Assembly: GCF_006402735.1 (NCBI RefSeq) | Contig: NZ_CP017174.1 | Span: 1,801,001-1,865,000, forward strand | Length of the DNA stretch: 64,000 nucleotides | From: Myxococcus xanthus | GTDB taxonomy: Bacteria; Myxococcota; Myxococcia; Myxococcales; Myxococcaceae | Direction: 5' to 3' | Shown: positions 1 to 64,000 of the stretch, in pieces | Numbering within the stretch: the stretch's first letter is position 1 | Layout: each line of letters begins with the position of its first letter | Made by a program: the position numbers and the translations under genes | The notes under the pieces: generated by a model | Databases searched by the model: none | What the model saw: only the letters and a program-made list of their open reading frames with translations | What the model was told of the DNA's origin: nothing

Positions 1-1618
1 CCAGGCCGGGGAGGTGGGTCCCCAGGAAGTACTCGCGCCAGTCGATGTGCTCCGGGTCCCAGGGCACCTTCAACCGGTCCGCGTGCGCCATGCGCGCGTA
101 GACGGAGCGCGTGTTGTCGCAGCGGAAGACGTAGCGGTTCTCGTAGAGGAAGGGGAGGAACAGCTCCGTCAGGGCGATGATGCCCTGGGCGTTGTCGTCC
201 ACCTCGTCCAGCGACACCTTCGCCTTGTCCAGCATGGCCTGGACGGCCGGAGCGCCCCACGCGGGACGCACCTCGTCGATGGCCTTCTTCAGGAAGCGCG
301 CGCCGCGCAGCAGCATGGGCGCGCTGAACAGCTCGAACTCCTTCTTGCTGACCGGCTGCGGCTCGACGCGCGAGCGCAGCTTGTTCATCAGCGCATTGCC
401 GGACTCGCGGTTGCGGTAGTAGCGCCGCCGGTACAGGCCCACCAGCTCCACCGAGCGGCCGGCGTAGAAGGGGTTCTCGTCGCCGGAGGCGAGCTGGTAG
501 ATGCGCCGCTCCTCCACGTCCATGGCATGCGCGGTGATGCCGATGGTGGCGCCCGCCACCTGGTCCACCGGGATGATGTCCAGGATGGTGTTTTCGCCCG
601 CGGGGATGCCGCCGGGGCCCTTGATGCCCGCGAAGGCCAGGGGCGCGGAGGTGGTGAAGCCCTCGTTCCAGCCGGGGAAGGGGAAGTGCCGCGCGCTCTC
701 CACGATGGAGGGCCGGACGATGGAGTAGCGCAGGCCCGGGGTGGCCGCGAGCACCTGCTCGCCCAGGGACTTGGTGTACGTGTACGTGTTGGGCCAGCCC
801 CAGTGGGCGGCGCGCTCCATGCCGGCGCGAACCAGCTCGCCGCTGAGCCACAGCTTGCGCTCACGGCCCACCGCCAGCCGCAGCGTCTTCTCGTCGTTGG
901 TGTCGCGGCCTTCTTCTTCCAGCCGGTCCAGCGCCTTCTTGCGGAAGGTGGACGTGAGGGCCCGGTCCTCGGCCTGCTCGCGCAGCCGCGCGACGATGCG
1001 CGCCGCGTCCTGCAGCTCCTGCTCCAGGCTGAAGTCGCGGCCGTCCATCTCCTCCCGCTTGGGGAAGTAGCCGCGAACCTCCTCGTCCTCGAAGACGAGC
1101 CCGCTGCGGTTGCCGGCCACGAAGGCCGTGGACATGTGAATCAGCGGGACGGACCAGCGCAGCGCCAGCGCCGCGGCGAACTTCAGGCCGTGGGTGTTGA
1201 CGTTGAGGCCCACCTCCAGCGACGGGTTGAAGGACACCAGACCGGCGCAGTTGATGAACGCGTGCACCTTCCCGGTGAGCGCCTCCACCTGGGGCTCTTC
1301 CAGGCCCATCCACGGGTCGGTGATGTCGCCGTCCAGCACCTCCACCTTCTGACGGATGAAGGCCAGCGCGCCTTCGTCCCCCAGGCTGTCGCGCAGCGGC
1401 TGGAAGGGCTCGCTGGTGGCGACCTTGTCGAAGAAGCGGCGCTCGGCGGACGCGGCGCTGCCCTTGCGGACCAGCACGTACACCTTGTCCAGGTCCTGCC
1501 CGTAGCGGGTCAGCAGCATGGACAGCGTCACCTTGCCCACGAAGCCGGTGGCGCCCGCGAAGAGCAGGCGCTTGCCGGTGAAGGTCTGGGTGACGTTCAG
1601 CTCGGGAAGGGCGGCCAT
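1..1618 (-). CDS. Fatty-acyl reductase-like SDR protein, 3' end cut by window edge
   Basis: The frame is open from an ATG at 1618 to the left edge, giving at least 539 residues. The N-terminus carries an extended-SDR nucleotide-binding motif GATGFVG at residues 22-28, and a YTYTK sequence near residue 280 fits the catalytic YxxxK. The layout matches the NAD_binding_4 (male sterility, fatty acyl-CoA reductase) family, which reduces acyl thioesters with NADPH. The part after about residue 380 is the family's C-terminal region and may continue into further domains beyond the window. It lies 8 nt downstream of the LarA-like gene on the same strand, so the two are probably cotranscribed with the HAD phosphatase. 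The substrate is not shown; lipid or fatty aldehyde/alcohol formation is inferred. Confidence 0.8.
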   Translation of the reverse strand, partial: MAALPELNVTQTFTGKRLLFAGATGFVGKVTLSMLLTRYGQDLDKVYVLVRKGSAASAERRFFDKVATSEPFQPLRDSLGDEGALAFIRQKVEVLDGDITDPWMGLEEPQVEALTGKVHAFINCAGLVSFNPSLEVGLNVNTHGLKFAAALALRWSVPLIHMSTAFVAGNRSGLVFEDEEVRGYFPKREEMDGRDFSLEQELQDAARIVARLREQAEDRALTSTFRKKALDRLEEEGRDTNDEKTLRLAVGRERKLWLSGELVRAGMERAAHWGWPNTYTYTKSLGEQVLAATPGLRYSIVRPSIVESARHFPFPGWNEGFTTSAPLAFAGIKGPGGIPAGENTILDIIPVDQVAGATIGITAHAMDVEERRIYQLASGDENPFYAGRSVELVGLYRRRYYRNRESGNALMNKLRSRVEPQPVSKKEFELFSAPMLLRGARFLKKAIDEVRPAWGAPAVQAMLDKAKVSLDEVDDNAQGIIALTELFLPFLYENRYVFRCDNTRSVYARMAHADRLKVPWDPEHIDWREYFLGTHLPGL

Positions 1619-1626
1619 GGGCGTCC

Positions 1627-3237
1627 TCACTTCACATCCACCATCACCGTGGGCGCGATGCGCAGCAGGCTGATGGTGGCCGAGCGGCCCATGAACCCGC
1701 GGGCTTCTTCAATGGCCTCGGTGAGCGTGTCGGTGCGGTCCCAGCCCATCAGAGCGGGGACGTGGTTGTTCTCCGCGCCCGCGACAATGACCTTGCCCAC
1801 GTGCTGGCGGCCATTCTCGCCCCAGTACCACATGTAGAAGGGGTGCACGCCGTGGTAGGCGTTGCCCTTGCGGTACAGGTGCACGTAGCTGGGGTTCTCC
1901 GCGAACTCGCGCTCGTACTTGTGCTCCAGCTTCATGGAGTCCCGCGTCTCCGGCAGCAGCCGGTGGAAGAACTCGATGTAGCTGGGGTGGTGCTCCGGGT
2001 CGAACTCGTCGTAGGCCGGGTGCAGGAGGATGAGCACGCCGCCCTTCTTCACGAGCGGCACGCCGCGGTTCAGGTTGTAGAAGTAGCCCAGCCCCATCAC
2101 CTGCACCAGGAGCGGGTTGAGGATGGAGTTGACGCTGTACGGGGAGATGAACGGGATGGGGAAGATGACGATGTCGCTCTGTCCCTCCACCGGCACCACG
2201 TACTGCTTGTAGCTCGTCTCCAGCGTCTTCTGATGCGTGGGCTCCGTGGCGCCGGCATAGACGCCCGTGACATCATAGGGCGCGGGGACGGAGTTGAGCA
2301 CCTTGCGCGCGGCGGCGCGCGGCAGCTTGGACAGCGCGAAGCGCATGGCCTGGAACTTCAGCCGGTCCGCCTCCGTGTAGTCCTCTTCCTTCTTCGCCAG
2401 GAAGTCGGTGGGGCCGCCGAACATGCGGTTGTTCAGCGCCGTCTCGATGTGGAAGACCTTCAGGTGCTTGTCGATGTTGCGCCCGATGCGCTCGTTGCTC
2501 TTGTAGAGCGCGCTCGTCTTGGGCTCCATGTAGCTGTCGGAGGCGCGGATGGTCTTCGGGTTGTGGTGGTGGCGCAGCGACGCGTAGTTGGACACGCCGG
2601 TGCCCATGGACTTGTGCCCGCCGTTCATGGGCACGAAGTTCACATTCACGTAGACGATGAGGTCGCTCTCCGCCACGCGGCGGTTCACCGACACCTCTTC
2701 ACCGTGGGACGTGCGCTCCAGCGCGACCATCCCGTCCGGGTCCTCGGCGTCGTGGTTGTAGTAGCGGTCCGGGTAGTAGGCGTCGAAGATCTTCTCGCCC
2801 ACCATGCGCTTCATCTCGCCTTCCGTCATGCGGCGGTGCAGGGCGTTGGCGATGATGAGGTGCACGTCGTCCACGCCGCTGTCGGCGGCCAGCTCCAGGA
2901 CGATTTCCAGGATGGTCTGCCGCACGTCCGGCGTGACCATGGGCGGCAGCGGCACGCTGATGTCGTCGATGACGCACGTCAGGCGCATGCCCGGCTTGAG
3001 GAGCGCGTGCAGCGGCTCCATGCCCTCCGGGTTGTTGATGGCGTAGCGGATGGCGGCCTTGACGTTGGGCACGCCGGCCAGGGGCGGGCGCGGGAAGATG
3101 ACGCGCGTGCCGACCGGAAGGTCTTCTTGCAGGAAGTTCTCACCGTGGAACAGCACGCGCGGGGGGCTGCCCTTCTCGGTGATGACGACCTGGCTTTCCT
3201 CGTCGTACAGCTTCTGGAGCGTCTTGAACGGGCGCAT
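1627..3237 (-). CDS. LarA-like (DUF2088) protein of the lactate racemase family
   Basis: The 536-residue protein shows LarA-family signatures: [12 protein letters not shown] (His134), [10 protein letters not shown] (Lys209) and LRHHHNP (His223-225). In LarA the equivalents are a catalytic histidine, the lysine that binds the nickel-pincer nucleotide, and a nickel ligand. The second catalytic histidine of LarA, upstream of the GG-K motif, seems to be Asn here ([10 protein letters not shown]), so the reaction may differ; that alignment is from memory. It is longer than LarA (about 425 residues), mainly at the C-terminus. No larB, larC or larE cofactor genes are visible. It sits between the HAD phosphatase (13 nt upstream) and the acyl reductase, so lactate metabolism is not an obvious role. 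Family call is sound; function is unknown. Confidence 0.8.
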
Positions 3238-3250
3238 GGCGTGGGGGCTC

Positions 3251-3916
3251 TTACTTGAGGTCGAGGATGGGCCAGTTGTAGGCGCGCGCGATGGAGCGCA
3301 GCCGCAGGTCCGGGTTCACCGCGGTGGGACGGCCCACCACCGCGAGCATCGCGTAGTCAGAGGCGCTGTCGGAGTAGCCGTGGCACTTGTCCAGCGACAG
3401 GCCTTCCTTGGTGCAGTAGGCGCGGATGGCGTTCGCCTTGTTCGCGCCTTCGATGATGGGCGGAATCACCTTGCCCGTCGCCTTGCCGCCCACGAACTGC
3501 ATCTTGTTGGCGATCATGTCGTCGGCGCCCAGGTGGCGCGCCAGCGGGCGCATGGTGAAGTCCAGCGCGCCCGTGACGAGGACAATCTTGCAGCCGCTGC
3601 GGCGGGCCTGGTCGATGAGGTCCTGCGTCTGCTCGAAGAGGGCGGGCTGCAGCACGTCCTCGAACATGTCCTCGGCGATGGTGACCAGGCGGTCTTCGCT
3701 CAGGCCCGCGTAGTAGCGGTAGAAGAACTCGTTGAACGTCTTGCGGTCCACCGCGTCCATGACACCGAAGAGCGGCACGCTGAGGGCGGTGCTCAGGGTC
3801 CGTCCCGCGATGCCCAGGACGGAGCCGCGGTTCATCGCGTAGTACGCGTAGACGTGGACGACGTTCGTCTTCACGAGCGTCCCGTCGACATCGAAGAAGG
3901 CAGCTTTCGAGGACAT
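3251..3916 (-). CDS. HAD-IB family phosphatase
   Basis: The 221-residue protein starts [14 protein letters not shown], with HAD motif I (DVDGT) at residues 8-12, motif II in IVLVTGA, and motif IV as [11 protein letters not shown] near the C-terminus. This is the SerB-like HAD-IB subclass, often found with acyltransferases in lipid pathways; it would dephosphorylate a small phosphomonoester in the cytoplasm. An upstream in-frame ATG at 3958 would add 14 residues with no family resemblance, so the start just before the DVDGT strand is preferred. It is probably the first gene of a leftward operon with the LarA-like and acyl-reductase genes, with 13-nt and 8-nt gaps. Substrate unknown. Confidence 0.85.
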
Positions 3917-4007
3917 GGGGCTGCGGGCTTCCTGACACTTCGAGGGGGGGGAGGTCAATGATGCCGGGAGTTTGGCGCGCCTCCCGGCGGCTCGGGGAGA
4001 GAAGGGG

Positions 4008-4988
4008 CTACAGCCAGCCCTGTTCCTGGTACCACCGCACGCTGCGACGGATGGAGTCCGCTAGGTCGCGCCGGGGGTGAAAGCCGAGCAGCCGCTCGGC
4101 CTTGGCCCCGGAGCACGTCCAGGCAGGCGCCAACAGCTGCTTCGCCATCTTCCGGCTCAGGGCCAGCTTGCGGCCCGTCAGCTGCGACACCCCGTCCGCC
4201 GCCGTGGCCAGGGCCCGGAGCACCGCGGGGTGCACGCGCACCGTGCGGGGTGTGAGTCCCAGGGCTTGCGCCCCCATGTCCTGCACCTTCTCCAGGGACA
4301 GGGGTTCGCCGGGGCCCGCGCAGAAGAAGGCCTCACCAATCGCCGCGGGGTGGGTGGCTTGCAGCAAGAGGATGTCCACCACGTCCTCCACATCCACCAT
4401 GGTCAGCGGGCGGGGGCCGCCGGACAGTTCCAGCCGGATGCCGCGCTGGGCCATCTTGAAGAAGGGGAGGTTCTCCCTGTCCCCGGGGCCCAGGATGCGC
4501 GGCGGCCGGGACACCGTGATGGGCAGCCGGTCTCCATAGGAGAAGGCGATGCGCTCGGCCTCCGCCTTGCTCTCCCCGTACCATTCGTGGGGGTGGAAGG
4601 CGTCTTCCTCCACGTGCGGCCGGGTGGGCGTGGACGGACCGCAGGCGGCCAGCGAACCCGTGAGCACCATCCGGGGGCGGTGGCCCGCGGCCACCATGGC
4701 CTCGCACAGGTGGCGGGTGCCCTCCGCGTTGACGCGCATGAAGTCGTCGCGTGTCGCGCCGCGGCGAGCGCCGGCGAGATGGAAGACGACGTCCTGCCCC
4801 GCCACCGCGGCGGCCAGTGTGGAGGGCGCCGTCACGTCGCCGTCCACCCGCGTACAGGTCACTCCCGCGAGCCCCGAGGCGTCTCCTCCCGGGCGCAACA
4901 GGCATGTGACGGTGTCTCCGCGCGCGGCCAGGGCCTTGGCCAGCCATGTTCCCAGGAAGCCGCCTGCACCAGTGATGAGGGCTCGCAT
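4008..4988 (-). CDS. NAD-dependent epimerase/dehydratase (extended SDR, 3-beta-HSD-like)
   Basis: The 326-residue protein begins MRALITGAGGFLGTWLA, the GxxGxxG dinucleotide motif of extended SDRs, and has WYGESKAEAE as the YxxxK active site near residue 138. Residues around 165 (SRPPRILGPGD) match the substrate-side motif of the family. It is about the usual length and has no membrane segment. It lies 91 bp upstream of the HAD gene on the same strand and may belong to the same transcriptional group. SDR enzymes of this kind reduce or epimerise sugars, sterols or ketone lipids; the neighbours favour a lipid substrate, but nothing in the sequence decides it. Confidence 0.8.
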   Translation of the reverse strand: MRALITGAGGFLGTWLAKALAARGDTVTCLLRPGGDASGLAGVTCTRVDGDVTAPSTLAAAVAGQDVVFHLAGARRGATRDDFMRVNAEGTRHLCEAMVAAGHRPRMVLTGSLAACGPSTPTRPHVEEDAFHPHEWYGESKAEAERIAFSYGDRLPITVSRPPRILGPGDRENLPFFKMAQRGIRLELSGGPRPLTMVDVEDVVDILLLQATHPAAIGEAFFCAGPGEPLSLEKVQDMGAQALGLTPRTVRVHPAVLRALATAADGVSQLTGRKLALSRKMAKQLLAPAWTCSGAKAERLLGFHPRRDLADSIRRSVRWYQEQGWL

Positions 4989-5101
4989 GACGGGGTTTCA
5001 TCCAAAAAAACACACCACGTCCGCAAGGAGAATCCGGCGGCTGCTTCGGTGCTGATCCACGCCGGTAAGGGGTTTCCCGAGGGCAGATATCGTTCCGGAG
5101 C

Positions 5102-5247
5102 CTGATTTTCGGGCTCCGGACGCGTTTCAAAGCGAAGGCGCGAGAGGGGGCCGAGCGCTCCGGAGGCTGATTCTCGGGCTCCAGCCGCGTTCGCAGAGGG
5201 GCGCTCAGAGGGAAAAACGCAGGAGAGGGCTGTTTTTCGGGCTTGGG
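5102..5247. repeat. Three spaced near-copies of CTGATTTTCGGGCTC
   Basis: CTGATTTTCGGGCTCC begins at 5102, CTGATTCTCGGGCTCC at 5167 and CTGTTTTTCGGGCTTG at 5230, so the spacing is 65 and 63 bp, about six helical turns each. The first two copies are also followed by a similar CCGCGTTC/ACGCGTTT. All three lie between about 90 and 235 bp upstream of the SWIB start codon. They could be binding sites for a regulator acting on the same DNA face, or the remains of a local duplication. Confidence 0.55.
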
Positions 5248-5304
5248 CGTGCTACTTCTACGCCGCATCGGCTCTCGCTTCACATAAGCAAAGCCGTACA
5301 ACGT

Positions 5305-5318
5305 CCCCTTCGGAGGGG
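5305..5318 (+). promoter_or_regulatory. Hairpin overlapping the SWIB ribosome-binding site
   Basis: CCCCT (5305-5309) and AGGGG (5314-5318) form a 5-bp stem with a 4-nt loop. The 3' arm is part of the purine-rich GGAGGGGAGGAG Shine-Dalgarno tract ending 13 nt before the ATG at 5335. Folding would hide part of the tract, while the downstream GGAG would stay free. A modest translational control is possible. Confidence 0.4.
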
Positions 5319-5334
5319 AGGAGACTCAAGACGA

Positions 5335-5652
5335 ATGGCCGCCAAGAAAGCTGCTGCGAAGAAGGCTCCCGCCGCGAAGAAGGCTCCCGCTGCGAAGAAG
5401 CGCACGCCGAACGCGTCGTTCATGAAGGAGATGACGCCGTCTGCCGCGCTCGCTGAGATCGTCGGCGCGAAGCCGCTGCCGCGCACGGAGGTTGTCAAGA
5501 AGCTCTGGGCCTACATCAAGAAGCAGGGCCTGCAGGACGCGAAGAACAAGCGGCAGATCAACGCCGACGACAAGCTCAAGCCCATCTTTGGTGGCAAGAA
5601 GAGCGTCACCATGTTCGAGATGACGGCGCTGGTGAACAAGCAGCTGAGCTGA
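5335..5652 (+). CDS. SWIB/MDM2 domain protein with histone-like N-terminal tail
   Basis: The 105-residue protein has two parts. Residues 1-23 are an Ala/Lys/Pro tail built of repeated AAKKAP units, like histone H1 tails. Residues about 30-104 form a SWIB domain, with the typical LPRTEVVKKLWAYIKKQGLQ and the KRQINADDKL segment leading to the final helix. SWIB domains in eukaryotes belong to chromatin-remodelling complexes; bacterial versions are known mainly from Chlamydiae and from myxobacteria and relatives, and are presumed to bind DNA or DNA-bound proteins. The basic tail supports nucleoid binding. A strong GGAGGGGAGGAG site precedes the ATG, and a terminator-like hairpin follows, so it is probably a well-expressed single gene. 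Confidence 0.9.
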   Translation: MAAKKAAAKKAPAAKKAPAAKKRTPNASFMKEMTPSAALAEIVGAKPLPRTEVVKKLWAYIKKQGLQDAKNKRQINADDKLKPIFGGKKSVTMFEMTALVNKQLS

Positions 5653-5685
5653 GCATTGGCCGGGGTCTCCCGGTCGCCGTACTCG

Positions 5686-5712
5686 GGGCTCGCCGCGACA
5701 AGCGGCGGGCCC
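5686..5712 (+). terminator. Terminator-like hairpin after the SWIB gene
   Basis: GGGGCTCGCCGC (5686-5697 region) pairs with GCGGCGGGCCC around a GACAA loop, an 11-bp stem with one wobble pair, followed by TTTGCATTT. It begins 34 nt after the SWIB stop codon. The T-run is short, which is usual in high-GC genomes. Confidence 0.6.
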
Positions 5713-5817
5713 TTTGCATTTCCAGGGGTTGGCGTGTCGCCGCGGAGCGTTGGATAGAGGGCGGACGCGTTTCTGCGTGCTGGCGGTCGGCGCGCGGGCG
5801 GCCTACCTCTGGGCCAC

Positions 5818-8800
5818 ATGTTGCTCGACGCCTTGGAAGAAGAGGGGTCCGCCTCGAATGGGGCGGGTGGCGCCACGATGACGGCGGAGGCCCTGGCCGA
5901 AGGGCTCTATGCACGCGTCCAGGCCGAGCTGGATGCGCGTCCGCACACGCCCCTGTCCACGTACCGAGTGCAGTTCCACAAGGGCTTCACCTTCGAGGAC
6001 GCGCGGCAGGTGGTGCCGTACCTGGCCCGCCTGGGGGTGAGTGACCTTTACGCCTCGCCCTATCTGAAGGCCACGCCCGGAAGCACGCACGGCTACGACT
6101 GCGTGGACCACCAACAGTTGAATCCCGAAGTCGGGACGCCCGAATCGCACGCGGCGCTCTGCGCGGCGCTGCGTGAGCAGGGCATGGGGCAGGTATTGGA
6201 CGTGGTGCCCAACCACATGGGCATCGAGCGGGACAACCGCCTGTGGTTCGACGTGCTGGAGAACGGCCCGTCCTCCGTCTACGCGAAGTTCTTCGACATC
6301 GACTGGTCGCCGGTGAAGGAGGAGCTGCGGGACAGGGTGTTGCTGCCGATTCTGGGGGACCAGTACGGCATCGTCCTGGAGCGAGGGGAGCTGAAGCTGT
6401 CCTTCCGCGACGGCGCCTTCTTCCTCCATTACTACGACCACCTGCTGCCGGTGGCGCCGCGTCAGTACTCCCGCATCCTCCGCCATGGTCTGGAGCGGCT
6501 GGAGTCGCGGCTGGGGGGGGAGCACCCCGGCATGTTGGAGTTCCTGTCCATCCTCACCGCCATCGACTACCTGCCCTCGCGCACGGAGGTGGAGCGGCCG
6601 AAGGTGGTGGAGCGCCACCGGGAGAAGGAGGTCATCAAGCGCAGGCTGGCCGCGGTGACGGCGGAGTTCCCGGAGATGCTGGCCTACATCGAGGACAACG
6701 TCCGCGTCTTCAATGGCGAGCAGGGCAACCCGCGCTCATACGACCTGCTGGACTCGGTGCTGGCGGCGTGCAGCTACCGGTTGGCGCACTGGCGGGTGGC
6801 GGGCGAGGAAATCAATTACCGGCGCTTCTTCGACATCAACGGCCTGGCCGCGCTGCGCGAGGAGGACCCGGACGTCTTCCAGGAGGCGCACGCGCTCATC
6901 TTCCGCTGGCTGCGCGAGGGGCTCGTCACGGGGCTGCGCATCGACCACCCGGACGGCCTCTTCGACCCGACCGCCTACTTCCTGGACCTGCAGGAGGCGT
7001 ACTTCGTGGAGCGGGCCCACGCGCTGTTCCTCCAGACGCATGCGGAGGATGACACGCGCTGGCCGGCGGTGGAGTCCACGCTGCGCGAGCGCTGGCGCGC
7101 GGAGGTGACGCAGCAGCCGAACAGCCGGCTGCGCAAGGCGTTGTACGTGGTGGTGGAGAAGATTCAGGGCGGCCGCGAGCGCATGCCCGAATCCTGGGCC
7201 GTGCACGGCACCACGGGCTACCGCTACGCCAACGCGGTGAGCGGCCTGTTCGTCCAGCCGGACGCGGAGAAGGCGCTGACGGAGACGTACGAGCGCTTCG
7301 TGGGAGGGCAGGCGGACTTCGCCGAGCTCGTCTACCAGAAGAAGCTGCTCATCATGCGCGTGTCCATGGCCAGCGAAATCAACGTGTTGGCACACGCGCT
7401 CAACCGCATCTCGGAGATGAACCGGCGCACGCGTGACTTCACGCTCAACTCGCTGCGGCGGGCGCTGGTGGAGTTCATCGCCCTGTTCCCCGTGTACCGC
7501 ACCTATGTGGATGGCTGGCGCCCGGAGCTGGATGGGCGTGACGTGCAGTACATCGAGTGGACCATCCAGCGCGCCAAGGCGCGCAACGCCACCACCAACG
7601 CGTCCATCTTCGACTTCCTTCGCGACGTCCTCCTGCGCCGCTACCCGGAGCACACCGACGCGCGCGAGCGGGCGGACATGCTGCGCTTCGCCATGAAGCT
7701 GCAGCAGGTGACGGGGCCCGTCATGGCCAAGGGGCTGGAGGACACCGTCTTCTACATCTACAACCGGCTGGTGAGCCTCAACGAGGTGGGCGGCGAACCG
7801 GAGCGCTTCGGCGTCCACGCCAACACCTTCCACCTGCGCAACCAGGAGCGCGCGGAGCGGTGGCCGGCCAGCCAGCTCACCTCCAGCACCCATGACACCA
7901 AGCGCAGCGAGGACGTGCGCGCGCGCGTCAACGTGCTGACCGAGGTGCCGGAGGAGTGGCGCAAGCGGGTGAAGAAGTGGGCCCGCCAGACGGAGAAGGC
8001 GGTATCCCAACTGCCGTCCGGCCCGGCGCCCACGGCCAATGACACGTATCTCTTCTTCCAGACTGTGGTGGGGGCGTGGCCCATGGGCGACTCCCACTCC
8101 GAGGAGGAGATGGCGGACTTCCAGCGTCGGGTGCGCGAGTACATGGGCAAGGCCATCAAGGAGGCCAAGGTCCGCACCTCGTGGACCAACCCCGACAGCG
8201 CCTATGACGACGCGGTGGCGCGCTACGTGGACGCTTGCTTCGACTCGAAGGGGGCGGGCTCCTTCCTGGCGGACGCGCGGGACTTCAAGCGCTCCATCGA
8301 GCGCGCGGGCCAGTACAACGCACTGGGGCAACTGCTGCTGAAGATGGCCTCGCCCGGCGTAGTGGACACCTACCAGGGCTGCGAGCTGTGGGACTTGTCG
8401 CTGGTGGACCCGGACAACCGGCGCCCGGTGGACTTCGCGCTGCGCGCGCGGCTGCTGGAGGCGCTGGACGCCGAGGCGGAGAAGGACCGTGCCGCGCTGA
8501 GCGCACGGCTGGCGGCGAACCTCGAGGACGGGCAGGTGAAGCTCTACGTCCTGGCGGAGTCCTTGCGGCTGCGTCAGCGGCAGGCAGCCCTCTTCCGGGG
8601 GGGCGGCTACCGGGCGCTCGAGCTGACCGGCGCCCGGGCGAAAGCGGCGGTGGCCTTCGCCCGCGAGCACGGCGACACAGTGGTGGTGGCCTGCGCGCCG
8701 CGTTACACCCTGTCCGCCCTGCAGGCCCCCGAAGGGCTGGCGGGCGCTTACGGCAGCACGTTCCTGGACCTTCCGGAGGCATATGCGGGCATGATGTTCC

Positions 8801-8915
8801 GCGATGTGTTCACCGGACGTCAGGTGCGGCCCGAGCGTGGACCGGGTGGCGCGATGTTGCCCCTGGGGCCGCTCCTGGCGGAGTTTCCGGTGATTCTGCT
8901 GGAGAGGAGCGCCGG

Positions 8916-8919
<4 letters not shown>
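5818..8919 (+). CDS. treY: Malto-oligosyltrehalose synthase
   Basis: The 1033-residue protein is a GH13 enzyme that turns the reducing end of a maltodextrin into a trehalose unit by intramolecular transglycosylation. Visible signatures are STYRVQFHKGFTF near residue 48, YASPYLKATPGSTHGYD, region I DVVPNHMG (128-135), GLRIDHPDGLFDP near 373 with the catalytic Asp, VVEKIQGG near 445 with the acid/base Glu, and TSSTHDTKRSEDVRAR near 690. Either the ATG at 5818 or one at 5878 (MTAEALAE) could be the start; neither has a clear Shine-Dalgarno and conservation begins near residue 45. Its stop overlaps the treX ATG (ATGA), so the two are translationally coupled. It acts in cytoplasmic trehalose synthesis from glycogen, but the treZ partner is not in the window. 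Confidence 0.93.
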
Positions 8920-11057
<2,138 letters not shown>

Positions 11058-11079
11058 CCCCCCGCGGGGCCGGAGGGGG

Positions 11080-11113
11080 CCCGCTGGACGAAAGTCGGAG
11101 GTTCAGCGGGTTT
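11080..11113 (+). terminator. Stem-loop after treX
   Basis: CCCGCTG (11080-11086) pairs with CAGCGGG (11104-11110), followed by TTT. Inside it is a smaller GAC-GAAA-GTC hairpin with a GNRA tetraloop. It lies 23 nt after the treX stop and 73 nt before the TerC start, so it may be a terminator; a leader element for the TerC gene is the alternative. Confidence 0.5.
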
Positions 11114-11185
11114 CACGCGGGGGTCGACGCCCAGGCATCCCGCCGGTAGGGTGCGCCCCGTCGTACCCTGCAACAGGATTGCTAC

Positions 11186-12136
11186 GTGAACACGCAAGTC
11201 GCGCTCTGGGTGGGTTTCAACGTCTTCGTCCTCGCGATGCTCGCGATGGACCTCGGGCTGTTCCATCGCAAGGACCATGCGGTGACGCCGAAGGAGGCGG
11301 GCCTCTGGACGCTGGTGTGGATTACCCTCAGCCTGATTTTCTGCGCGGGCATCTGGCACTACCAGGGGCCCACCGTGGGGCTCCAGTGGTTGACGGCGTA
11401 CGTGGTGGAGTACGCGCTCTCCGTCGACAACCTCTTCGTCTTCCTGATGGTGTTCAGCTACTTCCGGGTGGCGCCCGAGCACCAGCACCGGGTGCTCTTC
11501 TGGGGCATCCTGGGCGCGTTCGTCATGCGCGCTGGCCTCATCATCGCCGGCACGGCGCTGGTGAAGCAGTTCCACTGGCTCATCTACCTGTTCGGCGCGT
11601 TCCTCGTCTTCACCGCGGTGAAGATGCTGGTGTCCAAGGACGAGGAGATTGACCCGGAGCAGAAGGGCATCGTGAAGTTCGCGCGCCGGGTGCTGCCGGT
11701 GGCCCGGCTGGGTGAAGGCAGCCGCTTCCGGGTGACGGAGGACGGCCGGCGCAAGTTCACGCCGCTCTTCATCGTGCTGCTGGTGGTGGAGGCCACGGAC
11801 CTGCTCTTCGCGCTGGACTCCATCCCCGCGGTGCTGGGCATCAGCCAGGACGCCTTCATCATCTACACGTCCAACGTGTGCGCGATTCTGGGCCTGCGTT
11901 CACTGTTCTTCGTCGTGGCCAGCCTGATGGAGAAGTTCCACTTCCTGAAGGTGGGCCTGAGCGCCATCCTGGGCTTCGTGGGCGTGAAGATGCTCATCAC
12001 CTTCTTCGACATCCACGTCCCCATCGGCATCTCCCTGGGCGTGATTGCCGGCGTGCTGGTGGCGGCCATCATCGCCTCGCTGGTCTGGCCGAAGCAGCCC
12101 GAGCCCGGACAGGACCGGGAAAGCGCCAAGACGTAG
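11186..12136 (+). CDS. TerC-family integral membrane protein
   Basis: The 316-residue protein starts with GTG (MNTQVALWVGFNVFVL) and has about eight or nine hydrophobic segments. It carries the TerC signatures EYALSVDNLFVFLMVF near residue 72 and VEATDLLFALDSIPAVLGIS near 195, with membrane-embedded acidic residues. The family sits in the inner membrane; members include Alx/MeeF-type manganese exporters, and the name comes from tellurite resistance. A cytoplasmic loop (residues about 150-185) separates the two halves. Many TerC genes lie behind a yybP-ykoY manganese riboswitch; none was recognised in the 128 bp upstream. Metal export, probably Mn2+, is inferred from the family. Confidence 0.88.
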   Translation: MNTQVALWVGFNVFVLAMLAMDLGLFHRKDHAVTPKEAGLWTLVWITLSLIFCAGIWHYQGPTVGLQWLTAYVVEYALSVDNLFVFLMVFSYFRVAPEHQHRVLFWGILGAFVMRAGLIIAGTALVKQFHWLIYLFGAFLVFTAVKMLVSKDEEIDPEQKGIVKFARRVLPVARLGEGSRFRVTEDGRRKFTPLFIVLLVVEATDLLFALDSIPAVLGISQDAFIIYTSNVCAILGLRSLFFVVASLMEKFHFLKVGLSAILGFVGVKMLITFFDIHVPIGISLGVIAGVLVAAIIASLVWPKQPEPGQDRESAKT

Positions 12137-12205
12137 CAGGGCGCTGGGGCTTCCAACCCAGCGTTTTCCTTGCAAGTGGCTGCCGTTGCCGCCAAATCTG
12201 GGGGC

Positions 12206-12592
12206 ATGTCCTCCAGCGCCACCACCGACGGCATCCGCATCACCGTGAAGCCCGCCTATTGGCCGGAGCGCAGCGCTCCGGAGTCCGGGCAGTTCGCCTT
12301 CATGTACACGGTGGAGATTGCCAACGAGGGCGACGCGCCGGCGCAGCTCAAGGCGCGCCATTGGGTCATCACCGATGCCACGGGCAAGGTGGAAGAGGTG
12401 CGGGGCGAGGGGGTGGTGGGCCGCCAGCCCCACCTGGGGCCCGGAGAGCGGTTCGAGTACACGAGCTGGGCCATGCTGCGCACGCCCTTCGGCACCATGC
12501 GCGGCACCTATGACATGGTGCGGCCGGACGGCACGCACTTCGATGCGCGCATCGCCGAGTTCGCGCTCACCCTCCCCAACTCCCTGCACTGA
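12206..12592 (+). CDS. apaG: ApaG family protein
   Basis: The 128-residue protein starts MSSSATTDGIRITVKP after a GGGGG ribosome site and matches ApaG (about 125 residues) throughout: YTVEIANEG, LKARHWVITDATGKVEEVRGEGVVG-type core, and HLGPGERFEYTSW. ApaG is an FnIII-like fold of unclear biochemical role, in E. coli encoded with rRNA methyltransferase and Ap4A hydrolase genes. An in-frame ATG at 12170 would add 12 residues outside the family. The stop codon overlaps the hemH start by one base (TGATG), so hemH is translationally coupled; this pairing is not the usual ApaG context. Confidence 0.92.
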   Translation: MSSSATTDGIRITVKPAYWPERSAPESGQFAFMYTVEIANEGDAPAQLKARHWVITDATGKVEEVRGEGVVGRQPHLGPGERFEYTSWAMLRTPFGTMRGTYDMVRPDGTHFDARIAEFALTLPNSLH

Positions 12593-13680
12593 TGCCAACG
12601 CCCACTTCGAAGCGAGGGCTGCTGCTCGTCAACCTGGGGACGCCGGATGCTCCGCAGACGGGGCCGGTGCGCCGCTACCTGCGCGAATTCCTCAATGACC
12701 CGCGCGTCATCGACATCCACCCGCTGGGCCGCTGGGCGCTGCTCAACTTCATCATTCTCCCGGTGCGTCCGGCGAAGAGCGCGGAGGCGTACCGCAAAAT
12801 CTGGATGAAGGAGGGCTCGCCGCTGCTCGTGTACAGCCAGGCCCTGGCGGCCCAGGTGGCCGAGCGGCTGGCGGGGGAGTACGAGGTGGTGCTGGCCATG
12901 CGGTATGGCTCGCCCTCCATCCCCGACGGCATCGCGGCGCTCAAGGCGCGCGGCGTGTCGGAGTTCACCGTGCTGCCGCTGTACCCGCAGGAGGCCGCGT
13001 CCTCCACCGCGTCCTCGCTGGCGCGCACCTACGAGGTGCTGGCCCAGTCGTGGGACGTGCCCTTCGTGCGCGCGGTGCCGGCCTTCTTTGAGCACCCAGG
13101 CTTCCTGGATGCCTTCACCGCCGTGGCGCGGCCGGTGATTGACGACGCGCGCGCCGACTACGTCCTCTTCAGCTTCCATGGCCTGCCGGAGCGGCACATG
13201 CGCAAGAGCGACCCCACGGGGACGCACTGCCTGTCCACCGCCTCGTGCTGCGACGCCATGACGGACGCCAACCGCCACTGCTACCGCGCGCAGAGCTACG
13301 CGACGGCGCGGGGGCTGGCCCAGCGGCTGGGACTGCCGGCGGATGGGTGGAGTGTGTCCTTCCAGTCGCGGCTGGGCCGCACGCCGTGGGTGAAGCCGTA
13401 CACGGACGTGGTGTTGCCGGAGCTGGCGAAGAAGGGCGTGAAGCGCCTGGCGGTGATGTGCCCGGCCTTCGTGGCGGACTGCCTGGAGACGCTGGAGGAG
13501 ATTGGCCTCCGCGCGCGGGAGCAGTTCCTGGAGGCGGGAGGGGAGTCGCTGACGCTGGTCCCCTCCCTCAACGCCCACCCGGCCTGGGTGGACGCCGTGG
13601 TGCGCATGGTGCGCGAGTCGGACGGGCCGCCTACTGCTGTGGCTGGGCCGTCGGCGCCGGCGCCGATTCCACAGCGGTGA
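12592..13680 (+). CDS. hemH: Ferrochelatase with internal four-cysteine insert
   Basis: The 362-residue enzyme inserts Fe2+ into a porphyrin in the last step of haem synthesis. It has the family start KRGLLLVNLGTPDAP, LRYGSPS-like AMRYGSPSIPDG, the active-site SFHGLPERH (catalytic His) and the C-terminal CPAFVADCLETLEEI. Cysteines at 213, 219, 220 and 230 (spacing C-x5-CC-x9-C) lie in a segment between the catalytic His and the C-terminal half. A class of bacterial ferrochelatases with an internal [2Fe-2S] cluster, described for Myxococcus among others, has such an insert, so a cluster is likely here. The last 50 nt overlap the convergent lipoprotein gene; the Pro/Ala-rich C-terminal 15 residues are not conserved family sequence. 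Confidence 0.95.
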   Translation: MPTPTSKRGLLLVNLGTPDAPQTGPVRRYLREFLNDPRVIDIHPLGRWALLNFIILPVRPAKSAEAYRKIWMKEGSPLLVYSQALAAQVAERLAGEYEVVLAMRYGSPSIPDGIAALKARGVSEFTVLPLYPQEAASSTASSLARTYEVLAQSWDVPFVRAVPAFFEHPGFLDAFTAVARPVIDDARADYVLFSFHGLPERHMRKSDPTGTHCLSTASCCDAMTDANRHCYRAQSYATARGLAQRLGLPADGWSVSFQSRLGRTPWVKPYTDVVLPELAKKGVKRLAVMCPAFVADCLETLEEIGLRAREQFLEAGGESLTLVPSLNAHPAWVDAVVRMVRESDGPPTAVAGPSAPAPIPQR

Positions 13681-14650
13681 GGCGCAGCTTCAGGGCGCCG
13701 GTGGGCACCTGGAGCGCGGCGGTGGGGAAGCCGCCCTTCGTCACCGAGGTGACGGTGCCTTCCCAGGAGCGCCACCGCCCGGCCTTCACCAGGAACTCGC
13801 CGCGGCCGGTGATGCTCACCTCGGCGCTGGCGCTGGTTTCGGGCGTGGCCCGGGGCCGGGGGCCTCCCGAGTCGTCCGCCTCCGCGTCTTCCTCTGCGGC
13901 GCGCGCGGGCGAGGTGGGGGGCTCGTCCTTCCCGCGGACCTTGCCGGACAGCTTCTCGGAGATGTCGTACTCCAGCGTGGCCACCTGCTCGCCCCCGTCG
14001 GCGGGCGTCAGGCTGGCGAGCTTCACGCGGTTGCTCCGCTCGGGCTGGCCGGCCTGGAACTGGGGCCCCAGCGCCTCCATGAGGATGAGCTCGGTGCCGA
14101 GCGACCACGCGTCACCGGTGCCCACCGGATCTCTCGGCAGCTCCAGCACCAGGGTGGCGGTGTTGCGGGTGGCGCCCTGCAGGCCGTCGAGCACGAAGCC
14201 GCGCTCGCTCAGCGTGGCCGTGTCCGCGTCGGCGTTGCTGCCCACGGGGACGACGCGGAGGCGGTAGTCACCCGAGTCGGTCCGCTCCATGAAGTAGGTG
14301 ACGGGACCGGGCAGGGCCGCGGGGGCCGCGGCGACGGCGGCGGGCTTCTCCTTGCCCTTGCCCTTGGCGCTCTTGGAGGGCGTGACTTCCTCGGTGCTGG
14401 CGGGCGCGCCGCCGGTGCGCTCGACGTCGAGCCGGTACGACGTGGGCGCGCCCTGGGCAATCTTCCACCGGAGGACCACCTTCGAGGGGTCCACGGGCGG
14501 CTCCGCGGCAGCAGCGGGAGCGGCCTCCGCGGGAGGCGGAGCGTCCTTCATCCCCGGCGGGCGGGGAATGGGCTCCATCTTCCCACGGGGCTCTTCCTTG
14601 CAGGCGGTCAGTGACAGGGCGACGACCAGACCAAACACGCTTTGCTTCAC
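13631..14650 (-). CDS. Hypothetical lipoprotein with Pro/Ala-rich linker
   Basis: The 339-residue protein has a lipoprotein signal, MKQSVFGLVVALSLTAC, with lipobox LTAC and Cys17 as the lipidation site; the following KEEP does not suggest inner-membrane retention. Residues about 30-60 and 90-115 are Pro/Ala/Lys-rich, with the rest a predicted beta-rich domain (WKIAQGAPTSYRLDVER, then repeated strands). An acidic linker (EEDAEADDSGG) precedes the final GRGEFLVKAGRWRSWEGTV segment. I do not recognise a family. The gene converges on hemH with a 50-nt overlap of coding sequence. It is followed on the same strand upstream by nothing close: the next gene (14699) also runs leftward, 48 nt away, so the two may share a transcript. 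Confidence 0.75.
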   Translation of the reverse strand: MKQSVFGLVVALSLTACKEEPRGKMEPIPRPPGMKDAPPPAEAAPAAAAEPPVDPSKVVLRWKIAQGAPTSYRLDVERTGGAPASTEEVTPSKSAKGKGKEKPAAVAAAPAALPGPVTYFMERTDSGDYRLRVVPVGSNADADTATLSERGFVLDGLQGATRNTATLVLELPRDPVGTGDAWSLGTELILMEALGPQFQAGQPERSNRVKLASLTPADGGEQVATLEYDISEKLSGKVRGKDEPPTSPARAAEEDAEADDSGGPRPRATPETSASAEVSITGRGEFLVKAGRWRSWEGTVTSVTKGGFPTAALQVPTGALKLRLTAVESAPAPTAQPQQ

Positions 14651-14698
14651 GCGGGGACGCTCCTTGGCAGCCCTCGCGGGATATCGAAGCAGGCGAGG

Positions 14699-15289
14699 TC
14701 ATTCAAGTACGTCACCCGGCCGCTTCGAGGACGACTGGGCGAGATACACGTCGACCTGCGTCTTGACGCGTCCGGCGAAGTCTGGGTCGAGCCGCTCCAT
14801 GATGGCCCATTCGAGCTCGAGGTCCCTGCGGAGGTTGGGCCTGGCGGAGCGCACCAGCACGGGCTCGGTGGAGAGCAGGACCGTGGGCATGATGTTCTGC
14901 TTCTCCTCGGGGGCCGTCATGGTCGTCGTCTCCGGCGTCGGCAGCGACTGCGTCCGGGCGGGCATGTTGGCGGCCATATGGTACGCGCGCACGGTGAACC
15001 GGCCGTCGGGACGCTTGCGCCCCTCGACGTAGACGCGGGACCAGTGGGTGAAGACGTCGTAGTTGCCGGAGACCTTCCACGGCGTGATGAGGAACATTGG
15101 GTCCGTGCTGGGTAGCAGGGCATAGCCGCGCTCACTCAGGACCGCCTCGGCGGCCTTCATGACCTGCCGTGCGGGCATGTCGTACACCACATAGCTGCTC
15201 GTGCGCTCCAGCAGCGTCTGGCGTTGGTTCGTGCAACCCACCAGTGCGAGCAGCGTGAGGATGCTTACGAACGCGGGGTTCATCGTCAT
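14699..15289 (-). CDS. Hypothetical lipoprotein
   Basis: The 196-residue protein starts MTMNPAFVSILTLLALVGC, a lipoprotein signal with lipobox LVGC (Cys19). A GGAGG site lies 8 nt before the ATG at 15289, which decides the start; the frame stays open far upstream, antisense to the helicase gene, but that part is not coding. The mature part has RQVMKAAEAVLSERGYAL, typical of small periplasmic domains that read as an alpha/beta fold, then a strand-rich region with HWSRVYVEGRKRPDGRF. No enzyme motif is seen and I do not recognise the family. It is divergent from the SNF2 gene (185 bp between starts). Confidence 0.75.
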   Translation of the reverse strand: MTMNPAFVSILTLLALVGCTNQRQTLLERTSSYVVYDMPARQVMKAAEAVLSERGYALLPSTDPMFLITPWKVSGNYDVFTHWSRVYVEGRKRPDGRFTVRAYHMAANMPARTQSLPTPETTTMTAPEEKQNIMPTVLLSTEPVLVRSARPNLRRDLELEWAIMERLDPDFAGRVKTQVDVYLAQSSSKRPGDVLE

Positions 15290-15473
15290 CGGCGGGCCTC
15301 CGTGCGGGACGCGGTACGCGTGTCGTTGGGTGAAAACGCCACGGCCAGGGGGGCCATATCGGCAGGGACATACGGAAAGTGGAGCGGGGCCGTGCAGGGG
15401 CAGCCAGCCGTCTTGCGTCCTCGTGTCACGGGTCTGCTTGCGTTTCGTGCGTGCTTTGCGAAGAAGCGGGTGC

Positions 15474-18400
15474 ATGTCCGAGCCGCCTGAGAAGCCCGTG
15501 ACTCCCTTGTTCGATACGACCCGTGACGCGCTGGCGTGGCTGCGGGCGCAGGGGCTCGAGCACTTGTCGCGGCTGAGCCTGGCGGTGCTGATGCCGCTGG
15601 TGGAAGCGGCCTGGCTGCCCCAGGCGCGTCCCGTGCTCGCCCGCCGAAGGCTCGTGGAGTTGCTGAGCACGGACTCGCTGTCGCGTTGGATGACGGAGGC
15701 GATGCCGTCTCCCCGGATGAAGGAGTTGTTGCCCACGCTCGCCTGGCGCTTCGTGGAGGCGGAGCGGCTAGGGGCGGAGGCGTCGCGGGCTTCGCTCGAG
15801 GAGCGGCTCGCTCCGCCCGCCGAGTCCCGCACGCACCGCGTCCATGGCCTGCTGCTGGCGCTGCGTGCGCGCGTTCCGGCGTCCGTCGCTCCCCGGCCCA
15901 TGCACGCGCTGGTGCCGGACCTGATGCAGTATGACGCTCCGCTCCCGGGCTTCCGTCTCCGCGAGACGCGCATCTCCGAGCTGCCTGTGGGGGCGCATGC
16001 GGGCTTCATTCTTCCCGAGGCCCGGCTGATTTTCGCTCCCACCGAGGTGACGGGGGACTGCTCCTGTGGCGCGACATTCTGCGTCCACCTGCTGGCGGCC
16101 ATCGACACGGCGTTGCTGTGGTTGCGCCAGCCCTGGTCCGAGTCCTTTGGAGAGGAGTTGGAGGAACTGGTCCGTCCCGGTTGGGAGCGCGCGCTGCGGG
16201 CGCTGGAGCGGGCCGTCGATGACAGTCCCGGTGGGCCCGGAGGCGGCGAGGTCTCCTGGCGGCTGGACGTCATCAACGGGTACGGCGTGGAGCTCGCGGC
16301 CTACGTGCACAAGCGCAGCAAGAAGGGCCAGCGCAGCACGGGCGCGAAGGTGAGCCGGCGCAAGCTGCTGCAGGACCATGGCTCGCAGTTGTCGGCGGCG
16401 GACGCGCGCCTGGCGGCGTTGCTGCCGGAGTCGGAAGCCCCCGCGTCGCGCGCGCTGCTCTTCGAACTGGTGGGGCATCCCCGCATCCACCTGGATGAGA
16501 ATCCGGACCTGCTGGTGCGCATCGAGCGCGCGAAGGTCGGGCTCGTCGCCGAGGACCGGGATGGGGTGGTCATCGTGAGCGCGGGGGTGGATGGCGCGAT
16601 GCTGCCCACGGCGATGCTGGAGCGGGTGCGCAAGGCTCAGCCGGAGGAGGGGCTCTACATCTGGGATGACAGCCAGCGGGTGCTCACGGTGCTGGACGCG
16701 GGCCCCGAGGTCCGCGCGCTGCTGACGGCGCTGAACCGCCACGGCAATGCGTTTCCGCCGGAGAGCCACGTCGCGCTGCTGGACCAGCTGTCGAAGCTGT
16801 CCCTGCGCGTGCCGGTGGCGCTGCCTCGGAGCGTCTTGGGGGAGTCGGTGCCGCTTCGCTACGCCCCCGTGGTGCGCATGGAGGCGCATGCGAGCGGGAC
16901 GGTCCGTGTGGAGCTGCGCACGCGCCCGTTGCCGGACAGTCCCACGTTCATTCCGGGCGAGGGGGCGCGCGACGTCCACGTCCGGCGGGGGACGGGGGCC
17001 GTGCACGCGGTGCGTGACTTCGTTCAGGAGCGCGACGCGGCGGAGTTGCTTCAGTCCCGGTTGCCGCTCGATACGGCGGAGCCCGAGGAGCTGCCCTTCA
17101 CCTTCCGCTTCACCAGCGCGCAGGGCGGCCTCGCGGTGCTCTCGGCCTGTGTGGAGCTGGAGCCGAAGCCGGAGCTCGAGTGGGTGGGGGCGCCGGTGCG
17201 GCTGTTCCATGCCGCCGCGCCTCCGGCGCTGAAGGTCATCCTGGAGCGGAAGCGGGACTGGTTTGGCGTGCTGGGTGGGCTCTCCGTGGAAGGCGAGCGG
17301 GTGGAGCTGGCGCGGCTGCTCGATGCCGCGCGGCGGAAGGAACGTTTCGTCCAGGTGGACTCGACGTCCTACGTGGAGATTGAAGGGGCGCTGCGGGAGC
17401 ACCTGGAGCGGCTGGCGGACCATGCGCATGCCACGCGTCATGGCCTGGAGGTGGGGCCTTCCGCGGTGGAGACGCTCACGGCGCTGCAGGACGCGGGCGC
17501 CGAGGTGGAGGCGGACAAGACGTGGCAGTCCCTGGTGGAGCGCATCTTCGCGGCGAAGGAGCTGAAGCCCCGTGTGCCCACGGGTTTGAAGACGGAGCTG
17601 CGGGACTACCAGTTGGAGGGCTTCCGCTGGCTGACGCGGCTGGCTTCGTGGGGCGCGGGTGGGGTGCTCGCGGACGACATGGGCTTGGGCAAGACGGTGC
17701 AGGCGCTGACGGTGCTCCTGGACCGGAGCAAGCGGGGGCCCGCGCTGGTGCTGGCGCCGACGTCGGTGGCCTTCAACTGGATGGACGAGGCGAAGCGCTT
17801 CGCGCCGTCGCTGCGGATGACGCTGTTCTCGGACGCTGCGGACCGGGGCCGGACGTTGGAGAAATTGGGGCCCAAGGACGTGTTGGTGTTGAGCTATGGC
17901 CTGCTCACGCGGGACATCGAGCGGCTGTCGAAGCTGCGCTTCTCCACCATCATCTTCGACGAAGCGCAGACGTTGAAGAACGCGACGACGCACCGCTTCC
18001 GGGCGGCGCGGGCGCTCCAGGGGGACTTCAAGTTCGCGCTGTCGGGCACGCCGCTGGAGAACCACCTGGGCGAGCTGTGGAGCCTCTTCGCCGTCGTCTT
18101 CTCGGGGTTGCTCGGGAGCTGGGAGGCGTTCCGTTCGCGCTTCGCCGCGCCGATTGAGCGGGGCGTGGACCCGACGGCCGCGCCCGCGCTGGCTCGGGTG
18201 CTCCAGCCCTTCCTGCTGCGCCGGACGAAGGCGCAGGTGGAGGCGCAGCTTCCGCCTCGGACGGACATCCGGGTGTCCATTGTCCTCTCGTCGGAGGAGT
18301 GGGCGCTCTACGAGGACGCGCGGCTGGCTGCGCTCTCTGATTTGGAGACGCGCAAGCCGAAGATGAAGGAGCAGGAGCGGCGCATCGAGATTCTGGCGGC

Positions 18401-19019
18401 GCTCACGCGGCTGCGGCTCCTAGCTTCACATCCGCGGCTGTATGACGCGGGGTCGAAGCTGGAGTCGGCCAAGCTGGAGCGGTTCATGGAGTTGGTGCGG
18501 GAGCTCCGAGCGGAGGGGCATCGCGCGCTCGTGTTCAGTCAGTTCACGTCCCACCTGGCGCTGGTGCGCGAGGTGCTGGACGCAGAGGGGATTGATTACG
18601 AGTACCTGGATGGGCAGACGCCCGCGGGGGCTCGGGCGGAGCGGGTGCGCGCGTTTCAGGAGGGAGACGTGCCGCTGTTCCTGATCTCGCTCAAGGCCGG
18701 TGGCTTCGGGCTCAATCTCACGGCGGCGACCACGGTGATTCACCTGGACCCGTGGTGGAACCCCGCCGTGGAGGACCAGGCCTCCGACCGCGCGCACCGG
18801 ATTGGGCAGGAACGGCCGGTGACGGTGTACCGCCTGGTGACGCGGGGGACCATCGAGGAGCAGATGCTGTCGCTGCACGAGCACAAGCGCGCGCTGGTGG
18901 CGGGGGTGCTGGAAGGAAAGGACGCGGCGGGACGGCTGTCGACACAGGAGTTGCTGGGGCTGTTGTCTCAGCGGCTGGCTCCACCTGGGGAAGAGGAGGA
19001 GCCCCGGACTCGGCACTGA
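15474..19019 (+). CDS. SNF2-family DEAD/DEAH helicase with SWIM zinc finger
   Basis: The 1181-residue protein has a long N-terminal region with a SWIM zinc finger, CSCGATFCVH (Cys196, Cys198, Cys203, His205), then a wide beta-rich middle, and a C-terminal SNF2 motor. Motor motifs are DDMGLGKTVQ (Walker A, near 734), FDEAQTLKN (DExx, near 829), SGTPLENHLGELW, VFSQFTSHL, and SDRAHRIGQ (motif VI, near 1104). SNF2 motors move along double-stranded DNA by ATP hydrolysis. Bacterial SWIM-SNF2 proteins of the HepA/RapA-related group are thought to act in transcription or repair; which one applies here is not visible. The start is the ATG at 15474; an open frame extends upstream but is antisense to the lipoprotein gene. 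Confidence 0.93.
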   Translation: MSEPPEKPVTPLFDTTRDALAWLRAQGLEHLSRLSLAVLMPLVEAAWLPQARPVLARRRLVELLSTDSLSRWMTEAMPSPRMKELLPTLAWRFVEAERLGAEASRASLEERLAPPAESRTHRVHGLLLALRARVPASVAPRPMHALVPDLMQYDAPLPGFRLRETRISELPVGAHAGFILPEARLIFAPTEVTGDCSCGATFCVHLLAAIDTALLWLRQPWSESFGEELEELVRPGWERALRALERAVDDSPGGPGGGEVSWRLDVINGYGVELAAYVHKRSKKGQRSTGAKVSRRKLLQDHGSQLSAADARLAALLPESEAPASRALLFELVGHPRIHLDENPDLLVRIERAKVGLVAEDRDGVVIVSAGVDGAMLPTAMLERVRKAQPEEGLYIWDDSQRVLTVLDAGPEVRALLTALNRHGNAFPPESHVALLDQLSKLSLRVPVALPRSVLGESVPLRYAPVVRMEAHASGTVRVELRTRPLPDSPTFIPGEGARDVHVRRGTGAVHAVRDFVQERDAAELLQSRLPLDTAEPEELPFTFRFTSAQGGLAVLSACVELEPKPELEWVGAPVRLFHAAAPPALKVILERKRDWFGVLGGLSVEGERVELARLLDAARRKERFVQVDSTSYVEIEGALREHLERLADHAHATRHGLEVGPSAVETLTALQDAGAEVEADKTWQSLVERIFAAKELKPRVPTGLKTELRDYQLEGFRWLTRLASWGAGGVLADDMGLGKTVQALTVLLDRSKRGPALVLAPTSVAFNWMDEAKRFAPSLRMTLFSDAADRGRTLEKLGPKDVLVLSYGLLTRDIERLSKLRFSTIIFDEAQTLKNATTHRFRAARALQGDFKFALSGTPLENHLGELWSLFAVVFSGLLGSWEAFRSRFAAPIERGVDPTAAPALARVLQPFLLRRTKAQVEAQLPPRTDIRVSIVLSSEEWALYEDARLAALSDLETRKPKMKEQERRIEILAALTRLRLLASHPRLYDAGSKLESAKLERFMELVRELRAEGHRALVFSQFTSHLALVREVLDAEGIDYEYLDGQTPAGARAERVRAFQEGDVPLFLISLKAGGFGLNLTAATTVIHLDPWWNPAVEDQASDRAHRIGQERPVTVYRLVTRGTIEEQMLSLHEHKRALVAGVLEGKDAAGRLSTQELLGLLSQRLAPPGEEEEPRTRH

Positions 19020-19094
19020 TTCAAGGGGGATGCAGGGGCCGACCCTGGTTCTCGTGCTCCGACGTCGAACACCCGTCCATCACATCGAGGGCGT

Positions 19095-19697
19095 CTAATG
19101 AAAAGGGCGACTCTCACGGGGTTCGAGCATGATCAAAAGGCTATCGGTTCTCCATGGGAGCGCGGCATTGAAGGAGAGCTCCCTGTTCAACAGGCTTAAA
19201 GCCCCGAGGAGCGTGAGGCTTGCGAGCAGCGACACGGCCAGCGAACTCTGTCGGTCTTGCTTCAGGCAGAGCCAGATGACGGCCACGGCTGAAATGATGC
19301 CTCTTAATGGCCACCAGAAAAGGGTGGAGCGAAGCAACGTCTCAAAATCGGGCGGGGGCGAAGCACTGGACCACGCGATGAGGGCGGCGGTAGGGACGAA
19401 GCGGATGAATTCAGTGGTGACGATGCCAGTCCAGAATGCTCTCGGCCCCGTTCTTCCAATCATGAAAACAGCCACAAGTTGCGCAAGGCCTGTCATGATG
19501 TCTGAGACCCCGTCGCCGAAGTACATGCAGTCCCCTTGCCCGCCCGTCATGGAGTAATGCCACTCGTCCGATACCCGTCTGCTCGCGAATTCGAAGACCT
19601 GGACTGCGAAGAGCGCCGCCCAGGTCCATCCGAAGATTCGAAGCCATTCAGGACGGGGCCTTGCCAGCGCAGCGCTCGCAGTCGCAGAAGGTTCCAT
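19095..19697 (-). CDS. Island membrane protein, paralogue A
   Basis: The 200-residue protein has about five hydrophobic segments and is a clear paralogue of those at 20333-20923 and 21760-22347. Shared core: GGQGDCMYFGDGVSD, then GPRAFWTGIVTTEFIRF-VPTAALIAW, then WWPLRG and LPWRTDSLL at the C-terminus. I do not recognise the family. It is last in the leftward set of five genes, 81 nt after the HEAT-repeat gene. The start at 19697 lacks a strong Shine-Dalgarno. Codon use is visibly less GC-biased than in the flanking helicase gene. Position next to an immunity gene suggests a role in toxin immunity or delivery, which is inference only. Confidence 0.8.
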   Translation of the reverse strand: MEPSATASAALARPRPEWLRIFGWTWAALFAVQVFEFASRRVSDEWHYSMTGGQGDCMYFGDGVSDIMTGLAQLVAVFMIGRTGPRAFWTGIVTTEFIRFVPTAALIAWSSASPPPDFETLLRSTLFWWPLRGIISAVAVIWLCLKQDRQSSLAVSLLASLTLLGALSLLNRELSFNAALPWRTDSLLIMLEPRESRPFH

Positions 19698-19778
19698 TTC
19701 AAGAGCGTACTGTATTTCTCCCGTCGATGTGGAGCGGAGGCCTTTCGGCGGCTGGCGTCAGGCCGGATTCAAGGCGCG

Positions 19779-20285
19779 TCACGACGACTTGCTCCAAGTC
19801 AGCCGTTCAATCGCATCGGCGGCCTTCTTCCCGATGGTGTCATCCCAGCCGGGCACCGGAGTCGAATCGCCGAGCAGTGCTTCGAGTGCCGGGATGAGCG
19901 GGGGATGTTTCGTCGCGCCGATTGCGAAAATCGCATTGTAGCGGACCTCAAGCGACGGGTCTGAGAGCGCCTTCAGTAGCGTCTTGACTGCGAGTTCGAA
20001 CTCCGGCGAATCGGCTTTCACCAGGTCGAACATGTAGGCGAGTCCCTCCGCGGCCTGTCCTCGTACTTTGGGGTCCTCCCTGTCGTCGGCGAGGATTCGC
20101 ACCATGAGGCCCCATGTTCTGAGGTCACCGTGCCAGGAGAGCGCATGGAGGATTCCCTGTCGCGGCTCGGCCCTGTCTTCGACCTTGAGTAACTCCAGCA
20201 GTTCCCCCGTCGTCGTTGGGTCCCCCGAAAGGAGTGTGCCCGCGTTGACGATGGCGCACGGGTCGGAACCCACGATGTCCTTCAT
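19779..20285 (-). CDS. HEAT-repeat protein
   Basis: The 168-residue soluble protein is made of alpha-helical HEAT-type repeats: HALSWHGDLRTWGLMVRILAD, VRGQAAEGLAYMF, and DPSLEVRYNAIFAIG, each a helix pair ending in a conserved Val-Arg or similar. Such scaffolds bind proteins. In-frame coding-like sequence continues 17 codons upstream of the ATG to a CTG at 20336 (SKNKKEPLSSEQRRAA) that overlaps the stop of the preceding gene and follows AAGGA by 8 nt, so the true start may be non-canonical. It lies between membrane paralogues B and A in the accessory island. HEAT-repeat proteins are found among immunity proteins, but no such link is proven here. Confidence 0.8.
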   Translation of the reverse strand: MKDIVGSDPCAIVNAGTLLSGDPTTTGELLELLKVEDRAEPRQGILHALSWHGDLRTWGLMVRILADDREDPKVRGQAAEGLAYMFDLVKADSPEFELAVKTLLKALSDPSLEVRYNAIFAIGATKHPPLIPALEALLGDSTPVPGWDDTIGKKAADAIERLTWSKSS

Positions 20286-20332
20286 CGCGGCTCTACGTTG
20301 CTCGCTGGAGAGTGGCTCTTTCTTGTTCTTGC

Positions 20333-20923
20333 TCAGTGTGGAGGTCCTTGTAGGGCCAGTTGCAAGAGGAGGTCAGTTCTCCATGGGAGGATGAAATTGA
20401 CGGGGAAGTCGTCCCACCGCAGGCTCAGGAGCGCTAGCAGTGTGACACTCGAGAGCCCCGAGACGACCATGTCACGCGGGCCGGGACCTTCTCGCTTCAC
20501 GCAGAGCCAGATGGCGGCCCCCGTCGCGATGAGTGCCCTCGACGTCCACCAGAAGATTGCGGAGTGGTGCAGTATGCCCATTTGGATGGGAGTGACCGCG
20601 ATGACCCACGCCATCAGCGCGGCTGAGGGGACGTACCGAACGAATTCGGTGGTCACGACGCCAGTCCAGAAGGCGCTTGGGCCTTTTCTGCCGAACAGGA
20701 CTACGGCCAAGACTGGCGTCATGCCAAGGACGACATCGGAAGTTGCCGACCCGATGGAAATGCAATCGCCCTGTCCGCCGGACGTCGTGTAGCTCCCTCC
20801 GAATGAGGTCACCGCCGAGAGTACAAAATTCACCACGACCGCGACGACGGTCCAACCGACCCAGCGGCCCCATTCCAGGTAGCGTGTCCTCGGTGAGGAC
20901 GCTGCGCTCGGTGAATACTCCAT
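20333..20923 (-). CDS. Island membrane protein, paralogue B
   Basis: The 196-residue protein has about five membrane segments. It shares with paralogue A the sequences SGGQGDCISIGSATSDV, GPSAFWTGVVTTEFVRY-VPSAALMAW, WWTSRALIATGAAIWLC and LPWRTDLLLQL. The ATG at 20923 (MEYSPSAASS) is 22 nt after the stop of the SitI6-type gene; an upstream ATG at 21004 would overlap that gene and adds sequence not shared with A or C. Its stop (TGA 20335-20333) overlaps a possible CTG start of the HEAT-repeat gene. Family unknown. Confidence 0.8.
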   Translation of the reverse strand: MEYSPSAASSPRTRYLEWGRWVGWTVVAVVVNFVLSAVTSFGGSYTTSGGQGDCISIGSATSDVVLGMTPVLAVVLFGRKGPSAFWTGVVTTEFVRYVPSAALMAWVIAVTPIQMGILHHSAIFWWTSRALIATGAAIWLCVKREGPGPRDMVVSGLSSVTLLALLSLRWDDFPVNFILPWRTDLLLQLALQGPPH

Positions 20924-20945
20924 TCGCGGAGCATATCGCCTTTCT

Positions 20946-21689
20946 CTATGTGACGGAGATGGACGGTCCTTGGCGGGTCGCGAGTTCGCTGAAGCGAATG
21001 CCACGTAAGCAGAGCTGCTGCACTGCGGCCACCATGCGTTCGCTCGCCACGATGAGAGTGGGCCAGTTGTAAAGCCGGAAAAGATCTTGAGGAACGGGCG
21101 TCGAATGAACGTCGAGAATTGGCGGCCGAGGTAACTCGTGTCGGGACACCCCGCATGTCAGGCAGGCTGGGCTCTCTTCTGGAGGCACGCCATCAATGTG
21201 CAGTCGGCCATGGAGTTCCAACTGCATGGCGAGCAGCTCGGGCGGGTTCTTTCCTCGGAACCGCACGTTCAGCGGGCAGCCTGACAGGCCATGAATGCCC
21301 GCGCCCTGAAGGCACTCCACGGCTTCACGGCGGATGAAGAGCGACCATGGGTTCTGCAGGAAGAGGTCGCCAAAAGTGCCGCTGCCCGTACCGGTGGGCG
21401 GACCGAAATCGGCGCCTGGTTCCAGCCGAGCCCAGTCGGGCGCGAATGGACGAACCAAGTCCCTCAATCGGGAGAATTCCTCGAAGCTGACCTGCCGGCC
21501 TGGGTTTTCGAGCGCATTGCGCTCCTGGAGGCCCGACAGGTCGACACACGGGTACTGGAGGCCAGCCCAGCCGCCTGCGGCTCCACATGCATTGCAGGGA
21601 CCGACGCCTGGAAGCCCCCAGGGGGGAAGGGCGCGTAGGTTTCCGGTGAACCCAGCGCTCTTGTCTTCCTCGACCAAGTAGAACTTCAA
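20946..21689 (-). CDS. Double-CXXCG motif protein, SitI6-type immunity family
   Basis: The 247-residue protein shows the two CxxCG motifs that define this Myxococcus paralogous family: CNACG at residues 32-36 and CLTCG near 195. Other family features are the start MKFYLVEEDKSAGFTGN, WGLPGVGPC, FQNPWSLFIRRE-like FLQNPWSLFIRREAVE, GLSGC, and ELLAMQLELHGRLH. Members near SitA toxin genes are immunity proteins that protect against lipoprotein toxins passed by outer-membrane exchange. No sitA toxin gene is in the window, so this would be an orphan immunity gene. The start is a TTG at 21689, with GAGAAGG 8 nt upstream; the frame is open further upstream to the end of paralogue C but has no ATG or GTG. 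The cysteines suggest zinc binding. Confidence 0.82.
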   Translation of the reverse strand: MKFYLVEEDKSAGFTGNLRALPPWGLPGVGPCNACGAAGGWAGLQYPCVDLSGLQERNALENPGRQVSFEEFSRLRDLVRPFAPDWARLEPGADFGPPTGTGSGTFGDLFLQNPWSLFIRREAVECLQGAGIHGLSGCPLNVRFRGKNPPELLAMQLELHGRLHIDGVPPEESPACLTCGVSRHELPRPPILDVHSTPVPQDLFRLYNWPTLIVASERMVAAVQQLCLRGIRFSELATRQGPSISVT

Positions 21690-21759
21690 GAGCCCAGCCT
21701 TCTCGACGTGAACGTACCGGTGGACCTTCTCGGGAACCGTTATGAACCTTGATGTCAGC

Positions 21760-22347
21760 TCATTGTGCGAGCAGTCCCCAAGGGATCTGGAATCTCCATA
21801 AGAAAGAGGGTCCGACGAGAGGCCCTGGCCCCCACTGCAAGAGCATCTCCAGTAGAACGATGCTCGTGATCCCCGAGAGAGCTATATTGCCCCAACTTGG
21901 TCTCGTTCGTTTCATGCACAGCCATCCGAGCGCCGCGACAGCGATGATGGCTCTCAAACTCCACCAGAGGTACGCGGAGTAGAGCAGAGTGACAACTTCG
22001 ACCGACGTGGACGTGCCAAACCACACGAGCATCGCGGCAGCAGGGATGTACCGAACGAATTGGGTGATGACGATGCCTACCCAAAAGGCTCTCCGCTCCG
22101 AGCCTTCGTACCTGAATATGGACAGGCACAGCACAATGGCGTTGGTTGCGTCTGCAACGATGGTGCCAAGGTAATAAGAGTGTTCACGAGTCGAGCCAGT
22201 CAGACTGTAGGCTGTCGCAGCTCCAAACCCTCCGGAAACGTACTCAAGCAAGACGCTCACAACGACTGCGACGCAGGTCCATGCGCCCCAGCGGACCCAT
22301 TCCATTCCAACGGCCGGATTGGGGGATGTGCTGTGGCTTGTCTCCAT
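21760..22347 (-). CDS. Island membrane protein, paralogue C
   Basis: The 195-residue protein has about five membrane segments and is the most divergent of the three paralogues: the GGQGDC of A and B is replaced by GSTREHSYYLG, but RRAFWVGIVITQFVRY-IPAAAMLVW and WWSLRAIIAVAALGWLC align well. It is the first gene of the leftward island, 70 nt before the TTG start of the SitI6-type gene. The ATG at 22347 has only a weak purine tract upstream. It starts 39 bp from the end of the Sua5/YwlC gene, which runs the same way. Function unknown. Confidence 0.8.
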   Translation of the reverse strand: METSHSTSPNPAVGMEWVRWGAWTCVAVVVSVLLEYVSGGFGAATAYSLTGSTREHSYYLGTIVADATNAIVLCLSIFRYEGSERRAFWVGIVITQFVRYIPAAAMLVWFGTSTSVEVVTLLYSAYLWWSLRAIIAVAALGWLCMKRTRPSWGNIALSGITSIVLLEMLLQWGPGPLVGPSFLWRFQIPWGLLAQ

Positions 22348-22386
22348 TCGCTCACGATACTGGATGCAGGCTCTGCCGCGTAATCG

Positions 22387-23349
22387 CTACCCGCGCGGAG
22401 CGGCGGCACGCGACAGCCGGTCCCGGACTGCGATTCCCAGACCGCTCTCAGCCGGGAGGCATGCCACCAGCACATCGTGTCCCTGGGCATCCGCCTCACG
22501 CAGCCGGGCGTACAGCACGCGAGCGGCACCAGCGGGCTCATCCGGCACATCGAAGCGCGACACGTCGGGTGGCAGCGCAAGGCTCGCCGGTCCCAGCACC
22601 CCCACTCGCAATCCCTGTCCGCGGAGTTCCTGGACGCGCGCTACAGCCTGCGCGGGCTCGGTCAGCACCACGCCGGCACGCGGCGCGTAGTGTGACTCCA
22701 GCGAGCCTGACACGCGCACCTTGGACGAAGTCCTCACCGGCACCTTGTGCCCCAGCACCCGCTCCACGTCCTCCACCGCCAGACCTCCGGGCCGCAGAAT
22801 CGCGGGCTCATCCGAGCTCAAGTCCACGATGGTCGACTCCACGCCCACCGTGCACGGGCCTCCATCCAGGACGAGGTCCACGTCTCCGCCCAGGTCCTCC
22901 CTCACGTGTTCCGCCGTGGTGGGGCTCACCTTGCCGAACCGGTTCGCGCTCGGCGCGGCCAGCCCTCCACCCAGCTTCTGGAGCACCGCGAGCGCCACTG
23001 GGTGATTCGGCACGCGCAGGGCAACGGTGTCCTGCCCACCCGTGACGGCATCCGTGGCCCGTGCCGTGCGCGGCAGCACCAGCGTCAACGGCCCGGGCCA
23101 GAAGGCCTCGGCCAGCTTCCGTGCGGCCTCCGGGACCTCGCGTGCCCAGGTGTCCAGGTGCTCGACGCCCGGGATGTGGACGATGAGCGGGTGGGTGGCG
23201 GGGCGGCCCTTGATGGCGAAGACGCGGCGCACGGCCAGCTCGTCCTCCGCGTTGGCGGACAGACCGTAGACGGTTTCCGTCGGCAGGGCGACGACACCGC
23301 CGTGCCGCAGCAATTCCACCGCGCGTTCAAGGGACTCTGGAGCAATCAT
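22387..23349 (-). CDS. L-threonylcarbamoyladenylate synthase (Sua5/YwlC)
   Basis: The 320-residue enzyme makes threonylcarbamoyl-AMP from threonine, bicarbonate and ATP for the t6A modification of ANN-decoding tRNAs. The YrdC domain (residues 1-200) has GGVVALPTETVYGLSANA, KGRPATHPLIVHI, FWPGPLTLVL, RVPNHPVAL and SANRFGKVSPTTAEHV. After about residue 215 (SGSLESHYAPRAGVVL) comes the Sua5 C-terminal domain, making it the long form. The ATG at 23349 fits the family start. It is divergent from the SRPBCC-epimerase gene with 31 bp between start codons, so the promoters must overlap. Confidence 0.92.
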   Translation of the reverse strand: MIAPESLERAVELLRHGGVVALPTETVYGLSANAEDELAVRRVFAIKGRPATHPLIVHIPGVEHLDTWAREVPEAARKLAEAFWPGPLTLVLPRTARATDAVTGGQDTVALRVPNHPVALAVLQKLGGGLAAPSANRFGKVSPTTAEHVREDLGGDVDLVLDGGPCTVGVESTIVDLSSDEPAILRPGGLAVEDVERVLGHKVPVRTSSKVRVSGSLESHYAPRAGVVLTEPAQAVARVQELRGQGLRVGVLGPASLALPPDVSRFDVPDEPAGAARVLYARLREADAQGHDVLVACLPAESGLGIAVRDRLSRAAAPRG

Positions 23350-23380
23350 GCGCCGCCGCACTGTCGCCCCAGGAGGGAAC

Positions 23381-24802
23381 ATGGGCAAGTCGCACGTCTT
23401 CGATGCTCGCAGTCGGATGCCGGTCCCGGCCGTTGAACTCTTCGCCTGGCATGCCCGGGAAGGGGCGTTCGAGCGCCTGTCGCCTCCCTGGGAACGGCTG
23501 GAGGTCCTGGAGCGCACCGGTGATGGCATCCGCACCGGTGCCCGCGTCGTCGTCCGAATGCGCGTGGGTCCCGTCCCTCAACGCCTGGTGGCCGAGCACA
23601 CCGCCTACTCCGAAGGCGCCATGTTCCAGGACACGCAGGTGTCCGGCCCCTTCTCGAAGTGGGTCCACACCCACCGGATGTGGCCCGAGCCCACCACGGG
23701 CACCTCCATCCTGGATGACGAAGTGGAATACGTCCTCCCCGTAGGCCCCCTGGGCAGCCTCTTCGGCGGAGGCTTCGCCCGGCGCACCCTGGAGCGGATG
23801 TTCGCGTACCGCCACCGCGTCACGTTCGAAGACCTGAAGCGTCACGCCGCCTTCGCGGGGCAGGGGCCGCTCACCATCGCCGTCACCGGAGCCTCGGGGC
23901 TGGTGGGCTCGTCGCTGGTGCCCTTTCTCACCACGGGCGGCCACACAGTGAAGCGCCTGGTGCGCGGCAAGGCGGACTCCTCGCGGAACGAGGTCGCCTG
24001 GGTGCCTGACAAGGGCGAGGTAGACACCGACGCGCTCGAAGGCGTGGACGCCGTGGTGCACCTCGCGGGCGTCAACGTGGCCGGCCAGCGTTGGACTCCC
24101 GAGTACAAGGACGCCATCCTCAAGAGCCGCACCCAGGGCACCCGCACCCTGGCCGAAGCCCTGGCGCGGATGAAGCGCAAGCCGAAGGTGCTCGTCTCCG
24201 CGGGCGGCAGCAGCATCTACGGGGACCGCGGCAACGAGGTCCTCACCGAGGAGAGCAGCACGGACGGGAAGGGCTTTCTCTCCCAGGTATCACGCGAGTG
24301 GGAAGCCGCCGCCGCGCCCGCCGAGGCCGCGGGCATCCGCGTGGTGCACCTGCGCATCGGCCCCGTCCTGGACGCGCGCGAGGGTGCCCTGGCGAAGATG
24401 CTGCCAGCGTTCCTCGCGGGAGGCGGCGGGCCCATCGGCTCCGGGCAACAGTGGATGAGCTGGGTGTCGCTGGAGGACCTGCTCGGGCTCATCCACTTCT
24501 CTGTCTTCACCGACGCCGCGCGCGGCGCCATCAACGCCGTGGCGCCGGGGGCGGTGCGGCAGGCGGACTTCGCCCGGACGCTGGGCAAGGTGCTGCGGCG
24601 TCCGGCCGTCTTCCCGGTCCCCGCGCCCGTCGTGCGGACCCTCTTCGGACAGATGGGGCAGGAGGCGCTGCTGGATGGCGCGCGAATCGTGCCTCAGGCA
24701 GCCCAGCGGCTGGGGTTCGCCTTCCTCCTTCCCGACCTGGAAAGCGCGCTGCGCTTCACGCTGGGGCGCACGACGAAGGGCCCTGAATACCGCCATTCTT
24801 AG
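23381..24802 (+). CDS. SRPBCC-TIGR01777 epimerase fusion protein
   Basis: The 473-residue protein joins two domains. Residues 1-155 are an SRPBCC (START-like) hydrophobic-ligand domain (FDARSRMPVPAVELFAWHAR, GPFSKWVHTHRM, DEVEYVLPVGPLG). Residues about 165-473 are a TIGR01777/YfcH-type SDR with GASGLVGSSL near 170, HLAGVNVAGQRW, SAGGSSIYGDRG and the family's DUF1731 C-terminus (PAPVVRTLFGQMGQEALLDG). An AGGAGG 5 nt before the ATG at 23381 decides the start. The epimerase is of unknown substrate; the fused lipid-binding domain hints at a hydrophobic one. This fusion is known in several bacterial groups. Confidence 0.88.
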   Translation: MGKSHVFDARSRMPVPAVELFAWHAREGAFERLSPPWERLEVLERTGDGIRTGARVVVRMRVGPVPQRLVAEHTAYSEGAMFQDTQVSGPFSKWVHTHRMWPEPTTGTSILDDEVEYVLPVGPLGSLFGGGFARRTLERMFAYRHRVTFEDLKRHAAFAGQGPLTIAVTGASGLVGSSLVPFLTTGGHTVKRLVRGKADSSRNEVAWVPDKGEVDTDALEGVDAVVHLAGVNVAGQRWTPEYKDAILKSRTQGTRTLAEALARMKRKPKVLVSAGGSSIYGDRGNEVLTEESSTDGKGFLSQVSREWEAAAAPAEAAGIRVVHLRIGPVLDAREGALAKMLPAFLAGGGGPIGSGQQWMSWVSLEDLLGLIHFSVFTDAARGAINAVAPGAVRQADFARTLGKVLRRPAVFPVPAPVVRTLFGQMGQEALLDGARIVPQAAQRLGFAFLLPDLESALRFTLGRTTKGPEYRHS

Positions 24803-24874
24803 CGAGTCCGGCGCTTGACAATCCCCTCCGCTGCGACAGAAGGAACGACGCTTTCGAAGGGGAGAGGACTCCTG

Positions 24875-25804
24875 ATGATTCAGGTCGAAGGGCTGACCAA
24901 ATACTACGGTGAGCACGCGGCGATCCGGGACCTGGCCTTCACCATCAGCCAGGGAGAAGTCATTGGCTTCCTGGGCCTCAATGGCGCTGGAAAATCGACG
25001 ACGCTGAAGGTCCTGGGGTGCGTGCTGCTGCCGACCTCGGGGCGTGTCGTCATCGACGGCCATGACGTGGTGAGCAATGCCCACGAGGTCCGCCAGCGCA
25101 TCGGCTACCTGCCGGACGTGCCTCCGCTCTACGACGAGATGACAGTGAGTGAGTACTTGACCTACGTCGCGCAGCTTCGCGGCGTCACGTCCCGGGACAC
25201 CGCCAGCCGCGTGGGCGAGGCCGAGGAGAAGACGGGCCTGCGTGACGTCCACGGTGAGCTCATCTCCACGCTCAGTCACGGCTACCGCCAGCGCGTGGGC
25301 GTGGCGCAGGCGCTGGTGCACAAGCCCGCCCTCCTCATCCTCGATGAGCCCACCAGCGGGCTCGACCCCCGGCAAATCGTGGAGATGCGCGACGTCATCC
25401 GCGGGTTGAAGGGCGCGCACACGGTGCTCGTCTCCAGCCACATCCTCCCGGAAATCTCCCAGACGTGTGACCGGCTGCTCATCATCCACAAGGGGATGTT
25501 GGTGGCGCAGGGCACGGAGGAGGAACTGGCGGCGAAGATGGGCGGCCGGGGCACCATCGAGCTGGAGGTGCGCGGCGACAAGGCGCGCGCGGTGGAGGTG
25601 CTCCAGCGCTTTGGCACGGTGGAGGTGGACCGCGCGTCGGACGGCCTGGTGGCGCTGACGGTGCGGGCCTCTCCCGACCAGCGGCCCCTGGTGGCGCAGG
25701 CGGTGGTGGGCGCGGGCCTGGACTTGTTGCGGCTGGACCAGGGCGCCGGTCAGCTCGAATCCATCTTCCTGCGGCTGACACACGGCCAGGAGGTGCGCGC
25801 GTGA
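24875..25804 (+). CDS. ABC transporter ATP-binding protein (GldA-like)
   Basis: The 309-residue ATPase has Walker A GLNGAGKST (34-42), the signature LSHGYRQR (133-140) and Walker B LLILDEPTSG (near 154), followed by a C-terminal extension common in the CcmA/GldA group. It starts at ATG 24875 after GGAGAGGA. Its stop overlaps the permease start (GTGA), and the next two genes overlap too, so the four genes form one translationally coupled operon. With GldF-, GldG-like and DUF4340 partners it energises an exporter-like complex in the inner membrane. In Bacteroidetes gldAFG supports gliding and secretion; here the cargo is unknown. Confidence 0.92.
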   Translation: MIQVEGLTKYYGEHAAIRDLAFTISQGEVIGFLGLNGAGKSTTLKVLGCVLLPTSGRVVIDGHDVVSNAHEVRQRIGYLPDVPPLYDEMTVSEYLTYVAQLRGVTSRDTASRVGEAEEKTGLRDVHGELISTLSHGYRQRVGVAQALVHKPALLILDEPTSGLDPRQIVEMRDVIRGLKGAHTVLVSSHILPEISQTCDRLLIIHKGMLVAQGTEEELAAKMGGRGTIELEVRGDKARAVEVLQRFGTVEVDRASDGLVALTVRASPDQRPLVAQAVVGAGLDLLRLDQGAGQLESIFLRLTHGQEVRA

Positions 25805-26523
25805 AGGCGCTGCTCATCGCCCGCCGCGAGCTGTCCGCGTACCTGCGCACGCTCAGCGGTTACGTCATCATCGCGGTCATCCTCGCGTTGAACGGCTTGT
25901 TCTTCAACGCGTATGCCCTGGGCGGCGCCAGCAAGCGCTCCGCCGAGGTGCTGTCTCAGTTCTTCTATTACTCGAGCGGCTTCACCGTCGTCGCCTCGGT
26001 CTTCATCTCCATGCGTCTGCTGGCGGAGGAGCGCCAGACGGGCACGCTGTCGTTGCTGTACTCGTCACCGCTACGCGACCGGGACATCGTCCTGGGCAAG
26101 TTCCTCGCGGGATTGGCCTTCCTCGCGCTGTACCTCCTGTGCACCGTCTACATGCCGCTGCTGGTGCTGGTGAACGGCAAGGTGTCCTTCGGGCACGTGG
26201 CTGCGGGGTACTTCGGCCTGCTGCTGCTGGGCAGCGCGTCGCTGGCGGTGGGGACGTTCGGCTCGGCGCTGGCGCGCAACCAGTTGCTCGCGGCGATTAC
26301 GTCCGCAGTGATGCTGGTGGCCCTCATCCTGTGCTGGCTGCTGGCGCGCATCACCGAGCAGCCGCTGGCGGATGTCTTCAGTGCGATGTCGCTGTGGAAT
26401 CAGCACTTCCCGCCGTTCCAGGCGGGGCTCATCCACGTGCGTGACGTCGTCTACTACCTCGTGGTCACCTACGTGGCGCTGTTCGCGGCCACGCGGGTGC
26501 TCGAGGCGCGGAGGTGGCGATGA
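25801..26523 (+). CDS. ABC transporter permease (GldF-like)
   Basis: The 240-residue protein has six predicted membrane segments, starting after KALLIARRELSAYLRTLSGY, a typical ABC-2 permease entry, with RQTGTLSLLYSSPLRDRDIVLGK-type cytoplasmic coupling sequence at about residues 78-100. It begins at a GTG overlapping the ATPase stop by 4 nt and ends overlapping the GldG-like start by 4 nt. It would form the channel with the ATPase above. Confidence 0.9.
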   Translation: MKALLIARRELSAYLRTLSGYVIIAVILALNGLFFNAYALGGASKRSAEVLSQFFYYSSGFTVVASVFISMRLLAEERQTGTLSLLYSSPLRDRDIVLGKFLAGLAFLALYLLCTVYMPLLVLVNGKVSFGHVAAGYFGLLLLGSASLAVGTFGSALARNQLLAAITSAVMLVALILCWLLARITEQPLADVFSAMSLWNQHFPPFQAGLIHVRDVVYYLVVTYVALFAATRVLEARRWR

Positions 26524-28388
26524 GCGCGCGTCCTTCGAGCGGGGGGCTCCCCGTGACGCTGGCCTTCGTCTCGGGCCTGCTGGCGGTCTTCCTCGGTGAG
26601 CGGCTCTTTGGCATCGGCATGGGCCGCACCGTCCTGTCTGGCCTGGGCGTCGCGGTGGCGGTGGGCGCTCTGGTCTGGCGCTTCGCGCGCATGCGGTCGG
26701 CCAGCGCGGACCGGCGTGCAGTCGAGGCGTGGGTGTCAGGCCTCTACGGCGTGGGCCTCCTGGCCCTGGTGCTCTACTTCGTCCAGGCGGACGTGGGCAC
26801 CGGACTCTTCGGTAGCCCCCTGTCCCAGAAGGCGCCTCGGCTGGCGGTGTCGCTGGCGGCGCTCTTCCCGGCGTTGCTCGCGTGCTGCTTGCTGCCGCTG
26901 GCGATGATGGAGGTCGCCGCCGCGGCGATGACGCGCGCGCCGGTGCTGGAGACGGGCCGTGTCCGCAGCGCGTTGTACTCCGGGCTGGGGTTGGCCTTCG
27001 TGCTCGTCTTCGCCTTCGCGTCCATGTTCGTCGCCACCCAGGCAGACGTGACGTGGGACCTGTCCTACTTCCGCACCGCGAAGCCAGGCGACGGCACGCG
27101 CAAGGTGATTCGCGGGCTCAATGAGCCGCTCCAGGTGACGCTCTTCTTCCCACCCGCGAACGAGGTGGGCGAAGCGGTGGGGCAGTACTTCCGCGACCTG
27201 GCGGTGGAGAGTCCGGGCCTGCTCAACGTGGTGCGGCTGGACCAGGCGGTGGAGCCGACTCGGGCGAAGTCGCTGGGCGTCCACAACAACGGCACCGTCG
27301 TCCTGGCTCGCGGCGACCGGAAGGAGCCGCTCACGGTGGGCCTGGAAATCGAGCGGGCGCGCGGCCAGCTCCAGCGGTTGGACCAGGAGGTCCAGCGCCG
27401 CCTGCTGACGGTGGCCAGGCCCCGCCGGGTCGTCTACTTCACGTCCGGCCACGGTGAGCGCGCCGAGTCGCGAGCGGTGCCGGGCGAGACGACCCGCCCG
27501 TCCGTGGAGAAGCTGAAGGAGTTGCTGCGCGCGCAGAACGTGGACGTGCGGCCGCTCGGTGTCTCCGAGGGGCTGGGCACCGAGGTGCCGCGTGACGCCT
27601 CCGTGGTGGTGGTGGCGGGCCCGACGCAGGCGTTCCTCCCCGAGGAGCTGAATGCCCTGCGCGAGTACTCCGCGCGCGGCGGCCGGCTGTGGCTGGCGCT
27701 GGAGCCAGAGGGGCCGGACTTCCAGCCGCTGCTGGAGCCCCTGGGCCTGAAGTACCTCAAGACGCCGCTGGCCAATGACCAGGTGTACTTCCGCACGTCG
27801 CGGCAGCAGAGCGACCGCGGCAACCTGGGCACGGCGACGTTCTCCTCGCACCCGTCCGTCACGTCGCTGTCGTCGTTGGCGGGACAGGCGCCGGCTGTCT
27901 TCCTGAGCGCGGGCGCCCTGGAGCAACTTCAGCCGTTGCCGGGAGGCCTGGCGCAGGACGTGTCGGTGCGCGCGCACGGCGCCACCTTCGCGGACGCCAA
28001 TGGCAACTTCACGTTGGACGCGGGCGAGACGCGGCGGCCCTGGCCCCTGGTCATCGCGGTGGAGAAGCCCGCGCCGGCCGGCCAGGAGTCGATGCGCGCC
28101 GTGGTGATGGCGGACGCGGACGCGGTGAGTGACTTGCTGATGGGCAACATGGGCAACGCGTACCTCGCGGTGGACACGCTGCGGTGGCTCACCGGTGAGG
28201 AGTCCATCTCCGGCGCCGTGTCCTCGGAGGAAGACACGCCCATCCAGCACACGCGGGAGCAGGACGTCCTCTGGTTCTACGCGACGGTGTTCCTGGGGCC
28301 AGCCCTGGTGCTGGCGGTGGGCTTCGTGACGACGCGCCGGCGGGGACGCCGCGCGCCTCGCCCCGCGGTGGCGGGAGGTGAGCGATGA
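26520..28388 (+). CDS. GldG-family ABC-associated protein (PF09822-like)
   Basis: The 622-residue protein has several N-terminal membrane segments (residues about 10-180), a large extracytoplasmic part from about 185 to 590, and a final membrane segment (ATVFLGPALVLAVGFV) followed by a basic tail. The outer part has the family sequences KVIRGLNEPLQVTLFFPPANE, RRVVYFTSGHGERA and LREYSARGGRLWLALEPEG, which resemble an IFT52/GATase-like fold seen in GldG. Extra N-terminal membrane segments make it longer than GldG of Flavobacterium, perhaps by fusion of a second permease-like half. ATGA overlaps at both ends place it in the transporter operon. Confidence 0.88.
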   Translation: MSARPSSGGLPVTLAFVSGLLAVFLGERLFGIGMGRTVLSGLGVAVAVGALVWRFARMRSASADRRAVEAWVSGLYGVGLLALVLYFVQADVGTGLFGSPLSQKAPRLAVSLAALFPALLACCLLPLAMMEVAAAAMTRAPVLETGRVRSALYSGLGLAFVLVFAFASMFVATQADVTWDLSYFRTAKPGDGTRKVIRGLNEPLQVTLFFPPANEVGEAVGQYFRDLAVESPGLLNVVRLDQAVEPTRAKSLGVHNNGTVVLARGDRKEPLTVGLEIERARGQLQRLDQEVQRRLLTVARPRRVVYFTSGHGERAESRAVPGETTRPSVEKLKELLRAQNVDVRPLGVSEGLGTEVPRDASVVVVAGPTQAFLPEELNALREYSARGGRLWLALEPEGPDFQPLLEPLGLKYLKTPLANDQVYFRTSRQQSDRGNLGTATFSSHPSVTSLSSLAGQAPAVFLSAGALEQLQPLPGGLAQDVSVRAHGATFADANGNFTLDAGETRRPWPLVIAVEKPAPAGQESMRAVVMADADAVSDLLMGNMGNAYLAVDTLRWLTGEESISGAVSSEEDTPIQHTREQDVLWFYATVFLGPALVLAVGFVTTRRRGRRAPRPAVAGGER

Positions 28389-29473
28389 AGGTTCGGGACC
28401 TGGCCCTCCAAGGGGCCCTGGCGGCAGCCGCGTTGCTCGCGGCGTTCGTCGTCTGGCAGCGTGAGCCCTCCGCGGGCCCGGGTGAAGTCACGGTGGTGGA
28501 TGTCCCGGCGCGCGCGCTGGACAGCATCCGCTACGAGGACGACTCCCGCTTCGTGGACGTGTTCCGCGATGCCAGTGGGCGGGACCGGCTCTGGGTGCGT
28601 CTGGGCTACAAGGCCTCCAGGGCGGCCTCCGGCGGTGCGAATGCGGGCGCCACCGACGCGGGCGTGGCCACCGCGGCGGTGGGCACGGACGCGGGTACCG
28701 GCGCCGCCGGGGGACAGCCGCCGGTGGCCGTGCGCGAGGAACCTCCCCCGCCGCGCGAGCTGCGCGCCAACGAGGTGGCGGACAAGCTGTTCTCCCGCTT
28801 CGCGCCCATGCGCGCCATGCGGGCGCTGGGTGAGCTGGACGCGAAGAAGCTGGAGGAGGTCGGCCTGGCCACGTCTCCGCGCAAGCTGACGCTGACGGTG
28901 GGCGGCAAGGCGCGTGTGTTCGCCCTGGCGTCGCCTCCGGGCGGATGGGGGACGCCGTACCTGCGCAGCGAGGAGGACGGCCGCGTGTACCTGCTGGGCC
29001 CGGCGATGCTGCCGGACCTGGAGAACGCGAACAGCCGTCTGGTGGACCGCCGGCTGCACACCTTCGACCTGGGAGACTTCGACGCGGTGACCATCAGCGC
29101 GGGTGGCGCCACCCGTGCCTTCCGGGCCACGGGCAAGGCGCCCGGCCCGGTGGTCCTCGCGCCGGAGGAAGCGCCGGAGCGGCCGGACGACTTCGCGCGC
29201 AACTGGCATGACCGCGTGTGGCGGATGATGCCGGTGGACCTGCTCGGCCGCGACGAGCCGCTCCCTGGGGGCGAGCCGCAGGAGGCCTTCCGCGTGGACT
29301 ACCTGCGCGCGGGGCGGGCCGTTGGCCACGTCATGGTGGCGAAGGGCGAGGGTGGCTTCTACGCCCGGACCGAGCACACCTCGGGCTGGGCCCGGCTCCA
29401 CGCCGGGATTGACGCGTTGGCGGAAGAGGCGGCGAGGGTGACGGCGCCCGTGTCCGCCGCTTCAGGGAAGTGA
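28385..29473 (+). CDS. DUF4340 domain protein of the Gld-like operon
   Basis: The 362-residue protein has one N-terminal membrane anchor (LALQGALAAAALLAAFVVW) and an outer domain of the DUF4340 type, the usual fourth gene of GldG-like ABC operons. A Gly/Ala/Thr-rich stretch (residues about 80-115) looks like a flexible linker. Tandem segments KKLEEVGLATSPRKLTLTVG and HTFDLGDFDAVTISAGG are typical of the repeated beta units of the family. It overlaps the GldG-like gene by ATGA and ends at a strong hairpin at 29479. A periplasmic accessory role in the transporter is inferred from context. Confidence 0.85.
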   Translation: MKVRDLALQGALAAAALLAAFVVWQREPSAGPGEVTVVDVPARALDSIRYEDDSRFVDVFRDASGRDRLWVRLGYKASRAASGGANAGATDAGVATAAVGTDAGTGAAGGQPPVAVREEPPPPRELRANEVADKLFSRFAPMRAMRALGELDAKKLEEVGLATSPRKLTLTVGGKARVFALASPPGGWGTPYLRSEEDGRVYLLGPAMLPDLENANSRLVDRRLHTFDLGDFDAVTISAGGATRAFRATGKAPGPVVLAPEEAPERPDDFARNWHDRVWRMMPVDLLGRDEPLPGGEPQEAFRVDYLRAGRAVGHVMVAKGEGGFYARTEHTSGWARLHAGIDALAEEAARVTAPVSAASGK

Positions 29474-29478
29474 CGCGC

Positions 29479-29500
29479 GGGGACCTGGACTCAGGTCCCC
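29479..29500. terminator. Bidirectional terminator hairpin
   Basis: GGGGACCT (29479-29486) and AGGTCCCC (29493-29500) form a perfect 8-bp stem with a 6-nt loop. It lies between the convergent ends of the Gld-like operon and the gas-vesicle-type operon and includes the GvpL/GvpF stop codon. No T-run follows on either strand. Confidence 0.6.
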
Positions 29501-30336
29501 ACCGCGCCCTCGTCACGCAGGCCCAGGTGCACGTCCACGAAGCTGTACGGCGCCCAGGGACCGGTGAAGCGGAACGAGTACGTGTCCGAGCGCGCGGCCA
29601 GGGAGCGGACCTTCTCCTCGAAGGACTCCAGCCGTGCCCGCTCGACGAGGAAGGCAGCGTTGAGCAGCATCCGCTCTCCTACGAGGGGAAGCTCGCGCGT
29701 GGCGGCGGCACGGGGGCGCAGGCCTTCCAGCAGTGCCCGCATGTCACGCCCGGCGCGGTCCTCGACGGCGGCCTCCAAGCGGCGCTCGTGCTCGGCCTCC
29801 GGCTCATCATCGCGCCGGTGAAGCTGGGCGTCTTCCAGCACCAACCGCTGGGCGAGGTGCTCGCGGTGCCAGAGCACCTTCAGGCCCAGCTCCACCTTGC
29901 CCTCCAGCGCGTCCAGCACGCCGGACAGTTCGCCATGGGCCGTGCGCAGGACAGCGCGTACCTGGGCCTCGGACGCCATGACGGTGCCGAAGGCCACGGG
30001 GAGCACGGTGTGCTCACGGAGCAGGGTTTCGGTGACGCGCTGGTGCCCGAGCAGGTTCGCCCGCGTCGGGTCCACCACGCGGCCGGGGGCCACGGACACC
30101 ATGGCGGCAAGGCCGGCCTCACTCACCGCGTACACCTGTGATGGAACGGCGCCCAAGCCGATACGCCCGACGTCCAGGGACGCGGTGGCACGGACGATGC
30201 CGTAGAGATACCGGAGCCCGTCGGGCGTCACCGTCTCCGCCGTGGGAGGCGAAGGCCGGGCGACCTGGGCCGTGCGGCTGTCGCCGTGAGCCGCCCCCTT
30301 CCGGGGCCGTGTCGTCCGGGACATGGTGCGCTTCAC
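29491..30336 (-). CDS. Gas vesicle protein GvpL/GvpF family
   Basis: The 281-residue protein is a clear GvpL/GvpF member: RYLYGIVRA near residue 42, a VYAVSEAGLAAMVS core, REHTVLPVAFGTVM near 108, GKVELGLKVLWH, then LLNAAFLVERARLESFEEKV and the C-terminal TGPWAPYSF typical of the family. In gas-vesicle clusters these are minor assembly or accessory proteins. The first 38 residues are a basic, low-complexity extension. The start is a GTG overlapping the response-regulator stop by 4 nt; an ATG 12 nt further on is possible. It is last in a four-gene leftward operon that starts with a GvpA-like gene and holds a two-component pair. No other gvp gene is in the window. Confidence 0.92.
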   Translation of the reverse strand: MKRTMSRTTRPRKGAAHGDSRTAQVARPSPPTAETVTPDGLRYLYGIVRATASLDVGRIGLGAVPSQVYAVSEAGLAAMVSVAPGRVVDPTRANLLGHQRVTETLLREHTVLPVAFGTVMASEAQVRAVLRTAHGELSGVLDALEGKVELGLKVLWHREHLAQRLVLEDAQLHRRDDEPEAEHERRLEAAVEDRAGRDMRALLEGLRPRAAATRELPLVGERMLLNAAFLVERARLESFEEKVRSLAARSDTYSFRFTGPWAPYSFVDVHLGLRDEGAVGT

Positions 30337-30743
30337 CTCGCCGATGCGCCTCCGTGGGTGGCGAGCACGCGGCGGACTTCATCCACCAGCGCGTCCGGCA
30401 GGCAGGGCTTGGTGACGAAGGAGTCGCAGCCCGCGCCCTTGGCTTCGTCGGACTGCCCCGTCATCGCATGGCCCGTGAGCGCCACTACGGGGATGGCGCG
30501 CGTGCGGTCGTCGCCCTTCAGCCGCCGTGTCGCCTCCCAGCCGTCCATGATGGGCAGCGACAGGTCCATGAGGATGATGTCGGGCCGCAGCTCGAAGGCC
30601 TTGTCCAGCGCCTCCTGGCCGTTCTTCGCCTCGGCGACGCGAAAGCCCGAGAACTCCAGGTACTCGGCGTACATCTCCCGGGCATCTTGATAGTCGTCTA
30701 CGACGAGCACGAGGGGCTTCGGGGTCTCAGATGGGTTCGTCAT
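30333..30743 (-). CDS. CheY-like single-domain response regulator
   Basis: The 136-residue protein is only a receiver domain: acidic pocket Asp16/Asp17, phospho-acceptor Asp60 in [10 protein letters not shown], Thr90 in VVALTGHA and Lys112 in FVTKPC. There is no output domain, so it acts by protein contact or as a phosphate relay. ATGA and GTGA overlaps join it to the histidine kinase upstream and to the GvpL/GvpF gene downstream. The kinase is the natural phosphodonor. Confidence 0.94.
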
Positions 30744-32845
30744 GCGCGCCTCGCGCGTCGGGGGAAGTGCAGGGTGAATGTCGAACCCTCGCCCTGGGTG
30801 CTCTGGAGGGTGACGCGTCCCCCCAGCATGGCCGCCAGGCGCCGGCAGATGGAGAGCCCCAGCCCGGTGCCTCCATAGGCCCGGGTCGGAGAGCTGTCCA
30901 CCTGCTGGAAGTCCTCGAAGATTTTTTCCTGGTTCGCTGGGTCGATGCCAATGCCCGTGTCCGTCACGGAGATGGTGAGCGTGGACGTAGCAGCCACGTA
31001 CTCTGCCTGCACCTGCACTGAACCTTCGTGCGTGAACTTCAACGCATTCGACAGGAGGTTGAGGACGATTTGTTTCACCTTCTGCCGGTCACTGTACACA
31101 GCCGGCACGCGCGGGCCGAGGTGGGCGCTCACCGTCAGCTTGCTGCGCGCGATGATGGGGTCCATCTCCGCCATCACCTCCTGGAGCAGCTCCGGGATGC
31201 CGAAGTCCGACAGGTTCAAGGGCATGCGGCCCGCTTCGATGCGGGTGATGTCCAGAATCTCGTTGATGACCTCCAGCAGGTGTCTGCCGTTGGAGTCGAT
31301 GCGCGTGAGGTTCCGTTTCTGCGCCGGGTTCAGTTCGCCGGACACGCCCTGCAGCAGCATGTTCGTGTAGCCAAGGATGGCGTTGAGCGGCGTGCGGAAC
31401 TCGTGGGACATGTTGGCCAGGAACTGGGACTTGGCCGCGCTGGCCTGCTCCACCTGGATGGCCTGCCGGCGCAGCATCTCGTTCTGTTCGGCCAGCTCCG
31501 CGGTGGCGGCCTGCACGCGCGCCTCCAGGTGGACGGAGCCTTCCTTCACCCGCTCCAACAGGCGCGCCTTCTCCAGCGCCTCGCTGCGGTCGTGGAAGAG
31601 GGTGACGATGCCCGTCAGCTCACCGGAGTCGCCCAGGACCTTGCTGGCCACGGCCTCCATGGGGAGCGTGGCGCCCGTGGCCGGGTCCAACAGCCCGAGC
31701 TGCCCGCGCCAGCGGGGCCGGCCCTCCGCGTCCAGCAGGTTGGCGAGGAACGACGAGAAGCTCGCGTTGTTGGAGCGCAGCCGCCGCAGCGCCGCCTCCC
31801 CACTGTCGGGGTGCGTGGCGAAGAGCTTCTCCGCCGGGCCGTTCATCATCACCATGCCGCCCGCCGGGTCGGACAGGATGAGGGGGTCCGGCACGGAGTC
31901 CAGCACGCGGTCCAGCCGGTGGCGCTCGCTGCGGGCCTCCCGCTCCGTGGCGCGCAGGCGCCGGTAGCTCTCCCCCAGCGCCTGGGTGGCGCGGCCCAGG
32001 TCCGTCACGTTGCGCAGCACGCTCACCAGGGCCTCGCGGCCATCCGGCTCGAGCACGGGCGTGCTGACGACCTCGAAGAGCAGGTCGATTCCCTCCACCG
32101 GGTCCACCAGCGGGACTTCCCGGCGGCGTACGGTGGATGTGTCACCGCTGGCGAAGCTGGCCAGCGCGGAGGAGAACACCTGCCGGTTGAGCTCCGTCGC
32201 CCGGCGGCGGCCTTCGCTCGCATCCGGCCCCGCCACCAGCAGCACCTCCGCGCGGGCGTTGGCGATGTGGGGCCGCCCCTCCAGGTCCGTCAGCAGCACG
32301 GGGTCCGCCACGGTGTCGATGATGCGACGGAGCAGCTCGCCGCCCGCCACCTCGCGGCGCTCCGTGGGCAGCATGGCGGCCAGCCGGGGGCCGACGTGCG
32401 CGCTCACCCAGGCGGCGTCCGGCGTCAGCGTGGGGCCGTCCGCGGACAGCAGCAGCAGGCCCGCAGCGGGCGCTCCGGGACGGCCCAGGGGCACCGCGAT
32501 GCACCCCACGGCCGGAAGTGGGGCCCAGGGGGTGGCGAAGAAGCGAGGTGCCCCCTGCGTCAGGGTCTCCGCCAGGGGATGGGAGGCCTCACCGGGCTGG
32601 AACGCCAGGGCGTCGCGCTGGGCCTCGGAGAGGTTGCGGGCCGCGAGGCAGACCCACCCTCCCGTGCCGCTGTCGCGCGCGAGGCAGGCGGCGACGTCCG
32701 ACGGCCGCTCGCGGGTGAGCCACGCCACCACGTGCCGCGCGCACAGACGTGGCTCGTCGCAGGCGAGCAGCTGCTCGGCCAGGGCGAGCCGTGCTTCGAC
32801 GTCTGGCTCGGGCGTTGGGGTGGGCAGTGCGGCGGGGGGGGCCAC
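30740..32845 (-). CDS. PAS-domain sensor histidine kinase
   Basis: The 701-residue kinase has no membrane segment, so it senses in the cytoplasm. Residues about 10-160 look like a GAF-type domain, followed by PAS segments at about 170 ([18 protein letters not shown]) and 310 ([17 protein letters not shown]), a third PAS-like region near 390, a coiled coil, then HisKA with His481 in [10 protein letters not shown] and a HATPase domain with N box [12 protein letters not shown]1 DTGIGIDP and G2 GTGLGLS. It starts with a GTG 4 nt after the stop of the GvpA-like gene and overlaps the receiver gene by ATGA. Some PAS domains bind flavin or haem; no such ligand can be read here. Confidence 0.93.
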
Positions 32846-32849
32846 TGCG

Positions 32850-33041
32850 TCAGGCTCCGCGGGAATGAGGGGTGGGCGTTCGCACCTCCACGAACTTCAC
32901 CACGATGGTGCGTGTGGACGCGGGTGGCCAGTCCTGGAGCGCCTGCTTGTGGACGTTCGTGTCCCAGCGCAGACCCCGGCCCAGCACCCGGTCCAGGACG
33001 TCGACGAGGCTGGCGCTTCCAGCCAATCTTTCCACGGGCAT
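32850..33041 (-). CDS. Short GvpA/GvpJ-like gas vesicle structural protein
   Basis: The 63-residue protein begins [20 protein letters not shown], whose second part matches the N-terminal helix of the GvpA/GvpJ/GvpM family (consensus like SLADVLDRVLDKG), continuing [11 protein letters not shown] where GvpA has its first strand. The second half ([13 protein letters not shown]) has a beta-strand pattern but has lost the usual IEARVVVASV-type sequence. It is a little shorter than GvpA (about 70). It is the first gene of the operon, 4 nt before the kinase, with the GvpL/GvpF gene at the other end, which supports the family call. A longer frame reaches 33203 but the added part has no family resemblance. 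Whether it can polymerise is unknown. Confidence 0.65.
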
Positions 33042-33128
33042 CGTCGAAGCTCCTCGGCTCCTGGGGCCGGGTTTTTGTAACGCGCGTCGGCGAGCCGCCC
33101 CAGAACAGGCTTGCCCGCACCGTGATTT

Positions 33129-33157
33129 GCGAACACGAGAGGGCCGGCAGTGTTCGC
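33129..33157. promoter_or_regulatory. 8-bp inverted repeat in divergent promoter region
   Basis: GCGAACAC (33129-33136) and GTGTTCGC (33150-33157) form a perfect dyad with a 13-bp spacer. It lies 88 bp from the GvpA-like start and 100 bp from the FAD-Rieske start, in the 215-bp divergent region, which otherwise holds no gene. A dimeric regulator could bind here; centre spacing of 21 bp (two helical turns) fits such a site. Confidence 0.5.
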
Positions 33158-33256
33158 TCGTGTACATCTGCAACGTCTCGAAGCTGGGTAGGCAGCCAGC
33201 CATGAGGTCCGCTCCCGTGGCTTATCGCTCCGGGGCGCCGTTCCTAGCCTTGGGCC

Positions 33257-34771
33257 ATGGACGACGAGCAGCGGGCGCACAGGTCGCTTTGGACGGTGAC
33301 GGCCCCCCCGCGCGACTTCCCGGCGCTGCCGGGTGACGTGACGGTGGACGTGGCCATCATCGGCGGGGGGATGGCCGGGCTGACCACGGCGTGGCTCCTG
33401 AAGCGCGCTGGCAAGCGCGTGGCGGTGCTGGACATGCACCGCATCCTGTCGGGGCAGACGGGCCAGACGACCGCGCACCTCACCGAGGTGCTCGACACGC
33501 CCTACGCCACGCTGCGGCGCGACTTCGGTGAGAAGGGGGCCCAGCTCGCGGCGTCCTCCAGCCGCGCGGCCATCGAGCAGATTGCCGCGCTGGTCGACGA
33601 GCTCGGCATCGACTGTGACTTCCAGCGCATGCCCATGTACCGCTACGCGGAGACGGAGCGCGAGCTGGCCGACCTGCACCACGAAGTCACCGCCGCGCGC
33701 GAGGCCGGCTTGCTGGCCACCTTCACCCACGACGTGCCCTTGCCGTATCCCGTGAAGGGCGCCCTGCGGGTGGAGGACCAGGCGCTCTTCCATCCTCGCA
33801 AGTACCTGCTGGCGCTGGCGGACCGGATTCCCGGCGATGGCAGCCACCTCTTCGAGAACACGCGGGTGACGGAGGTCCACGACGGCGCGCCCTGCCGCGT
33901 CGTCACCGACCGGGGCACCGTCACCGCCGCGGCCGTGGTGGAGGCCACCACCACGCCGCTCAACCGCGTGGCCATGCACACCAAGCTCTACCCCTACCGC
34001 ACCTACGCGGTGGCGGGGCCGCTCAACGGGCCGCTGGAGCCGGGCCAGTACTACGACAGCCAGGAGCCCTATCACTACATCCGCACGCAGCAGGTGAACG
34101 GGCGCACCTACGTCATCGTGGGCGGCGAGGACCACAAGGTCGGCACCGACGAGGACACCGCCCGGCGCTACGCCGCGCTGGAGGCCTACACGCTGCGGCG
34201 CTTCCCGGTGACGGACATCACCCACCGCTGGTCCGGCCAGGTCATCGAGCCCGCGGACGGGCTGGCGTACATCGGCCGCAACACGGCCAGCCGCCACGTG
34301 TACGTGGCCACCGGCTTCTCCGGCACGGGCATGACGTTCGGCACGCTGGCGGGGATGATTCTCTCCGACGCCATCCTCGACAGGCAGAACCCCTTCGCCG
34401 CGCTCTACTCGGCGACGCGGGTGAAGCCTCAGGCGGGCGCGAAGGACTTCCTCCAGGAGAACGCGGAGGTCGCCTTCCACTTCGTCGCGGACCGCCTGTC
34501 ACGGCCGGACGGGCACCGGCTGGCGGACGTGGCGCCCGGCGAGGGCAAGGTCCTGGAGGTCGCGGGACAGAAGGTCGCGGTGTACCGCGCGGAGGACGGC
34601 ACCACGCACGCGGTGTCCCCGGTGTGCACGCACCTGGGCTGCCACGTGCACTGGAACGGCGCGGAGCGCTCCTGGGACTGTCCCTGTCACGGGGGGCGCT
34701 TCAGTCCCACCGGCAAGGTGCTCAACGGCCCCGCCGTGAAGGACCTGCCGGCGAAGAAGCTGCTGACCTGA
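33257..34771 (+). CDS. FAD-dependent oxidoreductase with C-terminal Rieske domain
   Basis: The 504-residue protein fuses a DAO-type flavoprotein (VAIIGGGMAGLTTAWLLKRA, FAD site near 34; THRWSGQVIEPADGLAYIG and ATGFSGTGMTFGTLAG in the C-terminal half) to a Rieske [2Fe-2S] domain at about 410-504 with ligands Cys457, His459, Cys475 and His478 (CTHLGCH and CPCHG). The family is common in bacteria; the Rieske centre probably passes electrons to or from the flavin. Substrate unknown. It is divergent from the GvpA-like operon and followed after 57 nt by a hemerythrin gene, so the pair may form a redox-linked unit. Confidence 0.93.
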   Translation: MDDEQRAHRSLWTVTAPPRDFPALPGDVTVDVAIIGGGMAGLTTAWLLKRAGKRVAVLDMHRILSGQTGQTTAHLTEVLDTPYATLRRDFGEKGAQLAASSSRAAIEQIAALVDELGIDCDFQRMPMYRYAETERELADLHHEVTAAREAGLLATFTHDVPLPYPVKGALRVEDQALFHPRKYLLALADRIPGDGSHLFENTRVTEVHDGAPCRVVTDRGTVTAAAVVEATTTPLNRVAMHTKLYPYRTYAVAGPLNGPLEPGQYYDSQEPYHYIRTQQVNGRTYVIVGGEDHKVGTDEDTARRYAALEAYTLRRFPVTDITHRWSGQVIEPADGLAYIGRNTASRHVYVATGFSGTGMTFGTLAGMILSDAILDRQNPFAALYSATRVKPQAGAKDFLQENAEVAFHFVADRLSRPDGHRLADVAPGEGKVLEVAGQKVAVYRAEDGTTHAVSPVCTHLGCHVHWNGAERSWDCPCHGGRFSPTGKVLNGPAVKDLPAKKLLT

Positions 34772-34828
34772 GCCACACGTCTTCACACCTCAACACGACA
34801 CACATCATCCACACGGGAGAGGGCGCGC

Positions 34829-35317
34829 ATGGACGCTATCGAACTGTTGACGCAGCAGCACGACGAGGTGAAGAAGCTGTTCAAGAAATACGAGAAGCTC
34901 TCGGAGGGAGCGGAGGCGAAACGCCAGGAACTCTTCGAGATGATTTCCGACCGCTTGAGCGCGCACGCCTCCATCGAGGAGCAGTACTTCTATCCCGCGG
35001 CCAAGGCCCAGGACACGGAAGACCTGCTGCGCGAGGCCGCCGAGGAACACCTGTCCGCCAAGCGCCTCATCGCCGACCTGCTGGACCTGGAGCCGGCGGA
35101 CGAGGAGTTCGACGCGAAGATGCAGGTGCTCCAGGAACAGATTGAGCACCACGTCGAAGAGGAAGAGGGCGAGCTCTTCAAGAAGGTCCGCAAGCACATG
35201 TCCAAGGAGCAGCTCGTGGACCTGGGCGTCCAGATGCAGCAGGAGTTCGAGGAGCTCATGGAGGGCGAGCCTCGCACCCAGGTTCCCGCCGAGACGGAGC
35301 ACGCCGCGCCGATTTGA
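34829..35317 (+). CDS. Hemerythrin HHE domain protein
   Basis: The 162-residue all-helical protein carries diiron ligand candidates of the HHE family: His11 (QQHDEV), His46 and Glu50 (AHASIEEQYFYP), His74 (EEHLSAK), and His107/108 with Glu112 (EHHVEEEEGELF). Such proteins bind oxygen, NO or iron. The C-terminal 25 residues are variable. A GGGAGAGG site precedes the ATG after a CA-rich 57-bp gap from the FAD-Rieske gene, which likely shares its transcript. Confidence 0.92.
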   Translation: MDAIELLTQQHDEVKKLFKKYEKLSEGAEAKRQELFEMISDRLSAHASIEEQYFYPAAKAQDTEDLLREAAEEHLSAKRLIADLLDLEPADEEFDAKMQVLQEQIEHHVEEEEGELFKKVRKHMSKEQLVDLGVQMQQEFEELMEGEPRTQVPAETEHAAPI

Positions 35318-35387
35318 GCGGCGGCGGCTTGCCGCAAGAATCGGGTTGCGTGAAGGGGGCTGGGCGGCGGCATCATGGCTGCCGCCC

Positions 35388-36062
35388 ATGCCGCGTCCTC
35401 CTCCCGACGTCATTCGATACCCCAGTTACTACACGCCCTCGGTCCGCCGTGCCCTGTCGCGCGCGGACCCGACGCTGGGCGCATTGATGAAGCAGGTCGG
35501 TCCCTTCCGCCTCCAGGTGCGTCCGCTGCACAGCCCGTTCGGCGCGCTGGCGGAGTCCATCGTCTACCAGCAGCTCCACGGCAAGGCGGCCGCTACCATC
35601 TTCGGTCGCGTGTGCGAGCGCGTGGGCTCGGGACGGAAGTTCACGCCCCAGGCGCTGCTCGCGGTTCCGGACACGTCGCTGCGCGAAGCGGGCCTGTCCG
35701 CCAACAAGCTGGCCGCGCTCCAGGACCTGGCGCGCAAGACACTGGACGGCACCGTGCCGCCGCTGGCCAAGGTCCGGCGCATGGATGACGCCGAGCTCAT
35801 CGAGCACTTCACCCAGGTGCGCGGCATTGGCCAGTGGACGGTGGAGATGCTGCTCATGTTCCAGCTCGAGCGACCCGACGTGCTGCCCGTGGACGACTAC
35901 GGCGTGCGCAAGGGCTTCATGAAAGCCTATGGCCTGCCGGAGATGCCCAAGCCCAAGGCGCTGCTCGCTTACGGCGAGCGCTGGAGGCCCTGGCGCTCGG
36001 TGGCCAGCTGGTACATGTGGCGCTCGGCGGAGCTCCCCGACGCGCCGCCCGTGGAGGGCTGA
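35388..36062 (+). CDS. DNA-3-methyladenine glycosylase (AlkA-like, HhH-GPD)
   Basis: The 224-residue enzyme removes alkylated bases in base-excision repair. It has LAESIVYQQLHGKAAATIF, the helix-hairpin-helix VRGIGQWTVEML near 145, and the catalytic Asp in VLPVDDYGVRKG (169-170). It lacks the AlkA N-terminal domain, so it is the short form. The ATG at 35388 fits the family; the frame is open further upstream through the hemerythrin gene but is not coding there. It is probably separately expressed, since 70 nt separate it from that gene. Confidence 0.92.
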   Translation: MPRPPPDVIRYPSYYTPSVRRALSRADPTLGALMKQVGPFRLQVRPLHSPFGALAESIVYQQLHGKAAATIFGRVCERVGSGRKFTPQALLAVPDTSLREAGLSANKLAALQDLARKTLDGTVPPLAKVRRMDDAELIEHFTQVRGIGQWTVEMLLMFQLERPDVLPVDDYGVRKGFMKAYGLPEMPKPKALLAYGERWRPWRSVASWYMWRSAELPDAPPVEG

Positions 36063-36083
36063 CGGCGTTCCTGGGCTGTGGCC

Positions 36084-37349
36084 TCAGGCGGTGTTGAGCG
36101 CGGTGCTCGGGGCATGCCGCTGGCGCCGCATGGGCACCAGCAGCACCAGGAAGGCCACGGACAGGGCGATGCCCAGCAGGAAGACGGGCGCGTAGCCCAG
36201 GTTGAGCCCGTGTTTCGGGTCCGCGAGCCAGCCCGCGAGCGGGCCCGCGGGCGCCTTGCCCCAGACCTCCAGGCTGGCGAGCAGCGTGTAGTGCGTGGCG
36301 CCGATGCGGCGGTCCACGCGCGACATCATGAAGGCGAACATCACCGTGGTGAGGGCGCCGCCGAAGAACTCCTCGGCCATGGTGACGCCGATGACGCCCG
36401 CGTCGGTGACGCCTCCCGTGGCCAGCAGCCACCGTCCCACCAGGGGAATCACCCGCAGGGACGCGGTGAGCCCCACAGCGCCCAGCAGCGGCATGCGGGA
36501 GGCCAGCAGTCCTCCGGCCAGTGAGCCGGCAATGGACGCGCCCGTGCCCCACGTGCCCACCCACAGGCCAATCTGCGCGGCGGTGAAGCCCGCGTCGACG
36601 AGGAACGGCTTGAAGAGCACGTCGGACATGCTCTCGCCCAGCTTGTACGTGGTGATGAAGAGCAGCAGCCAGCCCGCGCCCGGCAGCAGGAGCGCCTTCT
36701 TGAGCCGCTGGAACAGCTCGCGCCAATCCGGCTCCTGCCGGGCGGTGGGCGTGGACGGCGTGGCATGCGCCTCGGGGGGAGACTCCCGGACGAAGAGCAT
36801 CACCGTGAAGACGGCCAGACACAGCAGCGCCATGGCGACGAAGAGGCCGGACCAGCCGATGCGCGCGCTGGCCCACACCAGGAGCCCGCCGCCCGTCAGC
36901 ATTCCCAGTTTGTAGCCCACCACCTGCGCGGTGTTGCCCAGGCCCAGCTCACTGGGGCGCAGGGTGTCCACGGCGAAGCCATCCACCGCGATGTCCTGCG
37001 TGGCGGCGAACAGGTTCATCAGGAAGACGAGCGCCAGCAGGGCGGGGAGCGCGTCCCGTGAAGCCGCGACCGCCGCCGCGGCGCAGCTGGCCGCGAGCCC
37101 CGCCTGCATCGGCAGAATCCACGACTTGCGCCGGCCGATGCGCGCCGAGCCATACCGGTCCACCAGGGGCGCCCAGAGCGCCTTGAGGGCCCAGGGCAAC
37201 CACAGCGCGCCGAGCAGTCCAATGGTGGTCAGCGAGACGCCCTGCGAGCGCAGGTACACCGGCAGGGCGGTGGCCTGGAAGCCGAAGGGCAGGCCCTGCA
37301 CGAAGTAGAGCATGCACAGCAGGGCGAGCCGGGACGACGGGAGTCTCAT
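36084..37349 (-). CDS. MFS transporter, AmpG-like muropeptide permease
   Basis: The 421-residue protein has twelve predicted membrane segments and AmpG signatures: YFVQGLPFGFQATALPVYLR at the start, LKALWAPLVDRYG, NLFAATQDIAVDGFAVD and ITTYKLGESMSDVLFKPF. AmpG permeases take up anhydro-muropeptides for cell-wall recycling, but the family also contains other transporters, so the substrate is provisional. The ATG at 37349 places the first helix at the usual position; an ATG 24 nt upstream is possible. It converges on the AlkA-like gene 21 nt away. Confidence 0.85.
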   Translation of the reverse strand: MRLPSSRLALLCMLYFVQGLPFGFQATALPVYLRSQGVSLTTIGLLGALWLPWALKALWAPLVDRYGSARIGRRKSWILPMQAGLAASCAAAAVAASRDALPALLALVFLMNLFAATQDIAVDGFAVDTLRPSELGLGNTAQVVGYKLGMLTGGGLLVWASARIGWSGLFVAMALLCLAVFTVMLFVRESPPEAHATPSTPTARQEPDWRELFQRLKKALLLPGAGWLLLFITTYKLGESMSDVLFKPFLVDAGFTAAQIGLWVGTWGTGASIAGSLAGGLLASRMPLLGAVGLTASLRVIPLVGRWLLATGGVTDAGVIGVTMAEEFFGGALTTVMFAFMMSRVDRRIGATHYTLLASLEVWGKAPAGPLAGWLADPKHGLNLGYAPVFLLGIALSVAFLVLLVPMRRQRHAPSTALNTA

Positions 37350-37559
37350 TGATACCCAGCATAGAGCCACCATGTCGGGAACGAGGAAGTGTCCGCTCGC
37401 CAGTCCGGATGTGGAGCCCTGTCCACGGCAGTGCAGAGGAGCCCTCCGTCTCATGGACGGGGAGGGGGCGGTCTCTAGGCTCATCCTCCCCACGGCCGGA
37501 ACCCGGCCTCATTTTGCGCCGGACGGCGGAGGCTGCCGAGGCGCGTGGAGCATGTGACC

Positions 37560-38987
37560 ATGCAGGAGCAGCAAGCAGGATTCGAAGCCTTGAAGCGTGG
37601 TGAGTCCGCGCCGTCTCCGTCATTGCGCGTGCTGGATGTGATGGCCCTTACAGTGGGCATCGTCCTGGGGGCAGGCATCTTCAAGGCGCCCTCGCTGGTG
37701 GCCGCGCAGTCCGCCAGTGGTGAGGCCATGCTGCTCACGTGGCTGCTGGGCGGTGTCGCGTCGCTGGTGGGGGCGCTGTGTTACGCGGAGCTGGCCAGCG
37801 CCTGGCCTCACCCGGGCGGGGACTACCACTACCTGTACCGCGCCCTGGGCAAGGGGCCCGCCTTCCTCTTCGCGTGGGCGCGGCTGACCGTCATCCCCAC
37901 CGGCTCCATCGCACTGCTGGCCTTCGTCTTCGGGGACTACGCCACGCAGCTCTTCCCCCTGGGACCGTATTCGTCGCCCGTCTACGCGGCCATGCTGGTG
38001 GTGGGGCTGACGGCGGTGAATATCGCCGGACTTCGGCAGGGGACCCGTACGCAGAACCTGCTCACGGCCCTGGAGGTTCTGGGAGTGGGGGCTGTCGTCA
38101 TCGTGGGGCTGCTGTTCACGCCCGCTCTGGTGCCCGCGGAGGTGGCGCCGACACCGGCCGCGTCGTCGGGGACCGCCTGGGGCCTGGCCATGGTGTTCGT
38201 GCTGCTGACGTACGGCGGCTGGAACGAGGTGGCGTACCTGTCCTCGGAGGTGCGGGGTTCGCGGCGCGCCATTGCGTGGTCTCTGCTGGCGAGCATCGGG
38301 CTGGTGACGGCGCTGTACCTGCTGGTCAACGTGGCGTACCTGCGCGGCCTGGGGCTCGAAGGCATGGCGCGTTCGGAGGCGGTGGCCGCGGACCTGATGC
38401 AGCGCGCGGTGGGCAGCGGGGGCGCGCTGGTGCTGAGCGTCATCATCGCCATCTCCGCGCTGACGTCCGCCAACGCCACGGTGCTGACGGGGGCCCGGAC
38501 CCACTATGCCTTCGGGCGGGACAGCGTGCTGTTCAATGGGCTGGGGCAGTGGCGCGCGAAGTCCAATGGCCCGTCCCGCGCGCTGCTGGTGCAGGGGGCC
38601 ATCTCCCTGGCGTTGGTGGGGCTGGGGACGCTGACGCGTCAGGGCTTCGAGACGATGGTGGAGTACACCGCGCCCGTCTTCTGGCTCTTCTTCCTGCTGA
38701 CGGGCGTGTCGCTGATGGTGCTGCGCGTGCGCGAGCCGGATGCGCCACGGCCGTTCCGCGTGCCGCTGTATCCGCTCACGCCGCTGCTCTTCATCGGCAT
38801 CTGCGCCTACGTCCTCTATTCCAGCCTGGCCTTCACCGGGCTGGGCGCGCTCGCGGGGCTGGCCGTGCTGGGCACGGGCGGCGTGCTGCTCGCCGTGGAG
38901 ACGGCGCGGACCCGCAGGGGCTCGCAGGGTGCCTCCCCCAAGGCCTCTTCTTCTCCCAGATTGCAACGAACGAAGGAGGCGACATGA
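37560..38987 (+). CDS. APC-family amino acid permease
   Basis: The 475-residue protein has twelve predicted membrane segments. The APC hallmark VGIVLGAGIFKAPSLVA lies in the first helix, followed by GALCYAELASAWPHPGGDYHY and, in helix 6, YGGWNEVAYLSSEVRG. These are the substrate-binding helices of the family. Substrate is likely a neutral or basic amino acid. A GTG at 37545 could also serve as start, adding five residues; GGAG lies 10 nt before the ATG. The stop overlaps the methyltransferase start (ATGA). Confidence 0.9.
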   Translation: MQEQQAGFEALKRGESAPSPSLRVLDVMALTVGIVLGAGIFKAPSLVAAQSASGEAMLLTWLLGGVASLVGALCYAELASAWPHPGGDYHYLYRALGKGPAFLFAWARLTVIPTGSIALLAFVFGDYATQLFPLGPYSSPVYAAMLVVGLTAVNIAGLRQGTRTQNLLTALEVLGVGAVVIVGLLFTPALVPAEVAPTPAASSGTAWGLAMVFVLLTYGGWNEVAYLSSEVRGSRRAIAWSLLASIGLVTALYLLVNVAYLRGLGLEGMARSEAVAADLMQRAVGSGGALVLSVIIAISALTSANATVLTGARTHYAFGRDSVLFNGLGQWRAKSNGPSRALLVQGAISLALVGLGTLTRQGFETMVEYTAPVFWLFFLLTGVSLMVLRVREPDAPRPFRVPLYPLTPLLFIGICAYVLYSSLAFTGLGALAGLAVLGTGGVLLAVETARTRRGSQGASPKASSSPRLQRTKEAT

Positions 38988-39589
38988 AGCGAAGGATGAT
39001 GGTTCTCGCGTCCATGGTGGGGATGGCCGCGAACGCCGCGAGTGTCTCGACGGCGCAGCAGACGGTGACGGTGCAGGTTCGCGGCCCATCAGGCGGCGCG
39101 ATTCAGGCACCCGACGTTCCCTTCGTCCCCACACCGGAAGGTGCCGTGGATGGGATGCTGGCATTGGCTGGCGTGAAGCCCGGGGACACTGTCTATGATT
39201 TGGGCAGCGGAGACGGCCGCATCGTCATCTCCGCTGTCCAGAAGCACGGGGCGAAGCACGCCGTGGGCGTGGACATCAACCCGGAGCGCATCGCCGAGGC
39301 CAACCAGAACGCGAGCCAGGCGGGCGTGAAGAACAAGGTGGAGTTCCGCCAGGGAGACCTCTTCGACGCGGACATCAGTGACGCGTCGGTGGTGACGCTC
39401 TACCTGCTGCCCTCCGTCAACGAGCGGCTCAAGTCCAAGCTGCTCTCGGAGCTGAAGCCAGGCACGCGCATCGTGTCGCACAGCTTCGACATGGGGGACT
39501 GGGCGCCGACCAAGACGGTGCAGAGCGAGGGACGGACGCTCTACCTCTGGGTCGTCCCCGAGCGCGGCACGGGCGGCGCGCCCCGCTGA
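38984..39589 (+). CDS. Class I SAM-dependent methyltransferase with signal peptide
   Basis: The 201-residue protein has a cleavable-looking signal peptide, MKRRMMVLASMVGMAANAAS, then a Rossmann methyltransferase core: VYDLGSGDGRIVISAV near residue 68 (motif I, SAM binding), AVGVDINPERI (motif II acidic residue), EFRQGDLFD and SVVTLYLLPSVN. An exported methyltransferase is odd, because SAM is a cytoplasmic cofactor, but such proteins are seen in several Gram-negative groups. It overlaps the permease by 4 nt and ends before a strong terminator. Substrate unknown. Confidence 0.88.
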   Translation: MKRRMMVLASMVGMAANAASVSTAQQTVTVQVRGPSGGAIQAPDVPFVPTPEGAVDGMLALAGVKPGDTVYDLGSGDGRIVISAVQKHGAKHAVGVDINPERIAEANQNASQAGVKNKVEFRQGDLFDADISDASVVTLYLLPSVNERLKSKLLSELKPGTRIVSHSFDMGDWAPTKTVQSEGRTLYLWVVPERGTGGAPR

Positions 39590-39607
39590 GCACGGCTCGA
39601 GGCGCCC

Positions 39608-39641
39608 TGGCCCGGCACCCTCGCGTGGAGGGGCCGGGCCA
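39608..39641. terminator. Strong bidirectional terminator
   Basis: TGGCCCGGC (39608-39616) pairs with GCCGGGCCA (39633-39641), with an inner CCCTC/GAGGG stem and GCGTG loop, giving 14 bp with one bulged A. TTTCG follows. It separates the convergent methyltransferase and aminotransferase genes. Confidence 0.8.
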
Positions 39642-39648
39642 TTTCGCG

Positions 39649-40938
39649 TCAGGGCGCCGGCGGCGGCTGACCCGGCGTGCGCGAGTAGTGGAGCACCATG
39701 GCCTCCAACCGCGACAAGGCCTTCTCCAGCGTCTCCATGGACGGGCCGAAGGACAGGCGTACGTAGCCGCGGAAGCGCGAGGGGCGCGCGCGGCGCTTGC
39801 CGGGATTCACGTCGAAGAACTCACCCGGCACGGCGATGATTTTCTGGTCCAGCGCGGCGCGGAAGAAGCCCATGCCGTCGTTGAGCGGCGGCGGCAGTCC
39901 AGACACGTTGCCCCAGACATAGAAGGTGCCGTCCGGCGCGCGGTCCGTGCGGATGCCGATGCGCTCCAGCCGGGAGTGGAAGCGGTCCCGCTTCTCCCGG
40001 AAGGCGTTGTGGATGGCCATCGTCTCCGCCACCACGGGTTCCTCCTGGAGGAGTTGAATCGCCGCGCGCTGGAGCGGCCGGCTGCCACCGCCATCCAGGA
40101 AGCTGCCCGCGCTGGAGACGGCCTCGATGACCTGACGCGGCCCCACCGTCCACGTCATGCGCCAGCCCGGGTAGCGCCAGTTCTTCGTGAAGCCGTCGAA
40201 CAAGACCACCGGGTCCTTGTTCACGTCCTCCACGTAGCGGGCGGCGCTCTCCACCGGCAGGTGCCCGGGGCGGCCCGTCCAGATGTAGTGTGAATAGAAC
40301 TCGTCGACGAGCAACGAGCACTCGTGCTCGCGGGCCACGCTCACCCAGCGCGCCATCTCCTCGCCGTGCACCAGCTTGCCGGTGGGGTTGCAGGGGTTGG
40401 AGAAGAGCAGCGCCGACAGGCCGCGGCCCTGCACCTCGCGCCGCAAGTCCTCCGCGGTGAAGGCATAGCCGCGCTCACCCTCCAGGAGGATGGGGATGGC
40501 GGTGAACGCCTTGAAGACGTCCAGCAGCTCCTCGTAGGCCGTGTAGTCCGGCAGGAAGTGGCCCAGGTTGACGGCGCCCAGGCTGGCCGCGGCGCGGGTG
40601 AGCGCCGCGCGGCCACCGCCGGACAGGCTCACGTTCTCCGCGCTGTACTGGCTGGGCATGCCCCGGCGGTAGAGCCGGTTGTAGAGGCTGGCGATGGACT
40701 CGCGCACCTCCCAGAGACCGGCGACGGGGGCGTACTCCATGTCGGCCACGTCGATGGTGACCTGGTTCAGCCGGGGCGGCGCGCGGGGGAGGTCTCCCGT
40801 CTCCGGCTGGCCCTGGCCCAGGTTGCACCACTCCGGGTCGCTGGAGCGGTAGCCGCGGCGGGAGGCCTCGGCGGTGACGAAGATGACGCCGGTGCGGGGC
40901 ACGGCGCGGAATGCCGGAAGGGGAACGTCGTCGCTCAC
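39649..40938 (-). CDS. PLP-dependent aminotransferase, class I/II
   Basis: The 429-residue protein has the fold-type I features: NPCNPTGK near residue 180, LLVDEFYSHYIW with the Asp that contacts the PLP ring, and the Schiff-base lysine in FDGFTKNWRYPGWRMTW near 246. GPSMETLEKALSRLE is the usual C-terminal helix. Substrate is not clear; the N-terminal CNLGQGQPETG resembles the aspartate/alanine aminotransferase group. It runs alone; the next gene on the strand is 54 nt away. Confidence 0.9.
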   Translation of the reverse strand: MSDDVPLPAFRAVPRTGVIFVTAEASRRGYRSSDPEWCNLGQGQPETGDLPRAPPRLNQVTIDVADMEYAPVAGLWEVRESIASLYNRLYRRGMPSQYSAENVSLSGGGRAALTRAAASLGAVNLGHFLPDYTAYEELLDVFKAFTAIPILLEGERGYAFTAEDLRREVQGRGLSALLFSNPCNPTGKLVHGEEMARWVSVAREHECSLLVDEFYSHYIWTGRPGHLPVESAARYVEDVNKDPVVLFDGFTKNWRYPGWRMTWTVGPRQVIEAVSSAGSFLDGGGSRPLQRAAIQLLQEEPVVAETMAIHNAFREKRDRFHSRLERIGIRTDRAPDGTFYVWGNVSGLPPPLNDGMGFFRAALDQKIIAVPGEFFDVNPGKRRARPSRFRGYVRLSFGPSMETLEKALSRLEAMVLHYSRTPGQPPPAP

Positions 40939-40992
40939 GGCGTCACACCCTAGCGGAAGTCCGCGCCGTGCGCGCTGCCTCCGCGCGCCCGC

Positions 40993-41799
40993 TCAGCGGA
41001 CGATGGGCACCGTCACCGGCTCCAGGTCGTCGACCGTCACCTCGGCCTTGCCCAGGCGCCACAGGACGGGCTGGAAGCGGGCTTCCACGCGCCGCCCGTC
41101 CGCCGTCTCCAGCACCGCGGTGCCTTCCTTCGGCAGGTATTCGCCCACCTCGTAGTGCAGCCCCGTCAGCGTGAGGCGGTCGGTGCCATGAGGGCCCGTC
41201 AGCTCGCCCGGACCATCCAGCACCAGCGACGTGCCACCAATCACGGGCATGCCGGCTCGCATGCCCACACGGCCATCGACGCGGAACGTGTGGCCCTGCC
41301 GTCCAGGGACGCCGCCTTGCACGTTCGCCCACAGGCGCGTCTCGTCGCCGCAGGTGCCGTAGCCCACCTCCGCCTGGAGCGGGTGTCCGTCCACCGTCAG
41401 TCCGCGCAGGTCCGCCTCCACCTCCATGAGGTCCTCGCCGCCGCGGTAGAGGAACGCGGCCTGGCCGGCGAAGCGCAGGCCGTGCACGTCACAGCCGCCT
41501 TCATCGAAGGTGAGCACCACGCGGTCCGTTACGCTGTCATGGGGCTCCACCGCGGCGCGGGCGCAGGCCCACCGCTTGCGCACGTCATGCGCGGCGGTGC
41601 TGAGGAAGGCGCGCCGAGGCTCACCGCAGGTGTACACGGGCAGCACGCCCAGGGCTTCCAGCGCGCCGCGCACCTGATGCGAGGCCGCCACCACGCGCTC
41701 CACGCGCTGACGGGCGGCGTCCACTTCTTCCTGCGTGGGGGCGCCGCCGCCACAGGCAGTGACGAGGACGGTGAGGGCAAGACAGGTGATGCGTCGCAT
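40993..41799 (-). CDS. Hypothetical lipoprotein
   Basis: The 268-residue protein starts MRRITCLALTVLVTAC, a lipoprotein signal with lipobox VTAC and Cys16, then GGGAPTQEE. GGAG lies 7 nt before the ATG at 41799, which sets the start against a longer open frame. The mature part has a short helix (VDAARQRVERVVAASHQVR) then a beta-rich domain with cysteines in YTCGEPRR, RWACARAA, EGGCDVHG and GTCGDE, likely two disulfides. I do not recognise a family. Confidence 0.78.
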   Translation of the reverse strand: MRRITCLALTVLVTACGGGAPTQEEVDAARQRVERVVAASHQVRGALEALGVLPVYTCGEPRRAFLSTAAHDVRKRWACARAAVEPHDSVTDRVVLTFDEGGCDVHGLRFAGQAAFLYRGGEDLMEVEADLRGLTVDGHPLQAEVGYGTCGDETRLWANVQGGVPGRQGHTFRVDGRVGMRAGMPVIGGTSLVLDGPGELTGPHGTDRLTLTGLHYEVGEYLPKEGTAVLETADGRRVEARFQPVLWRLGKAEVTVDDLEPVTVPIVR

Positions 41800-41975
41800 G
41801 GGCGCTTCTCCAGGGGTTGCACGGCACCGCGGCTTCGCGGTGAGACATACCCCGTGGAGAGCAACCCTCATGCCCAGCGCAACCTCGCGAGAACACGAGG
41901 CGCGGCCGGGACAGGGCCCGGGATGTGCGTGCAGCGTGGTGCACAGCCCCGGCGGGCCCGTCCGGGTAAGGCGGT

Positions 41976-42452
41976 TCAGCCTTCGAGCGAAGCGCGCAGG
42001 AACCACGCATGCTTCTCGAATTCGGTGATGATGTCCGTGGTGAGGCCCTCGGAGTCCGAGTCCCCGTTCTCGATGAAGAGCGCGCGGCTCTTCCGCAGGC
42101 CATCCAGGTAGATTTCGATGCGCTCGGCCAGCAGCTTCACGTGCTCCATGTCGCGCGTCGTCTCCTGCGGATACTCCGGCAGGTGGCTCGCCTTGCCCAC
42201 GTGGCGGCTGGTGCCGTAGGCCTTGCCACCCAGCGTCACCGCGCGCTCGGCGATGGAGTCGTTGTGCGTGGCCAGGCTCACCGCGAACGTCTCGAACAGC
42301 GGGTGGAGCGAGGCGAACTGCGGACCCTTGATGTTCCAGTGCGCGACCTTGATTTGCGAGTGCAGGTCGAGCCCGTCCGCGAGCCGCTCGTTGAGCGATT
42401 CAGCGATGGCGGCGCGGGTCTTCTCGGGCAGGGGGCTGGGGCTGCGGTACAT
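41976..42452 (-). CDS. dps: Dps-like DNA starvation/stationary-phase ferritin
   Basis: The 158-residue protein has the inter-subunit ferroxidase signature of Dps: HWNIKGPQF (His38) and LHPLFE (His50), then NDSIAERAV (Asp65, Glu69). Dps dodecamers oxidise iron with peroxide and protect DNA. An AAGGAAG lies before the ATG at 42452, which decides the start. It is followed upstream by the ahpCD operon, and a terminator separates the two. Together with hemerythrin and peroxidase genes it makes this a stress-defence region. Confidence 0.92.
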   Translation of the reverse strand: MYRSPSPLPEKTRAAIAESLNERLADGLDLHSQIKVAHWNIKGPQFASLHPLFETFAVSLATHNDSIAERAVTLGGKAYGTSRHVGKASHLPEYPQETTRDMEHVKLLAERIEIYLDGLRKSRALFIENGDSDSEGLTTDIITEFEKHAWFLRASLEG

Positions 42453-42510
42453 GGTGTCTTCCTTTCGGCTGTGTGTTGGTCGGTGTCGGCAGGTTGGATG
42501 CGTGGCGGGC

Positions 42511-42550
42511 AAAAAGGGAGCGCCCCCCGGTGTTTCCACCGGAGGGCGCT
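42511..42550 (-). terminator. Rho-independent terminator of the ahpC-ahpD operon
   Basis: On the minus strand AGCGCCCTCCGGTG (from 42550) pairs with CACCGGGGGGCGCT through a GAAA tetraloop, 14 pairs including one G-U, followed by CCC and five Ts (42515-42511). It starts 34 nt after the ahpD stop. This is the clearest terminator in the window. Confidence 0.92.
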
Positions 42551-42583
42551 TGAAACTTCGGCGATGCCTCGCGACAGAGGGGC

Positions 42584-43108
42584 TTAAGACTCCAGCCCCA
42601 CCGCCGCCGCGTTGATGACCGACGCGATGCGAACCGCGTCGTGCACCTGGTCCTCGGAGAGACCGCCTTCAAGGACGATCTTCTCGTGGGACTGCATGCA
42701 CATCTCGCAGCCGTTGATGGCGCTGACGGCGAGGCAGACCAGCTCGAAGTCCACCTTGTTCGTCAGCACCTGCGCGAGCCGGTTCATCCGCAGTCCGGCG
42801 CGCTTGGTCGAGTAGGACTCCTTCCCGATCATGTGCCGGAAGCGGTAGTACACATTGTTCATCGCCATCAACGACGCCGCCGCACGCGCGTCCTCGATGA
42901 CAGGCTCGGGATTCGCGAGGGCCTTCTTCGCCTCGTTGAGCATGGCCTCCTTCAGCCGCTCATTCCGAGCGGCGAAGGCGCATGCCACGGCAACACCCCA
43001 ACGCTGCTCCGCGGTGAGGCTGCCACCTTCCAGGACACCCTGGAGGTTGAGGCGGGTGTCCTTGTGGGAGTCCGCGAGTTCAGAGCGGACGACTTCGAGC
43101 GAGGCCAT
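42584..43108 (-). CDS. ahpD: Alkylhydroperoxidase AhpD (CMD family)
   Basis: The 174-residue protein has the AhpD active site NGCEMCMQSHE: redox cysteines Cys134 and Cys137 with His141. AhpD reduces AhpC, linking it to dihydrolipoamide in known systems. The N-terminal domain ALAVACAFAARNERL-type helices match the two-domain AhpD. It follows ahpC by 6 nt, so both are cotranscribed leftward, ending at the terminator at 42511. Confidence 0.93.
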   Translation of the reverse strand: MASLEVVRSELADSHKDTRLNLQGVLEGGSLTAEQRWGVAVACAFAARNERLKEAMLNEAKKALANPEPVIEDARAAASLMAMNNVYYRFRHMIGKESYSTKRAGLRMNRLAQVLTNKVDFELVCLAVSAINGCEMCMQSHEKIVLEGGLSEDQVHDAVRIASVINAAAVGLES

Positions 43109-43114
43109 GGTGGA

Positions 43115-43669
43115 TTACCCCGCCTTCGACAGCTTCTGGGTGAGGGTCTCCTCACCCTTGGTCCAGTTGCAGGGGCACAGCTCGTCCGTCTGGAGCGCGT
43201 CCAGCGTGCGAACCGTCTCGGAGACGTTGCGGCCCACGGACAGGTCGTTGACCGTCACGTGGCGGATGATGCCCTCGGGGTCCGCGATGAACGTCGCGCG
43301 GAGGGCCACGCCCTCCTCCTTGTGGAGGATGCCCAGCGCGTTGCACAGCTCGTGCTTCAGGTCCGCCAGCATCGGGAAGGGCAGGTTCTTCAGGTCCGGG
43401 TGGTGCGTGCGCCACGCGTGGTGCACGAACTCGCTGTCGGTGCTCAGGCCGAGGACCTGCGCGTCACGGTCAGCGAAGTCCTTGTTCTTCTTGCCGAACT
43501 CCGCGATCTCCGTGGGGCAGATGAAGGTGAAGTCCTTCGGCCACGCGAACAGGACCAGCCACTTGCCCTTGTAGGTCTCGTTCGTGATGTCCTGGAACTC
43601 CTTGCCCTTCTCCAGGGACACGGTGGCCTTCACCTTGAAGTTCGGGATCTTGTCGCCAACGGTCAGCAT
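43115..43669 (-). CDS. ahpC: Peroxiredoxin AhpC
   Basis: The 184-residue typical 2-Cys peroxiredoxin has the peroxidatic Cys51 in TFICPTEIAEF and the resolving cysteine at 165 or 167 in DELCPCNWT. It reduces hydrogen peroxide and organic hydroperoxides. ahpD is 6 nt downstream and is the likely reductant. Its 5' region (43670-44506) is long, and copy 1 of a palindromic repeat lies 157 bp upstream of the ATG, a candidate operator for peroxide control. Confidence 0.95.
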   Translation of the reverse strand: MLTVGDKIPNFKVKATVSLEKGKEFQDITNETYKGKWLVLFAWPKDFTFICPTEIAEFGKKNKDFADRDAQVLGLSTDSEFVHHAWRTHHPDLKNLPFPMLADLKHELCNALGILHKEEGVALRATFIADPEGIIRHVTVNDLSVGRNVSETVRTLDALQTDELCPCNWTKGEETLTQKLSKAG

Positions 43670-43825
43670 TACGGCTCCTTGGGATGGGGGCCCGGCGGTG
43701 AGCCGACCCCAGTGAATGGGTTCTGTCCTACCGCTTAGCAGTTACCGTGCCAGAACATCGAATCAATGATTCCAAGGGGTTGGATTTCACCCCTGCTGGG
43801 TCGGTGCCGCTGGGCCGGTGTCTAA

Positions 43826-43859
43826 CGAAATCTCGGTGCGTCTCGCCACTGCAATTTCG
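43826..43859. repeat. Palindromic repeat, copy 1
   Basis: The 34-bp element starts CGAAATCTCGGTGC and ends CACTGCAATTTCG, so its outer arms CGAAAT/ATTTCG form an inverted repeat, with GTG/CAC inside. It is followed by GTGGA. It lies 157 bp from the ahpC start. The second copy is at 44450. See the finding for the role proposed. Confidence 0.75.
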
Positions 43860-43887
43860 GTGGATCGACGAGCCGGGTGGAGACTGG

Positions 43888-43910
43888 CCGCTCGTGACCC
43901 TCACGAGCGG
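43888..43910. other. Perfect 9-bp hairpin
   Basis: CCGCTCGTG (43888-43896) pairs with CACGAGCGG (43902-43910) around a 5-nt loop ACCCT. It lies 24 bp to the right of repeat copy 1. No T-run follows on either strand, so a structured RNA or protein site is as likely as a terminator. Confidence 0.5.
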
Positions 43911-44139
43911 GCGGAAAATACGAGAAGCTTCAGGTGGTTGCATCCTCTGCGGCCGGGCAACGGCTCGAATGTGCGGCCGCGAACGCGTGCTCCGTTCACC
44001 TACAACAGGCGACTGAGTGTTGACGCGGTGCGTTATGTTCGAACCCCGGCTTGCCTCGGCGGCAGGGTGACGGAGGACGGGGTGCTTAAAGGTGAGGAGA
44101 ACCTCAGCGTGGTGACGCGCGCCTCGCCGTCGGAGGGAT

Positions 44140-44277
44140 TCCGGTGGTGGCCTCGGCGCCATTCGTCAGCAGGGCCACGCCGCCGCTGGCGACGGTGTCA
44201 TCGCCCGCGACAATCGTCTGGCTGCTCCAGCCTGTCTGGGCCTGTGCGAAGTACTCCAGGTTGGGAGCGCCCAACGG
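44140..44277 (-). pseudogene. Possible remnant of a secreted repeat protein
   Basis: The minus-strand frame reads LGAPNLEYFAQAQTGWSSQT, then IVAGDDTVASGGVALLTNG, which has the look of a beta-rich secreted-protein repeat rather than random high-GC sequence. It has no start codon with a ribosome site nearby, and the sequence on either side in the same frame looks non-coding. It may be a decayed gene fragment. Low confidence. Confidence 0.25.
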
Positions 44278-44449
44278 GTGATGAAGAAGTTGCGGCAATG
44301 ACTCGCAGCCAGTGCATGGCGCGATGCGCTCGGGGTGCCGGTGGGAAACGGCCGAGCGGGCCTCCCCCGAATGTTCAAAAGAATCTCTTTGTATTCCGGG
44401 GGTTGCGACGGATCTTCTGGCCTGGAGCGGTTGCTTGGACGGTGGGCCA

Positions 44450-44482
44450 CGAAATCTCGGTGCCTGCCGCACTGCAATTTCG
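44450..44482. repeat. Palindromic repeat, copy 2
   Basis: The 33-bp copy repeats both ends of copy 1 (CGAAATCTCGGTGC, CACTGCAATTTCG, then GTGGA) with a changed and one-base-shorter centre, CTGCCG. It ends 24 bp before the ATG of the GAF-AAA-Fis regulator, close enough to overlap its promoter; TATTAT at 44492-44497 could be a -10 element. Confidence 0.75.
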
Positions 44483-44506
44483 GTGGAACGCTATTATTTC
44501 GTAGGC

Positions 44507-46102
<1,596 letters not shown>

Positions 46103-46111
46103 GCCTTGGAG

Positions 46112-46134
46112 CCGCGCGCCTAGGAGACGCGCGG
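46112..46134. terminator. Hairpin between convergent genes
   Basis: CCGCGCG (46112-46118) and CGCGCGG (46128-46134) make a 7-bp stem with a 9-nt loop that includes the stop codon of the leftward unknown gene. It lies 10 nt after the regulator's stop. Confidence 0.5.
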
Positions 46135-47484
46135 TGCCGAGGGCGCCACCGGGTAGGTGCCCCGCTGACCGAACGGCGGGTCGAACAGCGCCGGGTCCGA
46201 CTGCCGCGAGCGGAAGAGGTCGACGATGTAGTTCATCCGCTGGTCCAGCTTGCTCCAGTCCTTCGCCCCGGAGCCCTTGAGGCTGTCCTGGCTCTTGTCG
46301 AGCTGGCCCAGCAGCGCGCGCAGCTCGGGGTTTTCGACGGAGCGCAGGTGCGGCGGGAAGAGCGTCGACTCCATGCCCGGAGGCGGCGGCAAATCATTGC
46401 CCAGCTTCAGCGCGCTTCCAGGAACGGCCAGCTTCATCATGTGCTCGGTGGCGACGCGGCGGAACACGTTCGCCACACCATCCACCACGGGGTTCAGCGC
46501 CGCGTCCACCAGGCCCGTCTTCAAGGCCGCCTTGCCCGCGAGGTTGGCGGGGAAGGGGAGCGCATTGATTTGCGCCTCGACGGTCTGCTTGAGGATGTCG
46601 CGGAAGGTGTCCTTCACCGGCGAGTTGAGCGCCTTCTCGACGTAGGGCTGGAGCTGCGTCTGCTCGTGCAGACCCACCTTGTCGTTGGCCAGGAGCATCA
46701 GCTCGGCCTTCTTGTTCGGGTCCTTCTCGAACATGGCCTGGGCGTAGTGGCCGAAGGACTCCTTCAGCAGCGGCTTGTCCGCGGGGAAGCCGCTCAGGTA
46801 CTGCTCCACCTTGGCGGCGTCGTATTGGGTGTCGCCCTGGAAGGTCTCCACGAAGCGGGCGAACTCCTGGCCCACCTCCTCGAACACCAGCTTGTTGCCG
46901 TCGGCGATGGCCTTGCTGACGTTCTGGAGCGCCTGATTGCCCGCCGAGGCGATGTCAGCCAGCGGCAGCGAGGGGAGGCCCAGCTTGCGCAGCAGGTCGT
47001 CCACCTTGGACATCGGCCCCATGACGCCGTCGGCGCCCTTGAGCGCGTCCGTGAAGAACTTGGGCATGTCCTCGCCACGGATGCTCACGCCGGCTTGCTT
47101 CGAGGCCCAGGTCGCGAAGGTGGACCAGTTGGCGTTCTCCGTGCCCAGCAGCTGCCCCATGGCGTTGGACAGGTCCGAATAGCCCTGGGTAATCGCATGG
47201 TTGCGCGCCACCGGGTCCTGCATGGCGGCGATGTTCCGCACGTCCGCGGCGGTGGGATAGCTGCCCGGCGCGACGCTCGGGCCGCGCGCCAGGGCCGCGG
47301 GGGCATTCAGCGCCACGGGCTGTTGCCGGGTGGGCGGGGACTCGAACTGGGACACCCCGGACATGCCGGGCCGGGTCACCTGGGCCTTGGCCTGGGGTTT
47401 GACCTCGTTGCGAGCGGGGCGGGGCGGCTCGCGGAGCTCGGTGGGACGGGCGGGGGCGCGGGAACCGATTCTTGGGGGACTCAT
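46120..47484 (-). CDS. Unknown protein, tandem paralogue A
   Basis: The 454-residue protein is a paralogue of the gene just upstream (47490-48875), about 75 percent alike by eye. The first 70 residues are Pro/Arg/Ala-rich and disordered. Conserved features follow: GSYPTAADVRNIAAMQDP, then GTENANWSTFATWASKQAG, DMPKFFTDALKG, GNKLVFEEVGQEFARFVETF, FPADKPLLKESFGHYAQAMF and LPPPPGMESTLFPPHLRSVE. It has no signal peptide or membrane segment and is likely helical. I do not recognise the family. Its start codon lies 5 nt after the stop of paralogue B, with only AGAAG as ribosome site. Confidence 0.75.
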   Translation of the reverse strand: MSPPRIGSRAPARPTELREPPRPARNEVKPQAKAQVTRPGMSGVSQFESPPTRQQPVALNAPAALARGPSVAPGSYPTAADVRNIAAMQDPVARNHAITQGYSDLSNAMGQLLGTENANWSTFATWASKQAGVSIRGEDMPKFFTDALKGADGVMGPMSKVDDLLRKLGLPSLPLADIASAGNQALQNVSKAIADGNKLVFEEVGQEFARFVETFQGDTQYDAAKVEQYLSGFPADKPLLKESFGHYAQAMFEKDPNKKAELMLLANDKVGLHEQTQLQPYVEKALNSPVKDTFRDILKQTVEAQINALPFPANLAGKAALKTGLVDAALNPVVDGVANVFRRVATEHMMKLAVPGSALKLGNDLPPPPGMESTLFPPHLRSVENPELRALLGQLDKSQDSLKGSGAKDWSKLDQRMNYIVDLFRSRQSDPALFDPPFGQRGTYPVAPSAPRVS

Positions 47485-47489
47485 CTTCT

Positions 47490-48875
47490 CTAGTATCGGT
47501 TGAAACCGGAAAAAGTTGCGTCCCCTGGATGATGGAACTCAGGGGGTGAGGTCGACCTTCCAGGCTCACCCGTTCCACCGGGCGGTGGCCATCGGGCGCC
47601 GCGCAGGCCGAACGGCGGGTCGAACAGGGCCGGGTCCGACTGGCGCGAACGGAAGAGGTCGATGATGTAGTTCATCCGTTGGTCCAAGCGGCTCCAGTCT
47701 TCCGCTCCGGTGCCCTTGAGGCTGTCCGGGCTCTTGTCGAGCTGGCCCAGGAGCTTTCGCAGCTCGCGGTTCTCGATGGAGCGCAGGTGCGGTGGGAAGA
47801 GCGTCGACTCCATGCCTGGAGGTGGCGGCAACTCATTGCCCAGCTTCAGCGCGCTTCCAGGAACGGCCAGCTTCATCATGTGCTCGGTGGCGAAGCGGCG
47901 GAACGCACCGGCCATGGTCTCCACCACGGGGCGGAGCGCGGCGTCCATCACGCCCGACTTGAGCGCTGCCTTGCCCGCGAGGTTGGCGGGGAAGAGCAGG
48001 GCGTTGATGTTCGCCTCGATGGCCTGCATCAGGATGCCGTGGAAGGTCTCCTTCATGGGGGCATTGAGTGCCTGCTCGATTTGTGGCTGGAGCCTTCGCT
48101 GCTCATGCTGGCCCACCTTGTTGTTGGCCAGGAGCATCAGCTCGGCCTTCTTGTTCGGGTCGGTCTCGAACATGGCCTGGGCATAGTGGCCGAAGGCTTC
48201 CTCCAGCACCGGCTTGTCGGCGGGGAACTCGCTCAGGTACTGCGCGACTTTCGCCGCGTCGTACTGGGTGTCACCTTGGAAGGTCGTCACGAAGCGGGAG
48301 AGCTCCTGGCCCACTTCCTCGAACACCCGTGTGTTGCCCTCGGAGATGACCAGGCTGACGTTCTTGAGCGCGTCATTGCCGGCCGAGCCGATGTCAGCCA
48401 GGGGGAGCGCGGGCAGGCCCAGCTTGCGCAGCAGGTCGTCCACCTTGGAGAGCGGCCGGGTGACGCCGTCGAGCCCCTTGAGCACGTCGGTGAAGAACTT
48501 GGGCATGTCCTCGCCGCGGATGCTCACGCCGGCTTGCTTCGAGGCCCAGGTCGCGAAGGTGGACCAGTTGGCGTTCTCCGTGCCCAGGAGCTGACCCACG
48601 GCGTTGGACAGGTCGGAGTAGCTCTGCGTCACCGCGTAGTTGCGGACCGCCAGGTCCTGCATGGCGCAGATGGCTCGCACGTCCGCGGGGGAGGGGTAGG
48701 TACCCTGCTCGACATACGGTCCTCGGAGTGGGGCCGCTTGCGCCAGGTTCGCGGCTTGCTGCTGGCGTGTGACCGCGGGCTCTGAGGGCTTCAGCTCGTT
48801 GCGGACAGGACGCGTTGACTCCCCGGACTCCGTGGGGCGCTCGGGGGCACGGGGATTGGGGTGGGGAGTCTTCAT
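47490..48875 (-). CDS. Unknown protein, tandem paralogue B with extended C-terminus
   Basis: The 461-residue protein matches paralogue A from GTYPSPADVRAICAMQD through FDPPFGLRG, but after the point where A ends it runs on for about 35 residues (ending FSGFNRY) into the upstream region of gene A, so its stop lies 5 nt from A's start. Stretches such as WSTFATWASKQAGVSIRGED are identical at protein level and nearly so in DNA, pointing to recent duplication or gene conversion. The start at 48875 (MKTPHPNPRAPER) corresponds to A's; a longer frame reaches 48962. Family not recognised. Confidence 0.75.
   Translation of the reverse strand: MKTPHPNPRAPERPTESGESTRPVRNELKPSEPAVTRQQQAANLAQAAPLRGPYVEQGTYPSPADVRAICAMQDLAVRNYAVTQSYSDLSNAVGQLLGTENANWSTFATWASKQAGVSIRGEDMPKFFTDVLKGLDGVTRPLSKVDDLLRKLGLPALPLADIGSAGNDALKNVSLVISEGNTRVFEEVGQELSRFVTTFQGDTQYDAAKVAQYLSEFPADKPVLEEAFGHYAQAMFETDPNKKAELMLLANNKVGQHEQRRLQPQIEQALNAPMKETFHGILMQAIEANINALLFPANLAGKAALKSGVMDAALRPVVETMAGAFRRFATEHMMKLAVPGSALKLGNELPPPPGMESTLFPPHLRSIENRELRKLLGQLDKSPDSLKGTGAEDWSRLDQRMNYIIDLFRSRQSDPALFDPPFGLRGARWPPPGGTGEPGRSTSPPEFHHPGDATFSGFNRY
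47494..47515 (-). promoter_or_regulatory. Conserved upstream element of paralogue A
   Basis: The coding-strand sequence CTTTTTCCGGTTTCAACCGATA lies 10-31 nt before the ATG; an 18-of-22 match (CTTTTCCCGATTTCCACCGA, then TA) sits at 48884-48905 before paralogue B. In A it overlaps B's 3' end. It may be a duplicated promoter; GATACT/GATAAT at its 3' end could be a -10 box close to the start codon. Confidence 0.4.
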
Positions 48876-48883
48876 TCCCGTAT

Positions 48884-48905
48884 TATCGGTGGAAATCGGG
48901 AAAAG
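48884..48905 (-). promoter_or_regulatory. Conserved upstream element of paralogue B
   Basis: Second copy of the element described at 47494-47515, here 9-30 nt before the ATG of paralogue B, ending in GATAAT. No Shine-Dalgarno is seen between it and the start codon, so a very short or absent leader is possible. Confidence 0.4.
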
Positions 48906-49044
48906 ATTTACGCCCTGCCCCCGAGGGCATTTCAGACCCCTGAGGTAGGAATCCCTAGACACGCTGTTTCAGGTGGGGTTCCACTTGGGGGAGGCAAGGC
49001 GGATGATAGAGGGGTGGGGGGCAGCTGGCCTGGGGAGTCCCGAG

Positions 49045-49620
49045 ATGGGGAATGAGACGAAGCGTCCCGCGACCTATGAAGATCTGGTGGCGCTGCCCGA
49101 GAACATGGTCGGGCAAATCATCGACGGTGAGCTCATCGCATTGCCGAGGCCCGCGAGCCCGCATGCGGTGGCGCACTCCGTCCTGGGCGGGCTGCTCGTC
49201 TCCCGGTTCCAGGTCGGGCAACGAGCGCCGGGAGGGTGGTGGATTGTTACCGAGCCCGAACTGCACTTCGGTCAGGACGTCCTCGTGCCGGATATCGCGG
49301 GATGGCGCCGCGAGCGCATGCCGGTGATGCGGCGAGTCCCCTTCTTCACGCTGGCGCCGGACTGGGTCTGTGAGGTGCTATCTCCGTCGACCCGGAAGCT
49401 GGACAGGAACCGCAAGCGGGAAATCTACGCGCGCGAAGGCGTGGGGCACGTGTGGCTGGTGGACCCCACAGCGAAGGCCCTGGAGGTCTTCGCTCGACGG
49501 GAAGGCGAATGGGTCGCGCGCGGGCAGTACTCGGGGGATGCGTGCGTGCGCGCCAAGCCGTTCGAGGACCTGGAGCTGGACCTGGGCGCGCTATGGCCCC
49601 CGGAGCTGGAAGCGCCCTGA
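49045..49620 (+). CDS. Uma2 family protein (PD-(D/E)XK nuclease-like, DUF820)
   Basis: The 191-residue protein has the Uma2 pattern: YEDLVALPENMVGQIIDGEL at the start, EPELHFGQDVLVPDIAGW with the Asp of the nuclease core, and WVCEVLSPSTRKLDRNRKREIYAREGVGHVWLVDP with the E-x-K-like centre. Uma2 proteins are abundant in cyanobacteria and some myxobacteria; nuclease activity is predicted from fold but roles are poorly known. GGGGAG lies before the ATG at 49045. It is divergent from paralogue B. Confidence 0.9.
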   Translation: MGNETKRPATYEDLVALPENMVGQIIDGELIALPRPASPHAVAHSVLGGLLVSRFQVGQRAPGGWWIVTEPELHFGQDVLVPDIAGWRRERMPVMRRVPFFTLAPDWVCEVLSPSTRKLDRNRKREIYAREGVGHVWLVDPTAKALEVFARREGEWVARGQYSGDACVRAKPFEDLELDLGALWPPELEAP

Positions 49621-49647
49621 GCCCTGGCGCCGCGGCTTACGGCTTCG

Positions 49648-50526
49648 TCAGGTGCGTCCCGATACCGAGTGCTCCGCGTGTTGTCGCCACGCCTCCCGTG
49701 CCTCTTCGAGGCTTACCTCCTGGAACCGGACAGCGGCTCCTGGACGGCGGGCGCACAGCCGTCCCCAATCGGCGCGAATGACTGTCGCGATGAGTGGATA
49801 GCCACCTGTCGTCGGATGGTCGGGGCCCAGCACGATGGGCGTTCCTGAAAGCGTCACCTGGATGGCCCCACGAACCATGGGGCGCGACGTGCCCGTGCCT
49901 TCATCGCCATGGGTGAGCGATGGCCCTTGGAGCCGCATCCCCACGCGGTCGGTGGCGGCGGACACGGTGAAAGCGCCCGACAGCAGGGTGGCCACGGTTG
50001 CTGGTTCGAAGCGGCGGTTGTCCGGTCCGAGCGTCACGCGGATGGGGGCCGCTGCATCCAGTGACGCACCGGGCGCTCGTGTCTCAGCGTGCTCGCTCGC
50101 GTCACCCAGGGGCAGGCTGTCTCCCGGGCGCAGCAGGCGGCCTTCGTGTCCGCCCAGGCGTGCAACCAGCAGTGTGCCGCGTCCTCCCAGCACTTCCGGC
50201 ACCTCGAGCCCGCCGTCCACCGCGACATAGCGCACGCTCGTCGACTCGGGCGCGGGGACGGTGAGGCTTTCTCCGTCCGCCACCGTGAAGGCGCGTCCGT
50301 CCATGGATACACGGACGCTTCGGCCCCGGGCGCGCAGCTCCAACCGGCCGAAGGCTTCCAGGGCCGCCGTTCCGCTCGCGTTGCCCACGGCGAGATTGGC
50401 CAGGGCGAGCAGCTCCGGGACCAGCGGCCCCCCCGGAGGCACGCCGTGGTGCATCTTCCCCGGCCGTCCCGCGTCCTGCACCGTGACGGGCGCACCCACG
50501 CCCGTGATGTCCAGCCAGCCCGTCAT
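49648..50526 (-). CDS. pxpC: 5-oxoprolinase subunit C (biotin-dependent carboxyltransferase fold)
   Basis: The 292-residue protein matches PxpC/KipA: GAPVTVQDAGRPGKMHHGVPPGGP-like start (TVQDAGRPG at 15-23), AVGNASGTAALEAF, SAATDRVGMRLQGP and LGPDHPTTGGYPLIATV. With PxpA and PxpB it hydrolyses 5-oxoproline to glutamate using ATP. It overlaps the fused pxpA-pxpB gene by ATGA, so the subunits are made together. Confidence 0.93.
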   Translation of the reverse strand: MTGWLDITGVGAPVTVQDAGRPGKMHHGVPPGGPLVPELLALANLAVGNASGTAALEAFGRLELRARGRSVRVSMDGRAFTVADGESLTVPAPESTSVRYVAVDGGLEVPEVLGGRGTLLVARLGGHEGRLLRPGDSLPLGDASEHAETRAPGASLDAAAPIRVTLGPDNRRFEPATVATLLSGAFTVSAATDRVGMRLQGPSLTHGDEGTGTSRPMVRGAIQVTLSGTPIVLGPDHPTTGGYPLIATVIRADWGRLCARRPGAAVRFQEVSLEEAREAWRQHAEHSVSGRT

Positions 50527-51812
50527 CGGTCCACCCGCTTGAAGCGCACCCGGTCCCCGAGCTGAAGCACCGAGCCCTCCTCGGGTGTGAAGGCGGTGAA
50601 GTCCAGCGCGGTGCCGATGAGGTTCCAGCCTCCAGGCGATGCGAAGGGATACACCCCCGTGCGCCCACCCGCGATTCCCACCGCGAGGGCAGGCACTCGC
50701 GTGCGGGGCGTGGCCAGCCTGGGGACCGCGATGCTTGGGTCGACTTCGCCCAGATAGGCGAACCCGGGAAGGAAGCCCACGCAGCGTACCGTGTACTCGC
50801 GCGCCGTGTGGCGCCGCGCCACTTCGTCCTCGGTGAGGCCCGCGCGTTCCGCAACCGCGCGCAAGTCCTGCCCGTCGTAGCGCACGGAGATGGTCGTGAG
50901 GGGCCGGCCGACCACTGGGGCTGGGATGCGCAGCAACCGCGCCAGCGCGAGCCGAGGCTCCTCGGGTGGTGCATCCGGGGCGAAGTACACGCAGGCGTGC
51001 TCCTCGGTGATGACGGCGTCGAGGACGCCGGGCATGGCGCAGAGGGCCTCGCGCGTGGCGCGTCGCTCCAATCCCTCGGGAAGGACCAGTCGCAGGGCGC
51101 CTTCACCCAGAGGCTCGGAGCGAAGTGCGAGCGCGTCCAAGGTGGCGCGGACCTCGCGCGCCAGCTCCACCGCGCCGGGCGTGTCGCCGTGAACGCAGAC
51201 GGTGTCCACGCTGCCGCTGGTGGCCAGTTGCACGGTGTTGGCCCGCGCCTGGGCGTGGTCGGTCAGCACCGCGCCGGGCTGTCCTCGGGGAATCAGCGAG
51301 CCGTCTGGCCGGGTGCCTCGGTCCGCGAAGCCTTCGCGGGCGTAGGCCAGTCCCGCCGCCAGGGCCGCGTCGTGCAGCGCGCCCGTGCCGGGGCCAATGA
51401 AGGTGACGGCGGTCCCCAGCGCTTCCACGATGCCCGCCACCACCGCGCGGGCCAGGGCCGGTGTTTCATGGGCCGCGTGGTACAGGGCGCCGTGGGGCTT
51501 GGCGTACGCCACGGGCAGATGACGGTCAGCCGCCAGCTTCGCGAGCCGGCCGCACTGCGCGGCCACTTGCGCCCGGAGGTGCTCCGGCGTGACGTCGAGC
51601 GCGCGGCGGCCGAAGCCCTCTCGGTCCTCGTAGGACGGGTGCGCGCCCACGCCCGTGCCGTGCCGCTCGCACAGCTCCAGCGCCCGGCGCATGGAGGCAT
51701 CATCCCCAGCATGCCCGCCGCAAGCGATGTTCGCCACATGGGCTAGCGCGTAGAGCTGTTCGTCTTCACCAGGAAGCTCGCCCAGGTCGACGTTGAGGAG
51801 GCACTCCGTCAT
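50523..51812 (-). CDS. Fused 5-oxoprolinase subunits A and B
   Basis: The 429-residue protein joins two normally separate subunits. Residues 1-235 are PxpA (LamB/YcsF): LNVDLGE at the start, NIACGGHAGD, GAHPSYEDREGFG, AKPHGALYH and VCVHGD. Residues about 240-429 are PxpB (KipI, allophanate hydrolase subunit 1): RPLTTISVRYDG-like core, REYTVRCVGFLPGFAYLG and SPGGWNLIGTAL. The ATG at 51812 (MTECLLNVDLGE) fits the family; a GTG 9 nt upstream is possible. Domain order A-B-then-C on one transcript mirrors the usual pxpABC operon. Confidence 0.93.
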   Translation of the reverse strand: MTECLLNVDLGELPGEDEQLYALAHVANIACGGHAGDDASMRRALELCERHGTGVGAHPSYEDREGFGRRALDVTPEHLRAQVAAQCGRLAKLAADRHLPVAYAKPHGALYHAAHETPALARAVVAGIVEALGTAVTFIGPGTGALHDAALAAGLAYAREGFADRGTRPDGSLIPRGQPGAVLTDHAQARANTVQLATSGSVDTVCVHGDTPGAVELAREVRATLDALALRSEPLGEGALRLVLPEGLERRATREALCAMPGVLDAVITEEHACVYFAPDAPPEEPRLALARLLRIPAPVVGRPLTTISVRYDGQDLRAVAERAGLTEDEVARRHTAREYTVRCVGFLPGFAYLGEVDPSIAVPRLATPRTRVPALAVGIAGGRTGVYPFASPGGWNLIGTALDFTAFTPEEGSVLQLGDRVRFKRVDR

Positions 51813-52064
51813 GCGGCGCACCGTACGCGAGCGGCGGCGCGGGTGCAGCCGTCCCTGTAGCCGGAGACGCTGGCGTGCCAGCCGACGGTGCGGTGGGAAG
51901 TCTCACGCACCACCCCGGGGCTGGGGCCGGTTGGCACCGGGGTGGTACGCGCCCAGCGAGTGCCTCGACGAGGTGCCCGCTGAGAACTTCCAAGCGGGAT
52001 ACGCCAGCAGGGGTTTTCCTCGGTCATTCCCGGGACGATTTTCCGCGTGCCTCAGGGGGGCGGC

Positions 52065-53606
52065 TCAGCGCGAGGTGGAGGGCAGCGTGCCCGGGCCTCC
52101 CGCCTTCACCCAGCGCACCAGCGCACGCGCGGTCTTCTCGTCAATCAACTCCGCGTAGGTGGGCATGGGCGTGCCGGGGAGGAACTGCTCGGGGTTTCGC
52201 ACCCAGCGGACCAGCTCGGCCTCGCTGCGCGAGGCGACCTTGGCGAGCCGGTCGTGATACCGCGCGCCAGGGGCGTGGCAGCTCGCGCAGCCGAGCTTCA
52301 CGAAGAGGGCGGGGGCGTCCACCTTGGGCGCAGCGGGGCGCGGCTTACGGGTGGGGGCGGGCTTGCTGGCCAGCGTCGAGGGGCCGGGCGCAACGGTGTT
52401 GGCCGCGTCGTGATTCGCGGACGGTGCCGATGCCGCGCTCTTGTGGGTGGCGCCGGGCCCTGTGCGCGTGGTCGCGCCGGAATCGGTCGTCGGGGCTGAA
52501 GATGTCACGCCGGCATGAGCGTCTTCTCCCGGTGTGTCCTGAGGGATGGCGGGCGTTTGCGCGAGGGGCGCTGGCGGAGCCGAGACTTCTTCCTCTGCTC
52601 CCTTCACGGAGGTCTTGGCACTGGGAACATCTCCCGCGCTCTGCTCCTCCGCGACCCAGTCCGGGCGCACCGACGCCGAGGTGAGCCGCGTCCGCGCGCC
52701 CTTCACCGCGTTCTTCCTGTTCGGCACCGAGCGCAGGTAGTCATAGAGCGCTCGCGCCTCCACCTCGTCCATTCCCCGGAAGCGAGGCATGGGCGAGCGC
52801 AGCACGGAGCCATCCGGTGCCAGTCCGTCACGCACCGCGCGGGTGAAGTCCTCCAACGTCCAGTGCGCCAGCCCCGTCTCGTGGAACGTGATGTTGCTGG
52901 AATGAACGTTCCTTCCCTCCGGGTCGACGAACGCCATGCCACCCGCGAATACGTCATCGCCCTCTGTCTTCCGGGGGCTGAAGCCATCCGTGTGACACGA
53001 GGCGCAGTCATAGACGTCATGCGCCATGTAGTGGCCGTATTCCCGGGTCGCCGCCTTGGGCGGCACGGGGATGCCCGAGGCGGGCCGTTCCACCGGCTCA
53101 TTCCCGGTGATGAAGCGGAAGCCGATACCGCCGAAGAAGCTGAACTTCGACGGGGGCGCGGGCACTGAATCCGGCGTGAAGAGCGGGTGCCCGGAGCGCA
53201 TGAAGCCCAGCACCGCCGCCAGGTCCGCGTCGCCCATGCCGTAGCTGGGCATCACCATCAACCGGCCGTCGCGGCTCACGGCGTAGCGGATGGCTCGCGC
53301 CAGCTCTTCATCCGTCATGGCGCCGATGCCCGCCTCGGCATGCGACGTGAGATTCGCCGCGTAGAAGCGCCCCATGTACGAGGGCAGCTCGCGCAGCGGC
53401 GCGCCCGACGCCGTCTCCGCGTCGCCCCCGCGGTGACATGACTCGCAGCTCGCGTGGAAGATGGCGGCCCCTCGCTCCAGGGCGGCGGGGGACAGGTCCG
53501 CGCGGATGGGCGGGTAGGGCGCGTGGACGGTTCCCGCGCAGCCCGCCAGCAGGGCGGCTCCCACGAACAACGTGTTCCTCATGGCGTCCAGGATGGTGCG
53601 GCGCAT
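52065..53606 (-). CDS. Three-haem cytochrome c lipoprotein
   Basis: The 513-residue protein has a lipoprotein signal with lipobox LAGC (Cys23) and three CxxCH haem sites: CESCH (54-58), CASCH near 210, and CASCH near 450. The first two lie in tandem cytochrome c domains like those of alcohol/gluconate dehydrogenase cytochromes; MPSYGMGD and MPRFRGMDE carry the likely Met ligands. A Pro/Ala/Thr-rich linker of about 130 residues (330-435) leads to a third, C-terminal cytochrome with PGTPMPTYAELI. GGAGGA before ATG 53606 decides the start. It probably carries electrons at the outer membrane or periplasmic face; partner unknown. Confidence 0.9.
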   Translation of the reverse strand: MRRTILDAMRNTLFVGAALLAGCAGTVHAPYPPIRADLSPAALERGAAIFHASCESCHRGGDAETASGAPLRELPSYMGRFYAANLTSHAEAGIGAMTDEELARAIRYAVSRDGRLMVMPSYGMGDADLAAVLGFMRSGHPLFTPDSVPAPPSKFSFFGGIGFRFITGNEPVERPASGIPVPPKAATREYGHYMAHDVYDCASCHTDGFSPRKTEGDDVFAGGMAFVDPEGRNVHSSNITFHETGLAHWTLEDFTRAVRDGLAPDGSVLRSPMPRFRGMDEVEARALYDYLRSVPNRKNAVKGARTRLTSASVRPDWVAEEQSAGDVPSAKTSVKGAEEEVSAPPAPLAQTPAIPQDTPGEDAHAGVTSSAPTTDSGATTRTGPGATHKSAASAPSANHDAANTVAPGPSTLASKPAPTRKPRPAAPKVDAPALFVKLGCASCHAPGARYHDRLAKVASRSEAELVRWVRNPEQFLPGTPMPTYAELIDEKTARALVRWVKAGGPGTLPSTSR

Positions 53607-53745
53607 GGGTCCTCCGCGTCGAGCAAGACCCGACGCATATCGCATCCGCGAGGGGGACGGAAAAACCACCCCGTCTGTCCAGGGCGGACACCCGGCCTTC
53701 ACGAAGTACGGCGCGGTGCGGCGACGTGGCTACACTCCAGGCACC

Positions 53746-54882
53746 ATGACGCGCTCGCTCGAGTCCTACCGAGACCTCTTCCCCGTGCTGAGGGAGCAGC
53801 TCTACCTCAACCACGCCGGTGTGGCCCCCACCAGCCTGCGCGCCGCCGAGGCCGTGCGCGGGTGGATGGAGGACATCGTCCACCACGGAATCAAGCACGA
53901 GCGCGGCTGGGAGGCCCACTGCGAGCGCGTGCGGGGCCTGGCCGCCCGCCTCATCAACGCCGAGCCCGGCGAGATTGCCTTCGTGCGCAACACCAGCCAC
54001 GGCCTGGGCCTGGTGGCCGAGGGGCTGGACTGGAAGCCCGGCGACGAGGTCGTCGTCGCTTCCTCGTTGGAGTACCCCTCCAACGTCTATCCCTGGCTGC
54101 ACCTGAAGGACCGCGGCGTGACGGTGCGCGAAATCCAGACACCCGAAGGGGGCGTCACGCCGGAAGCCGTGGCCGCCGCGCTCACCCCGAGCACCCGGCT
54201 GGTGGCCGTGTCCTCCGTGCAGTTCGCCACCGGTTACCGCACGGACCTGGACGCCGTGGGCGCTCTCTGTGAGCGGGCGGGCGTCCTGCTCTGCGTGGAT
54301 GGCATCCAGAGCGTGGGCTGCATCCCCGTGGACGTGAAGAAGAGCCGCATCCACTTCCTCAGCGCGGACAGCCACAAGTGGATGCTGGGCATCGCCGGCA
54401 TCGGCTTCCTCTACGTGGCCAAGGACGTCCTGCCCAAGCTGCGGCCGGTGTTGGTGGGCTGGCGCAGCACCACCGACGCGTGGAACTTCAACCGCAGCCA
54501 CTTCGAGCTGCGCCCGGACGCGGGCAAGCTGGAGGAGGGCAGCGCCGCGTACACCGGCATCTACGCCCTGGGGGCCGCGCTGGAATTGCTGCACGAGGTG
54601 GGGGTGGACGCCATCTCCGCGCGCATCCGCGAGCTGCTGGGTCAACTGGAGACAGGGCTGCGTGGGCTGGGCTGCGACGTGGGGCCCGCGCCGGAGCACC
54701 GGGCGGGCATCCTCACGTTCCTGCCTCCGGAGGGCGAGGCCCGCGCGCTCGGCGCGTGGCTCGCCGAACGGGACGTGGCCCTCTCGGTGCGCCGCGGGCG
54801 CGTCCGCCTCTCACCCCACTTCTACAACCTGCCCGAGGAGATGGACCGGCTGGTGGAGCTGGTGCGGACGCACCGCGGCTGA
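53746..54882 (+). CDS. Class V PLP-dependent aminotransferase
   Basis: The 378-residue enzyme has YLNHAGVAPTSLRAAEA at the start, GLGLVAEGLDWKPGDEVV, LCVDGIQSVGCIPVD with the PLP-contacting Asp, and the Schiff-base lysine at 211 in SADSHKWMLG. The group contains cysteine desulfurases, isopenicillin-N-epimerase-like and kynureninase-type enzymes; no desulfurase active-site Cys loop is obvious, so it is not a clear IscS. The ATG at 53746 gives the family start. Divergent from the cytochrome gene, convergent on cysK. Confidence 0.9.
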   Translation: MTRSLESYRDLFPVLREQLYLNHAGVAPTSLRAAEAVRGWMEDIVHHGIKHERGWEAHCERVRGLAARLINAEPGEIAFVRNTSHGLGLVAEGLDWKPGDEVVVASSLEYPSNVYPWLHLKDRGVTVREIQTPEGGVTPEAVAAALTPSTRLVAVSSVQFATGYRTDLDAVGALCERAGVLLCVDGIQSVGCIPVDVKKSRIHFLSADSHKWMLGIAGIGFLYVAKDVLPKLRPVLVGWRSTTDAWNFNRSHFELRPDAGKLEEGSAAYTGIYALGAALELLHEVGVDAISARIRELLGQLETGLRGLGCDVGPAPEHRAGILTFLPPEGEARALGAWLAERDVALSVRRGRVRLSPHFYNLPEEMDRLVELVRTHRG

Positions 54883-54893
54883 GGGGCCCGGGA

Positions 54894-55814
54894 CTACTGG
54901 GCCGGGAAGAGCGGCTCGATGGAGAGGTAGCGCTCGCCCGTGTCGTAGTTGAAGACGAGCACGCGGCTGCCGTCGGTCATCTCGCCCAGCTTCTGATTCA
55001 CGGCGGACAGCGCGGCGCCGGAGGAGATGCCCACGAAGATGCCCTCCTCGCGCGCGGCGCGGCGGGTGAACTCGAAGGCGTCCTCCTCGGTCACCTGAAT
55101 CGCGCCGTCCAGCGCGTCCTTGTGCAGGTTCTTCGGGATGAAGCCGGCGCCAATGCCCTGGATGGGGTGCGGGCCGGGCTGGCCGCCGCTGATGACGGGC
55201 GACTTGGTGGGCTCCACGGCGAAGACCTTCAGCTTCGGCCAGACCTTCTTCAGCTCCTCGGCGCACGCGGTGATGTGCCCGCCGGTGCCCACGCCGGTGA
55301 TGAGGTAGTCCAGCCCTTCCGGGAAGTCCTTGAGGATTTCCTGCACCGTCGTGCGGCGGTGGACCTCGATGTTGGCCTCATTCTCGAACTGCTGCGGCAT
55401 CCACGAGTTGGGCACCTGCGACAGCAGCTCGTTGGCGCGAGCGATGGCGCCCTTCATGCCCTGCGCGCGCGGGGTCAGCTCGAAGGTGGCGCCGTAGGCG
55501 GCCATCAGCCGGCGGCGCTCGACGCTCATGGACTCCGGCATGACGAGCACCAACTTGTAGCCCTTCACCGCCGCCACCATGGCCAGGCCGATGCCAGTGT
55601 TGCCGCTGGTCGGCTCGATGATGACGCTGTCCTTCTTGAGCAGGCCGCGCTGCTCCGCGTCCTCAATCATGGACAACGCGATGCGGTCCTTGATGCTGCC
55701 GCCCGGGTTGGCGCGCTCGAGCTTCACATGGACCGTCACGCGGGACGGAAACAGCCGGTTGATGCGCACGTGCGGCGTGTTTCCGATGGTCTCCAGGATG
55801 TTGTTCACCTTCAT
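54894..55814 (-). CDS. cysK: Cysteine synthase
   Basis: The 306-residue PLP enzyme makes cysteine from O-acetylserine and sulfide. It has the lysine in [11 protein letters not shown] (Lys42), [15 protein letters not shown], the phosphate-binding [10 protein letters not shown], and [12 protein letters not shown]. cysE lies 21 nt upstream on the same strand and provides O-acetylserine; the two enzymes commonly form the cysteine synthase complex. A weak GGCCC/GGGCC hairpin lies at its 3' end, shared with the convergent aminotransferase. Confidence 0.95.
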
Positions 55815-55835
55815 GTGGGGCGCCTCGTCGGTGGG

Positions 55836-56681
55836 TCAGATGTGGAATTCGAGTGCGTCCATCGAGCCATCCGCGCCGCGCTGACGCACTTCGCTGCGGC
55901 GGGTAACCACGGATTGAGAGGGGATGCTCTGCGTGAGCCAGGCGTTGCCGGCGATGATGCTGCCCCGGCCCACCACGGTTTCTCCGCCGAGGATGGTGGC
56001 GTTGGCGTACACCACCACGTCGTCCTCGATGGTGGGGTGACGCTTCTTGTCCGTCAGCCCCTTCTCCACGACGAGCGCGCCCAGGGTGACGCCCTGATAG
56101 ATTTTGACGTTGTCACCAATGAGCGTCGTCTCACCGATGACGACGCCGGTGCCATGGTCGATGACGAAGCGCCGGCCAATGGTGGCACCCGGGTGGATGT
56201 CCACGCCGGTTCGCTGGTGCGCGTACTCCGTGAGCAAGCGAGGCAGCAGCGGGAAGCCGAGGGCATGCAGCGCGTTGGCCACCCGGTAGATGGCGATGGC
56301 GGTGAAGCCCGGGTAGGTGAGGATGACCTCGTCCACGGTGCGTGCGGCCGGGTCCGCCTCGAAGATGGCGTCCGCGTCCTGTCGCAGCCAGTCGTAGAGG
56401 CCGGGCAGCCGCTCCATGAAGCGCGCCGGCAAGTCCCGTTCAATGCCCGGATACAGGGGCGCCAGCGTGTCCCGGATGCGGTGGAGGCTGGCCTCCACGG
56501 TGGTGACGTCGCGGTGGACGGCGGCGGCCGTACACTCCAGGCGCTCGGCGAAGTGGGGGAAGAGCAGGCCGAGCACCTGGCCTACGAATTCGGGGGCAGC
56601 GCGCCGTACGTCCGCAGGGAAGCAGTGGCGCTGCCGGGCTTCCAGCAGGGCCGCGACCAGCCTGGCGTTGGAGTCATCCAT
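55836..56681 (-). CDS. cysE: Serine O-acetyltransferase
   Basis: The 281-residue enzyme acetylates serine with acetyl-CoA, first step of cysteine synthesis. The N-terminal helical domain (1-150) is followed by a left-handed beta-helix: GVDIHPGATIGRRFVIDHGT, GVVIGETTLIGDNVKIYQG and ILGGETVVGRGSIIAGNAW. The C-terminus ends DALEFHI; CysE proteins that bind CysK end in Ile, and this one does. GGAGCTC before ATG 56681 is the ribosome site. Operon with cysK. Confidence 0.94.
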   Translation of the reverse strand: MDDSNARLVAALLEARQRHCFPADVRRAAPEFVGQVLGLLFPHFAERLECTAAAVHRDVTTVEASLHRIRDTLAPLYPGIERDLPARFMERLPGLYDWLRQDADAIFEADPAARTVDEVILTYPGFTAIAIYRVANALHALGFPLLPRLLTEYAHQRTGVDIHPGATIGRRFVIDHGTGVVIGETTLIGDNVKIYQGVTLGALVVEKGLTDKKRHPTIEDDVVVYANATILGGETVVGRGSIIAGNAWLTQSIPSQSVVTRRSEVRQRGADGSMDALEFHI

Positions 56682-56889
56682 GAGCTCCTGTTTCTAACGC
56701 AGTGCGTGGGCTGGCTGCACGGCGTAATGGCTGATTCCAGGGTCGACTGTCGTTTCCCAGGAGGGGACTGGCCCCCGGGGGCCCTCGCTGGCGGTGCATG
56801 CCGCCTTCCCCCATGCCCCCCTGGCACGCGTTGGACAGCGGTGTTTCGCGGCGCTTGCCGCGTGTCCGCCTCGGCGGGACGATGACGCC

Positions 56890-58539
56890 ATGTCCCAAAA
56901 CCCGGTCCCTTCCTATGCCCATGGCACCAGCACCACCCCGCTGCTGGGGGAGACGATTGGCCAGAACCTGCGCCGCACCGTCGAGCGCCACGGCGACCGG
57001 GAGGCCCTGGTGGTGGCGTCCCAGGGGTTTCGGGCCACGTATCAACAGCTCTGGGCGCTCACCTCGCAGGTGGCTCGGGGGCTGATGGCCCTGGGCGTCC
57101 AGAAGGGGGACCGGGTGGGGCTCTGGTCACCCAACCGCTTCGAATGGGTGGCTGTCCAGTACGCCACGGCCCGTATCGGCGCCATCCTGGTCAACATCAA
57201 CCCGGCCTACCGCACCTCGGAACTGGAGTACGCCCTCAACCAGTCCGGCGCCAAGGTGCTGCTCCACGCACAGGGCTTCCGGCAGACGGACTACCGGGGC
57301 ATGGTGAAAGAGGTCCAGCCGCGCTGTGCCGGCCTGGCGACGGCGCTCGTCTTGGAGGACGACTGGCAGCGGCTGCTCGATGGCGCGAAGGATGTTTCAG
57401 AGGACGCGCTGGCCACCCGCGAGGCGTCGCTCCAGTTCGATGACGCCATCAACATCCAATACACGTCGGGAACGACAGGCTTTCCGAAGGGCGCCACGCT
57501 GTCGCACCACAATGTCCTGAACAACGGCTTCTTCATCGGGGAGGCCTTGCGCTACGGCCCCGAGGACCGGGTGTGCATCCCAGTGCCGTTCTATCACTGC
57601 TTTGGCATGGTGATTGGCAACCTGGCCTGTACCAGCCACGGCGCCACCATGGTGATTCCCGCCGAGGCGTTCGACCCGTTGACGGTGCTCCAGACGGTGC
57701 AGGCCGAGCGCTGCACGTCGCTGTACGGCGTGCCCACGATGTTCATCGCGGAGCTGGACCATCCGCGTTTCGGTGAGTTCGATTTGTCGACGCTGCGCAC
57801 CGGTGTCATGGCGGGCTCGCCGTGCCCGGTGGAGGTGATGAAGCAGGTGCAGTCGCGCATGCACATGCGCGAGGTGACCATTTGCTACGGCATGACGGAG
57901 ACGTCGCCGGTGTCCACGCAGAGCGCGCTGGATGAGCCGTTGGACAAGCGGGTGTCCACCGTGGGGCGCGTGCATCCGCACCTGGAGGTCAAGGTCATCG
58001 ACGCGGGCACGGGGGAAGTGGTTCCTCGCGGCTCGCCGGGCGAGCTGTGCACGCGCGGGTACAGCGTCATGTTGGGGTACTGGGCCAACCCCGAGGCCAC
58101 CGCCGCGGCCGTGGACGCCGCCGGGTGGATGCGCACGGGCGACCTCGCGGTGATGGACGACGAGGGCTACGTGAAGGTGGTGGGCCGCATCAAGGACACC
58201 ATCATCCGGGGCGGTGAGAACATCTCCCCGCGCGAGGTCGAGGAGTTCCTCCACACGCACCCAGGCGTCAGCGAGACACAAGTCATTGGCGTGCCGAGCA
58301 AGAAGTACGGCGAGGAGGTCATGGCCTGGGTGCGCGTGAAGCCCGGCGCCACGCTCACCGGCGAGGAGCTGACGCGGTTCTGCGCGGGCCGCATCGCGTC
58401 CTTCAAGATTCCCCGCTACTGGAAGTTCGTGGACGCGTTCCCGATGACGGTGACGGGCAAGGTGCAGAAGTTCAAGATGCGCGAGGCGTCCGTCGTCGAG
58501 CTGGGGCTGGAGGACGCCGCGGCCATCAAGACGGCTTGA
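56890..58539 (+). CDS. AMP-dependent acyl-CoA synthetase
   Basis: The 549-residue adenylate-forming enzyme activates a fatty or other carboxylic acid to its CoA thioester. Motifs are [18 protein letters not shown] near 197 (P-loop), [12 protein letters not shown] near 333, [21 protein letters not shown] near 415, and the C-terminal catalytic lysine region [16 protein letters not shown]. It resembles FadD-type medium-chain ligases (FadK/AlkK-like). The ATG at 56890 fits the family start; no strong Shine-Dalgarno. Its 3' end overlaps the convergent TfoX gene by 14 nt. Confidence 0.93.
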
Positions 58540-58927
58540 CGCGCGAGGTGCGCTTCTTCGCCGGTGCCTTCTTTCGCGGCGTCTTCTTCGCTTTCTTCAA
58601 CGCAGCCCGGTTCGCCGCGTCCACGGCCTTCCGGGCCCAGGGCAGGAGCGCGTAGGCGTCATCCGCCGCGTCCGCAGGCGGAGTCCAATAGCCCAGCTCC
58701 ACCGGGGTGCTCATGCCTTCGTAGACGAAAGGCCGGCATCCGGCGGCCTGGAAGTCCGGCTTGGTGACGTCATCCACCTTCAGGAACAGTTGCCCGCCGC
58801 CGATGAGCCCGAACATCCGTCCGCCGAAGTAGAGCCCCCAGCCGCCGAACATCGACCGGGACTTCACGGGCCCCAGCTTCTCCAGTAGTTCCACCGTGTA
58901 CTCAACGAAGCTGTCCGTCCGGGCCAT
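58526..58927 (-). CDS. TfoX/Sxy N-terminal domain protein with basic tail
   Basis: The 133-residue protein has a TfoX N-terminal domain (residues about 5-100: [46 protein letters not shown]-like [14 protein letters not shown]) and a Lys/Ala-rich tail ([18 protein letters not shown]) like a histone tail. TfoX/Sxy regulates competence in Gammaproteobacteria by helping CRP; single-domain forms are of unknown role elsewhere. The tail suggests DNA contact. Convergent with the acyl-CoA synthetase, 14-nt overlap. Confidence 0.9.
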
Positions 58928-58984
58928 GATGCGTCTCCGTGTCTCGATGGGCCTCGTGAAGGCGGCGCCACCGGCCGCGGCACG

Positions 58985-59920
58985 CTAGCGCACCCGAGGG
59001 CCTGGAGCGGCCTTCCTCGTGCCCCAGGGTTCCGGCATGGCGCGCACGCTCTCCACGATGAAGGACTTGAGCGCCCGCGCCGCGGCCGTGAGGTAGCCCT
59101 CTCCCCGGTGTATCAGCGCCACCTGCCGCTTCAGCCCGGCGCGCGCCAGGGGCACCACGTCGAAGCCCCGGGCATGGTGGTCGCGGGCCATCAACTGCGG
59201 CACCACCGCCACGCCCAGGCCGCGCTCCACCATGCGGCGCATGGCCTCCGCGTTGTCCGTCTCCACCGCCAGGCGGGGTGTCACGCCCCGCGCCTCACAG
59301 GCGGCCTCCATCGCCCGGGTGCCGCTCATGCCGGGGATGATGACCCAGGGCTCTTCCACGACCTCGTCCATCGTCACGGGCTTGCCTGACTTCGTCAGCC
59401 GGTGTCCACGCGGGACGGCGAGCACCAGTGACTCCTCCCACAGTCGCTGCGCCACCAGGTCTGCGCGCCGCACGGGGAGGGAGAGGATGGCCAGGTCCAG
59501 GGCCCCGCGTGCCACGCCTTCCTCCATGGCCGGTGCCAGTCCCTCGCTCAGCCGCGGCCGGACCTCCGGGAACTGGCGGGCGAAGGCTGGGATGATGTCC
59601 GGCAGCAGGTACGCCCCCACGGTATGCAGCGTGCCGAGCGACACCACGCCGTGTGGCGTCCCGGACAGCCGCTCCAGCTCCGAGGTGCCCGCCGTCAGTG
59701 CGTCCAGGGCGCGCTGGGCGTGAGGCAGGAAGCGCTCTCCCGCATCTGTCAGCACCGCGCCCCCAGGCGTGCGGACGAGCAAGCGCGTGCCCAGGGCGGC
59801 CTCGAGTGATTGGAGCTGCCGGGAGAGGCCGGACTGGGACAGACCCAGCCCACGCGCGGCGGTGCCCAGGCGTCCCGCCCGGGCGACTTCGAGGAAGGCT
59901 CGGAGCTGTTCGGAGGTCAT
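58985..59920 (-). CDS. LysR family transcriptional regulator
   Basis: The 311-residue regulator has an N-terminal winged HTH (LRAFLEVARAGRLGTAARGL, SQSGLSRQLQSLEAALG) and a periplasmic-binding-type effector domain from about 90. It is divergent from an MFS transporter, with two palindromes T-N11-A of identical arms in the 70-bp gap; the regulator's own start codon overlaps one. The likely scheme is autorepression with effector-dependent activation of the transporter. Effector unknown. Confidence 0.94.
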   Translation of the reverse strand: MTSEQLRAFLEVARAGRLGTAARGLGLSQSGLSRQLQSLEAALGTRLLVRTPGGAVLTDAGERFLPHAQRALDALTAGTSELERLSGTPHGVVSLGTLHTVGAYLLPDIIPAFARQFPEVRPRLSEGLAPAMEEGVARGALDLAILSLPVRRADLVAQRLWEESLVLAVPRGHRLTKSGKPVTMDEVVEEPWVIIPGMSGTRAMEAACEARGVTPRLAVETDNAEAMRRMVERGLGVAVVPQLMARDHHARGFDVVPLARAGLKRQVALIHRGEGYLTAAARALKSFIVESVRAMPEPWGTRKAAPGPRVR

Positions 59921-59963
59921 GCGGATTCCGCAAGAAGTCTATGCGGAAGATGCGGTTTCCGCA
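59920..59963. promoter_or_regulatory. Two LysR-type operators between regulator and transporter
   Basis: TGCGGATTCCGCA (59920-59932) and TGCGGTTTCCGCA (59951-59963) are palindromes of the T-N11-A type with the same arms, centred 31 bp apart (three helical turns), and a half-site TGCGGA lies between them at 59942. The first overlaps the lysR start codon; the second is 28 bp before the MFS start. Confidence 0.85.
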
Positions 59964-59990
59964 TGAGGACTTGGGGCGTACAGAGAGGTG

Positions 59991-61364
59991 ATGGACGGAA
60001 GCGGCGTCACAGCGGAGCCCATGGTCAGCGCGCGTCCAGGCGTGGCGCGGCGGACAGCGACGGGCGCGGTGTTGCTGGCCCTGGTGGTCAGCGCGTTCGA
60101 GGGCACCGTCGTGACGAGCGCCATGCCCACCATCACCCGGGAGCTGGGAGGCCAGCACCTCTACTCGTGGGTGTTCTCCGCCTTCCTCTTCGCATCCACC
60201 GTCGGTGTGCTCGTCTCCGGGAAGCTGGCGGACCGGCTGGGCCGAAAGCCCGTCTTCTTCTCGGGCATGGGGTTGTTCCTGGTGGGCTCGGCGTTGTGTG
60301 GCCTGGCCGACTCGGTGCCGGGGCTCATCGCCTTCCGTGTCGTCCAGGGCTTGGGCGCGGGGGCGTTGCAGCCCACCACGCTCACCATCTCCGCCGACCT
60401 CTACACGCTGCGCGAGCGCGCCGCCGTGCAGGGGCTGTTCACGGGGGCCTGGGGCGCGGGCAACGTCGTGGGGCCGCTCATTGGCGGCTGGCTGGTGATG
60501 CATGCCTCGTGGCGCTGGGTGTTCCTGGTCAACGTGCCGGTGGGGCTGTTCGCCGCGGCGCTGCTGTACCTGTCGTACCGCGACCCGCCTCGTCGTCCCG
60601 AGGTCCGCACGGACCGGTGGGGGCCCGTGCTCGCGGGCTCTTCGGCGGCGCTGCTCCTCTTCTCCTTGGAGCCGGGCGCCGCGAGCCTGCGGTGGGCATG
60701 CGCGCTGGCCGCCGTGGGCGCGGGCTGGCTGCTGGTGCGGCAGCAACGCACGACGGTGTCGCCGTTGCTCCCGGCGGAGTTGCTGAGAGACCGTGCGGTG
60801 CTCAGCGGCGTCGTGGGCGGCATTGCGGGCGGCTCCCTGCTGTACAGCATGGCCGCGTGGGTGCCGCTGTGGATGACGGAGCAGGGCGGTCACACGCCGC
60901 TGGCGGCGGGACTGGCGCTGCTGCCGATGCTGTTGGGCTGGTCCGTGGGCTCCACCTTCGGCGTGAAGTTGCTGATGCGCGGGGGCATGAGATTGAGCGC
61001 GGGCGTGGGCTTCGCGGTGGCGGCGCTGGGGGCCGGGTGGTTGTCATTGGCCGCCGCGCGGGGCTGGGGTGTGCCCGCTGCGCTGGTGGGGCTGGCGGTG
61101 CTGGGCCTGGGGCTGGGGCCCGCCGCGAGCACGTCGTTGATTGGACCGCAGTCGCGCGCGCCCTGGCACCACCGGGGCATCGTCACCAGCGCGCTCTACG
61201 CCACGCGACTGCTGGGCGGCTCACTGGCGGTGGCGTTGCTCGCGCTGGCCAGCGGGCACTTCGCCTTGCAGTTCGGCATCGCCGCTGGACTCACGGCCGT
61301 CGCGGCGCTCGGGTTGGCGCTGCTGGCTCCGGGAAGGACGGAGCCAGCGGCATCGGGGGCGTGA
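59991..61364 (+). CDS. MFS drug-efflux transporter (DHA2/EmrB-like)
   Basis: The 457-residue protein has about fourteen membrane segments and the DHA-type motif A GKLADRLGRKPVFF near residue 78, with the family start VVSAFEGTVVTSAMPTI and the motif C-like GAWGAGNVVGPLIGGWLV near 155. It probably exports a toxic compound with proton exchange. Either GTG 59988, ATG 59991 or ATG 60021 could be the start; GAGAGG is close to the first two. A 9-bp inverted repeat (61322-61330/61340-61348) lies just inside its 3' end. Control by the divergent LysR is very likely. Confidence 0.92.
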   Translation: MDGSGVTAEPMVSARPGVARRTATGAVLLALVVSAFEGTVVTSAMPTITRELGGQHLYSWVFSAFLFASTVGVLVSGKLADRLGRKPVFFSGMGLFLVGSALCGLADSVPGLIAFRVVQGLGAGALQPTTLTISADLYTLRERAAVQGLFTGAWGAGNVVGPLIGGWLVMHASWRWVFLVNVPVGLFAAALLYLSYRDPPRRPEVRTDRWGPVLAGSSAALLLFSLEPGAASLRWACALAAVGAGWLLVRQQRTTVSPLLPAELLRDRAVLSGVVGGIAGGSLLYSMAAWVPLWMTEQGGHTPLAAGLALLPMLLGWSVGSTFGVKLLMRGGMRLSAGVGFAVAALGAGWLSLAAARGWGVPAALVGLAVLGLGLGPAASTSLIGPQSRAPWHHRGIVTSALYATRLLGGSLAVALLALASGHFALQFGIAAGLTAVAALGLALLAPGRTEPAASGA

Positions 61365-61381
61365 CGGCTGGCACGTTCCGC

Positions 61382-62572
61382 TCAGCCCGTGCCGCCTCCC
61401 GGGGCCGGTGCGCGCGCGTGGGGCGGCGTCGGTGCCCGTGCCGGCGCCGGGGCATCTCCGTTCAGCGCATGGGGCCACAGCTTCGCCAGCGCGGAGCGGA
61501 GCTCGGCCGCGGTCCGGTAGCGGTCATCGGGGCGTTTCTCCAGCAGCCGCAGCACGACGCGCTCGAAGGGATCCGGCAGTCCCGGCCGCAACGTGCGCGG
61601 CGGCACGGGGCGCTCCTGGACGTGCAGGAACATCAGCGGCACGGGCTCCGGGTGGCGGAACGGAAGCTGTCCGGTGAACAGCTCGTAGGCCACCACGCCG
61701 AGCGCGTACAAATCCGTGGCGGGTGACACCGCGGGACTTCCCGTCACCTGCTCGGGAGCCATGTACTCCGGCGTGCCGAGCACCGCGCCCTGGGCCGTCG
61801 TCCCCATGACGTGCGTGCTCTTGGCGAGTCCGAAGTCCATCAGCTTGAGCACGCCGGTACGGGTGATGAAGAGGTTGGCGGGCTTCACGTCGCGGTGGAG
61901 CACGCCCCGGCCGTGCGCGTGCTCCAGCGCCACCGTCGCGTGGGTGAGCCAGCGCAGCGCCTCCGCCAACGTGGCGCGCCGCTCCAGCAACCGCTGACGC
62001 AAATCCACGCCGTCCAGCAACTCCACGGTGAGGAAGTGCCGCTCGCCGTCCACGCCCACATCGAAGACACGCAGGATGTTGACGTGCTCCAGCGCCCGGG
62101 CGTGCTCTACCTCCTGGCGGAACCGCGCCACCATCGCGGCATCCGCGTGGGGCACCGCGAGGACCTTGAGGGCCACGCGCAGGTCCTGGTGGAGGTCGAT
62201 GGCCTCGTACACGGTGGAGCTGCCCCCAGCGCCCAGCCAGCGCTCCACGCGGTACCGCTGGGCCACCGTCTGGCCGGGCACCAGGCCTCGCATGACGCTG
62301 GAGGCCGCGGGCACCACAATGCCCTGGAGCAGCGTGCCGTGCGGCGACATGGGGGTCACCGGGCGAAGTGTCTCCCCGAGCGACAGGGCCGGAGGTGGCG
62401 TCACCGGATGGAACGTCGCGTCGGGAGGGGTTTCCGTCCGAGGCGGGACAGGGGGGAGGCCGGCGCGGGGCGGCGGCTTCACGATGGCCGGCGGCGGGGT
62501 CACCCGCAAAAGTGGCTCCGGCGCGGCGTCCCCAAGGTACGCCACGCCGTCTTCGTCGTCGGTCGAGTGCAC
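61382..62572 (-). CDS. Soluble Ser/Thr protein kinase
   Basis: The 396-residue Hanks-type kinase has a Pro-rich N-terminus (residues 20-90) and a kinase domain from about 105: GAGGSSTVYEA (nucleotide loop), VALKVLA (catalytic Lys), HRDVKPANLF (catalytic loop), LKLMDFGLAKS (DFG) and GTPEYMAPEQ. It ends in a Pro/Ala/Gly-rich tail with no membrane segment, unlike most myxobacterial Pkn proteins with sensor domains. The start is the GTG at 62572, after GGGAGG; it lies 37 nt after the stop of the upstream ODP protein gene, so both are likely cotranscribed. Confidence 0.9.
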   Translation of the reverse strand: MHSTDDEDGVAYLGDAAPEPLLRVTPPPAIVKPPPRAGLPPVPPRTETPPDATFHPVTPPPALSLGETLRPVTPMSPHGTLLQGIVVPAASSVMRGLVPGQTVAQRYRVERWLGAGGSSTVYEAIDLHQDLRVALKVLAVPHADAAMVARFRQEVEHARALEHVNILRVFDVGVDGERHFLTVELLDGVDLRQRLLERRATLAEALRWLTHATVALEHAHGRGVLHRDVKPANLFITRTGVLKLMDFGLAKSTHVMGTTAQGAVLGTPEYMAPEQVTGSPAVSPATDLYALGVVAYELFTGQLPFRHPEPVPLMFLHVQERPVPPRTLRPGLPDPFERVVLRLLEKRPDDRYRTAAELRSALAKLWPHALNGDAPAPARAPTPPHARAPAPGGGTG

Positions 62573-62609
62573 CTCGGCCTCCCTCGGCTGCTTCGTCGCG
62601 TCGTCGCTA

Positions 62610-63767
62610 TCAGGGGTCGAGCAGCGAAACGTGGGACGGTGCCCCCACGCCCTCGATGTCCAGGTGCGGCGTGGGCAGGTTGTACTCGGACGCGGCGCTG
62701 GTGGCCTCGACGATGATGGGGCCGGCAATCTCCGGCGGCTCGCCGTGGCACAGCAGGTCCACCACGTGCTCCACCGTCCACTTGCCCAGGCGGCTCACCA
62801 CCAGACGCGTGCCGTCGTACTGCGCCGTGTCCGACAGGTCCCGGCTCGCGGCCAGCTTGGCCTCCACGGAGTCGCCCAGGTAGCCGCGCGCCAGCGACAC
62901 CACCCGGTCCAACACGGAGTTCCAGGCCTGCAGGTGCGTGCGGTCCTGCGCCTCGTCCATGATGTCCAGGCCCACCTGGAGTTTCTCCATGCGGTCCAGG
63001 AACTGCTGCACCAGCGGCCCGCGGATGATGCGGCCGTGCTGTGGTGCAATCATCTCCACGCCCGGCTCCAGCTTGCGGATGGCCGCCACCGTGCGCTGCA
63101 GCGCCGCGTTCACCGGCATGTAGATTTGATGGAAGGCGCGGATGCCCGCCCAGTCGGACTCATCCGCCCAGATGCCCTTGGCGTTGGAGTCCGTGAGCCC
63201 GCCGAAGAGGTCTCCGGTGAAGAGCACGCGCGTCTGCGGGTCATAGAGCATGACGGCGCCGCGGAAGTGGCAGAAGGGCGAGGGCACCGGCAGCAACCGG
63301 TGGCCCGTGGGCACGCTGAGGCCCTGCGCGAACTTCTCCGTGGGGATGAAGCGGTGGCGCGGCAGGTTCTGGTGGACGATGAGCCGCCAGGTGTCCTCCG
63401 AGCACAGCAGCCCGGCCCGGGGCGCGTAGCGCGCGGAGATGATGCTCGCCGACGAGCCCACGTCCGGGTCCTGGTGGTTGATGAACATGGCCGACAGCCG
63501 CTCCATGCCACCAATGAGGGACGTCACCTTGGTGTGGATGGTGGAGAAGTCGCTGCTCGATCCCGGGTCGATGAGGAGGTTGAACTCCGTGGGCCGCTGC
63601 GTCTTCTTGTCCGTGCCGCGGAAGCGCAGCAGATAGGGGTTGGCGTAGAAGATGTTGCCGGGCTCGCGCTTGCCCACCCAGAACGTCTCGGGGGCAATCT
63701 CCACCGGCACGAGGCGGAGGTCGGAGCTCTGGCTCGGGCTCGGGACTGGGGCAACGGTGCTGCTCAT
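62610..63767 (-). CDS. Metallo-beta-lactamase-fold ODP-type diiron protein
   Basis: The 385-residue protein has an MBL fold related to the diiron core of FprA flavodiiron proteins and to ODP, an oxygen-binding diiron sensor: NHQDPDVGSSASI near residue 97 (H-x-D-x-D ligands), VPSPFCHFRGAVMLYD with a ligand His, LFTGDLFGGLTDS, and APQHGRIIRG. There is no flavodoxin domain, so it is an MBL-only member with a C-terminal extension of about 110 residues. A role as oxygen or NO sensor, perhaps feeding the kinase downstream, is inferred from ODP proteins. Start ATG 63767 (MSSTVAPVPSPS). Confidence 0.88.
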   Translation of the reverse strand: MSSTVAPVPSPSQSSDLRLVPVEIAPETFWVGKREPGNIFYANPYLLRFRGTDKKTQRPTEFNLLIDPGSSSDFSTIHTKVTSLIGGMERLSAMFINHQDPDVGSSASIISARYAPRAGLLCSEDTWRLIVHQNLPRHRFIPTEKFAQGLSVPTGHRLLPVPSPFCHFRGAVMLYDPQTRVLFTGDLFGGLTDSNAKGIWADESDWAGIRAFHQIYMPVNAALQRTVAAIRKLEPGVEMIAPQHGRIIRGPLVQQFLDRMEKLQVGLDIMDEAQDRTHLQAWNSVLDRVVSLARGYLGDSVEAKLAASRDLSDTAQYDGTRLVVSRLGKWTVEHVVDLLCHGEPPEIAGPIIVEATSAASEYNLPTPHLDIEGVGAPSHVSLLDP

Positions 63768-64000
63768 GGGCGCGGCGTTCCTTCCCTTTCGGGTGTATGC
63801 CCGTCCCCATAGCAAGCGCTGCGCCGTGGCCTTCTCTCCCCTGGGGCACGTGTCCGCGGGCGGGGATGGGGCGCAATTCCTGCGCGCGGGTGGGGTGGGG
63901 CGCAGCCCTTGCGCCCTGGGTGTCTGAGCGCGTGCGCCGCGGCGGGAGGCATGGCAGGCTTGGGGCTCTCACCTTCGAATCGTTGATGCCCGACCCGTCC
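63768..64000. other. Upstream region to right window edge
   Basis: No gene is supported in these 233 bp. A rightward ATG at 63986 (MPDPS) opens a frame that leaves the window and could be the start of the next gene; GGAGG lies at about 63943-63947, too far to be its ribosome site and closer to a short closed frame. Otherwise I see nothing clear. Confidence 0.3.

Follow-up and report, generated by a model that had tools for sequence, protein, structure and literature searches.

Homologues of gas-vesicle proteins in one operon with a two-component system in Myxococcus xanthus and other Myxococcaceae

A two-component system between gvpA' and gvpL/F

Within the stretch of Myxococcus xanthus DNA analysed here (64,000 nucleotides, hereafter the window), four adjacent genes raise the question of why homologues of gas-vesicle proteins should share an operon with a histidine kinase and a receiver. 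GvpA is the gas-vesicle shell protein, and GvpL/F is a gas-vesicle assembly chaperone. ORF calls and a Pfam scan confirmed four minus-strand genes: the operon's first gene gvpA' (32850..33041, 63 aa, ATG start), which encodes a degenerate GvpA homologue recognized from its ORF and its orthologues, followed by genes for a soluble PAS histidine kinase (30740..32845, 701 aa, GTG start), a stand-alone CheY-like receiver (30333..30743, 136 aa), and a GvpL/GvpF family protein (29491..30336, 281 aa, GTG start). The ORF coordinates agree with an earlier note on this DNA, which described four leftward genes joined by one 4-nt gap (gvpA'/kinase) and two 4-nt overlaps. That note also stated that the window holds no further gvpA, and in whole-genome searches the sole PF00741 match there was indeed the 63-aa gene itself, under the cut-off, while the sole PF06386 match was the 281-aa gene. 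Seven proteins around the operon were scanned, and none is GvpN, GvpK, or GvpG. With no PF00741 match over the cut-off and one PF06386 gene, the operon is not itself a gas-vesicle gene cluster.

The kinase contains two PAS domains, HisKA, and HATPase_c per Pfam, with intact H-, N-, and G-box motifs, and a sequence scan found no hydrophobic segment of transmembrane strength in it. Its N-terminal domain has no Pfam match and is GAF-like by predicted secondary structure; the kinase model, being of low confidence (mean pLDDT 62.7), was used solely for this N-terminal pattern, and a fold search retrieved generic kinases and phytochromes. The receiver matches PF00072 (E = 6e-26), retains the acidic pair, the phospho-acceptor D60, and the T/K residues, and shows no output domain in the Pfam scan. 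Judged by these conserved His kinase and Asp receiver motifs, the pair is a two-component system. Kinase orthologues downstream of gvpA' are 68-97% identical, and omega, given here and below as pooled pairwise Nei-Gojobori sums rather than likelihood fits, is 0.12-0.30 for the kinase and 0-0.12 for the receiver (both with 20 of the 27 Myxococcus genomes).

The assignment of the 281-aa protein to GvpL/F was borne out by a full-length match to PF06386 (208 bits, E = 3e-61, cut-off 23.6). Its AlphaFold2 model (pLDDT 83.9) retrieved the GvpF structures 6l5d (E = 4e-16) and 4qsg (E = 1.4e-15) in a fold search, in which two chains of 6l5d plus 4qsg were the only matches with E <0.001, so that, on this model, the GvpF fold is retained. 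The protein thus shares family and predicted fold with known GvpL/GvpF proteins and differs from them in being accompanied by a kinase and a receiver. The NCBIfam models gave 69 bits for GvpF (cut-off 350) and 64 bits for GvpL (cut-off 200), both far below what would assign a type. Omega for this protein is 0.29-0.41 in four groups (19 of the 27 Myxococcus genomes); the values from 'big' (0.57) and 'ex2' (1.23), two groups with ragged starts, were not used.

A GvpA descendant without its hairpin

The 63-aa protein had been described in the earlier note as GvpA/GvpJ-like. It falls below the cut-off in a PF00741 profile search (14.7 bits over 14 residues; cut-off 25), and the NCBIfam GvpA model PRK09371 matched residues 1-30 with 20.2 bits (cut-off 100). 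When gvpA' proteins from seven other genomes were searched with PF00741, that of genome G099 alone scored over the cut-off, at 29.8 bits. In an alignment of 13 of the 52 gvpA' sequences with the full-length GvpA of three related myxobacteria (G048, G052, and G053), the two kinds of protein are collinear, and M1, V3, G8, S11, D14, D17, R18, and G23 are invariant across all 16. The helix alpha1 motif SLxDVLDRVLDxG is present in gvpA', with G replacing the last D in the window copy; our segment names follow the GvpA model given in PMC7688916. Because gvpA' has the same gene position as GvpA in gvp clusters, aligns with it collinearly, and has in G099 an intermediate form over the cut-off, it can be recognized as a descendant of GvpA. 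Neither an internal deletion nor a frameshift explains how the 63-aa form arose from GvpA, as the forms are collinear and the middle is retained.

While helix alpha1 is nearly unchanged, the hydrophobic beta-hairpin (beta1-beta2) of GvpA is gone from gvpA', and a polar linker stands in its place. In the same set of sequences, the mean hydropathy of the hairpin region falls from +1.5 in the three GvpA proteins to between -0.1 and -1.2 in the 13 gvpA' proteins, with -1.21 for the window copy. The description of the protein as GvpA-like therefore stands as regards descent and fails as regards a working GvpA or GvpJ. Loss of the shell-forming hairpin makes it unlikely that gvpA' forms a gas-vesicle shell, and a GvpA-type assembly, which would have been one form of the small protein assembly suggested earlier, is unlikely for the same reason.

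Selection along the peptide was compared in groups covering 48 of 52 genomes (25 of the 27 Myxococcus genomes, without G010 and G016; 15 of genus g31; 8 of g33+g34), with the two g30 genomes left out and the group 'xan' nested inside 'xan+2'. Residues 1-26 (32964..33041, minus strand), the helix alpha1 segment, are under strong constraint: every group that allowed a measurement gave omega between 0 and 0.26. By the same measure, the linker, residues 27-45 (32907..32963, minus strand), is mostly near-neutral, at 0.66-1.06 in 7 of 8 groups and 0.26 in one three-genome group. A second, weaker conserved segment, residues 46-55 (32877..32906, minus strand), matches RVVVASIDTY of GvpA; its omega is 0.15-0.44 in four groups and 1.17 in g33+g34, three groups show zero change, and in g30 it is unrecognisable. 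In some groups, the first 26 codons of gvpA' also have little synonymous change (pS 0.05-0.06, versus 0.14-0.16 in the kinase gene), and the conservation of alpha1 may therefore act in part on DNA or RNA.

This reduced synonymous change, the very short ORF with its mostly near-neutral linker, and the spacing of 4 nt to the kinase start in most genomes read could all be expected if gvpA' were a mere leader cistron, coupling ribosomes to the kinase start and yielding a functionless peptide. We consider this very unlikely, as the constraint on residues 1-26 is at the amino-acid level, is seen in several clades, and takes in the GvpF-binding helix, and as the reading frame is preserved while the length varies from 63 to 77 aa.

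Distribution and origin of the operon

Across myxobacteria, the association of the four genes is conserved in 52 genomes. All 52 Myxococcaceae genomes having the operon's gvpL/F, from five genera, contain gvpA', as do all 27 genomes of Myxococcus, and the same genes follow it in these relatives, so the arrangement is not due to chance. We would like to note that most of these genomes are drafts, in which single absences are unsure, and that the relatives' genes were called with a simple codon-usage caller. The contigs of G023 and G015 stop before the kinase and that of G025 before gvpL/F, with the missing genes at other contig ends. Two genomes stand outside the 52, namely G036, in which the contig starts inside the kinase gene and a search of the genome found no gvpA', and G102, which has a full-length GvpA. 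In G079 of genus g31, the search for GvpL/F was without a match. In G001, gvpL/F is broken while gvpA', kinase, and receiver are intact, and GvpL/F may therefore be dispensable.

The broken gene in G001, the eroded hairpin, and the loss of most gvp genes would suit a gas-vesicle cluster that is decaying and has no function left. That explanation is highly improbable, because the operon persists in 52 genomes from five genera, omega for kinase, receiver, and alpha1 is well under 1, and the GvpL/F values lie at 0.29-0.41 in four groups.

The order gvpA-kinase-receiver-gvpL/F was also found, with full-length GvpA, in gvp clusters of the myxobacteria G048 (the cluster used for a Pfam scan), G052, G053, G039, and G102, the last belonging to the same family as the operon genomes. 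In these clusters, unlike in the operon, the four genes are flanked by a gvpJ-like gene on the upstream side and gvpG on the downstream side; the clusters of G048, G052, G053, and G039, as far as the contigs reach, also include gvpS-like and gvpK-like genes and more GvpL/F. Since kinase and receiver already lie between gvpA and gvpL/F in these relatives, we read the operon as a cluster reduced around its own two-component system. Of the earlier proposal that gas-vesicle parts had been taken into a signalling device, the link between these parts and a two-component system is upheld, but not a capture by that system. The ancestral cluster would have had the order gvpJ-like, gvpA, kinase, receiver, gvpL/F, gvpG, and more gvp genes. 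The Myxococcaceae lineage would then have lost the genes for building vesicles, and the hydrophobic hairpin of GvpA would have eroded, leaving four genes under selection.

The genome of the window has a second gvp cluster at 2.13 Mb, 0.3 Mb from the operon, with three PF00741 genes, GvpK, GvpG, and three GvpL/F. A gvp cluster elsewhere had been named in the earlier note as grounds for regarding these genes as its displaced members; such a cluster does exist, but the GvpL/F tree does not support displacement from it. In this tree of 77 rows (midpoint-rooted, with a long-branch warning and without G001; only the topology was used, and neighbours were read separately), a branch with support 95/98 has on one side 57 rows, which are 51 operon proteins and the receiver-adjacent GvpL/F of G036 and of the gvp clusters bearing a two-component system. 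All three GvpL/F of the second cluster fall outside this clade. The fork joining the 51 operon proteins alone is weak (82/64), and the reduction may therefore have happened more than once.

No PF00741 gene was found elsewhere in 39 of the 52 operon genomes, among them the single-contig assemblies G013, G014, G017, and G021; the other 13 have one, and a vesicle role is therefore possible there. The Gvr-type regulatory operon of Serratia includes a kinase (GvrB), a receiver (GvrC), and a transcription factor. According to PMC4982088, gvrA-gvrB-gvrC lie inside the gvp cluster, as the regulatory genes do in the myxobacterial clusters above, and vesicles, or full expression of gvpA1, depend on them. 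With such regulators known and a vesicle cluster in the genome of the window, the operon might regulate gas-vesicle assembly, gvpA' acting as an alpha1 decoy that occupies GvpF/GvpL while the two-component system tunes the cluster elsewhere. This we regard as quite unlikely, given the 39 genomes and the fact that the GvpL/F of the second cluster belong to other lineages. By description, the operon also differs from Gvr in that its two-component system is followed by a single GvpL/F with no adjoining vesicle genes and no transcription factor is among its four genes, the receiver being without an output domain.

Possible role and surroundings

Given that the association is conserved and that those 39 genomes showed no other PF00741 gene, the gas-vesicle parts are most simply read as having a role unconnected with vesicles. 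More specifically, we propose, with a probability of roughly 0.5, that the operon is what remains of a gvp cluster and has been retained as a two-component module whose input or output complex consists of GvpL/F and an alpha1 peptide unable to polymerise. In a haloarchaeal study (PMC7688916), GvpF was the sole GvpA partner among eight accessory Gvp tested, and GvpA 1-22 gave a binding signal of 41 versus 20 for whole GvpA, while fragments 20-47 and 44-76 gave less than 1. For a bacterial cluster, GvpF has been postulated as the primary GvpA2 partner, although GvpA2-GvpF contact was seen only once GvpG or the other Gvp had been removed (PMC11445434). We infer that in this organism the GvpA-alpha1 peptide would likewise bind GvpL/F as during vesicle assembly, with polymerisation no longer possible, and that the soluble PAS kinase and the stand-alone receiver would use GvpL/F with its peptide as a partner for sensing a signal or for acting; the phosphorylated receiver might, for example, bind or release GvpL/F.

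Two observations from PMC7688916 also weaken this proposal. Haloarchaeal GvpA with substitutions in beta1/beta2 was bound less well by GvpF, and this is the region eroded in gvpA'; moreover, GvpF bound GvpA and GvpL did not, while the scores for the window protein do not distinguish F-type from L-type. The binding of alpha1 by haloarchaeal GvpF and the presence of alpha1 in 52 of 52 genomes could equally suit a working module of kinase, receiver, and GvpL/F in which gvpA' is only an obligate stabilising ligand of GvpL/F and takes no part in signalling. Sequence hardly separates this from the reduced-cluster proposal, and G001 keeps gvpA' despite its broken gvpL/F; we hold it to be unlikely.

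The broader form of our proposal, which we put at somewhat under even odds, is that evolution has trimmed a structural organelle protein down to the helix that binds the chaperone, and that this helix serves with the former chaperone GvpL/F as a soluble complex at the input or output of a two-component system whose receiver stands alone. The arrangement is kept in five genera or more, and the majority of their genomes no longer show a shell gene. The findings suggest that old flotation parts of many soil myxobacteria now serve cell signalling. If so, the change of an organelle-building protein into a regulatory peptide would be traceable here, with G099 as a surviving intermediate form and the ancestral cluster type persisting in relatives such as G048 and G102. 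The stand-alone receiver would gain a plausible direct protein partner, and GvpF/GvpL function becomes testable apart from vesicles, as chaperone, helix ligand, and kinase-receiver pair occur alone. A search of the open-licence PubMed Central literature found no paper on the operon.

The redox or oxygen theme previously drawn from the divergent FAD-Rieske and hemerythrin genes is weak: beside the operon in the 27 Myxococcus genomes, the Rieske gene was not found in 9 and the hemerythrin gene in 6. An orphan ArsA-like ATPase was considered as an additional module component but dropped, since 94 of 96 family genomes have it, whether or not they carry the operon. Upstream of gvpA', in the interval before the divergent Rieske gene (33042..33256, minus strand), the blocks CAACAGAG, GTGTTGGCAA, and GCGCGTTA are conserved family-wide, as judged by eye from 16 aligned upstream regions, and this region is a possible promoter/operator.

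Organisation and distribution of the operon

All four genes lie on the reverse strand: gvpA', encoding a degenerate GvpA homologue (33041-32850, 63 aa), a histidine kinase gene (32845-30740, 701 aa), a stand-alone receiver gene (30743-30333, 136 aa), and gvpL/F (30336-29491, 281 aa). The ORF coordinates agree with the one 4-nt gap and two 4-nt overlaps claimed for their junctions in the earlier note, and its GvpL/F assignment is upheld by a strong match of the 281-aa protein to PF06386 (208 bits against a cut-off of 23.6). The similarity to PF00741 expected of the 63-aa protein fell short, at 14.7 bits over 14 residues (cut-off 25), and the NCBIfam GvpA model gave 20.2 bits over residues 1-30 (cut-off 100). 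Within the region upstream of gvpA' (33042-33256, reverse strand), which separates this gene from the divergently oriented Rieske gene, the blocks CAACAGAG, GTGTTGGCAA, and GCGCGTTA are conserved across the family and are possibly a promoter or operator.

The kinase contains two PAS domains, HisKA, and HATPase_c per Pfam, with H-, N-, and G-box motifs all present, and its sequence shows no stretch hydrophobic enough for a transmembrane segment. Its N-terminal domain has GAF-like secondary structure in a predicted model of low overall confidence, and Pfam found no GAF domain in the kinase. This domain seems dispensable, as it is missing from the one genus g33 kinase that was aligned (genome G094, locus L137), which gvpA' directly precedes, and the g33 and g34 kinases (e.g. 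L138 of G101) are shorter, with matches to no more than 519-531 of the window kinase's 701 residues. In the receiver, the acidic pair, D60, and the T and K motifs are all present, and a Pfam scan retrieved no output domain. A fold search with the predicted GvpL/F structure (mean pLDDT 83.9) retrieved the GvpF structures 6l5d (Anabaena) and 4qsg (Microcystis) at E values of 4e-16 to 1.4e-15, with no other match passing E 0.001.

GvpL/F matches at E <= 1e-20 were found in 57 of 96 Myxococcaceae genomes. Setting aside three of genus g8 (31-34% identity, another type) and genomes G036 and G102 leaves 52, all of which carry gvpA': 27 in the window's genus, which is Myxococcus in a broad sense that takes in Pyxidicoccus (every member, window genome included), 2 in g30, 15 in g31, 7 in g33, and 1 in g34. 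The gene order proposed for survey held throughout, the kinase and receiver following gvpA' on the same strand in 50 of 50 genomes with sufficient contig. In one of these, G085 (locus L130), kinase and receiver are called as a single 795-aa frame while the kinase matches in two frames, due to either a sequencing error or a natural fusion. gvpL/F is a single frame in 48 of the 49 genomes whose contig reaches it; in G001 (locus L071) it is broken, two frames covering 155 of 281 residues, with gvpA', kinase, and receiver intact. Other PF00741 genes above cut-off occur in 13 of the 52 genomes (8 of the 27 Myxococcus members, and G087, G098, G099, G100, and G101) and were not detected elsewhere in the remaining 39, several of which are single-contig assemblies (e.g. 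G013, G014, G017, and G021). The Myxococcus operon also occurs in BNCN01000002.1 (locus L109), deposited under the name Comamonas sp. KCTC 72670; judged by its length of 969165, this is the same contig as G024:C2, and its organism name looks wrong.

Sequence and selection of gvpA'

Thirteen gvpA' products can be aligned collinearly with three GvpA from relatives, with M1, V3, G8, S11, D14, D17, R18, and G23 invariant. Mean hydropathy over the hairpin is +1.5 in these three GvpA and lies between -0.1 and -1.2 in the gvpA' products. At 29.8 bits, the G099 gvpA' passes the PF00741 cut-off, and on this score we regard it as an intermediate; the six others scanned gave 14.6 to 20.4 bits, under the cut-off.

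Pooled pairwise Nei-Gojobori ratios (omega) were calculated for 48 of the 52 genomes, in six Myxococcus groups (the first nested within the second), g31, and g33 with g34. For the alpha1 segment (residues 1-26), omega in the first five measurable Myxococcus groups was 0.16, 0.10, 0 in two groups without any amino-acid change, and 0.15; it was 0.26 in g31 and 0.11 in g33 with g34; in the sixth Myxococcus group, of two genomes, the segment was unchanged and omega not measurable. For the linker (residues 27-45), omega was 0.85, 0.83, 0.76, 0.26 (three genomes), 0.85, and 1.04 in Myxococcus groups one to six, 0.66 in g31, and 1.06 in g33 with g34. The C-terminal ten residues gave 0.42, 0.44, 0.16, and 0.15 in four groups, were unchanged in three, and gave 1.17 in g33 with g34. 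The first 26 codons also showed little synonymous change in some groups, and therefore constraint on the DNA or RNA may add to their conservation. In 20 of the 27 Myxococcus genomes, omega was 0.12-0.30 for the kinase and 0-0.12 for the receiver.

Descent from a gvp cluster type found in relatives

The earlier note proposed that gas-vesicle parts had been taken into a signalling device. Gene order and phylogeny instead make the operon a reduced form of a cluster type that already held gvpA, kinase, receiver, and gvpL/F, rather than a fresh capture, since this same order lies inside the gvp clusters of G048, G052, G053, and G039 (same order of bacteria) and G102 (same family), preceded by a gvpJ-like gene and followed by gvpG. 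The first four clusters continue with gvpS-like, gvpK-like, and additional GvpL/F genes; the G102 contig stops past its next GvpL/F, and its GvpA is full-length (Pfam checks covered the G048 proteins and three of G102). When 77 GvpL/F proteins were placed in a tree, a branch with 95/98 support set apart 57 rows, comprising 51 from the operon plus those from G039, G048, G052, G053, G102, and G036; the fork joining the 51 alone is weak (82/64), and a long-branch warning applies elsewhere in the tree. In G036, whose contig begins within the kinase gene, the kinase, receiver, and gvpL/F are some 6 kb away from the same DUF4340/ABC genes that border the window's operon. With the G048 GvpL/F as query, 67 of 195 phylum genomes matched at E <= 1e-30, those outside the class being only G156 and G165 (30-31% identity).

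The single 9.3-Mb contig of the window genome also carries a separate gvp cluster at 2.13 Mb (L010 8582-15184), 0.3 Mb from the operon, with three PF00741 proteins, GvpK, GvpG, three GvpL/F, a 711-aa CDC48-like AAA protein, and GvpH; no kinase or receiver was found among the ten proteins scanned there. The earlier note would have taken a complete gvp cluster elsewhere, with the four genes as its displaced members, as refuting its reading. A second gvp cluster does exist, but the displacement is unsupported, as its three GvpL/F fall outside the operon-side branch.

Proposed working and relation to known systems

In a haloarchaeal study (PMC7688916), GvpF was the sole GvpA partner among the accessory proteins tested; GvpA 1-22, alpha1 included, gave twice the whole-GvpA signal, and fragments without alpha1 gave almost none. 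For a bacterial cluster, GvpF is postulated as the primary GvpA2 partner, with GvpG displacing it (PMC11445434); the four genes of the reduced operon do not include gvpG. Based on this binding work, the operon retains a putative GvpF-binding helix together with a protein of predicted GvpF fold. GvpL/F and the gvpA' peptide would then form a soluble complex coupled to the kinase and receiver, with output more likely than sensing as the direction of the module because the stand-alone receiver is translated in overlap with GvpL/F. Nevertheless, the same haloarchaeal study reports that beta1/beta2 positions of GvpA also mattered for GvpF binding and that GvpL did not bind GvpA, both of which count against the proposed complex.

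Regulators encoded inside gvp clusters have been described for Serratia (PMC4982088, PMC6617781, and PMC11778176), and we found no report of a reduced gvp-TCS operon or of GvpA cut to alpha1 in searches of the open-licence literature. The protein families are known; the long-kept reduced arrangement appears to be new. ArsA homologues in gvp clusters are likewise described (PMC2963123). An ArsA-like ATPase at G000:C1:4929356-4931266 is related (33%) to that of the G048 gvp cluster, and 94 of the 96 genomes of the family have this ATPase.
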